IMG/VR virus record: IMGVR_UViG_3300005264_000020
Coordinates: 1-36,914 of that record
DNA from: a virus
Length of the DNA stretch: 36,914 nucleotides
Strand: one strand, 5' to 3'
Shown piece after piece: positions 1 to 36,914 of the stretch (positions within the stretch are counted from its first letter, which is position 1; each line of letters opens with the position of its first letter). Below the pieces are notes generated by a model. The model saw only the letters and a list, made by a program, of their open reading frames with translations. It was not told where the DNA came from and ran no database searches. Both the position numbers and the translations under genes were made by a program.

Positions 1-74
1 TCTACTTAATCATCAATAAAAGATGAAAAAATATTTTTTTATTATTTATTTTTATATATATAATAAATAGACAA

Positions 75-227
75 ATTGTGGTTCTAATTGCTTTGGAAAC
101 TCAGAAAGTGGTTACCATGTGGAGTTTTTCACATGGTAACAACACTTAAAATTATTAAAAAGCAAATTAGATATTACAATATTACCAAAGCAAAAATTAA
201 ATTAAATTAAATTAAATGAACCATAAT
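75..227 (+). promoter_or_regulatory. Candidate structured leader RNA covering the first start codon
   Basis: The 225 bases before the first gene contain no ORF but hold three nested pairs of complementary arms. 75-84 pairs with 218-227 (10 pairs, one G.U), 88-96 pairs with 185-193 (9 pairs), and 111-121 pairs perfectly with 130-140 around an 8-base loop. The outer stem takes in the A and T of the ATG at 226, so the folded form would hide the start. An (AAATT)x4 run lies at 194-213. Bases 1-74 show only A/T-rich sequence. I recognise no known riboswitch or small-RNA family; the regulatory role is inference. Confidence 0.45.
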
Positions 228-2313
228 GAATTATAAACCAAGTAACAATCTTACAAATAAATACAATCGTATCTCACCACCACATGAGTTAAAAACTGGT
301 TACATATCCGAATATTATGTTAAGCAAATACAAAACATACCAGAAACAATATACAATAAATACACAGACGAAACAAAGAAAAAGAATAGTAAGTTTTATA
401 TCCCTTATTTTGATATAAACATTCTTTATGCAATATTAAACTTTATAACCAAGCAACAAACTACTGACCATGAGGGGTTTACAATACTAAACTCAGAAAT
501 ATTAAGAACCGATTTATCGTATGAATATAAATTATATTTTGAGTTCTTAATCGAAAGTAATATTATTTATAGTAACAATTATTCAAACCATGATAATCCC
601 GAAAACAAAATAACAAGTAAAGGTTTTAAAATAGTTAAAAATGATTCATATAACTTCTTTACATTAAACTCACATAGAAAAATAATAAAGTTTAATTACA
701 TAGGCAAAATTAAAAGTAGTAAGAAATCTACTAAAATTGAAACTGAATCAATAGTAGTTAATAAAACAAATACAAACTTAGATGAATTAATCAACAGTTT
801 AAATGGGCAACTTAAAAACATTAGAATTGACAAACATGTTAAGCCATTCCTACTTTCACAACTCAAATCAAACGAAATAAACATTAATAGCTATACTAGA
901 AGTTTGGCTTTTGTGGAATCAATAAATGACGTAAACAATAATAAATTATTTGGCTATTCCAATAATGGTAGAATATATTCTCCTTTTATACTTGCTAAAA
1001 GTGAATTAAGACCTTATGTGTATTATGAAAAATATGGTAGAAAAACATATTTTGATATACTTGATATGGATTCAGCACAACCAACACTTTTAAGTAATGC
1101 ACTTAAACATGTAAAATCTAAATATCATAATATAATTAAAAATGAAGATATATACACATATCTAATTGATAAACTTAAAGAAACAGAAACAGAAACAGAA
1201 TATTATGATACTGTTCAAGTTGAATCAAGAGAAAATAAATACATAACTACTAAATATCCAATTGAAACACTTACACGTGATAAAGTCAAAGTATTATTTT
1301 ATAAATCATTATTTAGTAGATTTACATCAAGGAATTCAATAAATGCATTATTAAAAAAATTGTTTCCAGAAATAGTCCTTGCATCTAAACAACTAACCAA
1401 AGATTTGAGAGTTAAAGATAATCTAAATAAAAAAGTTAGTGATGGTTCTATTTTTTCAACTTATCTACAAACACTTGAATCTGATTTATTTAATGAAGTA
1501 TCAAAACGTGCAGTTGCTGAAAATATTGTTGTTATTCCACTTTATGATGGTTTAGCATATTTACCACAACAAGCCGAAGAATTAAACGGCATTATTAAGG
1601 ATGTGTTTAAAACATTAACTTATAAGATGCATTATGAATGCAATATAAACCACAAACAAGAACAAAAGAAAATAACATTAAAGCCAAATGAAAGTGCATT
1701 TTCAGTTGATGTGGTTGATGAAGTTAAACGTAAAATTAATAAATTAATGTATATTGATGTTAAAAACATAAAAGAATATAAGAAATTAATTCATAAGAAA
1801 GCAGTTACAAATAAATCAAAACATAAAATATTTCATTTGAATCATACTAATCTTATAAATGATAGTATTACGAGATTAAAAGAAATATTAGTAATCAATA
1901 CATATATTAAAAATGAATATATGCATAATGATTTACATTTTAAATATAATAATTTAGAAGTATTTTCATATATTTTAAAAGAATTTAAACACATATTAAA
2001 AGGTAATATAACATTTAGTCAAAAGTTTAAATTATTCTTATATTTGAATGAATTGAAAAAAATGTTTAAAATAAAAGATAAATGGTTTTGTTTTACAATA
2101 GATGATATAATTCAAAAGGTAAATGATTTTAGTTTTCATGACATACAGACTATTATAAACAACCGTTTAAGTAACAAACAAAAGTACAATGATAAATTAT
2201 ATATCTTGCATTTTTTGAGAAATTCAATAAATAAAATTAATTTAACATTACCTTGCAGAGTTATTAACCAATATATAATAATTCCTATAAATAATCATAT
2301 TAATTCACCATAA
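226..2313 (+). CDS. Putative polymerase with family A-like palm motifs
   Basis: A 695-residue protein whose middle resembles the palm of family A nucleic-acid polymerases. A motif A-like DMDSAQP lies at residues 280-286, with D280 as candidate metal ligand. A motif B-like helix has R351, K355 and Y359 spaced RxxxKxxxY. A motif C-like YDG lies at 440-442 with D441 as second candidate ligand. Residues 1-200 and the Lys/Asn/Ile-rich tail after about 500 show no motif I know. There is no 3'-5' exonuclease signature, so proofreading is not supported. The start at 226 sits inside a leader hairpin. Phage and plasmid proteins of this type are usually hypothetical; a role in replication or priming is inference. 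The real family B replicase is at the other end of the window. Confidence 0.5.
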   Translation: MNYKPSNNLTNKYNRISPPHELKTGYISEYYVKQIQNIPETIYNKYTDETKKKNSKFYIPYFDINILYAILNFITKQQTTDHEGFTILNSEILRTDLSYEYKLYFEFLIESNIIYSNNYSNHDNPENKITSKGFKIVKNDSYNFFTLNSHRKIIKFNYIGKIKSSKKSTKIETESIVVNKTNTNLDELINSLNGQLKNIRIDKHVKPFLLSQLKSNEININSYTRSLAFVESINDVNNNKLFGYSNNGRIYSPFILAKSELRPYVYYEKYGRKTYFDILDMDSAQPTLLSNALKHVKSKYHNIIKNEDIYTYLIDKLKETETETEYYDTVQVESRENKYITTKYPIETLTRDKVKVLFYKSLFSRFTSRNSINALLKKLFPEIVLASKQLTKDLRVKDNLNKKVSDGSIFSTYLQTLESDLFNEVSKRAVAENIVVIPLYDGLAYLPQQAEELNGIIKDVFKTLTYKMHYECNINHKQEQKKITLKPNESAFSVDVVDEVKRKINKLMYIDVKNIKEYKKLIHKKAVTNKSKHKIFHLNHTNLINDSITRLKEILVINTYIKNEYMHNDLHFKYNNLEVFSYILKEFKHILKGNITFSQKFKLFLYLNELKKMFKIKDKWFCFTIDDIIQKVNDFSFHDIQTIINNRLSNKQKYNDKLYILHFLRNSINKINLTLPCRVINQYIIIPINNHINSP

Positions 2314-2428
2314 TTCAATTTATAATTAAATAAGCATATATTTCTTAGAAAAACCAATTAAATGTCACATATACAAATGTAACTTAATGGAATTGTTGTA
2401 TCTAATAGAAAAATAAATGAAGATTATT

Positions 2429-2459
2429 TTTGGTAGTTTAAAATATTATTGTATATTTG
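2429..2459 (+). promoter_or_regulatory. Bacteroidota-type promoter
   Basis: TTTG at 2429-2432 and TATATTTG at 2452-2459 are separated by 19 bases, an exact fit to the -33/-7 consensus TTTG-N19/21-TAnnTTTG. It lies in the 323-base gap 2314-2636, which has no credible gene, and would give a leader of about 170 bases for the gene at 2637. A short hairpin (2549-2555 with 2561-2567) lies in that leader. Confidence 0.6.
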
Positions 2460-2568
2460 CATAAAACGAAGAACAACATACATTTTCTGAAAAATATGAT
2501 TTATTTGAAAAAATAAATAATCACAAATTAAATGTAGAATTTAAGAGTATGAATGGATGTCATTCATC

Positions 2569-2600
2569 TTTGGTGTTTTTTGTGATATTAAAATATTTTG
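2569..2600 (+). promoter_or_regulatory. Second, weaker promoter before the 2637 gene
   Basis: TTTGG at 2569-2573 and TATTTTG at 2594-2600 are 21 bases apart and end 36 bases before the start codon. The -7 element is one base short of the full TAnnTTTG pattern, so this is weaker than the promoter at 2429-2459. Confidence 0.35.
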
Positions 2601-2636
2601 TAATAAATATATAAAATACGAAAAATAATAAACAAT

Positions 2637-2978
2637 ATGAAATTTATCAAGAACCCTGAATTAGAATCATTACAATTAGAGAATGATAAACTAAAAAGAC
2701 AACTTGGCGATGGTCTTACCAAAGACTTCTTTAAGTCTGAATTGGTTAAATTAAGTAAAGAGTTGGAGTTAAAAAAAGAATACATTGAGGTACTTAAAGA
2801 AAAAGCAAAACTTAACCTTGAAATTCTCGATTTAACATATTCAAGCCAACAACAACAAAATTATAATAAAGCATATCAATACTTTATGAAATCTATGAAT
2901 CTGGGTGTAATTGAGTTTGAAGACGATTATAGTGAAGTAATGACAGCAATAGAAATAGCAAGTGGAACTAAAAAATAA
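2637..2978 (+). CDS. Small coiled-coil protein, function unknown
   Basis: 113 residues. Residues 8-65 form a charged, leucine-spaced heptad region (ESLQLENDKLKRQL and following) that should be a coiled coil; the C-terminal 45 residues are acidic and probably globular. First gene of the + strand accessory run that starts at the promoters 2429-2600, followed after 6 bases by the 2985 gene. No family recognised; a structural or scaffolding role is only a guess from the coiled coil. Confidence 0.7.
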   Translation: MKFIKNPELESLQLENDKLKRQLGDGLTKDFFKSELVKLSKELELKKEYIEVLKEKAKLNLEILDLTYSSQQQQNYNKAYQYFMKSMNLGVIEFEDDYSEVMTAIEIASGTKK

Positions 2979-2984
2979 ATAATT

Positions 2985-3503
2985 ATGAGTTTATTACAAG
3001 ATACAAAACAAATTATATCAATAGCTGAATATGCTGGTATGTCCGATGTTGATTTATCTGATACATTATTACGAATGTTATATAGCCATTCGGGTGGTGA
3101 CATTTTAAATTACTTTATGATTCTACAAGAAGAAGATCGTAAAGCCAAAAACGAGGAGTTAAATATGATGTACCAAGGCTTACAAGAATCAATGCATAAT
3201 TTTGTTGATTTAGGAAAACAATTATTAGAAAATAAAACTAGTAAACAAGCAAAAAGTAGTGCTAAGTTGTTGTTAGAAAACGAAGATGGTAATATTGCAC
3301 ACATGATTAATACTATGAAATCTTATTTTCCTAATGGTACAGTTGGTTGTGCAAGTGGATATGGTAAATGGTTTTATAATAAATTTGTTATACAGCTAAT
3401 GAAACATAAAGAAAAATATTTACCTAATGGAGAAAGTTATGATTGGGTTAAATTGTTTGAACATGAAGAATATATTAATTTAATATTAAAAGAAAATGAG
3501 TAA
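2985..3503 (+). CDS. Conserved-looking hypothetical protein
   Basis: 172 residues, soluble, mainly helical in appearance. Residues 60-100 are rich in Lys/Glu/Leu and could be helical. The C-terminal half has a compact aromatic segment (FPNGTVGCASGYGKWFYNKF, about residues 114-133). Its last codons overlap the start of the 3496 gene by 8 bases, so the two are probably translated together. No family recognised. Confidence 0.75.
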   Translation: MSLLQDTKQIISIAEYAGMSDVDLSDTLLRMLYSHSGGDILNYFMILQEEDRKAKNEELNMMYQGLQESMHNFVDLGKQLLENKTSKQAKSSAKLLLENEDGNIAHMINTMKSYFPNGTVGCASGYGKWFYNKFVIQLMKHKEKYLPNGESYDWVKLFEHEEYINLILKENE

Positions 3504-3708
3504 ACTAGATGTATGTGATTTATTGTTGGCTACCAAATTAAAACGAATGGGATTCAAATATTCAACATCACATTATTATGAAAAAGGTAAGTTAAAGCGT
3601 GGTGAATGGAAAAATCACAATAAAGGTAAAACAATTTCAGCACCAATGAATAGTGAGGCACATGGTTGGCTTAATACAAAAATAAAAGATTTGACAAATG
3701 ACAAATAA
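3496..3708 (+). CDS. Small basic hypothetical protein
   Basis: 70 residues, basic and glycine/histidine-rich. The HNKGKTISAPMNSEAHGWL stretch resembles small proteins common in Bacteroidota phages that share a pattern of SAPT/SAPM followed by a Trp-Leu helix. Function unknown. Overlaps its neighbours at both ends (8 bases before, 11 after), consistent with translational coupling. Confidence 0.7.
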   Translation: MSKLDVCDLLLATKLKRMGFKYSTSHYYEKGKLKRGEWKNHNKGKTISAPMNSEAHGWLNTKIKDLTNDK

Positions 3709-4015
3709 AGAAAATGCATTAGAGCAATTATATACTAACACGGATTTTGCTGATACATTCCGTCTAAATGACGTTGTGATGGAACAAGATGATATATCTG
3801 ACCTTATCAAATTAGCATCTAAACCAGATTGGTATTTTCCAAGTAACGGAGAATTTCCTAAATATGGATTAGATGTGTGGTGTAAATTAGATATGCGTGA
3901 TTATCCTGATTATGCCATACTGCGTTATGTAAATGAAAATGTATGGATGAATGAAAATAACGACATTATTGAAACCGTAGTTAGTTTTACTTATCTACCT
4001 AAATTTGAAGAATAA
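3698..4015 (+). CDS. Small acidic hypothetical protein (DUF551-like flavour)
   Basis: 105 residues, acidic. A WYFPSNGEFPKYGLDVWCKL stretch (about residues 43-62) followed by beta-strand-like sequence is reminiscent of small phage DUF551-type proteins, in which an aromatic WxP segment precedes a short beta sheet. I see no catalytic motif. Start overlaps the 3496 gene by 11 bases. Assignment to DUF551 is tentative. Confidence 0.65.
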   Translation: MTNKENALEQLYTNTDFADTFRLNDVVMEQDDISDLIKLASKPDWYFPSNGEFPKYGLDVWCKLDMRDYPDYAILRYVNENVWMNENNDIIETVVSFTYLPKFEE

Positions 4016-4029
4016 ATAATAACTAAAAT

Positions 4030-4263
4030 ATGAATATAATATTTGAATATCAAGACGAAAATGATATAATAATTAATAGTAAGAATGGAGTTATATTGTT
4101 TTCAAATTATTATGAAAATGATGATGTGAAATGCCCTGTTCCTTTTGCTAAAAATCCATATAATAAATTCAGACCAGATGATACAGTTGAATTGGCATTA
4201 GATGGTAATTTATATTATGTGTCGTATTATCACAATGGTTTTATCATGGAAATTGAAAAATAA
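4030..4263 (+). CDS. Small hypothetical protein
   Basis: 77 residues, acidic and aromatic, alternating hydrophobic pattern typical of a small beta-rich domain. No motif or family recognised. It follows the 3698 gene after 14 bases in the same run. Confidence 0.6.
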   Translation: MNIIFEYQDENDIIINSKNGVILFSNYYENDDVKCPVPFAKNPYNKFRPDDTVELALDGNLYYVSYYHNGFIMEIEK

Positions 4264-4321
4264 ATTACAATGTTTCAGTTTTTTTTTGTTATATTTCAAA
4301 AACATTAAAATAATAGATACT

Positions 4322-4621
4322 ATGAGTGTAGAATATACAAGTAATTTTGGGTTAGGTTATAAAATACCTGAAATAATTGATTGTGATAATATCTCTGATT
4401 TTCTTACTGATATAACAGATGGTACAAATTACAAAATGATTACATTTGGTGATTTCTATTCTGGTGATATTAGTTATTGTGTTGTGTTTAAAGATACGTT
4501 TAATGAGATAATGAATGACTTGCAAAAAAATATAGATGAGTTATCTGATTTTTTGATTATAACTCATAATATAAATTTAGAAAGTGAAATTGGTATTGTG
4601 GGTGGATTGGAAATAAGTTGA
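4322..4621 (+). CDS. Small acidic hypothetical protein
   Basis: 99 residues from the ATG at 4322 (MSVEYTSNFG). The frame is open further upstream to 4202, but that extension overlaps the 4030 gene out of frame and encodes an unlikely Phe/Leu-rich peptide, so 4322 is preferred. Asp/Ile-rich, no motif recognised. Confidence 0.6.
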   Translation: MSVEYTSNFGLGYKIPEIIDCDNISDFLTDITDGTNYKMITFGDFYSGDISYCVVFKDTFNEIMNDLQKNIDELSDFLIITHNINLESEIGIVGGLEIS

Positions 4622-4640
4622 AAAATGACAATATGACAAT

Positions 4641-5191
4641 ATGATAAAATTTAAAAACAATAAACACACCGAATACCAAAAAAATGAATTTCCGAATGAG
4701 TTTAAATGTGTAATAAGCACCCACAACTACCATTCAGTATTAATCGAAACAACACCAGATGTGAGATGTTTTGATTTATTTGATTATAGTGATGTGTTAT
4801 TATATGATTTTTTAAGTGATAAAGAGCTGAAATCATTACCTGTAGAAAGTGGAATTTATAATATTGTTGTTAATATTAAATGGTGGATGTATCTAATTAT
4901 GATGAACCTAATGAATTTGAACCTAATTTTATATTTTCAAATTTCATTAAATTGTTATCATTATAAAATGGATAAATTAACAATAACAACAAAATACAAC
5001 ACACGAAAACTATATTGATCAGACGAAAATGAAGTGTTTGGTGGAGAATTATTTGTTTTATTTTTGGTTCTATTAGTAAAGACTATGATAGTAGTTTTGA
5101 AGGATTAAATAATGTGACTGAAATTACATTTGATAAATACGATGAAATGTTTATTAGTTATATGGATGATAAAAATAACCTAACATATTAA
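4641..5191 (+). pseudogene. Accessory gene broken by several frame changes
   Basis: The frame from 4641 reads normally to about 4880 (ending near GIYNIVVNIK). The natural-looking continuation VDVSNYDEPNEFEPNFIF is one frame back, to a stop at 4964-4966. Coding-like sequence then appears in the original frame on both sides of a TGA at 5016-5018 (SDENEVFGGELFVLF follows), and finally in the shifted frame from about 5065 (GSISKDYDSSFEGLNNVTEI) to a stop at 5189-5191. At least three frame changes and one in-frame stop separate what was probably one protein of about 180 residues. Function unknown. Either a decayed gene or a cluster of base-calling errors. Confidence 0.6.
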
Positions 5192-5195
5192 AATA

Positions 5196-5561
5196 ATGAA
5201 TGATGATATATTTAACAATTTAACTCGTGAAATTGACCGAATGGATTCTATGTTGGTTAATGCTAATTTAGCAAAACAAAATATGTTTATAGATTTGCTA
5301 ATTAATACCAAACAAGAACATTTGATAGAACAAGTAAAAACAAGGGGCTTACCAACAACGATTATATTGAGTGAGGATTTAATTGAATATAAAGGCGTGT
5401 TTGGATATTATTCAACTGTTCAATTTTCTCAATATCTTGAAAAAACAACAATTGTGCTTAGTTGGATGAAACCATTTGATTTAACAAATAATGTAGAAAT
5501 ACCAATAGAGCAAGTTTCTAACCCAGTTTTTAATTATATGCAACACCTAAAATATTTATAA
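5196..5561 (+). CDS. Hypothetical protein
   Basis: 121 residues. An N-terminal helix-rich half (residues 1-50) precedes a more beta-like, aromatic half (YKGVFGYYSTVQFSQYLE around residues 66-83). No recognised family. It starts 4 bases after the broken 4641 gene. Confidence 0.65.
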   Translation: MNDDIFNNLTREIDRMDSMLVNANLAKQNMFIDLLINTKQEHLIEQVKTRGLPTTIILSEDLIEYKGVFGYYSTVQFSQYLEKTTIVLSWMKPFDLTNNVEIPIEQVSNPVFNYMQHLKYL

Positions 5562-5573
5562 AAATACAAAATT

Positions 5574-5957
5574 ATGGCATGGGGAATAGATTTTACCGCA
5601 GATGTTTTTATTAGTAGTGTATCATTTAATTCAGTCGAGCAAATAAATGATTTAATTGAAGAACTATCAACTGAAATAGAAGAACAGCGTAGGTTATTAA
5701 ATATGTATGTTGTTGGAGACATCACAAAAACAATACAAACAGATGGTAATGTGATATATGAGGTAGATGTAATAATGACTAATATATTGGACATTATAAC
5801 TGAAAATACTACTAAAATATATAAGTTACAATTGTATAAAGATTACATACAATACTTACCAGAAAAACAAGATGAAGATTATTGTCGGTTTTGTGATAAT
5901 GGAAATAGATTACTTGGTGGTAAGGTTTGCAAACATTGTGATAGAACAAAAGAATGA
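5574..5957 (+). CDS. Helical protein with C-terminal zinc ribbon
   Basis: 127 residues. Residues 15-45 form a Glu-rich amphipathic helix, probably coiled coil. The last 25 residues hold two Cys pairs (YCRFCDNGNRLLGG then CKHC), a CxxC-N10-CxxC arrangement typical of small zinc ribbons. Binding of nucleic acid or a partner protein is inferred from the ribbon only. Stop overlaps the next start (ATGA at 5954). Confidence 0.7.
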   Translation: MAWGIDFTADVFISSVSFNSVEQINDLIEELSTEIEEQRRLLNMYVVGDITKTIQTDGNVIYEVDVIMTNILDIITENTTKIYKLQLYKDYIQYLPEKQDEDYCRFCDNGNRLLGGKVCKHCDRTKE

Positions 5958-6043
5958 AATATAAAGATTTAACAAATAGAGATAAACTTACTATTATAGG
6001 ATTAATTGTGATATTTATTATTCATGTATTAATTTTGACATAA
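5954..6043 (+). CDS. Tiny single-pass membrane protein
   Basis: 29 residues starting on an ATGA overlap with the zinc-ribbon gene. After a charged N terminus (MKYKDLTNRDK), residues 12-29 are wholly hydrophobic (LTIIGLIVIFIIHVLILT), one membrane span. Last gene of the + strand run before the terminator at 6047. Function unknown. Confidence 0.55.
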   Translation: MKYKDLTNRDKLTIIGLIVIFIIHVLILT

Positions 6044-6046
6044 GTA

Positions 6047-6082
6047 AAAACCACAATAGCAAATAAGTGTTATTGTGGTTTT
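6047..6082. terminator. Bidirectional terminator between convergent operons
   Basis: A perfect 12-bp inverted repeat (6047-6058 with 6071-6082) around a 12-base loop. The arms begin AAAA and end TTTT, so U-rich tails follow on either strand. It lies between the + run ending at 6043 and the minus genes ending at 6100. Confidence 0.8.
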
Positions 6083-6099
6083 CGTATTTTTAATATTTC

Positions 6100-6522
6100 C
6101 TAATAATCAATATCATTCATTCTTGCAATATATTCAAATATGTCATTAAAATCATCATCTGACATTGCTCTTACGATTGCATCCAATGTTCCTGACTCAT
6201 CTAAATATTCTATTAATATATCCAATTGGCTAAACCTATCAACACGTTTTTCGGTTAACCTATGAGATTTTCTTTTTAATTTTGTTCTACGTTGCTTACG
6301 ATTTCTTAAATCATACTCTTCTTCTGTTTCATCGTATCTACTATTAAGTTGATTAACTGGTTTTAAGCTAACTACTCCACCTAAAGCTTCTTTTAATAAT
6401 TTAGGATTTCTTTTTAATTCTTTACGAATTAAACTTCTTAATTTGTTTTCTTGTAATCTATTCATTTTTTCTATTTTTAATTTATTTAATATTTCGTTTA
6501 ATTTGTTTTTAAGCATATTCAT
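6100..6522 (-). CDS. Small basic protein of a minus-strand, probably late, island
   Basis: 140 residues. The N-terminal 45 residues are Lys/Leu/Asn-rich helices (MNRLQENKLRSLIRKELKR at about 20-38), a helix type often found at the start of T4-like phage virion-associated proteins. A Lys/Arg-rich middle (about 75-95) and an acidic C terminus follow. The 5' end overlaps the upstream 6509 gene by 14 bases. A virion or assembly role is inferred from position and style, not shown. Confidence 0.6.
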   Translation of the reverse strand: MNMLKNKLNEILNKLKIEKMNRLQENKLRSLIRKELKRNPKLLKEALGGVVSLKPVNQLNSRYDETEEEYDLRNRKQRRTKLKRKSHRLTEKRVDRFSQLDILIEYLDESGTLDAIVRAMSDDDFNDIFEYIARMNDIDY

Positions 6523-6742
6523 TTAATGAGAAATTTATTGTACCATAATAGTCATCATATTCATTTAACGTTTTAATTATACGATTATGATTTTCAGTAA
6601 ACCATGTCTTACTAAAGTAATCTATACCTAATATGGCATCGACATTATTGTCTGAATAATTAACTTGTATTAGTCTTTCACCTATGATAAATTCTAAATC
6701 TTTTTTAAACTTATCTGCTATGTTTGTTATGTTATTTTTCAT
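6509..6742 (-). CDS. Small hypothetical protein, minus-strand island
   Basis: 77 residues, soluble, with a plausible alpha/beta pattern. Middle gene of the 6100-7261 minus-strand operon; it starts 3 bases after its upstream partner ends and overlaps the downstream gene by 14 bases. No family recognised. Confidence 0.6.
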   Translation of the reverse strand: MKNNITNIADKFKKDLEFIIGERLIQVNYSDNNVDAILGIDYFSKTWFTENHNRIIKTLNEYDDYYGTINFSLNEYA

Positions 6743-6745
6743 ATT

Positions 6746-7261
6746 TTATAAATAATCATCTTCTTTATTATTACCTGCTCTAGTTTGTTCTATTTGTATT
6801 GCTGTCCTATTTGTCATGTGTCCAATTGCAATTACACTAACATCCCAACCATAATCTTCACCGATTGTTTTGTTTGTTTGTGGTTTTTTGCCACCCCAAT
6901 ATTGGTTACTGACTGTATGGTCAATTTCATAATAAGTATCATTCCAATTAAAAATGTCTCCAACTTCTACAAATATATTATGTTTTATTAAATCATCTTT
7001 TAACATTGCAAATCTTATGCTTTGTTTTGTGTCATAACCTTTATCGTCATATTCTGCACTTATTTCTTCGTGGCTTATTAAACATGCAATTCTAGTTGGT
7101 TCACTCCACTCTTTAAGTTCGGCTTCACCATATATATTTTTAGTTGATTGTTCGATATTTAGTTTATATATATCCACCTCAGTTTGAATGATGTCATTTA
7201 TCATTTCCCTGTTTATATGTCTCATAAGAGATTGGTCACGGACATTTGTAAAAAGTGCCAT
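6746..7261 (-). CDS. Probable virion (neck or head-tail connector type) protein
   Basis: 171 residues. The sequence resembles small structural proteins of marine T4-like phages that share IYGE near residue 43, then a DDL and VGDIFxW segment, an NQYxxGKxPxTNK segment and an HMTNR/TRAGNNK tail. I recall such proteins being labelled neck-type, but cannot verify the exact T4 counterpart. First gene of the minus-strand operon. Its promoter should lie in the A/T-rich 7262-7356 interval, where I see no clear minus-strand consensus. Confidence 0.5.
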   Translation of the reverse strand: MALFTNVRDQSLMRHINREMINDIIQTEVDIYKLNIEQSTKNIYGEAELKEWSEPTRIACLISHEEISAEYDDKGYDTKQSIRFAMLKDDLIKHNIFVEVGDIFNWNDTYYEIDHTVSNQYWGGKKPQTNKTIGEDYGWDVSVIAIGHMTNRTAIQIEQTRAGNNKEDDYL

Positions 7262-7300
7262 TTGTTTTTTACATATAAATATAAATTATTTTAAAATAAA

Positions 7301-7332
7301 TTTGGTTTTTAATAACTTAATGATTATCTTTG
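7301..7332 (+). promoter_or_regulatory. Bacteroidota-type promoter
   Basis: TTTG at 7301-7304 and TATCTTTG at 7325-7332 with a 20-base spacer match the consensus fully. It ends 24 bases before the start at 7357 and lies in the divergent gap between the minus island and the next + run. Confidence 0.65.
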
Positions 7333-7356
7333 TTGAAAATAATAATCTATAACAAA

Positions 7357-7464
7357 ATGACATCATATAATAACACTCAACCGAAAAGTGAAATTAAAAT
7401 CCCTAAATGGATAGCATTTATATTATTTGTTGTATTTATTGTAGTTGGGCTATATTATAGTTAG
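7357..7464 (+). CDS. Small single-pass membrane protein
   Basis: 35 residues: a polar N terminus (MTSYNNTQPKSEIKIPKW) and one hydrophobic span (IAFILFVVFIVVGLYYS). First gene behind the promoter at 7301. Function unknown. Confidence 0.55.
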   Translation: MTSYNNTQPKSEIKIPKWIAFILFVVFIVVGLYYS

Positions 7465-7482
7465 TGTTATGAAAAAAATAAT

Positions 7483-7953
7483 ATGGTATTAGTTAGATTA
7501 AGAAAAAACAATGAACATGAAATAATATTAGAAGGTGATGAAAAAGATATTATTCATAGGATACATGAATTGAATCTATGTGATTATCACGATGTTTATT
7601 TCTATGAAAGAGGTAAGTTTGGTAATTTAGGGTTAGATGGTGGTGAATATGATTATTATACTATATATAATGCACCAATTCAAGAAAAATTATTTACATT
7701 AGAAGAACGTTACCAACTATACATATTAAGATATGTAGGAACAGATGAACAAAAAAACGATGGTAGTGGAGAAACAAAATGTGGAAAACGCACAATGAAA
7801 TCATTTTTAAGTAGAAAAAGCGTAAATGCGAATGGTGGATTGGGTTATGCGGATAGGTGGTTAGATGAACTAAAAATTCCACGTAGTTATATTGAAAATT
7901 CAATTAATGGTACTATAAAAACTAAAACAAATGAAAGCAATAATATTATTTAG
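7483..7953 (+). CDS. Hypothetical protein upstream of the PP-loop enzyme
   Basis: 156 residues. An N-terminal acidic alpha/beta half (to about residue 65) is followed by a Lys/Gly-rich half with RTMKSFLSRKSVNANGGLGY near 107-126, which could bind nucleic acid. The last 23 bases overlap the start of the 7931 gene, so the two are co-translated. A functional link to the tRNA-thiolation-like neighbour is possible but unproven. No family recognised. Confidence 0.65.
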   Translation: MVLVRLRKNNEHEIILEGDEKDIIHRIHELNLCDYHDVYFYERGKFGNLGLDGGEYDYYTIYNAPIQEKLFTLEERYQLYILRYVGTDEQKNDGSGETKCGKRTMKSFLSRKSVNANGGLGYADRWLDELKIPRSYIENSINGTIKTKTNESNNII

Positions 7954-8914
7954 TGGTGGATTAGATTCACAGATAGTAATCAAAATGATACAAGAGCAAA
8001 ATGTAGAAGTTATTGCATTGTTTATTGATAATGGTTTCTTACAACAAAATAATGAATGGTTAATAAACCAATCAAAAGAATTGCATATACAATTAGAAAT
8101 AATTGACATTAAAGAAACATTTATCCAAAACATTTTATTTACTCCTAAATATGGTTATGGTAAGAATGGTTTTAACCCATGTTTAGATTGCCATGAAAAT
8201 TACATTAAGGTTGCGTGGGAATATGGAATAAAGCATTATGGGTTAGATAAGTTTTTTATTGTTAATGGTGACGTTGTTGGTCAAAGGGGGATGTCTCAAA
8301 CCCATGATAGAATAACACAAATGAATAAAAATTTAAAGGGTATTTTTAAATATGTAGTAAGACCATTATCGGCAAAACTATTAGACCCTACTATTCCTGA
8401 ATTGCTTGGTGTTGTAGATAGGAATAAATTCTTGGCTATTAGTGGAAAAGGTAGGAAACAACAGATGCAATTAATCAAACAATATAATATAACTGAATAT
8501 CAAGAGCCTAGTGGTGGTTGTTTATTAACAGAACGTTCGTTTAGTAATCGACTAACAGAGGTGATTAAATTGTCTAAATTTGAAGTGTCTGATATAAACA
8601 TTCCTAAGGTGGGAAGACATTTTAACATTGGTGGTGTGTATTTGATAATCAGTAGAACGTCAGCTGAAACTGAAACAATGCACAACTACGAAGGATGTAA
8701 TTACATTAAATTATACCAACCTAAAGGTATTAAGGGTGCAATTGCATTGATGCATAAAAATAAATCATCTTACATTGATATTAAGCATAGTTTAGAATTA
8801 TTGTTAGATTATGGTAATACAGAAGACAAATATTATGAGGTTGTGATTAATGATGTTATTTACAATGTAATGCCAAAAGATAAATCTAAGTATGCACGTT
8901 ATTTAGTAGATTAA
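7931..8914 (+). CDS. PP-loop ATPase, ThiI/MnmA-like tRNA sulfurtransferase
   Basis: 327 residues. The ATP-pyrophosphatase PP-loop SGGLDS is at 8-13. A conserved NPCLDCH puts Cys84 and Cys87 in a CxxC, GDVVGQRGMSQ follows at 113-123, RPLSAKLL at 144-151, and SGGCLLT brings Cys197. This pattern fits the stand-alone PP-loop family related to ThiI and MnmA, in which ATP adenylates a tRNA uridine before sulfur transfer. Three conserved Cys suggest an iron-sulfur cluster or persulfide chemistry of the truncated-ThiI kind; that is inference. The C-terminal third (240-327) is less familiar. A phage copy would modify host or phage tRNAs; no tRNA gene was seen here. QueC-type preQ0 synthesis is less likely because the NPCxxCH/RPLSAKLL pattern belongs to the thiolase group. 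Confidence 0.8.
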   Translation: MKAIILFSGGLDSQIVIKMIQEQNVEVIALFIDNGFLQQNNEWLINQSKELHIQLEIIDIKETFIQNILFTPKYGYGKNGFNPCLDCHENYIKVAWEYGIKHYGLDKFFIVNGDVVGQRGMSQTHDRITQMNKNLKGIFKYVVRPLSAKLLDPTIPELLGVVDRNKFLAISGKGRKQQMQLIKQYNITEYQEPSGGCLLTERSFSNRLTEVIKLSKFEVSDINIPKVGRHFNIGGVYLIISRTSAETETMHNYEGCNYIKLYQPKGIKGAIALMHKNKSSYIDIKHSLELLLDYGNTEDKYYEVVINDVIYNVMPKDKSKYARYLVD

Positions 8915-8944
8915 AAAATATTAATAAATTAAAAAATAAAAATT

Positions 8945-9178
8945 ATGAAGAATAAATTAACAAAAATTAATGAATGGATTTTAAGTAATACGAATAAAAT
9001 ATTTAGAGGGATTATTTTGAATGTTTTGTATTTTGTGGTAATGCTTGGTGGTTTTATTAGTTATTCGCTTGATGGAACAACTAGTGACTGGCAATGGTGG
9101 TTAAAAGTTTTTATATTTGCTATTATAATTAATATGCATGCACCAATTAATAATTTCATTCGTAAATATGGTTGGTAA
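8945..9178 (+). CDS. Two-span membrane protein
   Basis: 77 residues with two hydrophobic segments, about 22-42 and 52-66, joined by a short loop (DGTTSDWQWW), and a charged N terminus. Function unknown; placed between the PP-loop enzyme and a coiled-coil gene. Confidence 0.6.
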   Translation: MKNKLTKINEWILSNTNKIFRGIILNVLYFVVMLGGFISYSLDGTTSDWQWWLKVFIFAIIINMHAPINNFIRKYGW

Positions 9179-9233
9179 AATTATTACCATTATCATTTGT
9201 CTGTTATGTGTTTTTTGTTTATATTTCAAATAA
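9168..9233 (+). CDS. Possible 21-residue membrane peptide
   Basis: An ATG at 9168 overlapping the end of the 8945 gene opens a 21-residue frame: MVGK followed by a purely hydrophobic, Cys-containing span. Too short to be sure; it could equally be chance in A/T-rich sequence. Confidence 0.25.
   Translation: MVGKIITIIICLLCVFCLYFK
9196..9227 (+). promoter_or_regulatory. Promoter-like site of the TATAWTTC variant
   Basis: TTTG at 9196-9199, a 20-base spacer and TATATTTC at 9220-9227, then CAAATAAAAAC just before the ATG at 9240. The last base of the -7 element is C instead of the usual G. The same variant recurs at 25383-25413 and 34156-34187, each shortly before a gene start. Confidence 0.4.
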
Positions 9234-9239
9234 AAACGC

Positions 9240-9902
9240 ATGGCAGACATAAATATACCATATAATGAATACATGGAGTTACTACATAAGTTAGAAACTC
9301 ATCATAATAAAATACTTGAGTTAGAACAAAATCAACAAAAAATATTGCTTGAAACTGAACAACATACGTATGAACATGTTAATGGTACTAAAGCAATAGA
9401 TATTATTGTTAAGGATGTAAGGTATATTAATTTGGATGAGTTTAAAGAAATCCACAAACAAGAAATTATCAAAGAGTTGACTGATAGTTATAAATCACAA
9501 TTAGATGGAAAGCAAAAAACAATTGATAGTTTAACCAAACATAACAAAAATACATTGGTTAATCTATCTAAGTATAAAGATGAAGTTTCAGCTCTTAAAT
9601 TAGAAAATGATAAAATAATTAGGCAAGCAACAGAAATTGAATCACAATTAAAGAATAATATAAAACAATTGACGGATGAGTTTAGTCATAAAACTGAAAT
9701 GCAGTTGAATAAATATAATTCAAAAATATTAGAAGTTAATGCAATAAAACAGAAAAATATAACGATTGAATCACTAACAAGTGAAAAGAGTATGTTGAAA
9801 CAACAAATAATATTAATCAAAGATACTGTTGATAAATACAAACAAGAATTAGATATGTATAAAAATAAAAAAACGTTAGTTCAACGAATATTTAATAAAT
9901 AA
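9240..9902 (+). CDS. Long coiled-coil protein
   Basis: 220 residues, nearly all charged helix with heptad spacing from about residue 75 to 210 and no globular motif. A short basic C terminus (VQRIFNK) ends it. No signal peptide or membrane span. It could be a scaffold or oligomerisation protein; function unknown. Confidence 0.7.
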   Translation: MADINIPYNEYMELLHKLETHHNKILELEQNQQKILLETEQHTYEHVNGTKAIDIIVKDVRYINLDEFKEIHKQEIIKELTDSYKSQLDGKQKTIDSLTKHNKNTLVNLSKYKDEVSALKLENDKIIRQATEIESQLKNNIKQLTDEFSHKTEMQLNKYNSKILEVNAIKQKNITIESLTSEKSMLKQQIILIKDTVDKYKQELDMYKNKKTLVQRIFNK

Positions 9903-9906
9903 TTTT

Positions 9907-10125
9907 ATGAATACAACATATACAATAAATCAGTTTTTAATTAAAAATGATTTTAAAATAGTAGGTAATACTGCAATTAATGATAAATGTAAAATAATTA
10001 TACATTCAAAATATTATGAATTAACATATTATGACAAAAAACTGTTTAGTCTTGATTTAAACATATATTGGTTAATTGGTGTGTTAACATATAACAAATT
10101 AATAAATAAAAATTATGAACAATAA
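9907..10125 (+). CDS. Small hypothetical protein
   Basis: 72 residues, Lys/Ile/Tyr-rich alternating pattern suggesting a small beta-rich fold (KIIIHSKYYELTYYDKKL near 31-48). It starts 4 bases after the coiled-coil gene and overlaps the next start by 11 bases. No family recognised. Confidence 0.55.
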   Translation: MNTTYTINQFLIKNDFKIVGNTAINDKCKIIIHSKYYELTYYDKKLFSLDLNIYWLIGVLTYNKLINKNYEQ

Positions 10126-10498
10126 AATACAGAGTTTATTATCGGAGCGTAAATTCATTTGGGATAAATGGCAAGAAACGTTTGATGAAACACTTGGAGA
10201 TTATACCGAAGATGAACCAAACCAAATTGATGTATTGGGTGATTCCATATTTAAAATGATTAAAAATCATCACGCTAATTTAGATGTTGATTTTATCATT
10301 GAAACACTTACTAAATTAGGACATGCACCAAATATTATTTATGATGATGATGGTCGGTTTGCTGTTTCTGGTAATGGTTTTATGGCAATTCATGATGGAG
10401 ATATGCCTTACGAACATACTATAATAACAATTGAAATTGAAAAAGGGCAATGGTTTGATAATATACGAGAAGCATTAATTCATTATATAAATGATTAA
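10115..10498 (+). CDS. Acidic hypothetical protein
   Basis: 127 residues, acidic, with an N-terminal helical half and a compact IIYDDDGRFAVSGNGF segment around residue 75-90. No catalytic motif that I can name. Part of the tightly spaced run leading to the YhdJ-like gene. Confidence 0.65.
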   Translation: MNNKIQSLLSERKFIWDKWQETFDETLGDYTEDEPNQIDVLGDSIFKMIKNHHANLDVDFIIETLTKLGHAPNIIYDDDGRFAVSGNGFMAIHDGDMPYEHTIITIEIEKGQWFDNIREALIHYIND

Positions 10499-10500
10499 TT

Positions 10501-10650
10501 ATGAAATTTAATTTTAAAAAACGAAAAGGAATTTGTAAACATTGTGGGAAAAAAATGACAATTTATAAAAATGGTATGTGTACGATTTGTTATTATAGTA
10601 CAAAACAAGATAAATTTGCAATGTTTCCACGACCAAGAACCCAAAAATAA
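10501..10650 (+). CDS. Tiny zinc-ribbon protein
   Basis: 49 residues with CKHC and CTIC separated by about 15 residues, a classic small zinc ribbon, in a basic context (MKFNFKKRKGI at the start). The stop at 10648-10650 directly abuts the ATG of the methyltransferase gene at 10651, so the two are likely co-translated. Function unknown. Confidence 0.65.
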   Translation: MKFNFKKRKGICKHCGKKMTIYKNGMCTICYYSTKQDKFAMFPRPRTQK

Positions 10651-11490
10651 ATGATAACTGAGTTTGGAAATAATAATCATAAAATATATCAAGGTGATAC
10701 TATTCATGTTTTGCGAAATAGCATAAAAGATAATAGTATTGATTTAATATTTGTAGACCCTCCATATAATATTGGGAAAGATTTTAATGGAAGAAAGGAT
10801 AAATGGAACACGGATGAAGATTATTTAAACTGGTGTTACGAATGGATAGATTTATTATTAAAAAAATTAAAAAAAACGGGAAGCCTTTACATAATGACAT
10901 CTACCCAATTTATTCCAAATTTTGATATTTATTTAAGAGATAAAATAGAAATATTATCAAGAATTGTTTGGTCGTATGATAGTTCAGGTGTGCAAGCAAA
11001 AAAATATTATGGTTCAATGTATGAACCTATTCTATTCTGTGTAAAAGATAAAAAGAATTACACTTTTAACTCTAGCGATATATTAGTTGAAGCCAAAACG
11101 GGTTCAAAAAGAAAACTAATTGACTACCGTAAAAATCCACCACAACCCTATAATACTAAAAAAGTACCAGGAAACGTTTGGGAATATCCAAGAGTAAGAT
11201 ATAGAATGTCGGAATATGAAAATCATCCTACTCAAAAACCGACAAAACTTTTAGAACGAATAATAAAGGCAAGTTCAAAAGAAGGAGACATTGTGTTAGA
11301 CCCATTTTCGGGAACATTTACAACTTCGTATGTTGCAAAGAAACTTAAACGTAAAAGTATAGGAATAGAAATTGATGAAGAATATTCTAAAATTGGAATA
11401 AGAAGAGTTTTAGAACAATTTACGTTAAATGGGGAAGATTTGAGACCAGAACCTAAAACATATCAACATAAAAATAAAAAAAATAAATGA
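10651..11490 (+). CDS. yhdJ: YhdJ-like DNA N6-adenine methyltransferase
   Basis: 279 residues, beta-class order: catalytic DPPYNIG at 36-42, the AdoMet-binding DPFSGTF at 217-223 near the C terminus. Long stretches match E. coli YhdJ from memory, for example SRIVWSYDSSGVQAKK, YGSMYEPI, KNPPQPYN, KVPGNVW and YENHPTQKP. E. coli YhdJ methylates adenine in ATGCAT; conservation of the regions between the motifs suggests the same target, which is inference. No partner nuclease gene is adjacent, so this is probably an orphan methyltransferase protecting phage DNA or altering regulation. It overlaps the next start by 4 bases. Confidence 0.92.
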   Translation: MITEFGNNNHKIYQGDTIHVLRNSIKDNSIDLIFVDPPYNIGKDFNGRKDKWNTDEDYLNWCYEWIDLLLKKLKKTGSLYIMTSTQFIPNFDIYLRDKIEILSRIVWSYDSSGVQAKKYYGSMYEPILFCVKDKKNYTFNSSDILVEAKTGSKRKLIDYRKNPPQPYNTKKVPGNVWEYPRVRYRMSEYENHPTQKPTKLLERIIKASSKEGDIVLDPFSGTFTTSYVAKKLKRKSIGIEIDEEYSKIGIRRVLEQFTLNGEDLRPEPKTYQHKNKKNK

Positions 11491-11897
11491 TAACAATAAT
11501 ATTAATAATTATATCAAGTATTTTTAATTCTATTATGGATACGTTACAACATCATTATTATGATAGTATATTTTATAAATGGCGTTCTAATCATTTTATG
11601 TTTTATATGACTAACACCGAGAGTTGGAGAAATAAATGGAAAAACGGAAATAAAAAAAATGGAGAAAAATTCATTGGTAGTTCTACTATATTTGCATGGT
11701 TAACTGATTTGTGGCATTTTTCAAAATCTATTCATTTACTAACTTTGTTGTTTGCTATTGTATTATATGAACGGTTTGAAATCTTGTTAGATGTAAATAT
11801 AATATTAGAATATATAATAGTAGTTTTTTCATTAAAAATAATATACGCTGGAGTATTTCAGCTATTTTATGAGTATATATTAACAATAAAAAAATAA
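11487..11897 (+). CDS. Multi-span membrane protein
   Basis: 136 residues with hydrophobic segments at about 2-17, 68-95 and 100-130 and a polar loop (TESWRNKWKNGNKKNGEKF) between the first two. The pattern resembles a widespread uncharacterised Bacteroidota membrane protein with DTLQHH near the start and LTDLWHFSK in the middle. Overlaps the YhdJ-like gene by 4 bases (ATGA). Confidence 0.65.
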   Translation: MITIILIIISSIFNSIMDTLQHHYYDSIFYKWRSNHFMFYMTNTESWRNKWKNGNKKNGEKFIGSSTIFAWLTDLWHFSKSIHLLTLLFAIVLYERFEILLDVNIILEYIIVVFSLKIIYAGVFQLFYEYILTIKK

Positions 11898-11901
11898 AAA
11901 A

Positions 11902-12336
11902 ATGAGTGAAAATTTCTTAAAAAATTTCAAAGACAACAATTTGTCTGAAAAAATCATGTATCTGTTAACCACAGTTGAAGATGGTTATACTGATGTAGTT
12001 GATGTTTATTTACATTTGGATGAACTTTCAAAAATGATAGAAAAAACTAAGTCCAATTTAAAAGAACAAGTTATTTCTAAAGTTAAAGAACAAGAAAATA
12101 ACAAATTAAATCAGAGTGGTTATACATTAAAATTAGTTCAAAGTGGAAAATATAGTTATAAACATATAACCGAATGGGTTAATTATGATACTAAACGAAA
12201 ATCAATAGAAAAAATAGCTAAAGATATGTATAATAATAACCATTCAGAATTTATTGATACTGAAACTGGTGAAATAATACTAGCTGCTAAATATAAACCA
12301 AATAAAATAGGTGTAAAAGCACTATTAAACGATTAA
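11902..12336 (+). CDS. Hypothetical protein with N-terminal coiled coil (Gp157-like flavour)
   Basis: 144 residues: helix-rich N-terminal 70 residues, then a small domain ending KPNKIGVKALLND. The general plan recalls phage Gp157-type proteins but I see no decisive signature. It ends 3 bases before the IMPDH/GMPR-like gene. Confidence 0.65.
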   Translation: MSENFLKNFKDNNLSEKIMYLLTTVEDGYTDVVDVYLHLDELSKMIEKTKSNLKEQVISKVKEQENNKLNQSGYTLKLVQSGKYSYKHITEWVNYDTKRKSIEKIAKDMYNNNHSEFIDTETGEIILAAKYKPNKIGVKALLND

Positions 12337-12339
12337 TAA

Positions 12340-13422
12340 ATGACAGATATAAAATTTGATTTTAATGATATAATATTAGTACCAGCAAAAATTACTAATA
12401 TATCATCAAGAAAAGACGTAAACATATATGATGAAAATGGTATGTTACGCATTTTTACTGCACCAATGTTTGATGTAGTAAACGAAAAAAACAGAAAGAA
12501 TTATAATGATAATAAAATTTACACTATAATTCCACGTAAGTCTAAATACACCAAAGAAGACGTTTCTGCTGAGTTTAATAATTTCATAGCTTATGGGTTA
12601 ACTGATATTAAATATTTGTACTTGGACAATGATATGGACATTAAAGATAAACATTATGCTTTAATTGATGTTGCTAATGGACACATGAAGTCATTAATTG
12701 ATATTGTTCGTGAATTAAAGGTTAAATATGGTGATAAATTAGTTTTGATGGTTGGTAATATAGCTAATCCAGAGACATATCGAGTGTTCAATGATATAGG
12801 AATCGAGTTCATTCGTGTGGGAATTGGTGGTGGCTCGGTTTGCAGTACAACAGTACAAACAGCAGTAGGTTATCCAATGACATCATTACTAAGTGAAATA
12901 AATGAAATTAAAAAAGAAATTGGTGATTATAAAACTAAAGTAATTGCAGATGGTGGGTTACATGGTTATAGTGACATAAATGTCGCTTTGGGTTTGGGTG
13001 CTGATTATATTATGAGTGGTGGGATATTTAGTAAATCATTAGAAAGTAGTGGTCAATGTTATACTGATGAAGTGTTACGTGAAAATGGAAATCAATTAGA
13101 ACAAAATAAAGATGGCATGACTAAATTAAGTTGTGATATAGCATTAGATATTTATTCTAAAGGTGGTATAATTTATAAACTTTACCGTGGAATGTCAACA
13201 AAGTCAGTACAGCGAGAATTAAAGCGAGATACAATAAGAACGTCCGAAGGAATTACTAAATATAATAAAGTAGAATATACATTAAGTGGATGGGTTGAAA
13301 ATTATATAGACTATTTAACTAGTACACTTTCATATTTAGGATATGATGATGTAACTGATTTTATTGGTAGTGCTGAATATGTTTTTATTACACAACAAGC
13401 CTTTAATCGAACAAATAAATAA
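12340..13422 (+). CDS. IMP dehydrogenase/GMP reductase-family enzyme
   Basis: 360 residues of a TIM-barrel enzyme acting on purine nucleotides. Family motifs occur in order: DVANGH at 110-115, the phosphate/catalytic loop GIGGGSVCSTT at 161-171 with Cys168 as the nucleophile, IADGG at 202-206, SGGIF at 226-230 and a YRGMSTKS flap near 283. There is no CBS module, so the length suits GMP reductase (GMP to IMP), as does the VGYP right after the Cys loop; IMP dehydrogenase (IMP to XMP) cannot be excluded. GPGS of the usual loop is GGGS here. With the dUTPase downstream this suggests phage control of nucleotide pools. Confidence 0.85.
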   Translation: MTDIKFDFNDIILVPAKITNISSRKDVNIYDENGMLRIFTAPMFDVVNEKNRKNYNDNKIYTIIPRKSKYTKEDVSAEFNNFIAYGLTDIKYLYLDNDMDIKDKHYALIDVANGHMKSLIDIVRELKVKYGDKLVLMVGNIANPETYRVFNDIGIEFIRVGIGGGSVCSTTVQTAVGYPMTSLLSEINEIKKEIGDYKTKVIADGGLHGYSDINVALGLGADYIMSGGIFSKSLESSGQCYTDEVLRENGNQLEQNKDGMTKLSCDIALDIYSKGGIIYKLYRGMSTKSVQRELKRDTIRTSEGITKYNKVEYTLSGWVENYIDYLTSTLSYLGYDDVTDFIGSAEYVFITQQAFNRTNK

Positions 13423-13424
13423 TT

Positions 13425-13694
13425 ATGAAAACAAAAACATACAATACTGAATTGGTGGATTGTGAAGTACAGCTCCCATTATATGCTTATTTTCAAGAAG
13501 ATGGAATGAATGAAGAGTATGTAAAAATAACACATAAAGGTACTTATATATTAAAATTTGATTATATAAAGAGTTTTCAATTTATACCAAATAATAAAGA
13601 TTATGCAATAATAGATGAAAGTTACATACGCAATCAAACAACTGAATCACATTATGATGAAGCATTAGTAGATTTTAAAGACTATATAAAATAA
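13425..13694 (+). CDS. Small hypothetical protein
   Basis: 89 residues, acidic, aromatic, no motif recognised. It lies between the purine enzyme and the dUTPase with gaps of 2 bases on both sides, so it belongs to the same transcript and perhaps the same pathway. Confidence 0.6.
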   Translation: MKTKTYNTELVDCEVQLPLYAYFQEDGMNEEYVKITHKGTYILKFDYIKSFQFIPNNKDYAIIDESYIRNQTTESHYDEALVDFKDYIK

Positions 13695-13696
13695 AT

Positions 13697-14251
13697 ATGA
13701 AAATACAAATTAAGTATCATAACGGTGCATCAACATTAGAACAACATGGAAATTGGGTTGATGTGTATCCTGGTAAGGAATATAAGTTTAAAGCACCAAT
13801 TATAAATCGAATAAACGTTAATGGTGAAGAGCAAGTTATATTTGATTTTCAAATGATAAATTTGAAAATATCAATAAATCTACCCAAACATTTTGAAGCA
13901 CTAGTTGTGCCTAGAAGTTCAACCTTTAAGAATCAAGGTTTAATCCAATCTAACGGCATTGGTATTATTGATGGTGGTACAAACGCTATAATTGGTTTAA
14001 AGTCATCAGACAAGGTAAAACAAGGTTACATTGGTGATGATGATATATGGCATTTCCCAGCAATTGCATTACGAGAAACTATAATAACAACAGATAAACC
14101 AATATGTCAATTTAGAATACAACCAAGTATGAATGCACCTATATGGATTAAATTGAAATGGTTATTTAATCGTAGAATTAAATTTGTAGAAGTGGATTAT
14201 TTAAGTAATGTTAAACGTGGTGGATTTGGTAGTAGTGATGTATTAAAATAA
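13697..14251 (+). CDS. dut: dUTPase
   Basis: 184 residues of the trimeric dUTPase fold, which hydrolyses dUTP to dUMP and keeps uracil out of DNA. PRSS (motif 2) is at 72-75, the uracil-binding NGIGIID (motif 3) at 86-92, the DKPICQFRI segment (motif 4) at 133-141 and the P-loop-like RGGFGSSD (motif 5) at 174-181. Unusually, about 17 residues (GGTNAIIGLKSSDKVKQG) separate the catalytic IID from the GYIGDDDIW that normally follows it directly, so the uracil-pocket hairpin is enlarged. Last gene of its run. Confidence 0.85.
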   Translation: MKIQIKYHNGASTLEQHGNWVDVYPGKEYKFKAPIINRINVNGEEQVIFDFQMINLKISINLPKHFEALVVPRSSTFKNQGLIQSNGIGIIDGGTNAIIGLKSSDKVKQGYIGDDDIWHFPAIALRETIITTDKPICQFRIQPSMNAPIWIKLKWLFNRRIKFVEVDYLSNVKRGGFGSSDVLK

Positions 14252-14311
14252 AACACATGGGTAAATTAGTAACGTTAATATGCGAAATACAATTATCAAC
14301 AATTGATAATT

Positions 14312-14446
14312 TATAATTTAAAACCAACCGTTGTTTATAGGTACGTGTTATATCGAATTGTTATTAATAAATATTTAGATAAAATTAATTATGAATTAAT
14401 AGAAACTAAAAAAGATAAGTTATTAACCATTAAACACATAAATTGA
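14312..14446 (+). pseudogene. C-terminal fragment of a paralogue of the 22690 gene
   Basis: The frame 14312-14446 encodes YNLKPTVVYRYVLYRI, INKYL, YELIETKKDKLLTI and a stop. It lines up along its length with the last 44 residues of the 22690 gene (YNLKPTDKYRYRLYRI, INKYI, YELITNDEILTI). Upstream, the matching DNA has lost about two bases and the frame runs into TAA, so no start remains. A 19-residue ORF at about 14259 is not a convincing N terminus. This is a relic left by duplication of that gene. Confidence 0.7.
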
Positions 14447-14477
14447 GAAATAACTAAAATTATTATAAGTGAAAAAG

Positions 14478-14533
14478 AACACCGTTCGGGTATAATTTGT
14501 GGGTATTATAAATAGTTATACCCGAACGGTGTT
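14478..14533. repeat. Perfect 17-bp hairpin with 22-base loop
   Basis: 14478-14494 is exactly complementary to 14517-14533, and the stem contains the GC-rich core ACCGTTCGGG, striking in this A/T-rich DNA. It ends 15 bases before the start codon at 14549. No long T-run follows on either strand, so it is an atypical terminator; a leader-RNA structure or protein-binding site is equally possible. Confidence 0.7.
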
Positions 14534-14548
14534 ATAAAAATATACAAA

Positions 14549-15004
14549 ATGAAAATAGTAAAAACAAAAGTAGAATTTGGTAGAGGTGGTTCATTGAACT
14601 CATTTGAACTGATAACTGAGAATGAATATGGGTTTTTTCAATATGCTATGAAAAATGAATTAACATTATATCTTGGTGAAGTGAATGGAAAACATTCTGA
14701 TGTGGATGTTATGCTCGAACAAAATGATGATAGGTTTAAATTTATTGACATAGATGATGACAAAGTTGATTTTTTAACCAATGTAATAGAAATGACCAGT
14801 TTTGGTGATGTGTGTTTTTCTGATGAAATAAAAACAAGTGTTTTTAAACATTTTGGTTCAATGAATGACATTGATTGTGAGGTTGATTTTGCTGATAAAT
14901 GTTATGACTATAATATAATAAAAACAACACAATTAGATGAAACATTAATTGCTAGTTATAATGCTAACACCCGACCTAACAAAGAATTATTAAACAATGA
15001 ATAA
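14549..15004 (+). CDS. Acidic hypothetical protein
   Basis: 151 residues, acidic, with an N-terminal FGRGGSLN loop and many Asp/Phe alternations (FKFIDIDDDKVDFL near 73-86). No family recognised. The long hairpin 14478-14533 lies directly upstream; the next gene overlaps its end by 8 bases. Confidence 0.65.
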   Translation: MKIVKTKVEFGRGGSLNSFELITENEYGFFQYAMKNELTLYLGEVNGKHSDVDVMLEQNDDRFKFIDIDDDKVDFLTNVIEMTSFGDVCFSDEIKTSVFKHFGSMNDIDCEVDFADKCYDYNIIKTTQLDETLIASYNANTRPNKELLNNE

Positions 15005-15213
15005 TTATACATGTTGCATTTGTGGTGTTAATCAAATAAAACCATTACAGATTGATTATACTACACCACCAAACCAAGAAATAACATATTGGGATGGTGG
15101 AACAGTTGATTTGATTTTATTTGGTTATGGTAGTAAGCATGACATGAATAGTTATTATGTGGCTATATGTGGCTATATGTGATGATTGTGTTGTAAAACT
15201 TGAAACTGAATAG
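14997..15213 (+). pseudogene. Zinc-ribbon gene frameshifted by a 10-bp tandem duplication
   Basis: As read, the frame gives 61 residues ending VAICGYM at 15182. A 10-base unit is present twice at 15161-15180. Removing one copy restores YYVAICDDCVVKLETE and a stop at 15211-15213, directly before the next gene at 15216. The restored 68-residue protein has N-terminal CCIC and C-terminal CDDC, a sensible zinc ribbon. The duplication is therefore a recent slippage lesion, an assembly artefact, or a reversible switch. Confidence 0.7.
15161..15180. repeat. 10-bp tandem duplication
   Basis: GGCTATATGT occurs twice back to back, and the two bases before it extend the identity. It breaks the reading frame of the 14997 zinc-ribbon gene. 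Confidence 0.9.
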
Positions 15214-15215
15214 AT

Positions 15216-15530
15216 ATGAGTGTAACATATAATTTAACAAAAGTAGAAAATAATAATAATATTTCAGAAAAGCAATTAACTTTTTTGATAGATTTGTATG
15301 TTAAAAATCCAAATAACTATATTGATTCAGAAGACCCTAAAATTATAGTAGAATATATAGATAAATTCCAAGCAAGTAAAATCATAAAAACATTATTATC
15401 TTATGAAATTGTTGTGATTACATTTAACGATGAACCAACTGAAAATAAACAAATATTTAGTCAAGTTGATTATTTTAAAACATTGAGCATAGAAGATGCA
15501 ATATCTAATTTTGAAAATACTATTGATTAA
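15216..15530 (+). CDS. Hypothetical protein
   Basis: 104 residues, Lys/Ile/Asp-rich. The segment ISEKQLTFLIDLYVKNPNNY near 19-38 followed by an EYIDKFQASKII helix resembles the small helical domain (SEKQLxFLxxL...ASxxI) used by many phage proteins with a DUF3072-like or HeH-like helical repeat. Naming a family would overreach. Confidence 0.6.
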   Translation: MSVTYNLTKVENNNNISEKQLTFLIDLYVKNPNNYIDSEDPKIIVEYIDKFQASKIIKTLLSYEIVVITFNDEPTENKQIFSQVDYFKTLSIEDAISNFENTID

Positions 15531-15565
15531 AAATATTGATTTTTATATTTATAGATAAAAACATT

Positions 15566-15705
15566 ATGAACAAAAGAACGGAATTAAAAATGGTCATGGT
15601 GCTGGTTTTTTAGATGATAATGCTAAGAAGTTAGATGCGATTGCAGAAAAAATGGGTACGAAAGAAGTTTTTTCCAATGATGATGGTGAAATTGAAATTT
15701 ATTAA
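15566..15705 (+). pseudogene. Gene remnant, C-terminal coding piece
   Basis: An ATG at 15566 reads MNKR and then hits a stop after 14 residues. One frame over, sequence from about 15580 reads GIKNGHGAGFLDDNAKKLD, AIAEKMGTKEVFSNDDG, EIEIY and a stop at 15703-15705, which looks truly coding but has no start. It lies in the 431-base interval 15531-15961, which otherwise holds a terminator and a minus-strand remnant. Probably a truncated or frameshifted gene; function unknown. Confidence 0.45.
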
Positions 15706-15710
15706 CATTC

Positions 15711-15760
15711 AAAATAACAAAATGGGACATTAAATTAATAATGTCCCATTTTGTTATTTT
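15711..15760. terminator. Bidirectional terminator, 22-bp perfect stem
   Basis: 15711-15732 is exactly complementary to 15739-15760 with a 6-base loop. The stem carries ATGGGACAT in its centre and A/T-rich ends (AAAATAACAAAA and its complement), giving U-rich tails on both strands. It separates the + strand remnants from the minus-strand genes ending at 15962. Confidence 0.8.
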
Positions 15761-15826
15761 ATGATGTTTTATATAATAAAATAATATTGTTTTTTAATAT
15801 AAATTTTATTATATTTACTAACAGTT

Positions 15827-15960
15827 CTATAACATAACACTACGTCTAAGAATTGCTGATAATGAACCGTTGTTACCCATCAGAATTTTGATTTTAATGC
15901 TAATTCAACTGCGTTTACACCTTTGTATCATTTTTATACCACTATCACCAGTAAATCAAA
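15827..15960 (-). pseudogene. Minus-strand gene remnant downstream of the ART-like pair
   Basis: Read on the minus strand, coding-like peptides appear in changing frames: TGDSGIKMIQ, then GVNAVELALKSKF, then MGNNGSLSAILRRSVML ending at a stop at 15827-15829. Together they look like the C terminus of a degraded protein, possibly virion-related judging from the Gly/Asn/Ser content. No intact frame exists. Confidence 0.35.
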
Positions 15961-15961
15961 A

Positions 15962-16486
15962 TTAATTTAAAGTTTTGTGTATATTTTTATTTGTTAATGT
16001 TATTCCTTTGTCTGCAATGATTTCACCTTCCTCCATTCCCATTTCTGTTGTTAACTCATCAAAATCATAATTGTCTAACATAGAAGAAGAATACATATAA
16101 GTTATATATGCTTGGATATTTAATATTGTGTCTTTTGTTGTTAATTTCTTTTTGAATATGATTTTAACACCTTTATTTTTAGTAGTTGACTTACTTTTAT
16201 CTGTTAGGAACTTAGATGCTCTTTGTTCTGTATCTGTCCAACTGCTATAATTCTTTAGTAATAATGATTTTCCATTAGTTAAATCATCAATTATTGTTTG
16301 TGGTAGTACCATTGCTCTGTAATAATTACCACCAGTTTTGAATGGTTGTGGAATTATTTTTTTATATGATGCAATTGTATTAATGTATTTTTTGTCATTT
16401 TTAAATATCCAATTTTCAACTGCTTTTACTAATTTAGCGTTAAAGAACTCATTTGTTTCTGTGATTAATGATTTTAAATTTATCAT
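15962..16486 (-). CDS. Putative mono-ADP-ribosyltransferase (R-S-E class)
   Basis: 174 residues. After a phage-style N terminus (MINLKSLITE) the protein shows the three landmarks of R-S-E ADP-ribosyltransferases in order: Arg57 in NYYRAM, a Ser-x-Thr-like YSSWT at 80-84 followed by ASKFL, and a C-terminal ExE at Glu153-x-Glu155 (EEGEIIAD). These groups bind NAD and transfer ADP-ribose to Arg or other residues, as T4 Alt and ModA do to host RNA polymerase. The target here is unknown. It overlaps the upstream 16483 gene by 4 bases on the minus strand. No secretion signal, so action in the infected cell or delivery with the virion is inferred. Confidence 0.6.
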   Translation of the reverse strand: MINLKSLITETNEFFNAKLVKAVENWIFKNDKKYINTIASYKKIIPQPFKTGGNYYRAMVLPQTIIDDLTNGKSLLLKNYSSWTDTEQRASKFLTDKSKSTTKNKGVKIIFKKKLTTKDTILNIQAYITYMYSSSMLDNYDFDELTTEMGMEEGEIIADKGITLTNKNIHKTLN

Positions 16487-17241
16487 ACTGTTAATTTTTC
16501 AATGCTTGTTATATAATTTGGTGGTATATTTTCTAATGTGAATATTCCATTTGGTGTATTTACATCTTTCATAAATCTAATATTTTTAATATATTTGGTT
16601 TCTATATCTATAACGGATATTTCTGTTTCTTTGGGGTATAATAATTTAGCAAGTATATTTATTTGCTTTGTGTCTAATATGAAATAAACTCGATTATTGT
16701 GTTGTGTTATTTTATTTTTCGATTTTGGGATTAATCCATATTTTTCGATTTTATCAACATTGATTGTTTTTGTGATGTGGTAAATATGCTTAGGCAATTT
16801 GTCAATTAATAAATCAAATTTTGGTTCAAACTGTAATGTTACCATATTTGAATTTAATTTAGTTATATCAAAATTGAGAGTATTTAACATTTTACCTTTG
16901 TCTTCTGAATAATATAATATATTTGATATGAACCAACCTAAATTATTCATTAATTGTATGATGTCGTTATACAAATGCTGTTTAAATGCAAATGGTGTTA
17001 AATTTACATTAAGAATATCATTACTCTGTTTGTATAATTTGATATTACCGTTAAACTTTTTATTGAAATATATAAACACACTACTAATTGGTTGGGTTGT
17101 AATTAAACCTTCATATAATTTATTTTGTGTGTTTTTATTTTTGTGGTGGAGTATGAGAGCATTACTATAACCATTTAAACTAGGTGTTTTGATTAATTCG
17201 TCTTTAACAAATTTATTTATTATTTTTGATAACTTATCCAT
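16483..17241 (-). CDS. ADP-ribosyltransferase-fold-like protein, first gene of the pair
   Basis: 252 residues. The N-terminal 145 residues are unfamiliar. The C-terminal part has IYHIT (His155), EKYGLIPKS (167-174), RVYFILD (184-190) and GIFTLENIPPNYI (232-244). This Y-H-x-T, GLxPKS, RVYF order resembles ART/KptA-like folds with H-Y-E type landmarks and many uncharacterised phage proteins. NAD use is inference; E237 is a candidate final acid. Operon with the R-S-E type gene downstream, sharing an ATGA overlap. The start faces the + strand promoter region at 17270. Confidence 0.45.
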   Translation of the reverse strand: MDKLSKIINKFVKDELIKTPSLNGYSNALILHHKNKNTQNKLYEGLITTQPISSVFIYFNKKFNGNIKLYKQSNDILNVNLTPFAFKQHLYNDIIQLMNNLGWFISNILYYSEDKGKMLNTLNFDITKLNSNMVTLQFEPKFDLLIDKLPKHIYHITKTINVDKIEKYGLIPKSKNKITQHNNRVYFILDTKQINILAKLLYPKETEISVIDIETKYIKNIRFMKDVNTPNGIFTLENIPPNYITSIEKLTV

Positions 17242-17269
17242 TCTATTTTTAATTATAAATATAATATAA

Positions 17270-17301
17270 TTTGGTTTGTAAAAATATTATGTGTACTTTT
17301 G
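17270..17301 (+). promoter_or_regulatory. Bacteroidota-type promoter
   Basis: TTTG at 17270-17273, a 20-base spacer and TACTTTTG at 17294-17301 match the consensus. The 17242-17374 gap also holds a possible 14-residue ORF at 17325-17369, too short to support. Confidence 0.65.
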
Positions 17302-17374
17302 TAAAAAAAGAAAAACTTATCAAAATGACAAACGAAATTTTTCAAGGATTTAGAAACGATTTAAAATAATAAAA

Positions 17375-17545
17375 ATGAAAAAACTAACTAACTATTTAAT
17401 TACGTGGGTATCAATTTTTTTAATTATATGTGAACTTACATATATTCAAGACACCGATAATTTCCAATTTACAACAAGTGGAATATTGATAGCAGCATTC
17501 TTTTCAACAATAAATACATTAATTTTTAAATACATAAAAATCTAA
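17375..17545 (+). CDS. Small two-span membrane protein
   Basis: 56 residues: MKKLTNYLITWVSIFLIICEL forms the first span, a polar stretch (TYIQDTDNFQFTTS) follows, and GILIAAFFSTINTLIFKYIKI the second. First substantial gene behind the 17270 promoter. Function unknown. Confidence 0.55.
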   Translation: MKKLTNYLITWVSIFLIICELTYIQDTDNFQFTTSGILIAAFFSTINTLIFKYIKI

Positions 17546-17549
17546 AATT

Positions 17550-17942
17550 ATGTCAAAAGCATTTCGTTTTATGATAATAAGAATAGTAGTTATTCTAGCT
17601 ATAATAGGAAGTTCTCCTGTTCGATTTATCAATTGTGTGTTTATGTCATTTTCTAATGCATTTTACACTAAAAATGACAAGGCATATGATATAATGCTAT
17701 GGCTGGTTAATAGAATTGATTATCCTATTTGCTACACAAATAAAGAGCCAAATATTATGTATTCATTTTTTGGATTATCATATAATGTGTATGACCATAA
17801 AGATGACCATACAAAAATGTTATTTCTCCACATGAGAAACAGTAATAAAAAACATGAACGTGTTGGAATAAGAAAAGCAAATAATAAACTCAGATATTAC
17901 TTTTATTTAACTCTTAACAAATACAAGATTATAGATAATTAG
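17550..17942 (+). CDS. Membrane-anchored hypothetical protein
   Basis: 130 residues. An N-terminal basic-hydrophobic segment (FRFMIIRIVVILAIIGSS, about residues 5-22) is a signal anchor. The remainder is soluble with several Tyr/His/Cys residues and a basic C terminus. No family recognised. It is the last ordinary phage gene before the cassette-like segment. Confidence 0.6.
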   Translation: MSKAFRFMIIRIVVILAIIGSSPVRFINCVFMSFSNAFYTKNDKAYDIMLWLVNRIDYPICYTNKEPNIMYSFFGLSYNVYDHKDDHTKMLFLHMRNSNKKHERVGIRKANNKLRYYFYLTLNKYKIIDN

Positions 17943-17985
17943 TAACAATTAAAAATAAATGAAATTAAAGCAAATGTTATGAGTA
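17939..17985 (+). other. Left junction of the cassette-like array (site A)
   Basis: GTTATGAGTA at 17976-17985 is the first copy of the core repeated at 18528 and, in variant form, at 18986. Its left partner is weak: only TTAGTAAC at 17939-17946 could pair with it, so this may be an insertion point rather than a full attC-like site. TGAGTA/TACTCA at 17980-17996 can also form a small hairpin. Confidence 0.4.
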
Positions 17986-18029
17986 TTTTCTTACTCAAAT
18001 GTTAAAATATATTAAATTGCGTATACAGA

Positions 18030-18061
18030 TTTGCACGTTTAATTTATTTAACGTATATTTG
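18030..18061 (+). promoter_or_regulatory. Promoter inside the first cassette
   Basis: TTTG at 18030-18033, a 20-base spacer and TATATTTG at 18054-18061, a full consensus match, 41 bases before the start at 18103. Its presence means the first cassette brings its own transcription, which among integron cassettes is typical of toxin-antitoxin or regulator cassettes. Confidence 0.65.
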
Positions 18062-18102
18062 TAGTATAGAAATTTAGTTATACACATTTAAAAATAAATA
18101 TC

Positions 18103-18250
18103 ATGAACGAGTTGGCGGACAAAAACATTTACATCCAGAGAAGTAAGTGAATTACTTTCAGAATTATATGATGAATTGCAAGAGAAAAAAACAAACTACT
18201 CCTGCTTGGAGGATTTTGAAACTCAGAACGGTGTAAGAAATGAAAAATAA
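18103..18250 (+). pseudogene. Small regulator-like gene with a one-base insertion
   Basis: The start MNELADK is followed within 8 codons by a stop in the wrong frame. Removing one A from the A5 run just after codon 6 restores a 48-residue protein: MNELADKTFTSREVSELLSE, then LYDELQEKKTNYS and a stop at 18248-18250. The TSREVSELL segment looks like a helix-turn-helix or small DNA-binding helix pair. The lesion is in a homopolymer, so a sequencing error is possible. Confidence 0.5.
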
Positions 18251-18360
18251 TAAATAAAAGCGAATTAGCCCGACAAATCGGGCTTTCTCGCACTTCTGTT
18301 GAAAATAAATCGAAGAAAATCAATTATAATAAGTTTTCAGAAGATGAAGAAAAAAACTAA
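18244..18360 (+). pseudogene. Helix-turn-helix fragment
   Basis: 38 codons without a start encode INKSELARQIGLSRTSVENK followed by a Lys-rich tail and a stop at 18358-18360. SELARQIGLSRTSV is a clear Cro/CI-type helix-turn-helix core. It lies in a different frame from the 18103 gene and overlaps it slightly; a one-base change would let the ATG at 18241 region feed into it. Probably the remnant of a phage or antitoxin-type repressor. Confidence 0.45.
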
Positions 18361-18427
18361 AAAAAGTTATGTTGAGGCTTGCAAAAGAGATAATGCAAGA
18401 TTACTCTTAACGGTTAACTGCTATTGA
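18344..18427 (+). CDS. Possible 27-residue basic peptide
   Basis: ATG at 18344 opens a Lys-rich 27-residue frame (MKKKTKKSYVEACKRDNARL and a short tail) that ends inside the closing site of the first cassette. Too short for confidence; such overlap of a cassette ORF with its attC site is common in integrons. Confidence 0.25.
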   Translation: MKKKTKKSYVEACKRDNARLLLTVNCY

Positions 18428-18535
18428 AACGTTACGTTTAACAGCGTAACTTTTAAAAGTAGTACACCTTATCAAAACAGAATTAAACACGCATTACTGA
18501 CTAACTAGTAATGTTTTCAAATCAAATGTTATGAG
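18402..18535 (+). other. attC-like site B, closing the first cassette
   Basis: The left end TTACTCTTAACG followed by GCTATTGA (18401-18428) matches the left end of site C (TTACTCATAACG and GCTATTGA) almost base for base. The right end is GTTATGAG at 18528-18535. TTGAAA at 18424-18429 pairs with TTTCAA at 18515-18520. The terminal region holds two small hairpins, 18427-18431/18435-18439 and CATTACT/AGTAATG at about 18491-18512. Overall pairing is weaker than in site C. Confidence 0.45.
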
Positions 18536-18584
18536 TTTTATATTCATCTCATTTGCAAATATTAACTTTTAAATAATTATCAAA

Positions 18585-18908
18585 ATGAAAATCAAGCAAG
18601 AAGTAAATAAATGTGAAGAATGTCAATTTAGAAAAGAATTTTATTGCACAAAAGATGGGCATAGCATATCCGATGCAGTAGTAAACAGCAAAATCTCTCA
18701 AAACTGCCCTTTTAATAAAAAGAAAAGAAAAGTTAAAGCTATTGATAGAGTTACAACTGACAGACTTCAAATGGTGTTAAGAATGGCTGGGATTGAATTA
18801 CCTTTTAGTTTAATTGATAACGTTATTGATTTAGTTGAATTAATAGAAGATAAGGGGGGTAACGTATCTTTAAAAGATATTGAAAATTTAAAATCTGAGT
18901 GGCAATAG
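18585..18908 (+). CDS. Cys-rich small protein, cargo of the second cassette
   Basis: 107 residues. An N-terminal Cys cluster (CEECQFRKEFYC, then NCPF) spans residues 10-45 and probably binds zinc. After a Lys/Arg linker (NKKKRKVKAIDRV) comes a helical domain (about 60-107) with LPFSLIDNVIDLVELIED. Cytosolic. No family recognised. The stop at 18906-18908 directly precedes site C. Codon choice is less A/T-biased than in the phage genes around it. Confidence 0.65.
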   Translation: MKIKQEVNKCEECQFRKEFYCTKDGHSISDAVVNSKISQNCPFNKKKRKVKAIDRVTTDRLQMVLRMAGIELPFSLIDNVIDLVELIEDKGGNVSLKDIENLKSEWQ

Positions 18909-18996
18909 TTACTCATAACGAATACGGCTATTGAGGCGTTTAATTTTTTTTATTTTCTAAAAAATTAAATGACTTCAAAGCCGCTGTTATAGCTAT
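18909..18996 (+). other. attC-like site C, closing the second cassette
   Basis: A long imperfect inverted repeat with the attC plan. ATAAC 18915-18919 pairs with GTTAT 18986-18990 (outer R arms). An unpaired spacer follows (5 bases left, 2 right). CGGCT 18925-18929 pairs with AGCCG 18979-18983 and TTGA 18931-18934 with TCAA 18975-18978 (L arms), leaving A18930 as a single extrahelical base. An 11-bp A/T stem, 18939-18949 with 18959-18969, forms the variable tip. The R-spacer-L order and lone bulged base are hallmarks of integron recombination sites. The RRRY part of the R core is not conserved. Confidence 0.6.
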
Positions 18997-19023
18997 CTTT
19001 TAATTATCATTTATAAATCAATC

Positions 19024-19782
19024 ATGAATAAAAAATATTTTAAGGCATTTATCAGAACTGTAAAAACAATTGATGTAGAAACCAGAGGGGATGATTTAGA
19101 ACATTCCAATATCATTCGGGAACCATTAATTTTAGCCTCTGATAAAAAAGAAGTAAAAGCAATCCTTTTAGAAAAATATCCTCAATTTTTTCAGAAAAAT
19201 AAGGTATATGAAAAAGGGACAAAAGATAATGCACAATTCTTTTATGTCGTTATATTTGAGCTGTATAACCATGAAAAACAACTAATAGAAGAGGGTGGAT
19301 GGCGATGTAATGAATGTGGACAAATACATAAAAATAAATACGAATATAAACCAATGATTAATGAAAAATTATTTGGGGCAGATAAATTATTTTGCGGATT
19401 TGATTGTTTTGAAAAATATAAACAAAAACATTTTAAAGATTTAACTATGTTTGAGGGCGAAAATTATTATGTAAAAAAAGAAAGCCCAAATTACATTTAC
19501 AAAATTACTGAAAAATTAACAAATAGATGTTATATAGGAAAAACAAGGAACGAACCGTTTTTTCGATGGTGGAACCACCTTTCAAAAAGTAGCTCTCCGT
19601 TTGGTTTATATTTAAGAAAAACAAAATTAAGTGAATGGACTTTTGAAGTAATCGAAGTTTTGCCATCTAATATTGAAGATAAACAGGTTTTTGAAATCGA
19701 GAGTAAATACATAGTTGAATTTGATGCTATCAATAACGGTTTTAATGCTTTAATTAGCAACAAATCGGCTGTATTGAATTAG
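19024..19782 (+). CDS. Zinc-ribbon plus GIY-YIG nuclease-like protein, cargo of the third cassette
   Basis: 252 residues in two parts. Residues 1-130 form an unfamiliar alpha/beta domain with a CxxC...CxxxC zinc site (Cys95, 98, 124, 128; WRCNECGQIH and FCGFDCF). Residues 155-245 are a GIY-YIG nuclease domain: YIYKIT 157-162, CYIGKT 169-174, Arg181 in FFRWWNHL, Glu224/226 in FEIESKYI and NNGFNAL at 237-243. GIY-YIG enzymes cut DNA as homing, restriction or repair nucleases. Whether this one acts in defence, inter-phage competition or element mobility is unknown. It is the largest cassette cargo. Confidence 0.75.
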   Translation: MNKKYFKAFIRTVKTIDVETRGDDLEHSNIIREPLILASDKKEVKAILLEKYPQFFQKNKVYEKGTKDNAQFFYVVIFELYNHEKQLIEEGGWRCNECGQIHKNKYEYKPMINEKLFGADKLFCGFDCFEKYKQKHFKDLTMFEGENYYVKKESPNYIYKITEKLTNRCYIGKTRNEPFFRWWNHLSKSSSPFGLYLRKTKLSEWTFEVIEVLPSNIEDKQVFEIESKYIVEFDAINNGFNALISNKSAVLN

Positions 19783-19821
19783 CTATAACGTAATGCTTGG
19801 AGCACCTAATTGCTACTATTA
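19779..19821 (+). other. Right junction of the cassette-like array (site D, half site)
   Basis: TTAGCTATAACG at 19779-19790 overlaps the stop of the 19024 gene and is the complement of the third unit's start (GTTATAGCTA at 18986). The matching right half cannot be recognised: phage coding sequence resumes by 19821. The site is either truncated or its right arm has decayed. Confidence 0.4.
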
Positions 19822-20087
19822 TGGTTGAAAGTATCTACATATTAATTGGTTATCCACAATATGAATTTGTTAATAAAATTTGCTATCGAAAAGCTTATAT
19901 GACAAATTCAAAATCATGTAAATATCAATACCGTAAAAGAAGAAAAATAAAAATAAGCAAAAAAGGTAAAAACAATGAAGTTAAATTGGGCTATTGGTTG
20001 TATCGTGGTAAGACTAGAAAGTTTATACCATTAACCAAATTGCATCACCGTCTTAAAAAATTAAAACATGAAAATGGATATATTTGA
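19821..20087 (+). CDS. Small basic hypothetical protein
   Basis: 88 residues from ATG 19821 (MVESIYILIGYPQYEF), very basic (SKSCKYQYRKRRKIKISKK at about 33-51) with an aromatic WLYRGKTRKFIPL segment. Nucleic-acid binding is plausible. The frame is open upstream to 19797 only through a TTG inside the cassette junction, so the ATG is preferred. Overlaps the next gene by 20 bases. If the cassettes were inserted here, the original 5' context of this gene has been replaced. Confidence 0.6.
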   Translation: MVESIYILIGYPQYEFVNKICYRKAYMTNSKSCKYQYRKRRKIKISKKGKNNEVKLGYWLYRGKTRKFIPLTKLHHRLKKLKHENGYI

Positions 20088-21078
20088 TTATAATATTAAT
20101 GAATTTAAAGTTATACCTACCAATAAACAAATATTAGAAGTAATTGGTAAAGCTGGGTTATTAGAACAGCGAATAACTGAGGGTGAAATATTAACTGTTG
20201 AAAATAGTGATATAGCATTTCATGCTAATAAAATCATTAAGAACTTAGATAAATCTGAATTAGGTAATATTTTACATTCAAGCCCTTATGATACATCAAA
20301 AAAATGGAAACCTAAACCAATTAAAATGATGTATTTAATTACAAAGCAAATAAATGATAATGTAATTAAAATGCTTAAACAACCAATCCCACGATTTTTA
20401 GCTGTGAGTATTACTGGGTTAGGTGGTACTGACATAGAACCAAACGTTCCATCATACCAAGAAACATTTGTTGCATTATATAAATTGGTACAAAGTGGTT
20501 TTGATGTGAATGATTTAGTAATTAGAATAGACCCACTATATCCATGAATTAATACACCTGATGTAAACTATGATTTATTAAATACTATTATAAAGGCATG
20601 TCATACATTAGGAGTAACGCAGATTTATACAAGTGTGTTTGATATTTATAAGAACACACCAAATAAAATGTTATCTAAATTGAATTTGAGTGTATATCAA
20701 AATAATGGTATTAAAATTGAAAATGCCATTCATGCGAATGAACCATATTTAAAACAAACGTTTGATGAAGTGGATGAAATGATATTTAATATAAGCAATG
20801 GAAACATTCAACATATTTTGTGTGGGGAAATTTCTTCGGTATTTCCAACTCATGCAATTAAAGTGGGATGTTTGAATGAAAAGCGAATAGAGCAAACATT
20901 ACAAACTAATGTGGTAGGAATTAAAGATAGAAAAATAGGAGATAATAATGTCCAGCGAAGTAATTGTTTGTGTGTAATAACAGATAAAGGTAAAAAGGTT
21001 AAACGCCAAGCATTAACACATAATGATAAATGTGGACATAGTTGTATTGGGTGCTATATTCACAATAACACTAATTAA
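20068..21078 (+). pseudogene. DUF1848/SplB-like Fe-S protein interrupted by an in-frame TGA
   Basis: One continuous frame of 336 codons with a single TGA at 20545-20547. The first part ends SITGLGGTDIEPNVP (115-129) and RIDPLYP; the second runs on as INTPDVNYDLL to a C-terminal CGHSCIGCY (Cx3Cx2C). The order TGxGGTxxEPNVP, GF, RIDPxxP, then Cx3Cx2C matches DUF1848 and related SplB-like proteins that bind a [4Fe-4S] cluster at the triad. After the stop the sequence keeps its coding character, so the lesion is recent, a base error, or recoding. GGA (Gly) or TGG (Trp) to TGA are one-base explanations. Alone, neither half would be complete. Confidence 0.6.
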
Positions 21079-21080
21079 AC

Positions 21081-21111
21081 TTGCATTATTAAAATATTAT
21101 ATATATCTTTG
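21081..21111 (+). promoter_or_regulatory. Bacteroidota-type promoter
   Basis: TTG at 21081-21083, a 20-base spacer and TATCTTTG at 21104-21111, directly after the DUF1848-like gene and 15 bases before the start at 21127. Confidence 0.6.
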
Positions 21112-21126
21112 TGAAAAATAAAAAAA

Positions 21127-21255
21127 ATGGATAAACCTATAAATTATAGTGGTACGTTAAAAATAAAAGAATTTGGTACGACTAAAGGATATATAACAAT
21201 ACTATGTACTGCGTGTGCATATAAATCAAATCGAAACTGGATAAAAGATAAATAA
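21127..21255 (+). CDS. Tiny Cys-containing protein
   Basis: 42 residues with one CTAC pair near residue 29 in a basic C terminus. It could coordinate zinc as a dimer. First gene behind the promoter at 21081; ends 2 bases before the next start. Function unknown. Confidence 0.5.
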   Translation: MDKPINYSGTLKIKEFGTTKGYITILCTACAYKSNRNWIKDK

Positions 21256-21257
21256 AT

Positions 21258-21626
21258 ATGAAATGGAATTATAGAGTATGTACAAAATTACATAAGTATC
21301 CCAAACACGATGAACTTGTTAGGTTATTTTCTATTTATAGTGTTTATTATGAAAATGGAACACCTTGTAGTTATGGTGTGGTAGATGTTAATGGTGTGGA
21401 GCAACCACAAAACCCTGTATCAAATTGGGAAGATTTTGGTGATTTGCATGGTACACACAAATTGATAAAAACTGCATTTAAAAAACCAATATTAGATTTA
21501 GATAATTTCCCAACTGAATATATTGATAAGACTGTAATTAAATATATGTTAAAAACCCCAAAATTATTAAAACACATAAAGTCTCAGTTGACTACATATT
21601 TTAATAAAAAGGATTATTCTTCATAA
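21258..21626 (+). CDS. Hypothetical protein
   Basis: 122 residues. The N-terminal half (RLFSIYSVYYENGTPCSYGV near 22-41) reads as a beta-hairpin domain seen in many small Bacteroidota phage proteins; the C-terminal half is Lys-rich helix. Its 3' end overlaps the convergent 21601 gene by 26 bases. Confidence 0.65.
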   Translation: MKWNYRVCTKLHKYPKHDELVRLFSIYSVYYENGTPCSYGVVDVNGVEQPQNPVSNWEDFGDLHGTHKLIKTAFKKPILDLDNFPTEYIDKTVIKYMLKTPKLLKHIKSQLTTYFNKKDYSS

Positions 21627-21903
21627 CCTCAATTTCATCTTCTAATAACAAACATTTTGAAATGAAGTTATCAGTATCATCTGTAGTCAAATCAAACCAT
21701 TCACCCAATATATGTTTATGGTGAAACCTTCTATGTAGTAAATACTCAATCTTAATAAAGTTGAATGTTTTGTGAAAATGTATAATTGATAACTGGGATG
21801 GATTGCCAACTTGTAATTCTTTCAACCTATACTCTAATTTCTTAGTAGTATAGCCAATTTTGAAGTAGTTACCATCAGTAATTAAATAAACAAATCCAAT
21901 CAT
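21601..21903 (-). CDS. T5orf172/MUG113-type GIY-YIG-like protein
   Basis: 100 residues on the minus strand. GFVYLI at 3-8, KIGYT at 16-20, an Arg-rich helix (RLKELQVGNP), IEYLLHRRFHHKH and a final GEWFDL match the T5orf172 domain, a GIY-YIG superfamily branch found in phages and toxins. Nuclease activity is likely from the superfamily but not demonstrated. It is a lone minus-strand gene between + strand runs, suggesting independent acquisition. Confidence 0.75.
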   Translation of the reverse strand: MIGFVYLITDGNYFKIGYTTKKLEYRLKELQVGNPSQLSIIHFHKTFNFIKIEYLLHRRFHHKHILGEWFDLTTDDTDNFISKCLLLEDEIEVMKNNPFY

Positions 21904-21925
21904 TTTTTTTGGTTTTAATCGTTTT

Positions 21926-21941
21926 ATTAATTATAATTAAT
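21926..21941. repeat. 16-bp A/T palindrome in a divergent gap
   Basis: A perfect palindrome of only A and T between the divergently read 21601 and 21973 genes. Low information content; a protein-binding site is possible but weakly supported. Confidence 0.25.
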
Positions 21942-21972
21942 AAATAGAAATAATAAAAATAGCAGAATAAAT

Positions 21973-22230
21973 ATGAGTATATTCAAACGATTTTTACAAC
22001 CTAAATCCAAACAACGAACATTTGTTTATTGTCCACATTGTCCACATTGTAAACATGAAATGGTTGGTTCAAACTCTTTGGTTAGGGATGTTTATGTACG
22101 TGGGACTAATGTAGTTCATTATAAATGTACAAAGTGTAGTTTTAATTCATATTGGAATTTTGACCATCCTGTAATATTTCAAGTGGACAACGATACTGCA
22201 TTTGCATATAAGAAAAAATTTAAACTTTAA
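21973..22230 (+). CDS. Zinc-ribbon protein with duplicated CPH unit
   Basis: 85 residues. The first Cys pair is followed by an extra one (YCPHCPHCKHE, residues 20-30) owing to a 9-base tandem duplication at 22032-22049. The partner pair is CTKC near 54-57, then an aromatic tail. Without the duplication it would be an ordinary CxxC/CxxC ribbon. Nucleic-acid or protein binding is inferred. Confidence 0.65.
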   Translation: MSIFKRFLQPKSKQRTFVYCPHCPHCKHEMVGSNSLVRDVYVRGTNVVHYKCTKCSFNSYWNFDHPVIFQVDNDTAFAYKKKFKL

Positions 22231-22250
22231 ACTTAATAAATTATATAATT

Positions 22251-22432
22251 ATGAAAGACACATTAATATTTTTATCGGTGTTTACTGTAAATTTTATGTT
22301 TCACAAATAATTTATTTGTGGGTAGCAACAATATCAGATGAAATTACACATAAAAAAGAATTTTTAAAATGGCTTATTCCTTTTTATGCACCAATAAAAT
22401 TAGTTATTAATACATTTAAAAATTTAAAATGA
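22251..22432 (+). pseudogene. Small membrane protein with a one-base deletion
   Basis: From ATG 22251 the frame reads MKDTLIFLSVFTVNFMF and stops after HK. One frame back, SQIIYLWVATISDEITHKKE and further sequence to TFKNLK continues to 22432. Adding one T to the TTT run at about 22306 joins them into a natural 60-residue two-span membrane protein. The open frame upstream to 22202 overlaps the previous gene and is not used. Confidence 0.5.
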
Positions 22433-22433
22433 T

Positions 22434-22685
22434 ATGCAAGTAGAACAATATTATTCAGATGATTATGCTGGATTGATTAGTGGAAAATATAAATTTTACT
22501 ATGGTTATGAAAGTTTTGATGAAGAAGAACATGAAGAGTGGTATTTTTATGTAACTATAAATGGTAACGTTGTATTCAAACAATCAACTAGTCAAATAGA
22601 ACAAAATTTAGATAGTACTGACCAACTAAACGAACCAACTGATTATTTGGTTGCTGGTATTGGTATGTGGTTATTATTTAAATAG
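22434..22685 (+). CDS. Small acidic hypothetical protein
   Basis: 83 residues, acidic and aromatic: GLISGKYKFYYGYESFDEEE near 14-33 and a beta-rich middle (EWYFYVTINGNVVF). It may be a small beta-sandwich. No family recognised. Confidence 0.6.
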   Translation: MQVEQYYSDDYAGLISGKYKFYYGYESFDEEEHEEWYFYVTINGNVVFKQSTSQIEQNLDSTDQLNEPTDYLVAGIGMWLLFK

Positions 22686-22689
22686 AAAT

Positions 22690-23145
22690 ATGTCAGTAAA
22701 AAATATAGTGCACGAAATAGAGACATCTACAATTGATATAATTTTAGAAGTTTTAGATATAGAAAATTATTATCATTTTGAACATGGGCGTAAAAATATG
22801 TGGACATTTTATGATAGAACTGGACTTAAACATTTTATTGTAATTGGTAAAGATTTAGATGATGCTGAATTAAATGTCATGGAAATAAAGTTTGGTTGGC
22901 TACATAATGATAAACCGAGGTATGATAAGTCAAAAAGTCATGACGAAAAAGTGTTTAATACACATTTATATATATTATTTAATGAATTATTGCCTTATTT
23001 TTATAAATATGATTTAAGTTATAATTTAAAACCAACAGATAAATATCGTTATAGACTTTATCGAATTGCAATTAATAAATACATAAATAAAAAGGAATAC
23101 GAGTTAATTACTAATGATGAAATATTAACAATAAATAAATTATAA
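22690..23145 (+). CDS. Hypothetical protein, intact parent of the relic at 14312
   Basis: 151 residues from ATG 22690 (MSVKNIVHEIE); the open extension to 22651 overlaps the previous gene and is not needed. Mixed alpha/beta with an aromatic middle (HFEHGRKNMWTFYDRTG near 29-45) and a conserved C terminus (YNLKPTDKYRYRLYRI) that is repeated, decayed, at 14312-14446. Function unknown. Confidence 0.65.
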   Translation: MSVKNIVHEIETSTIDIILEVLDIENYYHFEHGRKNMWTFYDRTGLKHFIVIGKDLDDAELNVMEIKFGWLHNDKPRYDKSKSHDEKVFNTHLYILFNELLPYFYKYDLSYNLKPTDKYRYRLYRIAINKYINKKEYELITNDEILTINKL

Positions 23146-23149
23146 AATT

Positions 23150-23650
23150 ATGCAAGTATACAAAAAAACAAAAAAAGGTAAATATAAAAAACTTGGTTAT
23201 AGTGATGGTTGGAGTGGTTTTCCAAGTGACGGTATTTGGTTAGTAACTGATGGTGATGGTGTTCATTCGAGTGAGTGTATAATTAAACTTGATGAGTTAG
23301 AAACAATTAAACCAGCAGTTAATTTGATATATGAATACAAAGAACAAATGATTCAATATTTATCTCATAATGATAATGTATTATTGAATGGTGTTTCTGC
23401 TAATGAATTAGTATTAGACATGTTAAAAACTATTAGTAAAAATGATACTAATGTAATTGATGAAAATCTCACATTAGAAGAAGTAAACTGTTTGATAACT
23501 GAGCAATTGTTTCATGTGTTACCTACCGACATAACTGTTGATGGTAGAAAGATGGATGTAACTATCATTGATGAAATAATAGAAGATAATAAACATATAT
23601 TAAATGATGTGTCTCATCAATATTTCTATGATAAATTTTTATTAGATTAG
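23150..23650 (+). CDS. Hypothetical protein with N-terminal SH3-like strand pattern
   Basis: 166 residues. Residues 1-45 (YKKTKKGKYKKLGYSDGW and GIWLVTDGDGVHS) have the strand-turn pattern of small beta domains. The rest is acidic helix (ELVLDMLKTISKNDTNV near 86-102). No family recognised. Confidence 0.6.
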   Translation: MQVYKKTKKGKYKKLGYSDGWSGFPSDGIWLVTDGDGVHSSECIIKLDELETIKPAVNLIYEYKEQMIQYLSHNDNVLLNGVSANELVLDMLKTISKNDTNVIDENLTLEEVNCLITEQLFHVLPTDITVDGRKMDVTIIDEIIEDNKHILNDVSHQYFYDKFLLD

Positions 23651-23687
23651 TTTTGGTTTATAACATAAATATGTTTATGATGATTCA

Positions 23688-23852
23688 ATGGATTATGATG
23701 ATTCAACTATATTTTCATTTGATGTATTGAAAAAATGTGTTAAATTGCCATCCTTGAATAAATTTAGTGATGCAACAGATTTAACTAACTCATTGAGGAA
23801 TTTAATATCACGGATGTACATAGATTTAGAAACAATATATAACTCAACATAA
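23688..23852 (+). CDS. Small ORF or C-terminal gene remnant
   Basis: 54 residues from ATG 23688 (MDYDDSTIFSFDVLKK and on to ETIYNST). The frame is open a further 8 codons upstream and contains a 13-base direct repeat (23675-23687 and 23694-23706). It could be a short gene or the tail of a protein that has lost its N terminus. It ends 2 bases before the 23855 gene. Confidence 0.35.
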   Translation: MDYDDSTIFSFDVLKKCVKLPSLNKFSDATDLTNSLRNLISRMYIDLETIYNST

Positions 23853-23854
23853 CT

Positions 23855-24100
23855 ATGAAATATACAGAATTAGAACAAAACTTCATCAATGATTTTTCAG
23901 TTGATACATACACACAAAAAATAGATTATATAACACGTGAACAAGTGTTAGAATATTTAAAACAATCTTATTTAATTGGTAGAATACAAGGGATAAAGTT
24001 TGGTGTAAGTTATTTAGATGGTAGTGATAGACCAACAACAGAAGTAGTTAAATTAGAATCCGTTTTAGACTACATACAAAATGGGAATGAATTAAAATAA
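23855..24100 (+). CDS. Small hypothetical protein
   Basis: 81 residues: a helical N terminus (YTELEQNFINDF) then TREQVLEYLKQSYLIGRIQG and a short tail. The pattern (E-xx-F, then an EYLxxSYxxGR helix) is seen in small Bacteroidota phage proteins of unknown role. Confidence 0.6.
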   Translation: MKYTELEQNFINDFSVDTYTQKIDYITREQVLEYLKQSYLIGRIQGIKFGVSYLDGSDRPTTEVVKLESVLDYIQNGNELK

Positions 24101-24107
24101 TACATTT

Positions 24108-24278
24108 ATGAATACATGGTTAAAATTTTTAATAATTGTCACATTGCCAGTTATGATTGGGTTATTTGTGTTAAATGGTGGTGTTGAAAAATGGAAAACC
24201 TGGAATAAAGAGCATAAATACAATGATACCTTTATAAGATATGCGGTTGAACAAATATGGTTTAATTATTTTGGATAA
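24108..24278 (+). CDS. Small membrane-anchored protein
   Basis: 56 residues: an N-terminal span (LKFLIIVTLPVMIGLFVLN, about 5-23) and a polar C-terminal domain with many aromatic residues (KWKTWNKEHKYNDTF). Function unknown. Confidence 0.5.
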   Translation: MNTWLKFLIIVTLPVMIGLFVLNGGVEKWKTWNKEHKYNDTFIRYAVEQIWFNYFG

Positions 24279-24295
24279 AATATAAAATATAAAAA

Positions 24296-24601
24296 ATGAA
24301 AGAAGAAAATAAATTAAACGAAAACCTTTATAATGTAATATTAAAACAATTACATATAGGTAAATATAATAAAATCTTTATCAATGATGTAACATTATAT
24401 CGTTTAATGAAATGGAAACATTTTAAGATTGAGTATGATTATTCTGGTACATATATAAGTGATACTGATGATGGACTCAAAGATGATTTAATGGTTGAAT
24501 TTGACTTTAAAGTAAACTCTGACGTTGTTATATTTTCAACTGGTGGGCATTTAGTATATTATGACAATGAAAAAAATCTAACAATAAATTATACTATATG
24601 A
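24296..24601 (+). CDS. Hypothetical protein
   Basis: 101 residues, alternating Tyr/Ile/Asp pattern of a small alpha/beta fold. It ends in TGA within an ATGA overlap with the next gene, evidence that TGA is a normal stop here. No family recognised. Confidence 0.6.
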   Translation: MKEENKLNENLYNVILKQLHIGKYNKIFINDVTLYRLMKWKHFKIEYDYSGTYISDTDDGLKDDLMVEFDFKVNSDVVIFSTGGHLVYYDNEKNLTINYTI

Positions 24602-24966
24602 AATTAAATGATATAGAACAAAATATACTTACTGATACAAGAGAATTTGCACAACATAATAATATTCAGTTTGATAATATGACTGAATCAATGATTATAA
24701 ATGCTATTCGTGAATATGTGAGACAAACAGTAAAACCTATTTTGATTTTACGATTTCCACAAATGGACAATGAAAGTCAATCTAAAATTGAAACATCAAT
24801 ACAACACATAAAAGATTATATAAAAGATGAATATTATGTTTTAAGTTTTTGGGACAATAAAGCGACTGAATTAAATATTACACTTTTAAATGATGACGAT
24901 TTAATATCTCGAAATCAACAAAAATTAATTGATAATATCCAAATATTTTTAAATGAAAAAACTTAA
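24598..24966 (+). CDS. Helical hypothetical protein
   Basis: 122 residues, helix-rich, with an N-terminal LNDIEQNILTDTREFA like that of the 23855 gene, suggesting distant relationship within this cluster. It starts on an ATGA overlap and overlaps the next gene by 14 bases. Function unknown. Confidence 0.6.
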   Translation: MKLNDIEQNILTDTREFAQHNNIQFDNMTESMIINAIREYVRQTVKPILILRFPQMDNESQSKIETSIQHIKDYIKDEYYVLSFWDNKATELNITLLNDDDLISRNQQKLIDNIQIFLNEKT

Positions 24967-25090
24967 CTTATTATATGCAATATTAGTTGTGTTAATTATG
25001 ATGTTTATTTTATTAATCATATATTGGCTACAACAAGACTTATCAATAGCTGATTTTTGTATTAAAATAATATTAATGAATATATTATGA
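24953..25090 (+). CDS. Small single-pass membrane protein
   Basis: 45 residues: MKKLNLLYAILVVLIMMFIL and LIIYWL form one long span, followed by a polar tail. Overlaps both neighbours (14 bases and ATGA), so it sits in a translationally coupled chain. Confidence 0.5.
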   Translation: MKKLNLLYAILVVLIMMFILLIIYWLQQDLSIADFCIKIILMNIL

Positions 25091-25368
25091 AACAACAAAC
25101 GCTTACTACTTTAACACATGAATCTATATCAAATAAAGTATTAATAACAATGGCACGATTGGCATTTGATTTAAAGTTTAAAGACACACAGTTTCTTCCA
25201 CCAGTTTTTATACCAAAATATAATTATTGGTTAATAGAAGTTGAAAACAGTAGTTCTAATGTAACAATTAATCAAAAGTTTGATGTTGATTGTGTTCTTG
25301 ATGTTGTTAGGGTAAAAACACACAACCAAAGATATATACAACAAATTATTGATGGTATTATTAAATAA
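25087..25368 (+). CDS. Hypothetical protein
   Basis: 93 residues, mixed helix and strand (FIPKYNYWLIEVENSSSN near 41-58). No family recognised. Starts on an ATGA overlap with the membrane-protein gene. Confidence 0.6.
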   Translation: MKQQTLTTLTHESISNKVLITMARLAFDLKFKDTQFLPPVFIPKYNYWLIEVENSSSNVTINQKFDVDCVLDVVRVKTHNQRYIQQIIDGIIK

Positions 25369-25382
25369 AACAGCAAAAACTA

Positions 25383-25413
25383 TTTGTGGTGATATAAATT
25401 TAAGTTATAATTC
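25383..25413 (+). promoter_or_regulatory. Promoter-like site of the TATAWTTC variant
   Basis: TTTG at 25383-25386, a 19-base spacer and TATAATTC at 25406-25413, then AAATAAAAAC and the ATG at 25426. Same layout and the same downstream CAAATAAAAAC as at 9196-9238. Confidence 0.4.
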
Positions 25414-25425
25414 AAATAAAAACAA

Positions 25426-26094
25426 ATGAGTGATTTCAATATTAATTTAACAGTAGAGCAATTAGAGCAGAATTACAATAAATTATTATCTTATGTAGAT
25501 ATGTTCAACGGAAAACGAAAAGAACTAATTTTAAACATGTATGATGATTTGGCGAATCAGATAGCAGTAGCACCAGCATCTACGATGAAACAGTTTCATG
25601 GTTGTTATCCTGGTGGCTATGTTGAACATGTACTATCAGTAATAACTGTTAGTATTGAAATGTATAAGTTATGGAAACGAATGGGTGCTAATATGGGTGG
25701 TTATACACAGGAAGAACTTATTTTCTCTGCAATGTTCCATGATTTAGGTAAAATTGGTGATAAAGATGTTGACTTTTATGTTAAAAACACAAGTGAATGG
25801 CATCGCAAAAACCAAGGTAAACTATATACGAATAATGATAAGTTGAAATTCATGCTACATGAGCATAGAAGTATTTATTTATTACAAAAATATGGAATTA
25901 CTTTTTCAGCTAATGAATACCTTGCTATTATGAACCACAATGGACCATTTACAGAAAAAGATAAAGTGTATTGGAACTTAGGTATTGACAAATCAAAAGA
26001 ATTTAGTAATAATTTACCAATAATACTTCATTATGCCGACTTTATGAGTTATAGGATTGAAGTCGAAAAAGAAGGAATAATTAAACCATTATAA
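25426..26094 (+). CDS. HD-domain phosphohydrolase
   Basis: 222 residues of the HD superfamily. His68 (GYVEHVLSV), the paired His105-Asp106 (MFHDLGKIG), His145/147 (LHEHR), His171 (MNHNG) and Asp205 (LHYADF) supply the expected metal ligands, in order. Members hydrolyse nucleotide or cyclic-nucleotide phosphates. The substrate cannot be told from sequence; phage examples include dNMP phosphatases and anti-defence nucleotidases. It begins a run of DNA-modification genes behind its own promoter-like site. Confidence 0.8.
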   Translation: MSDFNINLTVEQLEQNYNKLLSYVDMFNGKRKELILNMYDDLANQIAVAPASTMKQFHGCYPGGYVEHVLSVITVSIEMYKLWKRMGANMGGYTQEELIFSAMFHDLGKIGDKDVDFYVKNTSEWHRKNQGKLYTNNDKLKFMLHEHRSIYLLQKYGITFSANEYLAIMNHNGPFTEKDKVYWNLGIDKSKEFSNNLPIILHYADFMSYRIEVEKEGIIKPL

Positions 26095-26107
26095 AATTAT
26101 AAAACAC

Positions 26108-26701
26108 ATGGATAAGAATTGGATAGGAAATAAAAACTCAATATATAAAACACTTGGAGCGAGTAACCATACAGATAAAGAGCGTGAGAAAAATGATTAT
26201 TATGCAACTGAACCTAAAGCTGCTGAAATGTTACTTGATTTGGAAGATTTTAATGATATATTAGAACCTTCATGTGGTGAAGGACATTTAAGTGAAGTAT
26301 TTATTAAGCATGGAAAAAATGTTACTAGTAGTGATTTAATTAATAGGAATTACGGCATGGTAAAAGATTTCTTTACGGTAACTGAGTGGGATGGTGATAT
26401 TATTACAAACCCACCTTATAAATACGCTAAAGAATTCATAAAACATGCATTGAGTATTATTCCAACTGGTAGAAAGGTTGCTATGTTTTTAAAGATTCAA
26501 TTCCTCGAAAGTAAGGGTAGGAAAGAGTTATTTGTAACCTCACCACCAAGAACATTATATGTTACATCTAGTAGAATTCAATGTGCAAAAAATGGTGATT
26601 TTGAAGGGATGAAAAAAAGTGGTGGTAGTGCAGTCGCTTATGGTTGGTTTGTTTGGGAAAAAGGGTTTAATGGGAATACTATAATTAAATGGTTTAATTA
26701 A
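26108..26701 (+). CDS. N6-adenine-type DNA methyltransferase
   Basis: 197 residues. YYATEP at 31-36 precedes the AdoMet site ILEPSCGEGHL (51-61), an Asp at 76 (SSDLI) and the catalytic NPPY at 101-104, the order of small alpha-type N6 methyltransferases. It has no target-recognition domain of usual size and ends with a WFVWEKG segment. It is likely an orphan phage methyltransferase; sequence specificity unknown. Third methylation activity type in the window. Confidence 0.8.
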   Translation: MDKNWIGNKNSIYKTLGASNHTDKEREKNDYYATEPKAAEMLLDLEDFNDILEPSCGEGHLSEVFIKHGKNVTSSDLINRNYGMVKDFFTVTEWDGDIITNPPYKYAKEFIKHALSIIPTGRKVAMFLKIQFLESKGRKELFVTSPPRTLYVTSSRIQCAKNGDFEGMKKSGGSAVAYGWFVWEKGFNGNTIIKWFN

Positions 26702-26706
26702 CAATC

Positions 26707-26886
26707 ATGGCAAAAAGGCGACAAGTAAGTATATTTAAAAAACGACAAAATGAACATTTTCAACAGCGTGGAACAAAAACTCAAACTGATGTTGATGAAA
26801 AAATTGTGTTATTAAATAGTGCAGGTAAAATAAAGCAGATACTTTTAAAAACATTAAACCACAAAAAAAATGACAAAAACGTTTAA
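26707..26886 (+). CDS. Small basic protein
   Basis: 59 residues, strongly basic (MAKRRQVSIFKKRQNEHF) with a helical C terminus. Overlaps the next start by 17 bases. Possibly DNA-binding; no family recognised. Confidence 0.5.
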   Translation: MAKRRQVSIFKKRQNEHFQQRGTKTQTDVDEKIVLLNSAGKIKQILLKTLNHKKNDKNV

Positions 26887-27151
26887 TTTAGGTTCAAAAA
26901 TATATACTGTTGTCGAAAAAGAATTTGATGATAATAAGCAAGGTAGTTGTTATCCAGAGTTAGGGAGAATATTTATTGCAAATAAACTGAATGGCATTGA
27001 CATACCGACAACATCTAAACAACAAACATTATATCACGAATTAATACATGTGGTATTACATGAATTAGGTTATTTTGATTTAAGTAGAAATGAACAATTA
27101 GTTCAACAAATTGCTATATTGTTACATCAATTTGAAACCACAAAACAATAA
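26870..27151 (+). CDS. HEXXH putative zinc metallopeptidase-like protein
   Basis: 93 residues. TLYHELIHVVLHELG puts HELIH at 56-60 with further H64/E65, followed by RNEQLVQQIAILLHQ where E79 could be the third zinc ligand. The arrangement recalls ImmA/IrrE (M78) or SprT-like minimal peptidase folds found in phages. Peptidase activity is inferred. It overlaps the methyltransferase start by one base. Confidence 0.65.
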   Translation: MTKTFNLGSKIYTVVEKEFDDNKQGSCYPELGRIFIANKLNGIDIPTTSKQQTLYHELIHVVLHELGYFDLSRNEQLVQQIAILLHQFETTKQ

Positions 27152-28106
27152 TGGAAATACTAAATATATTAAGTCTTTTCGATGGAATGAGTTGTGGTCA
27201 AATAGCATTAGGTAGAAGTGGTATTACATATCAAAATTATTATGCAAGTGAAATTGATAAACATGCTATTAAGGTAACACAACATAATTACCCAAATACA
27301 ATTCAAATTGGTGATGTATCTAAAGTTAGTTATAAAAACGGAATATTGACTACTGATCATGGTAGTTATGATGTAGGTAAAATAGACTTATTAATTGGTG
27401 GTAGCCCTTGTACTGGTTTTAGTTCTGCTGGTAAAGGTTTGAATTTTGAAGACCCAAGAAGTAAGTTGTTTTTTGAATATGTGCGAATTAAAAATGAAAT
27501 AAATCCTAAATACTTTTTACTTGAAAATGTAAGAATGAAACAGGAATATCAAGATATTATAACTAAATATATGGGTGTAAACCCAGTCATGATAAATAGT
27601 TCATTAGTTTCGGCACAAAACAGGGTTCGTAATTATTGGGTCAACTTTGAAATAACACAACCAAAGGATAAAGGGATGAAATTAAGTGATATATTAGATG
27701 ATGGTGTTTACATAAACCCAAGTGCAATTCGGGGTAGGATGTTAAACAAAGCAACTATTGTTGGTAGGAGGTTAAACGAACAAGGAAAACGGCAGGATTA
27801 TGATAAAACAGTTCCAATAACACAATGTTTAGAAGTACGAAAGAAAAATAGAGATAAAAGTAATTGTTTAACTACGGTTGCAAAAGATAATGTATTAACT
27901 TATATGGTGTAGGTAGATACCCAAACGCATATAAAGATAAATTACCATTTCGTAATTATTCAATTGCTGAGTATTGTAGATTACAAACAGTACCAGAACA
28001 TTATTTTGATGGTGTTGCAAGTGATAATCAAATAAGAAAAATGATTGGTAATGGTTGGACAGTTGATGTTATAGTTGACATACTAATACAAATGAAAAAT
28101 GAATAA
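27151..28106 (+). pseudogene. DNMT3-like C5-cytosine methyltransferase, frameshifted near its C terminus
   Basis: From 27151 the frame holds motif I (LSLFDGMSCGQIAL 7-20), motif IV GGSPCTGFS with catalytic Cys87, and motif VI (LLENVRM), then stops at 27912 after LTYMV. One frame over, from about 27905 to 28106, the missing C-terminal motifs continue: NYSIAEYCRLQTVPEHYFDG and MIGNGWTVDVIVDIL. The total of 956 bases is one short of a multiple of three, so a single-base deletion near 27890-27910 explains it. If real, motifs IX-X are lost and the enzyme is probably dead. Tandem paralogue of the next gene. Confidence 0.7.
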
Positions 28107-29019
28107 TATGAATGAAAATACAGAAATAAATGTTTTAAGTCTATTTGATGGTATGAGTTGTGGGCAAATTGCCCTTGATAAATTAAACATAAACGTAGGA
28201 AACTATTATGCAAGTGAAATAGATAAAAACGCCATTAAAGTTACACAATCGAATTTTCCAAATACAAATCAAATTGGTTCGATTGTTGATGTTAATGTGT
28301 CAGATTTACCAAAAATTGATTTATTAATTGGTGGTAGTAGTTGTCAAAACTTTTCACTAGCAGGTAATAAAAAAGGAATGGTAACAGTTAATAACATTGA
28401 AGTTACTACATTGCAACAATATTTAACATTAAAAAATGATGGGTTTGAATTTAGTGGTGAAAGTTATTTGTTTTGGGAATATATTAGAATATTAAAAGAA
28501 AGCAAACCTAAATATTTTTTACTTGAAAATGTTATGATGGGCAAAAATTGGCGTGACATCATAACTGATGCCGTGGGTGTTGAACCAATTATGATAAATA
28601 GCAATTTATTAAGCATTCAAAACCGAAAGCGGTTATATTGGACAAACATAACCAACATAACACAACCAACAAATAATCACAAATTATTAAGAGATTATTA
28701 TAGTAAAACTTATGATGATAAATTAGTATTGCGTGGTAAGGGTTTAAATAAACTAAATAGACCCCGCAATAGAGCAATTGACATTTTAAGTGATAAATCC
28801 CCAACCTTAATGAAGGCACAGGAAAATAAACCAACCGATTCTATTGTGTTTAAACATGGTTCAATATATAGATACCCAACCCGTGGTGAAATGGAATTGA
28901 TGCAAACAGTACCAAATGGTTATACTAATGCAGTTAATTGTAGAATTGCAAGTGGTTTGTTAGGTAATGGTTGGACAGTTGATGTTATTGTGCACATTTT
29001 TAAAAATATGGAAATATGA
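28099..29019 (+). CDS. DNMT3-like C5-cytosine DNA methyltransferase
   Basis: 306 residues, full set of motifs: LSLFDGMSCGQIAL (13-26), GGSSCQNFS with candidate catalytic Cys82, LLENVMM, INSNLLSIQNRKRLYW and the C-terminal MQTVPNGY/LGNGWTVDVIV. The usual Pro before the catalytic Cys (SPC) is Ser here (SSC), which could lower or alter activity. The architecture without a large variable region matches small DNMT3-like phage and Bacteroidota enzymes. It starts inside the end of its paralogue (8-base overlap) and overlaps the next gene by 4 bases. Target site unknown. Confidence 0.85.
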   Translation: MNNMNENTEINVLSLFDGMSCGQIALDKLNINVGNYYASEIDKNAIKVTQSNFPNTNQIGSIVDVNVSDLPKIDLLIGGSSCQNFSLAGNKKGMVTVNNIEVTTLQQYLTLKNDGFEFSGESYLFWEYIRILKESKPKYFLLENVMMGKNWRDIITDAVGVEPIMINSNLLSIQNRKRLYWTNITNITQPTNNHKLLRDYYSKTYDDKLVLRGKGLNKLNRPRNRAIDILSDKSPTLMKAQENKPTDSIVFKHGSIYRYPTRGEMELMQTVPNGYTNAVNCRIASGLLGNGWTVDVIVHIFKNMEI

Positions 29020-29327
29020 AAAACAAAGAATTAGAACAAATTGATGATTATGATTTATACAGAGAATTAGAAACACGTGGTTTCGATTTTGTTGATGAAA
29101 TTAGTGATGATGAAATGTATGAGCATTTAAAGGACAAAGATTATGATTTAGTTGATGAATTAAAAGATAACATTTTAATTGATGAATTACACTATCGTGA
29201 TTTTGATTTCGCATCATTAGTAGAAACTACTATTTCTGATTATAAACGACATTTAGTAGATTTATTTGGTGGTAGTTATCATCAAACAAATGATGAATTA
29301 ATGTTAAAAATAAAAAATAAATTATGA
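29016..29327 (+). CDS. Acidic tandem-repeat protein
   Basis: 103 residues. Residues 9-70 consist of three 20-residue repeats: DDYDLYRELETRGFDFVDEI, then DDEMYEHLKDKDYDLVDEL, then DNILIDELHYRDFDFASLV. Shared positions are an acidic helix start, EL, an aromatic-Asp-aromatic turn and DE. Related repeats are frequent in phage proteins and may serve as a protein-binding surface or DNA mimic; this is inference. It starts on an ATGA overlap with the methyltransferase. Confidence 0.65.
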   Translation: MKNKELEQIDDYDLYRELETRGFDFVDEISDDEMYEHLKDKDYDLVDELKDNILIDELHYRDFDFASLVETTISDYKRHLVDLFGGSYHQTNDELMLKIKNKL

Positions 29328-29497
29328 GAATATTTACAACATCTAAAAACAGCACAGTATCCAATTAAAAATGGTTCATTCTTGGTTTTGTAAAAATCGT
29401 AGATGGGTTAGTTCAAATTGTTATATTGGGTTACTATACATCCCAGCTTAACTTAAACTTATTAATTTGGTTTAAGAGTAGTAAAAATAGATTATAA
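29324..29497 (+). pseudogene. Small membrane protein with an early stop
   Basis: ATG 29324 (ATGA overlap with the repeat protein) reads 14 codons to TAA at 29366. The same frame continues KWFILGFVKIVDGLVQIVIL and LGYY to NRL and a stop at 29495-29497, a typical amphipathic small phage membrane protein. One in-frame stop therefore interrupts a 57-residue gene. Bases 29498-29567 hold nothing I recognise beyond A/T-rich sequence. Confidence 0.45.
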
Positions 29498-29567
29498 TTT
29501 TATGTGAACAAAAAAAACGTGTAATATAATACACACATTCATTAATAACGTATAAAATAATACCCAA

Positions 29568-30989
29568 ATGTATCAAAATGCTTATTACGACACTTACAAT
29601 AAAATGGTTCATGTGTGGGATGACCAACATGGACACCAAAAAATAGAATATGAACGTTATGCTTATGCTAAAGATGATGAAGGTGAATATACTTCATTGT
29701 ATGGCGATAAATTATCAAAGATAACTAAATTTGATGGTATAGACGAAACAACATTATTTGAATCTGACATTAAACCAATAGATAGGACATTAATTGATTT
29801 ATACATTAATTCAGATGAAGTGAGTAAGAATCATCGTATTTTCTTCTTTGACATTGAAACCAATACAAAGGGTGGAATTTCTGAGCCAGAAGATGCTTGG
29901 CAACCTATTACTTCAATTGCATATTTTATTGATGGTAAAATAAAATGTGTTATTTTAGACAATAAAAATAGATTAAAATTCATAAAGAAAAAGTATAAAG
30001 AATATGATACTGTAATCATACCATTTACTACTGAGTATGATATGCTTGATGAATTTATAAAAGATTGGGTTAAAGTTCGACCAACGATAATTACTCATTG
30101 GAAAGGTGATTCATTTGATGTTCCATATTTAATTAATAGAATATCAAATGTTTTTAATGATACAAAAACTAAGCTATTAAGCCCAATTGGTAAAGTGCAT
30201 TATAATAGATATAAGAAACTTTGGGTTATCGCTGGTGTTAGTAGTTTAGATTATATGAAACTATATAAAAATTTCACTTATACTGGAAAACCATCTTACG
30301 GACTAGATGCTATCTGTACTTCTGAAATTGGTCGTGGGAAAGTAAAATATTCAGGTAACTTAGACGATTTAATGAGACTTGATATAAATAAGTTCATTGA
30401 ATATAACATTGAAGACGTATTATTGATGGTTGACTTAGATGCTAAATTAAAACTGATTGAATTAGCACAAGCAATTTGCCATAAAGGGCATGTAATATAT
30501 GAAGATGTGTATGCAAACAGTAGAACTTTGGATGGTGCAAGTATTGTACATTTAAACAAGAATAATATAATTGCACCTAATAAATTACCAAAATACACTT
30601 TACAATTAAAACGAAAACATAATATTGGTGAGCAACGTATATACGTAACAAATGTAATTGATAAGAATAGAATACCATCAAAAGGTAGTTTACAATTTAA
30701 GAAATCTAAAACAGCTAAAATACATGCTAAATATATTCAGTTTGAACATAACTATTTTATTTTAGAAACACCATTGAAAAAAACATTACTTGTTGAATAT
30801 CCAATGAAAGTTGAATTGATGGGTGCATTTGTGGATTTAACTGAACCTGGGTTATTTGAATGGGTTGGGTCGGAGGACTTAGTAAGTCTTTATCCAAAAA
30901 TAATTGAAACTCAAAACATTAGTCCTGAAACAAAACTTGGTCGTATAACAAATTGGTCTGAAATAACTCCAATGAAAGACCATCGCTAA
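29568..30989 (+). CDS. Family B DNA polymerase, N-terminal part (T4 gp43-like)
   Basis: 473 residues. The 3'-5' proofreading exonuclease is complete: Exo I FDIET (94-98), Exo II around HWKGDSFDVPY (Asp184) and Exo III YNIEDVLL (Asp283). The start of the polymerase domain follows, with motif A EDLVSLYPKII at 436-446 (Asp437) and NISPET as in T4 gp43. The protein then ends after NWSEITPMKDHR. Palm motifs B and C lie in the separate ORF at 32310, beyond an endonuclease gene. The two halves must associate to form an active replicase; fragmentation at this kind of place is known in T4-like phages. Confidence 0.9.
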   Translation: MYQNAYYDTYNKMVHVWDDQHGHQKIEYERYAYAKDDEGEYTSLYGDKLSKITKFDGIDETTLFESDIKPIDRTLIDLYINSDEVSKNHRIFFFDIETNTKGGISEPEDAWQPITSIAYFIDGKIKCVILDNKNRLKFIKKKYKEYDTVIIPFTTEYDMLDEFIKDWVKVRPTIITHWKGDSFDVPYLINRISNVFNDTKTKLLSPIGKVHYNRYKKLWVIAGVSSLDYMKLYKNFTYTGKPSYGLDAICTSEIGRGKVKYSGNLDDLMRLDINKFIEYNIEDVLLMVDLDAKLKLIELAQAICHKGHVIYEDVYANSRTLDGASIVHLNKNNIIAPNKLPKYTLQLKRKHNIGEQRIYVTNVIDKNRIPSKGSLQFKKSKTAKIHAKYIQFEHNYFILETPLKKTLLVEYPMKVELMGAFVDLTEPGLFEWVGSEDLVSLYPKIIETQNISPETKLGRITNWSEITPMKDHR

Positions 30990-31019
30990 AAATAATATTT
31001 TTTATATTTATTAATACAC

Positions 31020-31034
31020 GGATATAGTATATCC
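31020..31034. repeat. Perfect 15-base palindrome-type hairpin
   Basis: GGATATA/TATATCC around a central G lies in the 70-base gap between the first polymerase half and the endonuclease gene. It could mark the insertion border, act as an operator, or be an RNA processing site. Confidence 0.4.
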
Positions 31035-31059
31035 AACATTATTAATAATATATAAAAAA

Positions 31060-32313
31060 ATGGAATTTTATTCATACACAACAAAAACCGAAAACGAAAA
31101 ATGTTTAATTACAAACATAAAAAAGGAACAATGTTACAACCGCAAAGGTAAACCTCAATATAAATTATTGATAGATTATTATTATGATTATTTTGAAACT
31201 GTGTTATATCCTGAATACTTTGATAATAAAAGAAACCGTATTTTACAGTTTAAGTATAAATGCTTTATAAATGAGATAATAATTCATGGTGGTAATTTAG
31301 ATTTAGTCAATAAAGAATATGTAGAAAAATATCACTTTGAATATAATAACCTACATGTTAATTATTTCACACGAAAAAATGGTGGAGACATTAAAAAGGG
31401 AACACAAGCATTTAATGATAGACAATCAACAACATCAAAACAAAGTTTTATAAAACGTTATGGTAAAGAGGAAGGTGAAGAAAAATTTAAAAAGCATTTT
31501 AAACATATACATGATTCAACCAGTGGTGATAAGCATTGGACAAGGAATCTTGATACTACCATGAAAGAACATATTATGAAATTGCATAATATAACAGAAA
31601 AAGAAGCTAATAATTATTTTAATCATTACAACGCATGGAAGTGTGATGGTATGACGGATAGAGAAATATATGAGCGGAGGCGAGACACAGGAATTTATGC
31701 TCAGACTTTTTATACGCCAGAGATGCGTGAACATTGGCATAAAAAAATGACAATTGTAATTGAGCAAATGAAGCAAAGTGGTGATTATCACAAAAAATTT
31801 GGATGTTGGAAAGCATGTTATAATTATGCAATAGATAATAATCTTGATTATACAGATGAAACTAGAATTGATATTTGGCACATTTTATTTAATGGTAGTG
31901 ATGTTAGACATTGGTTACGAAAAGGATTTTCACAAATTGAATCACAGCAAAGAATAAAACAAAATAAACGGTCTTCAAAACAATCTGATGATGCATTGAT
32001 GGAAATAGAAGATAAATTAAACGTAACCATTACATTTGAAAAACGGATTGATAGATATTTTTGTGATGGTGTAATAGAAAATAGTAAAATAGCAATTGAA
32101 TATAATGGTGATTATTGGCACATGAACCCAACACAGTATAAAGAGAATGATATACACAAAACAACAAAATTATTGGCTAAAGATGTTTGGAAACACGATG
32201 AAAATAAAAGAAACATAATATCAGAACATGGTTATATACCATTTATAATCTGGGAGTATGATTGGAATAATAATAAAGAAGAAATAATAAACCAATTAAA
32301 ACAATTAATATGA
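31060..32313 (+). CDS. Free-standing homing endonuclease, Vsr/EDxHD type
   Basis: 417 residues. A mid-protein SFIKRYGKEEGEEKFKKHF segment (about 129-147) is a hallmark of phage EDxHD homing endonucleases. The C-terminal nuclease core has RIDRYFCDG (Asp331), IEYNGDYWH (Glu347 to His354), DVWKHDENK (375-383) and FIIWEYDW (about 394-401), the Vsr-like PD-(D/E)xK pattern. The gene sits exactly between the two polymerase halves and its stop overlaps the second half's start (ATGA). No intron-like sequence remains around it, so it is an inserted gene, not an intron ORF. It probably cuts intact polB of competing phages, spreading itself; that is inference. Confidence 0.82.
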   Translation: MEFYSYTTKTENEKCLITNIKKEQCYNRKGKPQYKLLIDYYYDYFETVLYPEYFDNKRNRILQFKYKCFINEIIIHGGNLDLVNKEYVEKYHFEYNNLHVNYFTRKNGGDIKKGTQAFNDRQSTTSKQSFIKRYGKEEGEEKFKKHFKHIHDSTSGDKHWTRNLDTTMKEHIMKLHNITEKEANNYFNHYNAWKCDGMTDREIYERRRDTGIYAQTFYTPEMREHWHKKMTIVIEQMKQSGDYHKKFGCWKACYNYAIDNNLDYTDETRIDIWHILFNGSDVRHWLRKGFSQIESQQRIKQNKRSSKQSDDALMEIEDKLNVTITFEKRIDRYFCDGVIENSKIAIEYNGDYWHMNPTQYKENDIHKTTKLLAKDVWKHDENKRNIISEHGYIPFIIWEYDWNNNKEEIINQLKQLI

Positions 32314-34145
32314 ACAATTTCGATTTCATATCAAAAGACCAAATAATAACAATTGATTTGGTTGATAGTACGGAAGTAATAAATTTAAGTAAAACTGAAT
32401 TTGTTGAATTTGCCAATGAAAATAATATTACAATTGCATCTAATGGTGTTATGTATTCTACAAAAAAAGAAGGTTTTATCCCACATTTATTGGCTAAGTG
32501 GTATAAAGAACGTAAAGAATATAAAGACCTAATGAAAAAATACAAAAAAGAAAACAATGACGAATTAACTCAATTATACCACACAAAACAATTAACACAA
32601 AAAGTATTACTAAATAGTTTTTATGGTGTAATGGCACTTTCAGCGTTTAGATTTTATGATATGGATAACGCAGAAGCCATAACATCAACAGGTCAAGATG
32701 TTATTAAGTTTTCACGTGAGGTAATGAATAGAAAATTCAATGATAAAAATGTAAACAACTCATTCACAGTTACTTACACGGACACAGACTCAATTGCAAA
32801 GGAAAGTATGTTACGTGTAGGTAATAGTCAAATATCAATACATGATTTATTTGAAGGATATGCAACTAAAAATGGTATTGATATTAGTGATATAACTGGT
32901 CGTGAGTTTATTTTCCCAAAAGACTTACAGTTACCATATTATGATGATAACAAAGTATTGTTAGATGATGTTCACTACATAGAACGACATTACACTACAA
33001 AAGATATGTATGAAATAGAAACCTCAGATGGTAGAAAGATTATTGTTACGGAAGACCATTCATGTGTCATTTTAAATGATATAGGTGAAATAGTAGAAAA
33101 AACTCCACTGGAAATGAATGAAGTTGATGTTGTGGTAACAATCAAAGATAGTAATCTAAAATACCACAAAACAAACGTAAAAAAAATAACTAAATTAGGC
33201 AAACAAACAGATTATGTTTATGATATTGGGATGAGAGGTGGTAATCATACATTTTTCGCAAATGACATTTTAGTTCATAATAGTTTTTATTTCAAACTTG
33301 GCAATGTAACTGATAAAACAGACACTGTTAATTTAGTGAAAACAATTAAAACTGTTGATGATTATGTCAATGAAAAGCTCATACATTTCAGTAAGACGGT
33401 GTTAAATTCCGATAATAATAAACTAGTGTTCAAACCCGAAAAGATAAATTACACATCATTTAACATAGCAAAGAAGCGTTATGCAATGTGTAGTGTTTGG
33501 GATGAGGGTTATACTTATGATGAAGAAGGAACAAAACAAGCTGATAGGATTTATGATATAAATGGTAAATTTTTAGGTAAATTAATTGTAACTGGATTAG
33601 ACATAATTAGAAGTGATTTTCCACCTTCTTTTAAGGAATTTATGACAACATTAATTAAGCGAATATTGGCTAAATTTCCCAAAAGTAATATAGATGATTT
33701 TTTATTAGGGTTTAAAATCAATTTATCAAAAATAAAATTAATGGATTTAATGTTTCCAAGTGGGATTGGTGATATTGATAAATACAATGAAAATAGAGTT
33801 AGGTTTAAAATTAAAAGTGGCACACCAATACATGTAAAATCAAGTTTATATTATAATGATTTATTGGATAAGTTTAATCTTAATGAAGTAGAAAAGATAA
33901 AAAATGCAAGTAAAATAAAATGGTGTTATTTAAAAGAAAATCCATATAAATTACCATCATTAGCAATAAAATCAAGTGATGATAATCCAGAAATGATAGT
34001 TGATTATGTTACTAAATATATAGATCATGAAAAAATGTTTAATGGTAAATTAGAAAAGAAAATACAAAGTTTTTATGATGCGTTAAAATGGGGGTTAATG
34101 CCTGATAAATATACTAAACAAATAAATAAATTATTTAAGTTTTAA
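32310..34145 (+). CDS. Family B DNA polymerase, C-terminal part with mini-intein
   Basis: 611 residues. Motif B KQLTQKVLLNSFYG (93-106) and motif C TYTDTD (155-160), catalytic Asp158 and Asp160, lie on either side of typical fingers and palm sequence. The host protein resumes after the intein as SFYFKLGN at 325, restoring TYTDTDSFYF. Thumb landmarks such as AKKRYAM follow near 390. Residues 1-55 fill the gap after motif A. It starts on an ATGA overlap with the endonuclease gene. An active polymerase needs both protein splicing and association with the 29568 product. Confidence 0.9.
   Translation: MNNFDFISKDQIITIDLVDSTEVINLSKTEFVEFANENNITIASNGVMYSTKKEGFIPHLLAKWYKERKEYKDLMKKYKKENNDELTQLYHTKQLTQKVLLNSFYGVMALSAFRFYDMDNAEAITSTGQDVIKFSREVMNRKFNDKNVNNSFTVTYTDTDSIAKESMLRVGNSQISIHDLFEGYATKNGIDISDITGREFIFPKDLQLPYYDDNKVLLDDVHYIERHYTTKDMYEIETSDGRKIIVTEDHSCVILNDIGEIVEKTPLEMNEVDVVVTIKDSNLKYHKTNVKKITKLGKQTDYVYDIGMRGGNHTFFANDILVHNSFYFKLGNVTDKTDTVNLVKTIKTVDDYVNEKLIHFSKTVLNSDNNKLVFKPEKINYTSFNIAKKRYAMCSVWDEGYTYDEEGTKQADRIYDINGKFLGKLIVTGLDIIRSDFPPSFKEFMTTLIKRILAKFPKSNIDDFLLGFKINLSKIKLMDLMFPSGIGDIDKYNENRVRFKIKSGTPIHVKSSLYYNDLLDKFNLNEVEKIKNASKIKWCYLKENPYKLPSLAIKSSDDNPEMIVDYVTKYIDHEKMFNGKLEKKIQSFYDALKWGLMPDKYTKQINKLFKF
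32790..33281 (+). mobile_element. Mini-intein in polB motif C
   Basis: 164 residues (161-324 of the 32310 product). It starts with the nucleophile Ser161 (SIAKES), contains the block B-like TEDHS (247-251), the block F-like DYVYDIGMRGGNHTFFAN and ends ILVHN at block G, with Ser325 as +1 residue. No homing-endonuclease domain (blocks C-E, H) is present, so it cannot move by itself. The site, directly after the second catalytic Asp, is the classic pol-c position. Ser at position 1 and at +1 is a less common but known combination. Confidence 0.88.
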
Positions 34146-34155
34146 ACAAAATAAT

Positions 34156-34187
34156 TTTGGCAATAATGTTAAAATATATTATAATTC
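34156..34187 (+). promoter_or_regulatory. Promoter-like site of the TATAWTTC variant
   Basis: TTTG at 34156-34159, a 20-base spacer and TATAATTC at 34180-34187, 27 bases before the clamp gene. Same layout as at 9196 and 25383. If functional it would drive clamp and clamp-loader genes separately from polB. Confidence 0.4.
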
Positions 34188-34214
34188 AAATGTAAAATTA
34201 AATATCATTCAATT

Positions 34215-35246
34215 ATGGATAAAAATAAAGTATTAGATTTTCTAACAAAATATCATTTGGGTGGTAGAGTAGAAGAAACTATTTGGGATATTAAAGATAA
34301 AAATCTATTAGTTAAATTTAGGGATGAAACACATACAGTAATGGGTGTTGGGTTATTGAAAGATGTAGATATTGAAAATGCTAAATTTGGCATATTAAAC
34401 ACATCAAATATAATATCAGCAGTTAAACCTTTAGATGCTGACATTAGAATTTCATTAACGTCTAACAATGGTAATGTTAATAATGTTATTTTTAGTGATG
34501 GTGATGTTAACAATAAAAGGGCAATTGGTTCAAGTGATAGTATTGAATTTACATTTGATAAATTGGGACTTACGTTATCTGATGAACAGTTTTTACGTAT
34601 TTGTGATAGGTTAAAAATTGATTATGTTGTCAATCATGATGCACTAAATCAAATTGATATGCTATTAAACTATAACGACATACAAAAACAAGAGCTACAA
34701 ACAAAAGATGTAGAGTTAGAAAAACAAAAACAAGAGTTATCTGGTGACATTGATGCAATTATAAAAATAGACAATGAAAAAGAATTAATGTATGAAACAT
34801 TTTATGATGATAGGTATATTAAACTTAAAAAAATTGTAAGTTATTATGAAACTGATGAAAATATAAAATATGATATATTTCATGTTGGTTTTGATGTTGA
34901 TATTGCAATCTCTGATGATTTTGTTACTAAATTTAATAAGACTAAAAAAATAAAAGATGCAGAACATATTACCATAAAAATAAATGACAATAAAACTGCA
35001 ACATTTACAACTAATTACAGAGATGGTATAAATACAGATACTGGTGAATTTACTACTGATATATTGCGTGGAGAAAAAAGTATAAGTCATTTATCATTTA
35101 GATTGAAATTGTTTGATGATATTTTACAAGCAAATAAAAAAATGACAGAAAAAAGATTACAAATTTCGTTTGAATATGACATTTTAAAATTTACATTCAA
35201 ATGCGAAAATATGGATTATAAATATTATACAGTAGCATTAAAATAA
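34215..35246 (+). CDS. Sliding clamp (T4 gp45-like), enlarged
   Basis: 343 residues against about 230 in T4. The two-part clamp pattern is visible: residues 5-140 (KFGILNTSNIISAVKPL at 57-73, then IRISLT and IEFTF) and 185-343 (HVGFDVDIAISDDFVTKF, ITIKIND and a final ISFEYDILKFTF). A charged coiled-coil stretch (about 154-178) separates them. Assignment rests on this pattern and on position directly before the clamp-loader genes; sequence similarity alone is weak. The clamp encircles DNA and tethers the polymerase. Confidence 0.7.
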   Translation: MDKNKVLDFLTKYHLGGRVEETIWDIKDKNLLVKFRDETHTVMGVGLLKDVDIENAKFGILNTSNIISAVKPLDADIRISLTSNNGNVNNVIFSDGDVNNKRAIGSSDSIEFTFDKLGLTLSDEQFLRICDRLKIDYVVNHDALNQIDMLLNYNDIQKQELQTKDVELEKQKQELSGDIDAIIKIDNEKELMYETFYDDRYIKLKKIVSYYETDENIKYDIFHVGFDVDIAISDDFVTKFNKTKKIKDAEHITIKINDNKTATFTTNYRDGINTDTGEFTTDILRGEKSISHLSFRLKLFDDILQANKKMTEKRLQISFEYDILKFTFKCENMDYKYYTVALK

Positions 35247-35250
35247 AAAT

Positions 35251-36210
35251 ATGACAACAAAAATTTGGACAGAAAGGTATCAACCAAATAATTTTAACGA
35301 TTACATTTGGAATAAAGAAAACGGGGATTTAAAGCATAACGTAGAATCTTTTATATTGGCAAATGAAATACCATTGTTAATGTTGGTTGGTTCGGCTGGT
35401 ACGGGCAAAACAACTTTGGTAAAATTGTTGAAACAACACATAAAGGGTGGTTGGCTACCAACAATAAATGGGTCAGATACAACGGGTATTGATTTTATTC
35501 GAGATACAATCAAACCCTTTTTGCAAGCAACATCATTTAACAATAAAGGTTTAAAATATGTAGTGATAGAAGAGGTTGATAGACTTTCACCACAGGCACA
35601 AGACATGTTAAAGGACTTGACACTTAAATATATAGATTCATCACGCTTTATATTAACTACGAATCATTATGATAGAATAGTTGAACCGTTGCAAAGTAGG
35701 TTTAGTATGGGTAAATATACGATTAAACCAATGGATATGCCATCTGTTGCTGAATATGTTGCTAATGTATTAGTAAAAGAAAATATTACTTATGAAATTA
35801 AAGATATAGTTGAATTAATTAAAAGGACGTATCCAGACATACGTAAAGCAATTAATTTAGCTGATAAATTTTCATATAAAGGTGTTTTTAAATTAAGTGA
35901 TGAAATACTTGCTGAAATAAACTTTGTTGATGGTATTATAAATGTATTGTCAAATCAATCGTTATCTAAAATTGATGCTTTAATTAAAATGCGAACAATT
36001 ATAACTGAAACGATTGTAAGTGATTATACTATCATAATACATAATATATTTGATAAAATAGATGTCATTACAACTAATGCTATGATACAAGCCAATATGA
36101 TTGAAATATTAACTGATATATTATTAAATGATAAAAATGTATATGGTAAAAGTAAGGAAATAAATATTGCGAATGGGTTAAATCAATTAATTATGTTACT
36201 TAAAAAATAA
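35251..36210 (+). CDS. Clamp loader AAA+ subunit (T4 gp44-like)
   Basis: 319 residues. N-terminal TERYQP box (7-12), Walker A GSAGTGKTT at 47-55, Walker B VVIEEVD at 104-110, sensor 1 FILTTNH at 133-139 and an arginine-finger-like QSRF ending at 151 (Arg150). The usual DEVD of Walker B is EEVD here. ATP-driven opening and loading of the sliding clamp, in complex with the gp62-like neighbour, is the known role. Starts 4 bases after the clamp gene. Confidence 0.93.
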   Translation: MTTKIWTERYQPNNFNDYIWNKENGDLKHNVESFILANEIPLLMLVGSAGTGKTTLVKLLKQHIKGGWLPTINGSDTTGIDFIRDTIKPFLQATSFNNKGLKYVVIEEVDRLSPQAQDMLKDLTLKYIDSSRFILTTNHYDRIVEPLQSRFSMGKYTIKPMDMPSVAEYVANVLVKENITYEIKDIVELIKRTYPDIRKAINLADKFSYKGVFKLSDEILAEINFVDGIINVLSNQSLSKIDALIKMRTIITETIVSDYTIIIHNIFDKIDVITTNAMIQANMIEILTDILLNDKNVYGKSKEINIANGLNQLIMLLKK

Positions 36211-36214
36211 ATAC

Positions 36215-36682
36215 ATGAAAACAATATTTGATTGGCTTGCAGATATTACATATAAGAAAACACCAATTAAAGACATACCACAAGGTGAATGGAGCAAGTT
36301 TAATCCATTTTCTATAAATTTATGGCTAAGTATGCCACATAAAACCGAAAATGGTTTAGATGTTACATTATTAGGTTTGGCTAGTTACATACAACCTTAC
36401 ATATTTACCATCAAAGACCCAAAATTAATTTATAAGTTGTATTTAGGTTATTTACCAAAAAAACGATATAATTTCAAATACATAAAAAGTGGCAAGCATA
36501 AAAAATATAATGAAGATTTAAAGAAATACATTGCTAAATATTTTGACATAAATAAAACCCAAGCAATAGATTATTTGCACATTCTATTTAAAGATGATGA
36601 AGGTGTAAAAGAGATAAAATCAATTTTATCAAAATATGCAGTTACACCAAGACAAATGAAAACATTAATGAAATACAAATAA
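36215..36682 (+). CDS. Clamp loader small subunit (T4 gp62-like)
   Basis: 155 residues. NPFSINLWLSM (about 30-40), LPKKRYNFKYIK (about 79-90) and KYFDINKTQAIDYLHIL (108-124) match the pattern of marine T4-like gp62 proteins (NPFxIN, then RRR/KRY, then a YxxSxxxAxxxLxxL helix). It has no ATPase motifs, as expected for the non-catalytic arm. Position right after the AAA+ subunit, 4 bases apart, supports it. Weak sequence similarity is normal for this family. Confidence 0.78.
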   Translation: MKTIFDWLADITYKKTPIKDIPQGEWSKFNPFSINLWLSMPHKTENGLDVTLLGLASYIQPYIFTIKDPKLIYKLYLGYLPKKRYNFKYIKSGKHKKYNEDLKKYIAKYFDINKTQAIDYLHILFKDDEGVKEIKSILSKYAVTPRQMKTLMKYK

Positions 36683-36684
36683 AC

Positions 36685-36912
36685 ATGAACAAAACAGCAT
36701 TACAATCACAATTTAAGACTTTATTTAATGAACTCAGACAATTTGATGGTTCAAATGGAAAAACACAACAAGATGCGATAAATTCAATATCAGAAGAGTT
36801 TGCAACTATTATTGATAACTACATAAAAACAGCTATTGTAAGGACAACTGTTACTGGTACTGCTGGTGGTTATACAATTGTTGGTGGGGTTGGGTCTGGT
36901 AGTTTAAGTTAA
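36685..36912 (+). CDS. Small phage protein with Gly/Thr-rich C terminus
   Basis: 75 residues: a helical N terminus (TALQSQFKTLFNELRQF), SISEEFATIIDNYIKTA, then a Thr/Gly/Val tail ending GGVGSGSLS. Proteins of this plan (EFAxxIDxYIKxA plus TxTGT tail) occur near baseplate or other structural genes in many phages. Its stop overlaps an ATG at 36912-36914, probably the next gene beyond the window. Confidence 0.65.
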   Translation: MNKTALQSQFKTLFNELRQFDGSNGKTQQDAINSISEEFATIIDNYIKTAIVRTTVTGTAGGYTIVGGVGSGSLS

Positions 36913-36914
36913 TG

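Follow-up and report, generated by a model that had tools for sequence, protein, structure and literature searches.

What kind of element is the hairpin at positions 18909–18996 (site C) of this virus record, which the original prediction described as folding exactly like an attC site? Read directly from the window, i.e. the whole stretch of DNA analysed (36,914 bases, 26% G+C), site C has the architecture that had been predicted: outer arms ATAAC (18915–18919) and GTTAT (18986–18990), inner arms CGGCT (18925–18929) with AGCCG (18979–18983) and TTGA (18931–18934) with TCAA (18975–18978), an unpaired, extrahelical A at 18930, and an 11-bp terminal stem of A/T pairs. The core after GTT reads ATAG and not RRRY, also as predicted. 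Folded as DNA, the + strand of 18909–18996 gave a z-score of −4.45, with 0 of 200 shuffles as stable. Structure prediction of the bottom strand, which had been proposed as a check, gave −3.24, again with 0 of 200 shuffles as stable, and a wider − strand stretch around the site gave −2.60 (2 of 200). The hairpin beats shuffles on both strands, the + strand more strongly.

Site C also stands out within the window. An attC-like scan of the + strand anchored on AAC/GTT ranked it first among 17 candidates; rank 2 went to a short hairpin with AATAAC/GTTATT arms at 15718–15753, outside the array described below. In a stricter TAACG...TGTTA scan of both window strands, it was the sole match scoring at least 30 (score 38), and dinucleotide-preserving shuffles of the whole window yielded no such match (0/100). 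Both flanks of site C have 9-nt complements (upstream GTTATGAGT, downstream AGCTATAAC); as the window contains nine pairs of GTT-anchored 9-mers with a downstream complement, such pairs alone are not rare, and the weight therefore rests on the combination of features. An Rfam search returned sub-threshold microRNA families only.

Site C lies in a small array, with the following features:

17976–17985, + strand: R' core GTTATGAGTA, left end of unit U1 and right half of the apparently decayed site A (pairs at 9/10 positions with TACTCTTAAC at 18402–18411)
18402–18411, + strand: R'' core TACTCTTAAC, right end of U1; expected exchange point after 18411 (polarity inferred from Muminvirus)
18412–18527, + strand: site B hairpin (TAAC|G ... 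T|GTTA), attC-like (scanner match; model R1, 61.6 bits over 18404–18537, filters off)
18528–18536, + strand: R' core GTTATGAGT, complementary to the U2 end at 18911–18919 (core-pairing search)
18585–18908, + strand: U2 cassette ORF, 107 aa, without known family (ORF list, Pfam, PHROGs)
18911–18919, + strand: R'' core ACTCATAAC, right end of U2; expected exchange point after 18919 (core pairing; polarity from Muminvirus)
18920–18985, + strand: site C hairpin, with spacer GAATA, inner stem with extrahelical A at 18930, A/T terminal stem and spacer CT (direct reading, scan, folding, R1 21.0 bits)
18986–18995, + strand: R' core GTTATAGCTA, complementary to the U3 end at 19780–19789 (core-pairing search)
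19024–19782, + strand: U3 cassette ORF, 252 aa, with a C-terminal GIY-YIG nuclease domain (PF01541, 4.1e-05; PHROG homing-endonuclease matches)
19780–19789, + strand: R'' core TAGCTATAAC, right end of U3 (core-pairing search)
19790–19815, + strand: probable left-arm remnant of a fourth site, GTAATGCTTGGAGCACC... (direct reading)

Units U2 (18412–18919) and U3 (18920–19789) each consist of a hairpin followed by an ORF, and their ends pair within the cassette (GTTATGAGT with ACTCATAAC in U2, GTTATAGCTA with TAGCTATAAC in U3). The cores agree inside each of these two units, yet differ from unit to unit, which is the trace expected of a circular cassette. The end cores of U1 (17976–18411) pair at 9/10 positions, and this unit has no intact ORF; 17986–18411 holds broken reading frames only, one of which resembles part of a small helix-turn-helix protein. 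A repeat (D9) links the 17976–17985 region with 18510–18562. The R1 search found no complete hairpin to the left of 17976–17985, no right arm of a fourth site was found beyond 19789, and the array looks eroded, with sites A and D decayed. For the U2 ORF, Pfam gave no match above the curated cut-off, PHROGs gave none that was convincing, and the two collections scanned contain no relative. The window proteins have no PF00589 match, its + strand carries no TAACTAYWAT boundary motif, and no attI-type site is seen at the array end.

Do similar sites exist elsewhere? The U3 ORF has eight viral relatives and two in genomes, one of which (L015) is probably identical to viral record L013. One relative (L007, 58% identical) is located inside a cassette array with similar sites and within-unit pairing, as judged by eye. 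L007 pointed to Flavobacterium phages, with matches in 86 phage records; four of the Flavobacterium phage arrays (L041, L044, L045 and L046) hold about 10–15 sites each, on a single strand, and the scanner detected TAAC|G...T|GTTA hairpins in the Polaribacter phage P12002L. Several candidates were discarded. A Tenacibaculum GIY-YIG locus (L014) was rejected as an array, as R1 finds no site beside the gene. The exact site-C-like pattern occurs in five stretches of viral contigs, none of which has the TAACG core in place; these were treated as chance, and those in L001 and L005 fall in coding region. A search with CAAAACCGATGTTA in 299 Flavobacteriaceae genomes hit 21 genomes, roughly the level of the reversed control, and was uninformative.

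In an alignment of 22 sites (A2), including site B and excluding site C, TAACG and GTTA do not vary and covariation is strong. Paired cells amount to 91.5% versus 68.6% after shuffling, and double-change cells to 105 versus a shuffled mean of 36.1, with slid versions of the alignment not close. A lack of compensatory changes in homologous sites had been named as an outcome that would speak against the attC reading; many such changes are present in A2. Model R1, made from A2, gave 53 matches in 23 sources with default filters, and at these settings recovered neither site B nor site C in the window. With filters off over 17200–20200, site C was matched over the full model length at 21.0 bits (E = 0.0065 for 3,001 bases), and the third match scored 13.8 bits. 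The 61.6 bits of site B are not independent, as it is one of the 22 sites from which R1 was built, and the 21 bits of site C are far under the 46–112 bits typical of most phage sites.

Viral contigs contain at least 120 stretches that match the canonical site pattern, and one that matches the reversed pattern. Of 80 viral loci listed, 79 contain a site detected by the scanner, and 64 contain at least two. In these loci, 152 of 184 adjacent pairs showed within-unit pairing, with at least 6 of 8 positions matching (control, 3/184), and the ORF is on the site strand in 138 units, on the opposite strand in 5 and missing in 18, a count that leaves out 23 poorly matching pairs. In the related arrays, a set pooling phage and chromosomal arrays of which some share cassettes, the match reaches at least 6 of 8 positions in 41/58 adjacent pairs, versus 5/70 for the same hairpin, 0/49 for the next-but-one and 5/58 for the previous one. 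R1 also has matches with an E-value (rough for this model) of 0.01 or better in 92 of 120 Flavobacteriaceae genomes. The matches form one-strand clusters (102 matches in 20 stretches, mixed strands in none), and adjacent chromosomal sites show within-unit pairing at 7 or more of 9 positions in 32/45 cases (controls 3/99 and 3/64), which argues that the clusters are real cassette arrays. The phage cassette ORFs are inverted relative to these chromosomal arrays of similar sites: of 57 chromosomal intervals, 52 have their longest ORF on the strand opposite to the site, 3 have it on the site strand and 2 have none, whereas in phage intervals it lies on the site strand in 35/35 and opposite in 0, the phage loci in this count sharing cassettes.

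Movement of such cassettes can be seen in Muminvirus phages. Over the 10 kb compared, mumin6-1 and mumin6-4 differ solely by one 506-bp cassette, with two aligned blocks each 99.9% identical and both cassette ends at TAACGTT. The longer phage has the junctions GGTTAAC|GTTTGGTGG and GCATAAC|GTTATCAGG, the shorter phage GGTTAAC|GTTATCAGG. These junctions suggest that the mobile unit is a hairpin plus the ORF on its right, cut to the left of the hairpin. Between snusmum6-1 and snusmum9-1, an extra methyltransferase cassette in the former adjoins the fixed boundary TAAC|TACAATATT, in which five Flavobacterium phage arrays end; this is as expected for insertion at an attI-like end. When mumin6-1 is compared with snusmum6-1, and snusmum6-1 with snusmum9-1, 9 of 12 inner block boundaries fall at TAAC| (one of them loosely) and 3 of 12 elsewhere in the hairpin. 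Such stray boundaries would fit cassette changes by homologous or illegitimate recombination between similar repeats, in phages whose sites no longer serve, or never served, a site-specific recombinase. Clusters of attC without an integrase (CALINs) in virulent phages, e.g. P12002L, are described by Qi et al. (2023; PMC9892861), who in section 3.4 propose off-target or illegitimate recombination for the gain of clusters by phages, and no recombinase was found in the window or in five Flavobacterium phage genomes with arrays that were searched whole. We nevertheless regard this explanation as unlikely: the clean mumin junction has only ~7 nt in common, unit ends remain paired within units although repeat-driven exchange would scramble them, other viral records have recombinases at array ends, and, according to the same paper, IntI1 recombined five of six phage attC sites tested and was active on P12002L attC2 (PMC9892861).

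The recombinases beside arrays were found in both viruses and chromosomes. PF00589 is matched in 12 of 50 viral array records; in the other 38 no recombinase was detected, many of the records being fragments. Ten viral regions were fetched: in six (L214–L219) the array is followed on its right by a 266–298-aa recombinase encoded on the array strand, and the motif filter returned none in L220–L223, despite the PF00589 match in those records. About 50–60 bases before the recombinase gene, five of the six (L214–L218) have TAAC|TAYTATAT, in place of which L219 has TAAC|GTGTAT. Searched with the integron-integrase model, ten chromosomal array genomes have best matches that include a piece of at least 96 bits in nine cases and of 71 bits in the tenth (G118); the model cut-off is exceeded in 0/10. 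The matching gene is just to the right of the array, on the cassette-ORF strand, in G104, G017, G090, G116, G072, G107 and G071. Flavobacteriaceae chromosomes (L062–L081) hold large integron-like arrays in which the cores are CAACG/TGTTG or TAACG/TGTTA and beside which 357–402-aa XerA-like recombinases lie. Geofilum rhodophaeum (G003) has integron-integrase-like halves in unusually long frames of 491 and 737 aa (C1:639580-640377 and C2:149700-150488).

XerA is the best family for nine chromosomal recombinases, in which the middle of the integron model stays unaligned, and likewise for the viral recombinases of the fetched regions. The array-linked enzymes thus resemble XerA tyrosine recombinases (PDB 5hxy, 4a8e), with NCBIfam NF040815 (XerA-like) as the top family for the 15 scanned, at 173–226 bits. 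They differ from XerA in that the family cut-off of 220 bits is reached by 3/15, and in ~100 extra N-terminal residues in the chromosomal enzymes (5/9 scanned), a segment with no Pfam match in these five. They miss the cut-off of TIGR02249 and leave its positions ~178–239 unaligned; when the L210 recombinase is aligned to VchIntIA (2a3v), ~48 residues are missing, which are taken to be the integron-specific insertion. TIGR02249 alone was rejected as a discriminator from Xer, as all 14 control genomes match it, and we therefore rely on the position beside arrays and on the missing insertion. From these data we infer that XerA-like enzymes may catalyze cassette exchange, which fits the earlier guess of a divergent integrase.

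These findings make it quite probable that a Bacteroidota phage carries a small integron-like array here, in which site C is the attC-like recombination site between two cassettes, with exchange by a tyrosine recombinase at TAAC|G; the sequence evidence covers structure, unit-end pairing, covariation, the presence or absence of one cassette, and recombinases next to arrays. Each unit would be a hairpin followed by an ORF. When the ORF-sense strand becomes single-stranded in vivo, the hairpin would fold, its outer TAAC/GTTA arms and bulged inner stem would form the binding site, a tyrosine recombinase would exchange strands at TAAC|G, and the cassette would enter or leave as a circle with two paired ends. 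In this virus family, the recombinase would be the short XerA-like enzyme at an attI-like TAAC|TAYTATAT boundary. As the window has neither recombinase nor boundary, its cassettes would need help in trans; the array would be a site cluster without integrase that, if its sites are active, may use a recombinase from elsewhere in the genome, from the host or from a co-infecting phage. The most likely exchange point at site C is TAAC|G to the left of the hairpin, after 18919, so that the hairpin would travel with the GIY-YIG gene. Two parts of the original prediction have to be revised accordingly in polarity. The circular unit junction, proposed to join 18528 with 18986, probably joins 18411/18412 with 18919/18920 (TAAC|G), as the hairpin of related phages moves with the right-hand ORF; and the recombining form, proposed to be the folded bottom strand, is expected to be the ORF-sense + strand, given the side of the cut.

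Could the hairpin instead be an RNA element, i.e. a terminator of the 107-aa ORF or a 5' leader of the GIY-YIG gene, with the array-like appearance incidental? The hairpins of phage arrays sit between co-directional ORFs and would thus be in mRNA, and stable folding on both strands is compatible with such a role. A terminator had also been named beforehand as the competing outcome; site C lacks the G+C stem and T run of a Rho-independent terminator, and the one terminator-like site in 17200–20200 is on the opposite strand, at 18267–18284. Moreover, unit ends hundreds of bases apart covary outside the hairpin, which leader folding does not explain, and in Muminvirus the hairpin is gained or lost together with its ORF, making an RNA element improbable. 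That U3 is simply a mobile GIY-YIG endonuclease gene which brought about its own insertion, with the hairpins on either side as its target or debris, is very improbable: U3 does match homing-endonuclease families and R1 finds no site in the other loci with U3 relatives (L006, L008–L015), yet U2 has the same kind of ends without an endonuclease, similar phage cassettes carry mainly other genes, and the 506-bp Muminvirus cassette is a U2-type unit already seen to move without a linked endonuclease.

How close, then, is the recombination site proposed here to attC? Integron attC sites and superintegrons feature an imperfect hairpin built of outer and inner arms, cores of the AACG/GTT type, paired cassette ends and long one-strand chromosomal arrays, and in classical attC the folded bottom strand carries its extrahelical bases in L''. 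The present sites share the folded hairpin, the AACG/GTT cores, the pairing of unit ends and the one-strand chromosomal arrays. Site C itself has this form, its imperfect inverted repeat folding within one strand into outer R and inner L stems, and cassette ends pair within the unit in U2, U3 and related arrays. In contrast to integron attC, the R' core is GTTA or GTTG without RRRY, and the bulge would be on the other arm. At site C, the R'/R'' boxes read GTTATAG and TCATAAC instead of the consensus GTTRRRY/RYYYAAC, and the unpaired A at 18930 is on the 5' arm of the + strand, opposite to the classical G if the + strand recombines. The system further differs from integrons in that the linked recombinase lacks the IntI insertion, no intI with that insertion being found, and in that the phage ORFs are inverted relative to the sites. 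The claim of a fold exactly like attC thus holds for an attC-type folded recombination site between cassettes and is too strong as regards the R' box and, probably, the bulged arm. Since the R-box consensus and the IntI insertion are lacking, we do not count site C among the classical attC sites that belong to IntI integrons; 'attC-like', within an integron-like system, is the more fitting name.

At least one example of this integron-like system is already to be found among the phage CALINs that Qi et al. describe (PMC9892861). They are alike in site type, in having no integrase described and in methyltransferase cargo; the window array differs from the P12002L CALIN in that it is in a different phage, with more decayed sites and other cargo. 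The portions of that text available describe no XerA-like array recombinases, boundary motif, within-unit pairing or ORF inversion. In the literature searched, which did not extend to subscription journals and preprints, Qi et al. (2023) is the sole paper on phage attC arrays, and none deals with similar Flavobacteriaceae arrays. Of 106 distinct sense-strand cassette ORFs, 22 match N6/N4 DNA methylases, 2 C5 methylases and 2 Dam, and the majority have no family. A connection between methyltransferase content and the plating efficiency of Flavobacterium phages is drawn by Nilsson et al. (2020; PMC7077304), who report that those LMO9 phages with poor plating on LMO6 are without a specific methyltransferase present in the others; the terms 'integron' and 'cassette' do not occur in the main text. 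Methyltransferases being cassette cargo in Flavobacterium phages, cassette exchange offers a mechanism for their fast change.

We lean towards a broader reading as well, in which Bacteroidota phages would have their own integron lineage, with attI-like ends, a XerA-like recombinase without the IntI insertion, inverted ORFs read with phage transcription, cassettes shared with hosts and swapping of methyltransferases, and in which the window would be a decaying, recombinase-less outpost in a divergent phage with T4-like replication genes. Such a widespread system would let these phages trade genes, e.g. those for DNA methyltransferases. The usual view is that integrons are devices of bacteria and are run by IntI; Smyshlyaev et al. 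call its extra insertion essential for integrons to function, yet not completely conserved within its subgroup (PMC8138268). Arrays apparently run by insertion-less recombinases, in phages and Flavobacteriaceae chromosomes, would widen this definition and provide a simple system for testing the need for the insertion.

The window phage probably infects a Bacteroidota host, given the relatives of its sites and of the GIY-YIG gene. No relatives were found of the genes flanking the array, and consequently no empty-site relative of the phage. Pfam and PHROGs assign to the window a family-B DNA polymerase with an intein and a T4-type clamp loader. The polymerase is apparently split over three ORFs (29568–30989, 31060–32313 and 32310–34145), the second with a weak MTES_1575 nuclease match and the third with DNA_pol_B and intein-splicing matches. 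Weak matches of two other ORFs (20068–20547 and 20635–21078) to consecutive parts of DUF1848 look like one split or frameshifted gene, and the adjacent, similar ORFs 27151–27912 and 28099–29019, with direct repeats D2, D3 and others, resemble duplicated cytosine DNA methylases.

Follow-up and report, generated by a model that had tools for sequence, protein, structure and literature searches.

A T4-type DNA polymerase gene of an uncultured virus, split in the palm by an EDxHD nuclease gene and interrupted in motif C by a mini-intein

In Aeromonas phages 44RR and 25, the polymerase gene gp43 is split into 43A and 43B, and in phage 25 the gap between the two holds a freestanding homing endonuclease gene (HEG), seg43(25) (Petrov, Ratnayaka and Karam 2010, as cited in PMC2988022). 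Co-purification of 43A and 43B with polymerase activity has been reported for phage 25, and T4-type phages regulate HEGs by hairpins, one of which precedes seg43(25) (PMC2988022). A comparable case in another gene is nrdA of Aeromonas phage Aeh1, which is split by mobE into two functional chains (PMC2988022). A different kind of interruption is the fractured gene, in which a nuclease gene is flanked by the halves of a split intein (Dassa 2009). Split inteins that come with an HNH or a VSR/EDxHD nuclease occupy motif C of the polymerase in Aes123 and Aes508 (Aeromonas), Tenacibaculum PTm1, Klebsiella phiKp_21, and Pseudomonas MIJ3; inteins of MIJ3 and of Salicola phage SCTP-2 have been published (PMC6892783).

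We analyzed a family B polymerase locus that combines features of both groups. The window, that is, the whole stretch of DNA analyzed, is a 36.9-kb linear fragment of an uncultured virus with one polB on it, encoded as follows:

29568..30989, plus strand: polB-N, 473 aa, exonuclease domain and palm motif A (DLVSLYP)
31060..32313, plus strand: freestanding EDxHD (Vsr-like) nuclease gene, 417 aa
32310..34145, plus strand: polB-C, 611 aa before and a predicted 447 aa after splicing, with fingers, motif B (KVLLNSFYG), motif C (YTDTD), KKRY, and thumb

In the window's list of open reading frames, none of comparable quality was seen overlapping any of the three. PolB-N matched DNA_pol_B_exo1 (1.7e-21) and polB-C matched DNA_pol_B (2.4e-22) in Pfam. 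Both halves matched the DNA polymerase family PHROG 262 (1.4e-82 and 2e-72), with additional matches to PHROG 2062 (DNA polymerase) for polB-N and PHROG 1918 for polB-C, and a PDB sequence search with the window polymerase retrieved RB69 gp43 structures (1.8e-39). Clamp-loader genes lie downstream of polB-C, with one gene in between. We conclude that the window polB is a T4 gp43-type family B DNA polymerase encoded in two genes.

Among IMG/VR records, the closest relative found was L101, whose polymerase (907 aa) is intact, lacks intein and nuclease, and is ~54–55% identical to each window half. PolB-N aligns with it through W463 (nt 30956), and polB-C is alignable from residue 2 on, leaving at most one residue unaccounted for. 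The window exteins can thus be joined directly, without loss of native sequence. Together with a second split polymerase, L335 (see below), this alignment defines the junction:

30957..30989, plus strand: non-native polB-N tail SEITPMKDHR (10 residues) and stop codon
30957..32312, plus strand: entire insertion relative to the empty L101 site, 1356 bp, between the codons for W463 and for polB-C residue 2
30990..31059, plus strand: intercistronic gap, 70 nt, with a long predicted hairpin that directly adjoins the start codon of the nuclease gene
32310..32313, plus strand: ATGA shared by the stop codon of the nuclease gene and the start codon of polB-C, an overlap of 4 nt (8 nt in L335)

The split falls shortly after motif A, so that the exonuclease and motif A are separated from motifs B and C, as the preliminary description of this DNA had proposed. 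In RB69 gp43 it corresponds approximately to residue 437 (window residue 459 aligns with RB69 433), after a ...NW sequence in the palm and ~30 residues ahead of the fingers.

The hairpin in the intercistronic gap has a computed stability of −14.6 kcal/mol (z −4.2; 0 of 200 shuffled sequences were equally stable), and possibly serves translational control. It is not conserved in the equivalent L335 gap (z +0.35). The ATGA overlap is likely to mediate translational coupling, which would tie expression of polB-C to the nuclease gene. A group I or group II intron at the split was considered and is unlikely, as Rfam gave no intron match at E up to 1 over 30400–33400, which counts strongly, if not absolutely, against one. 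The only sequence at the split that does not belong to the HEG is the 70 nt upstream and the 4-nt overlap, with none downstream of the nuclease ORF, leaving no room for a ribozyme around this ORF. The earlier view that the split retains no intron sequence is thus supported. Ribosomal bypassing or frameshifting across the split was also rejected, since it would need a skip of more than 1.3 kb and the gap is filled by the nuclease ORF.

A scan with a nuclease alignment uncovered the same gene order in L335: polB-N, a full-length orthologue of the nuclease (39% identity to the window nuclease over 408 aa), and polB-C. The L335 N half likewise ends in a 10-residue tail and the C halves of the two begin alike (MNNF[DN]F; MNNFNF in L335), while motif C of L335 is uninterrupted and contains no intein. 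Both the window and L335 are metagenomic fragments; a scan of genome contigs revealed no relatives. The presence of the same split point in an independent phage indicates that the split did not arise by chance. In a polymerase tree of 24 taxa, the window is sister to intact L101 with 100/100 support, and a clade of the window with L335 is rejected by 81.7 log units (p-AU 1e-78). The split state therefore changed at least twice on this tree, and the rejected grouping means that the nuclease either arrived at the palm site repeatedly or underwent precise loss in the sister lineage of the window. Recurrent occupancy of the palm site is what a site-specific homing endonuclease would be predicted to produce.

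The fold of the middle gene product was assigned from its C-terminal part:

31966..32310, plus strand: Vsr/EDxHD catalytic domain, nuclease residues 303–417, with E315, D336, H354, and D380

The predicted structure of this domain has a pLDDT of ~95. In VIA-align comparisons, on which the fold assignment depends, nuclease residues 304–417 matched Vsr 1cw0 with Z 12.4 (111 aligned, 2.5 Å), and the domain matched Vsr 1vsr with Z 11.3 and the EDxHD homing endonuclease I-Bth0305I (3r3p) with Z 11.1. Foldseek with the full nuclease model returned nothing with E <0.001, and the TIGR00632 vsr profile matched weakly (E 0.023). D336, H354, and D380 are invariant across 13–14 homologous sequences, and E315 is common to the window and L335. 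The D-H and H-D spacings are those expected for Vsr-type sites, and it is from spacing that catalytic roles were assigned to these residues. The structural model thus confirms the middle ORF as a nuclease with the Vsr/I-Bth0305I (EDxHD) fold and its catalytic residues. It forms an optional insertion at the palm junction, being present in the window and L335 and missing in L101, and is predicted to cleave DNA sequence-specifically and to home.

A nuclease-only scan with single-sequence patterns gave no match, and a scan with the full-length window/L335 pair returned the L335 contig again and nothing further. A truncated relative of the window nuclease was found in the gap of a split intein at polB motif C of L220 (8758–9222; L336–L340 are near-identical). 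This remnant is 44% identical to the window nuclease over 154 aa (122 bits; the next match scores 81 bits), showing that members of this nuclease lineage also occur away from the palm junction. A tree of the nucleases based on 89 columns of the catalytic domain had deep supports near 0, and grouping the window nuclease with polB motif-C nucleases by this tree was dropped for that reason.

The second interruption lies in polB-C:

32790..33281, plus strand: class 1 mini-intein, 164 aa, polB-C residues 161–324, without endonuclease domain

Its boundaries, YTDTD|S ... HN|SFYF, are inside motif C, whose empty form in L101 reads YEDTDSVYF, and it has the signature residues Ser1, TEDH (TxxH), a terminal VHN, and Ser+1. 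Splicing-domain profiles matched polB-C above their cut-offs: Intein_splicing in Pfam (PF14890; 5.4e-11, 43 bits, cut-off 35.8), TIGR01445 (25.7, cut-off 24.5), and TIGR01443 (20.4, cut-off 15.6). The Aes123 PolB1 intein, whose crystal structure is 9HTH, resembles it (E 1.7e-13), and in L259 the identical position in motif C is occupied by a homologous intein, likewise of 164 aa. The window intein would remove itself to leave a C chain of 447 aa, the length expected beforehand. At the palm split no intein was found; the intein is contiguous and lies in polB-C, and hence the arrangement differs from that of fractured genes.

The window resembles phage 25 in that polB forms two cistrons separated by a freestanding HEG, with a hairpin ahead of the HEG (PMC2988022); unlike the window's EDxHD nuclease, the phage 25 HEG is segD-like (GIY-YIG). 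In the related phage Aes123, 43A and 43B are divided at a point in the fingers, further downstream than the palm split of the window. The third element in phage 25 is a group I intron, in place of which the window has an intein. With the Aes123/PTm1 group the window shares a homologous nuclease domain and, at an identical position in motif C, a homologous intein. An upstream 43A/43B split is present in Aes123 and PTm1 too, at another point, within the fingers; the nuclease of the group is located between the intein halves, while that of the window is outside a contiguous intein, at the palm site. SCTP-2 and L258–L260 share with the window a contiguous motif-C mini-intein, in a polymerase gene that is otherwise unsplit. 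The nrdA/mobE locus of Aeh1 is alike in that a freestanding HEG splits an essential enzyme, and differs in the gene affected and in its HNH-type HEG.

Both halves of the window polymerase are under normal constraint. Exo I–III, motifs A, B, and C, and KKRY are kept in the window and in L335. Unique changes in the window versus L101, counted against four outgroups, were 42/45, 33/46, 43/43, and 35/46 for the N half and 34/40, 30/32, 30/41, and 35/50 for the C half; none of these differences is significant. Judged by these counts, neither half evolves faster than the intact sister, and the equal rates fit a functional enzyme of two chains, one of them spliced, better than a gene in decay. L335 showed more changes than two of the three comparison lineages in relative-rate tests, and we therefore limit the statement on normal constraint to the window. 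The window Exo II (30099–30128) reads WKGDSFD, with K replacing the usual N (WNGDDYD in L101), a substitution that counts against the explanation favored below. The predicted structure of polB-C was of low confidence, too poor for judging assembly, and was left out.

We consider it probable that the locus is a T4-type polB carrying two independent selfish elements, a palm-homed EDxHD nuclease and a motif-C mini-intein, and encoding a heterodimeric enzyme. In the proposed scheme, a freestanding EDxHD homing endonuclease would home into a fixed palm-coding site just past motif A, turning polB into two cistrons, the second of which would be translated via the ATGA overlap with the endonuclease gene. 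The separate 164-aa mini-intein in motif C would excise itself, and the active enzyme would be a heterodimer of polB-N and spliced polB-C, with one palm active site across two chains. The preliminary description had envisaged the same two elements, a freestanding Vsr/EDxHD nuclease between the halves and an endonuclease-less motif-C intein, and a replicase requiring both subunit assembly and protein splicing. The nuclease fold, the intein splicing domains, and the empty sites of L101, which placed both insertion points (W463/polB-C residue 2 and YTDTD|S), bear out the former; the latter is supported by the constraint on both halves.

The two elements are most readily regarded as independent because each occurs alone: L335 has the nuclease without an intein, and in L259 and SCTP-2 the mini-intein is present but a nuclease of this type is not. 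More broadly, the contiguous motif-C mini-intein is unaccompanied by a window-type nuclease throughout L258–L260 and SCTP-2. If instead the nuclease cut intein-free motif C, 480 bp downstream of its own gene, the two would spread together by collaborative homing and the split would be a by-product. Collaborative homing of freestanding endonucleases with introns is documented in phages, phage 25 carries a freestanding HEG between 43A and 43B, the L220 remnant in a motif-C gap is, L335 apart, the sequence most similar to the window nuclease, and nuclease genes of a different family lie outside the motif-C intein, near polB, in L259 and L182. However, L335 has a complete nuclease and yet an uninterrupted motif C, an expected target; the same palm junction is occupied in two separate branches, as expected of homing into its own site; and the L259-type nuclease also adjoins an intein-free polB (L293). 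In the papers on collaborative homing consulted, where intron cases are established, we found no example involving an intein. We consider such joint spread improbable; if it did occur, an endonuclease-less intein would be mobilized in trans, in co-infecting phages, by a freestanding gene within the same essential gene.

Two further explanations were considered. A split intein whose parts flanked the nuclease might formerly have joined the two polymerase halves at the palm split, these intein parts being lost later. It is true that 48–49 of 88 surveyed EDxHD nucleases lie between split-intein halves and that the overlap of the nuclease stop with the C half matches split-intein loci, but neither the window nor L335 retains intein residues at the split, where the exteins join losslessly, and no intact or split relative inspected has a palm-site intein; such degeneration of a fractured gene seems to us very unlikely. 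We give least credence to the split polB being a decaying, non-functional copy in a phage replicated by another polymerase. The genome is incomplete, being a 36.9-kb fragment, and the window contains a 695-aa ORF (226–2313) with polymerase-like motifs recognized by eye (DMDSAQPTLL, LYDGLAYL), for which Pfam and PHROG gave no family match. Against decay, the exonuclease and polymerase motifs are all retained in the two halves, rates equal those of L101, clamp-loader genes are close downstream, and L335 retains the same architecture.

Scans seeded with the polymerase yielded 187 distinct polB loci. Seven of these have an insertion in motif C, and a single one, L183, has a true A/B split, in addition to a split intein. 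With so few cases, co-occurrence statistics for the two kinds of interruption were dropped. Neither the palm split point nor the combination of a nuclease with a contiguous mini-intein was found in the annotated phages searched. Both kinds of insertion are already known; the novel features are the position of the split in the palm, the recurrence of this position, and the presence in one gene of a contiguous mini-intein together with an EDxHD nuclease located outside it. An additional natural break point for the polymerase is thus provided by the palm, between motifs A and B, and rates in the window indicate that an active site built from two chains, one of them splicing, is under constraint equal to that of the unsplit sister. 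Occupied sites (window and L335) and an empty one (L101) make homing by an EDxHD endonuclease directly testable, and the break point and the motif-C mini-intein could serve split-polymerase and intein engineering.

Other polymerase loci encountered in the survey have further arrangements. In L183 (7001–12416), polB is in three pieces, with an HNH nuclease in the motif A/B gap and a split intein with nuclease; in the closely similar L182 (7001–10531) the split intein is present but both nucleases are missing from the gene, and an L259-type nuclease lies ~1 kb upstream. The polB of L259 (5675–8716) is intact apart from its 164-aa motif-C mini-intein, and a nuclease gene (4827–5675) overlaps its start; this nuclease is homologous to those within the motif-C split inteins of L181 and L183, and the neighboring clamp-loader gene also appears to be split by an intein and a nuclease. 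A huge-phage polB (L004 6001–13485, LR756508) has a motif-B intein, a later split, and a second intein beside motif C. In PTm1 (L008 1896–3861), the 43A/43B gap contains two ORFs, one of them EDxHD-like (IIFEYHGSYWH); the VSR endonuclease annotated within the split intein is additional to these. Many related phages (L145, L156, L161, and L262–L286) encode, upstream of intact polB and sometimes directly adjoining it, a conserved EDxHD-like protein of small size (~126–133 aa).

In the window itself, two neighboring ORFs resemble C5-cytosine methylases (27151–27912 and 28099–29019), with Pfam matching only the N-terminal third of the family. On the minus strand, ORFs with GIY-YIG and T5orf172/MUG113 domains (19024–19782 and 21601–21903) are candidates for further mobile endonucleases of the same fragment.
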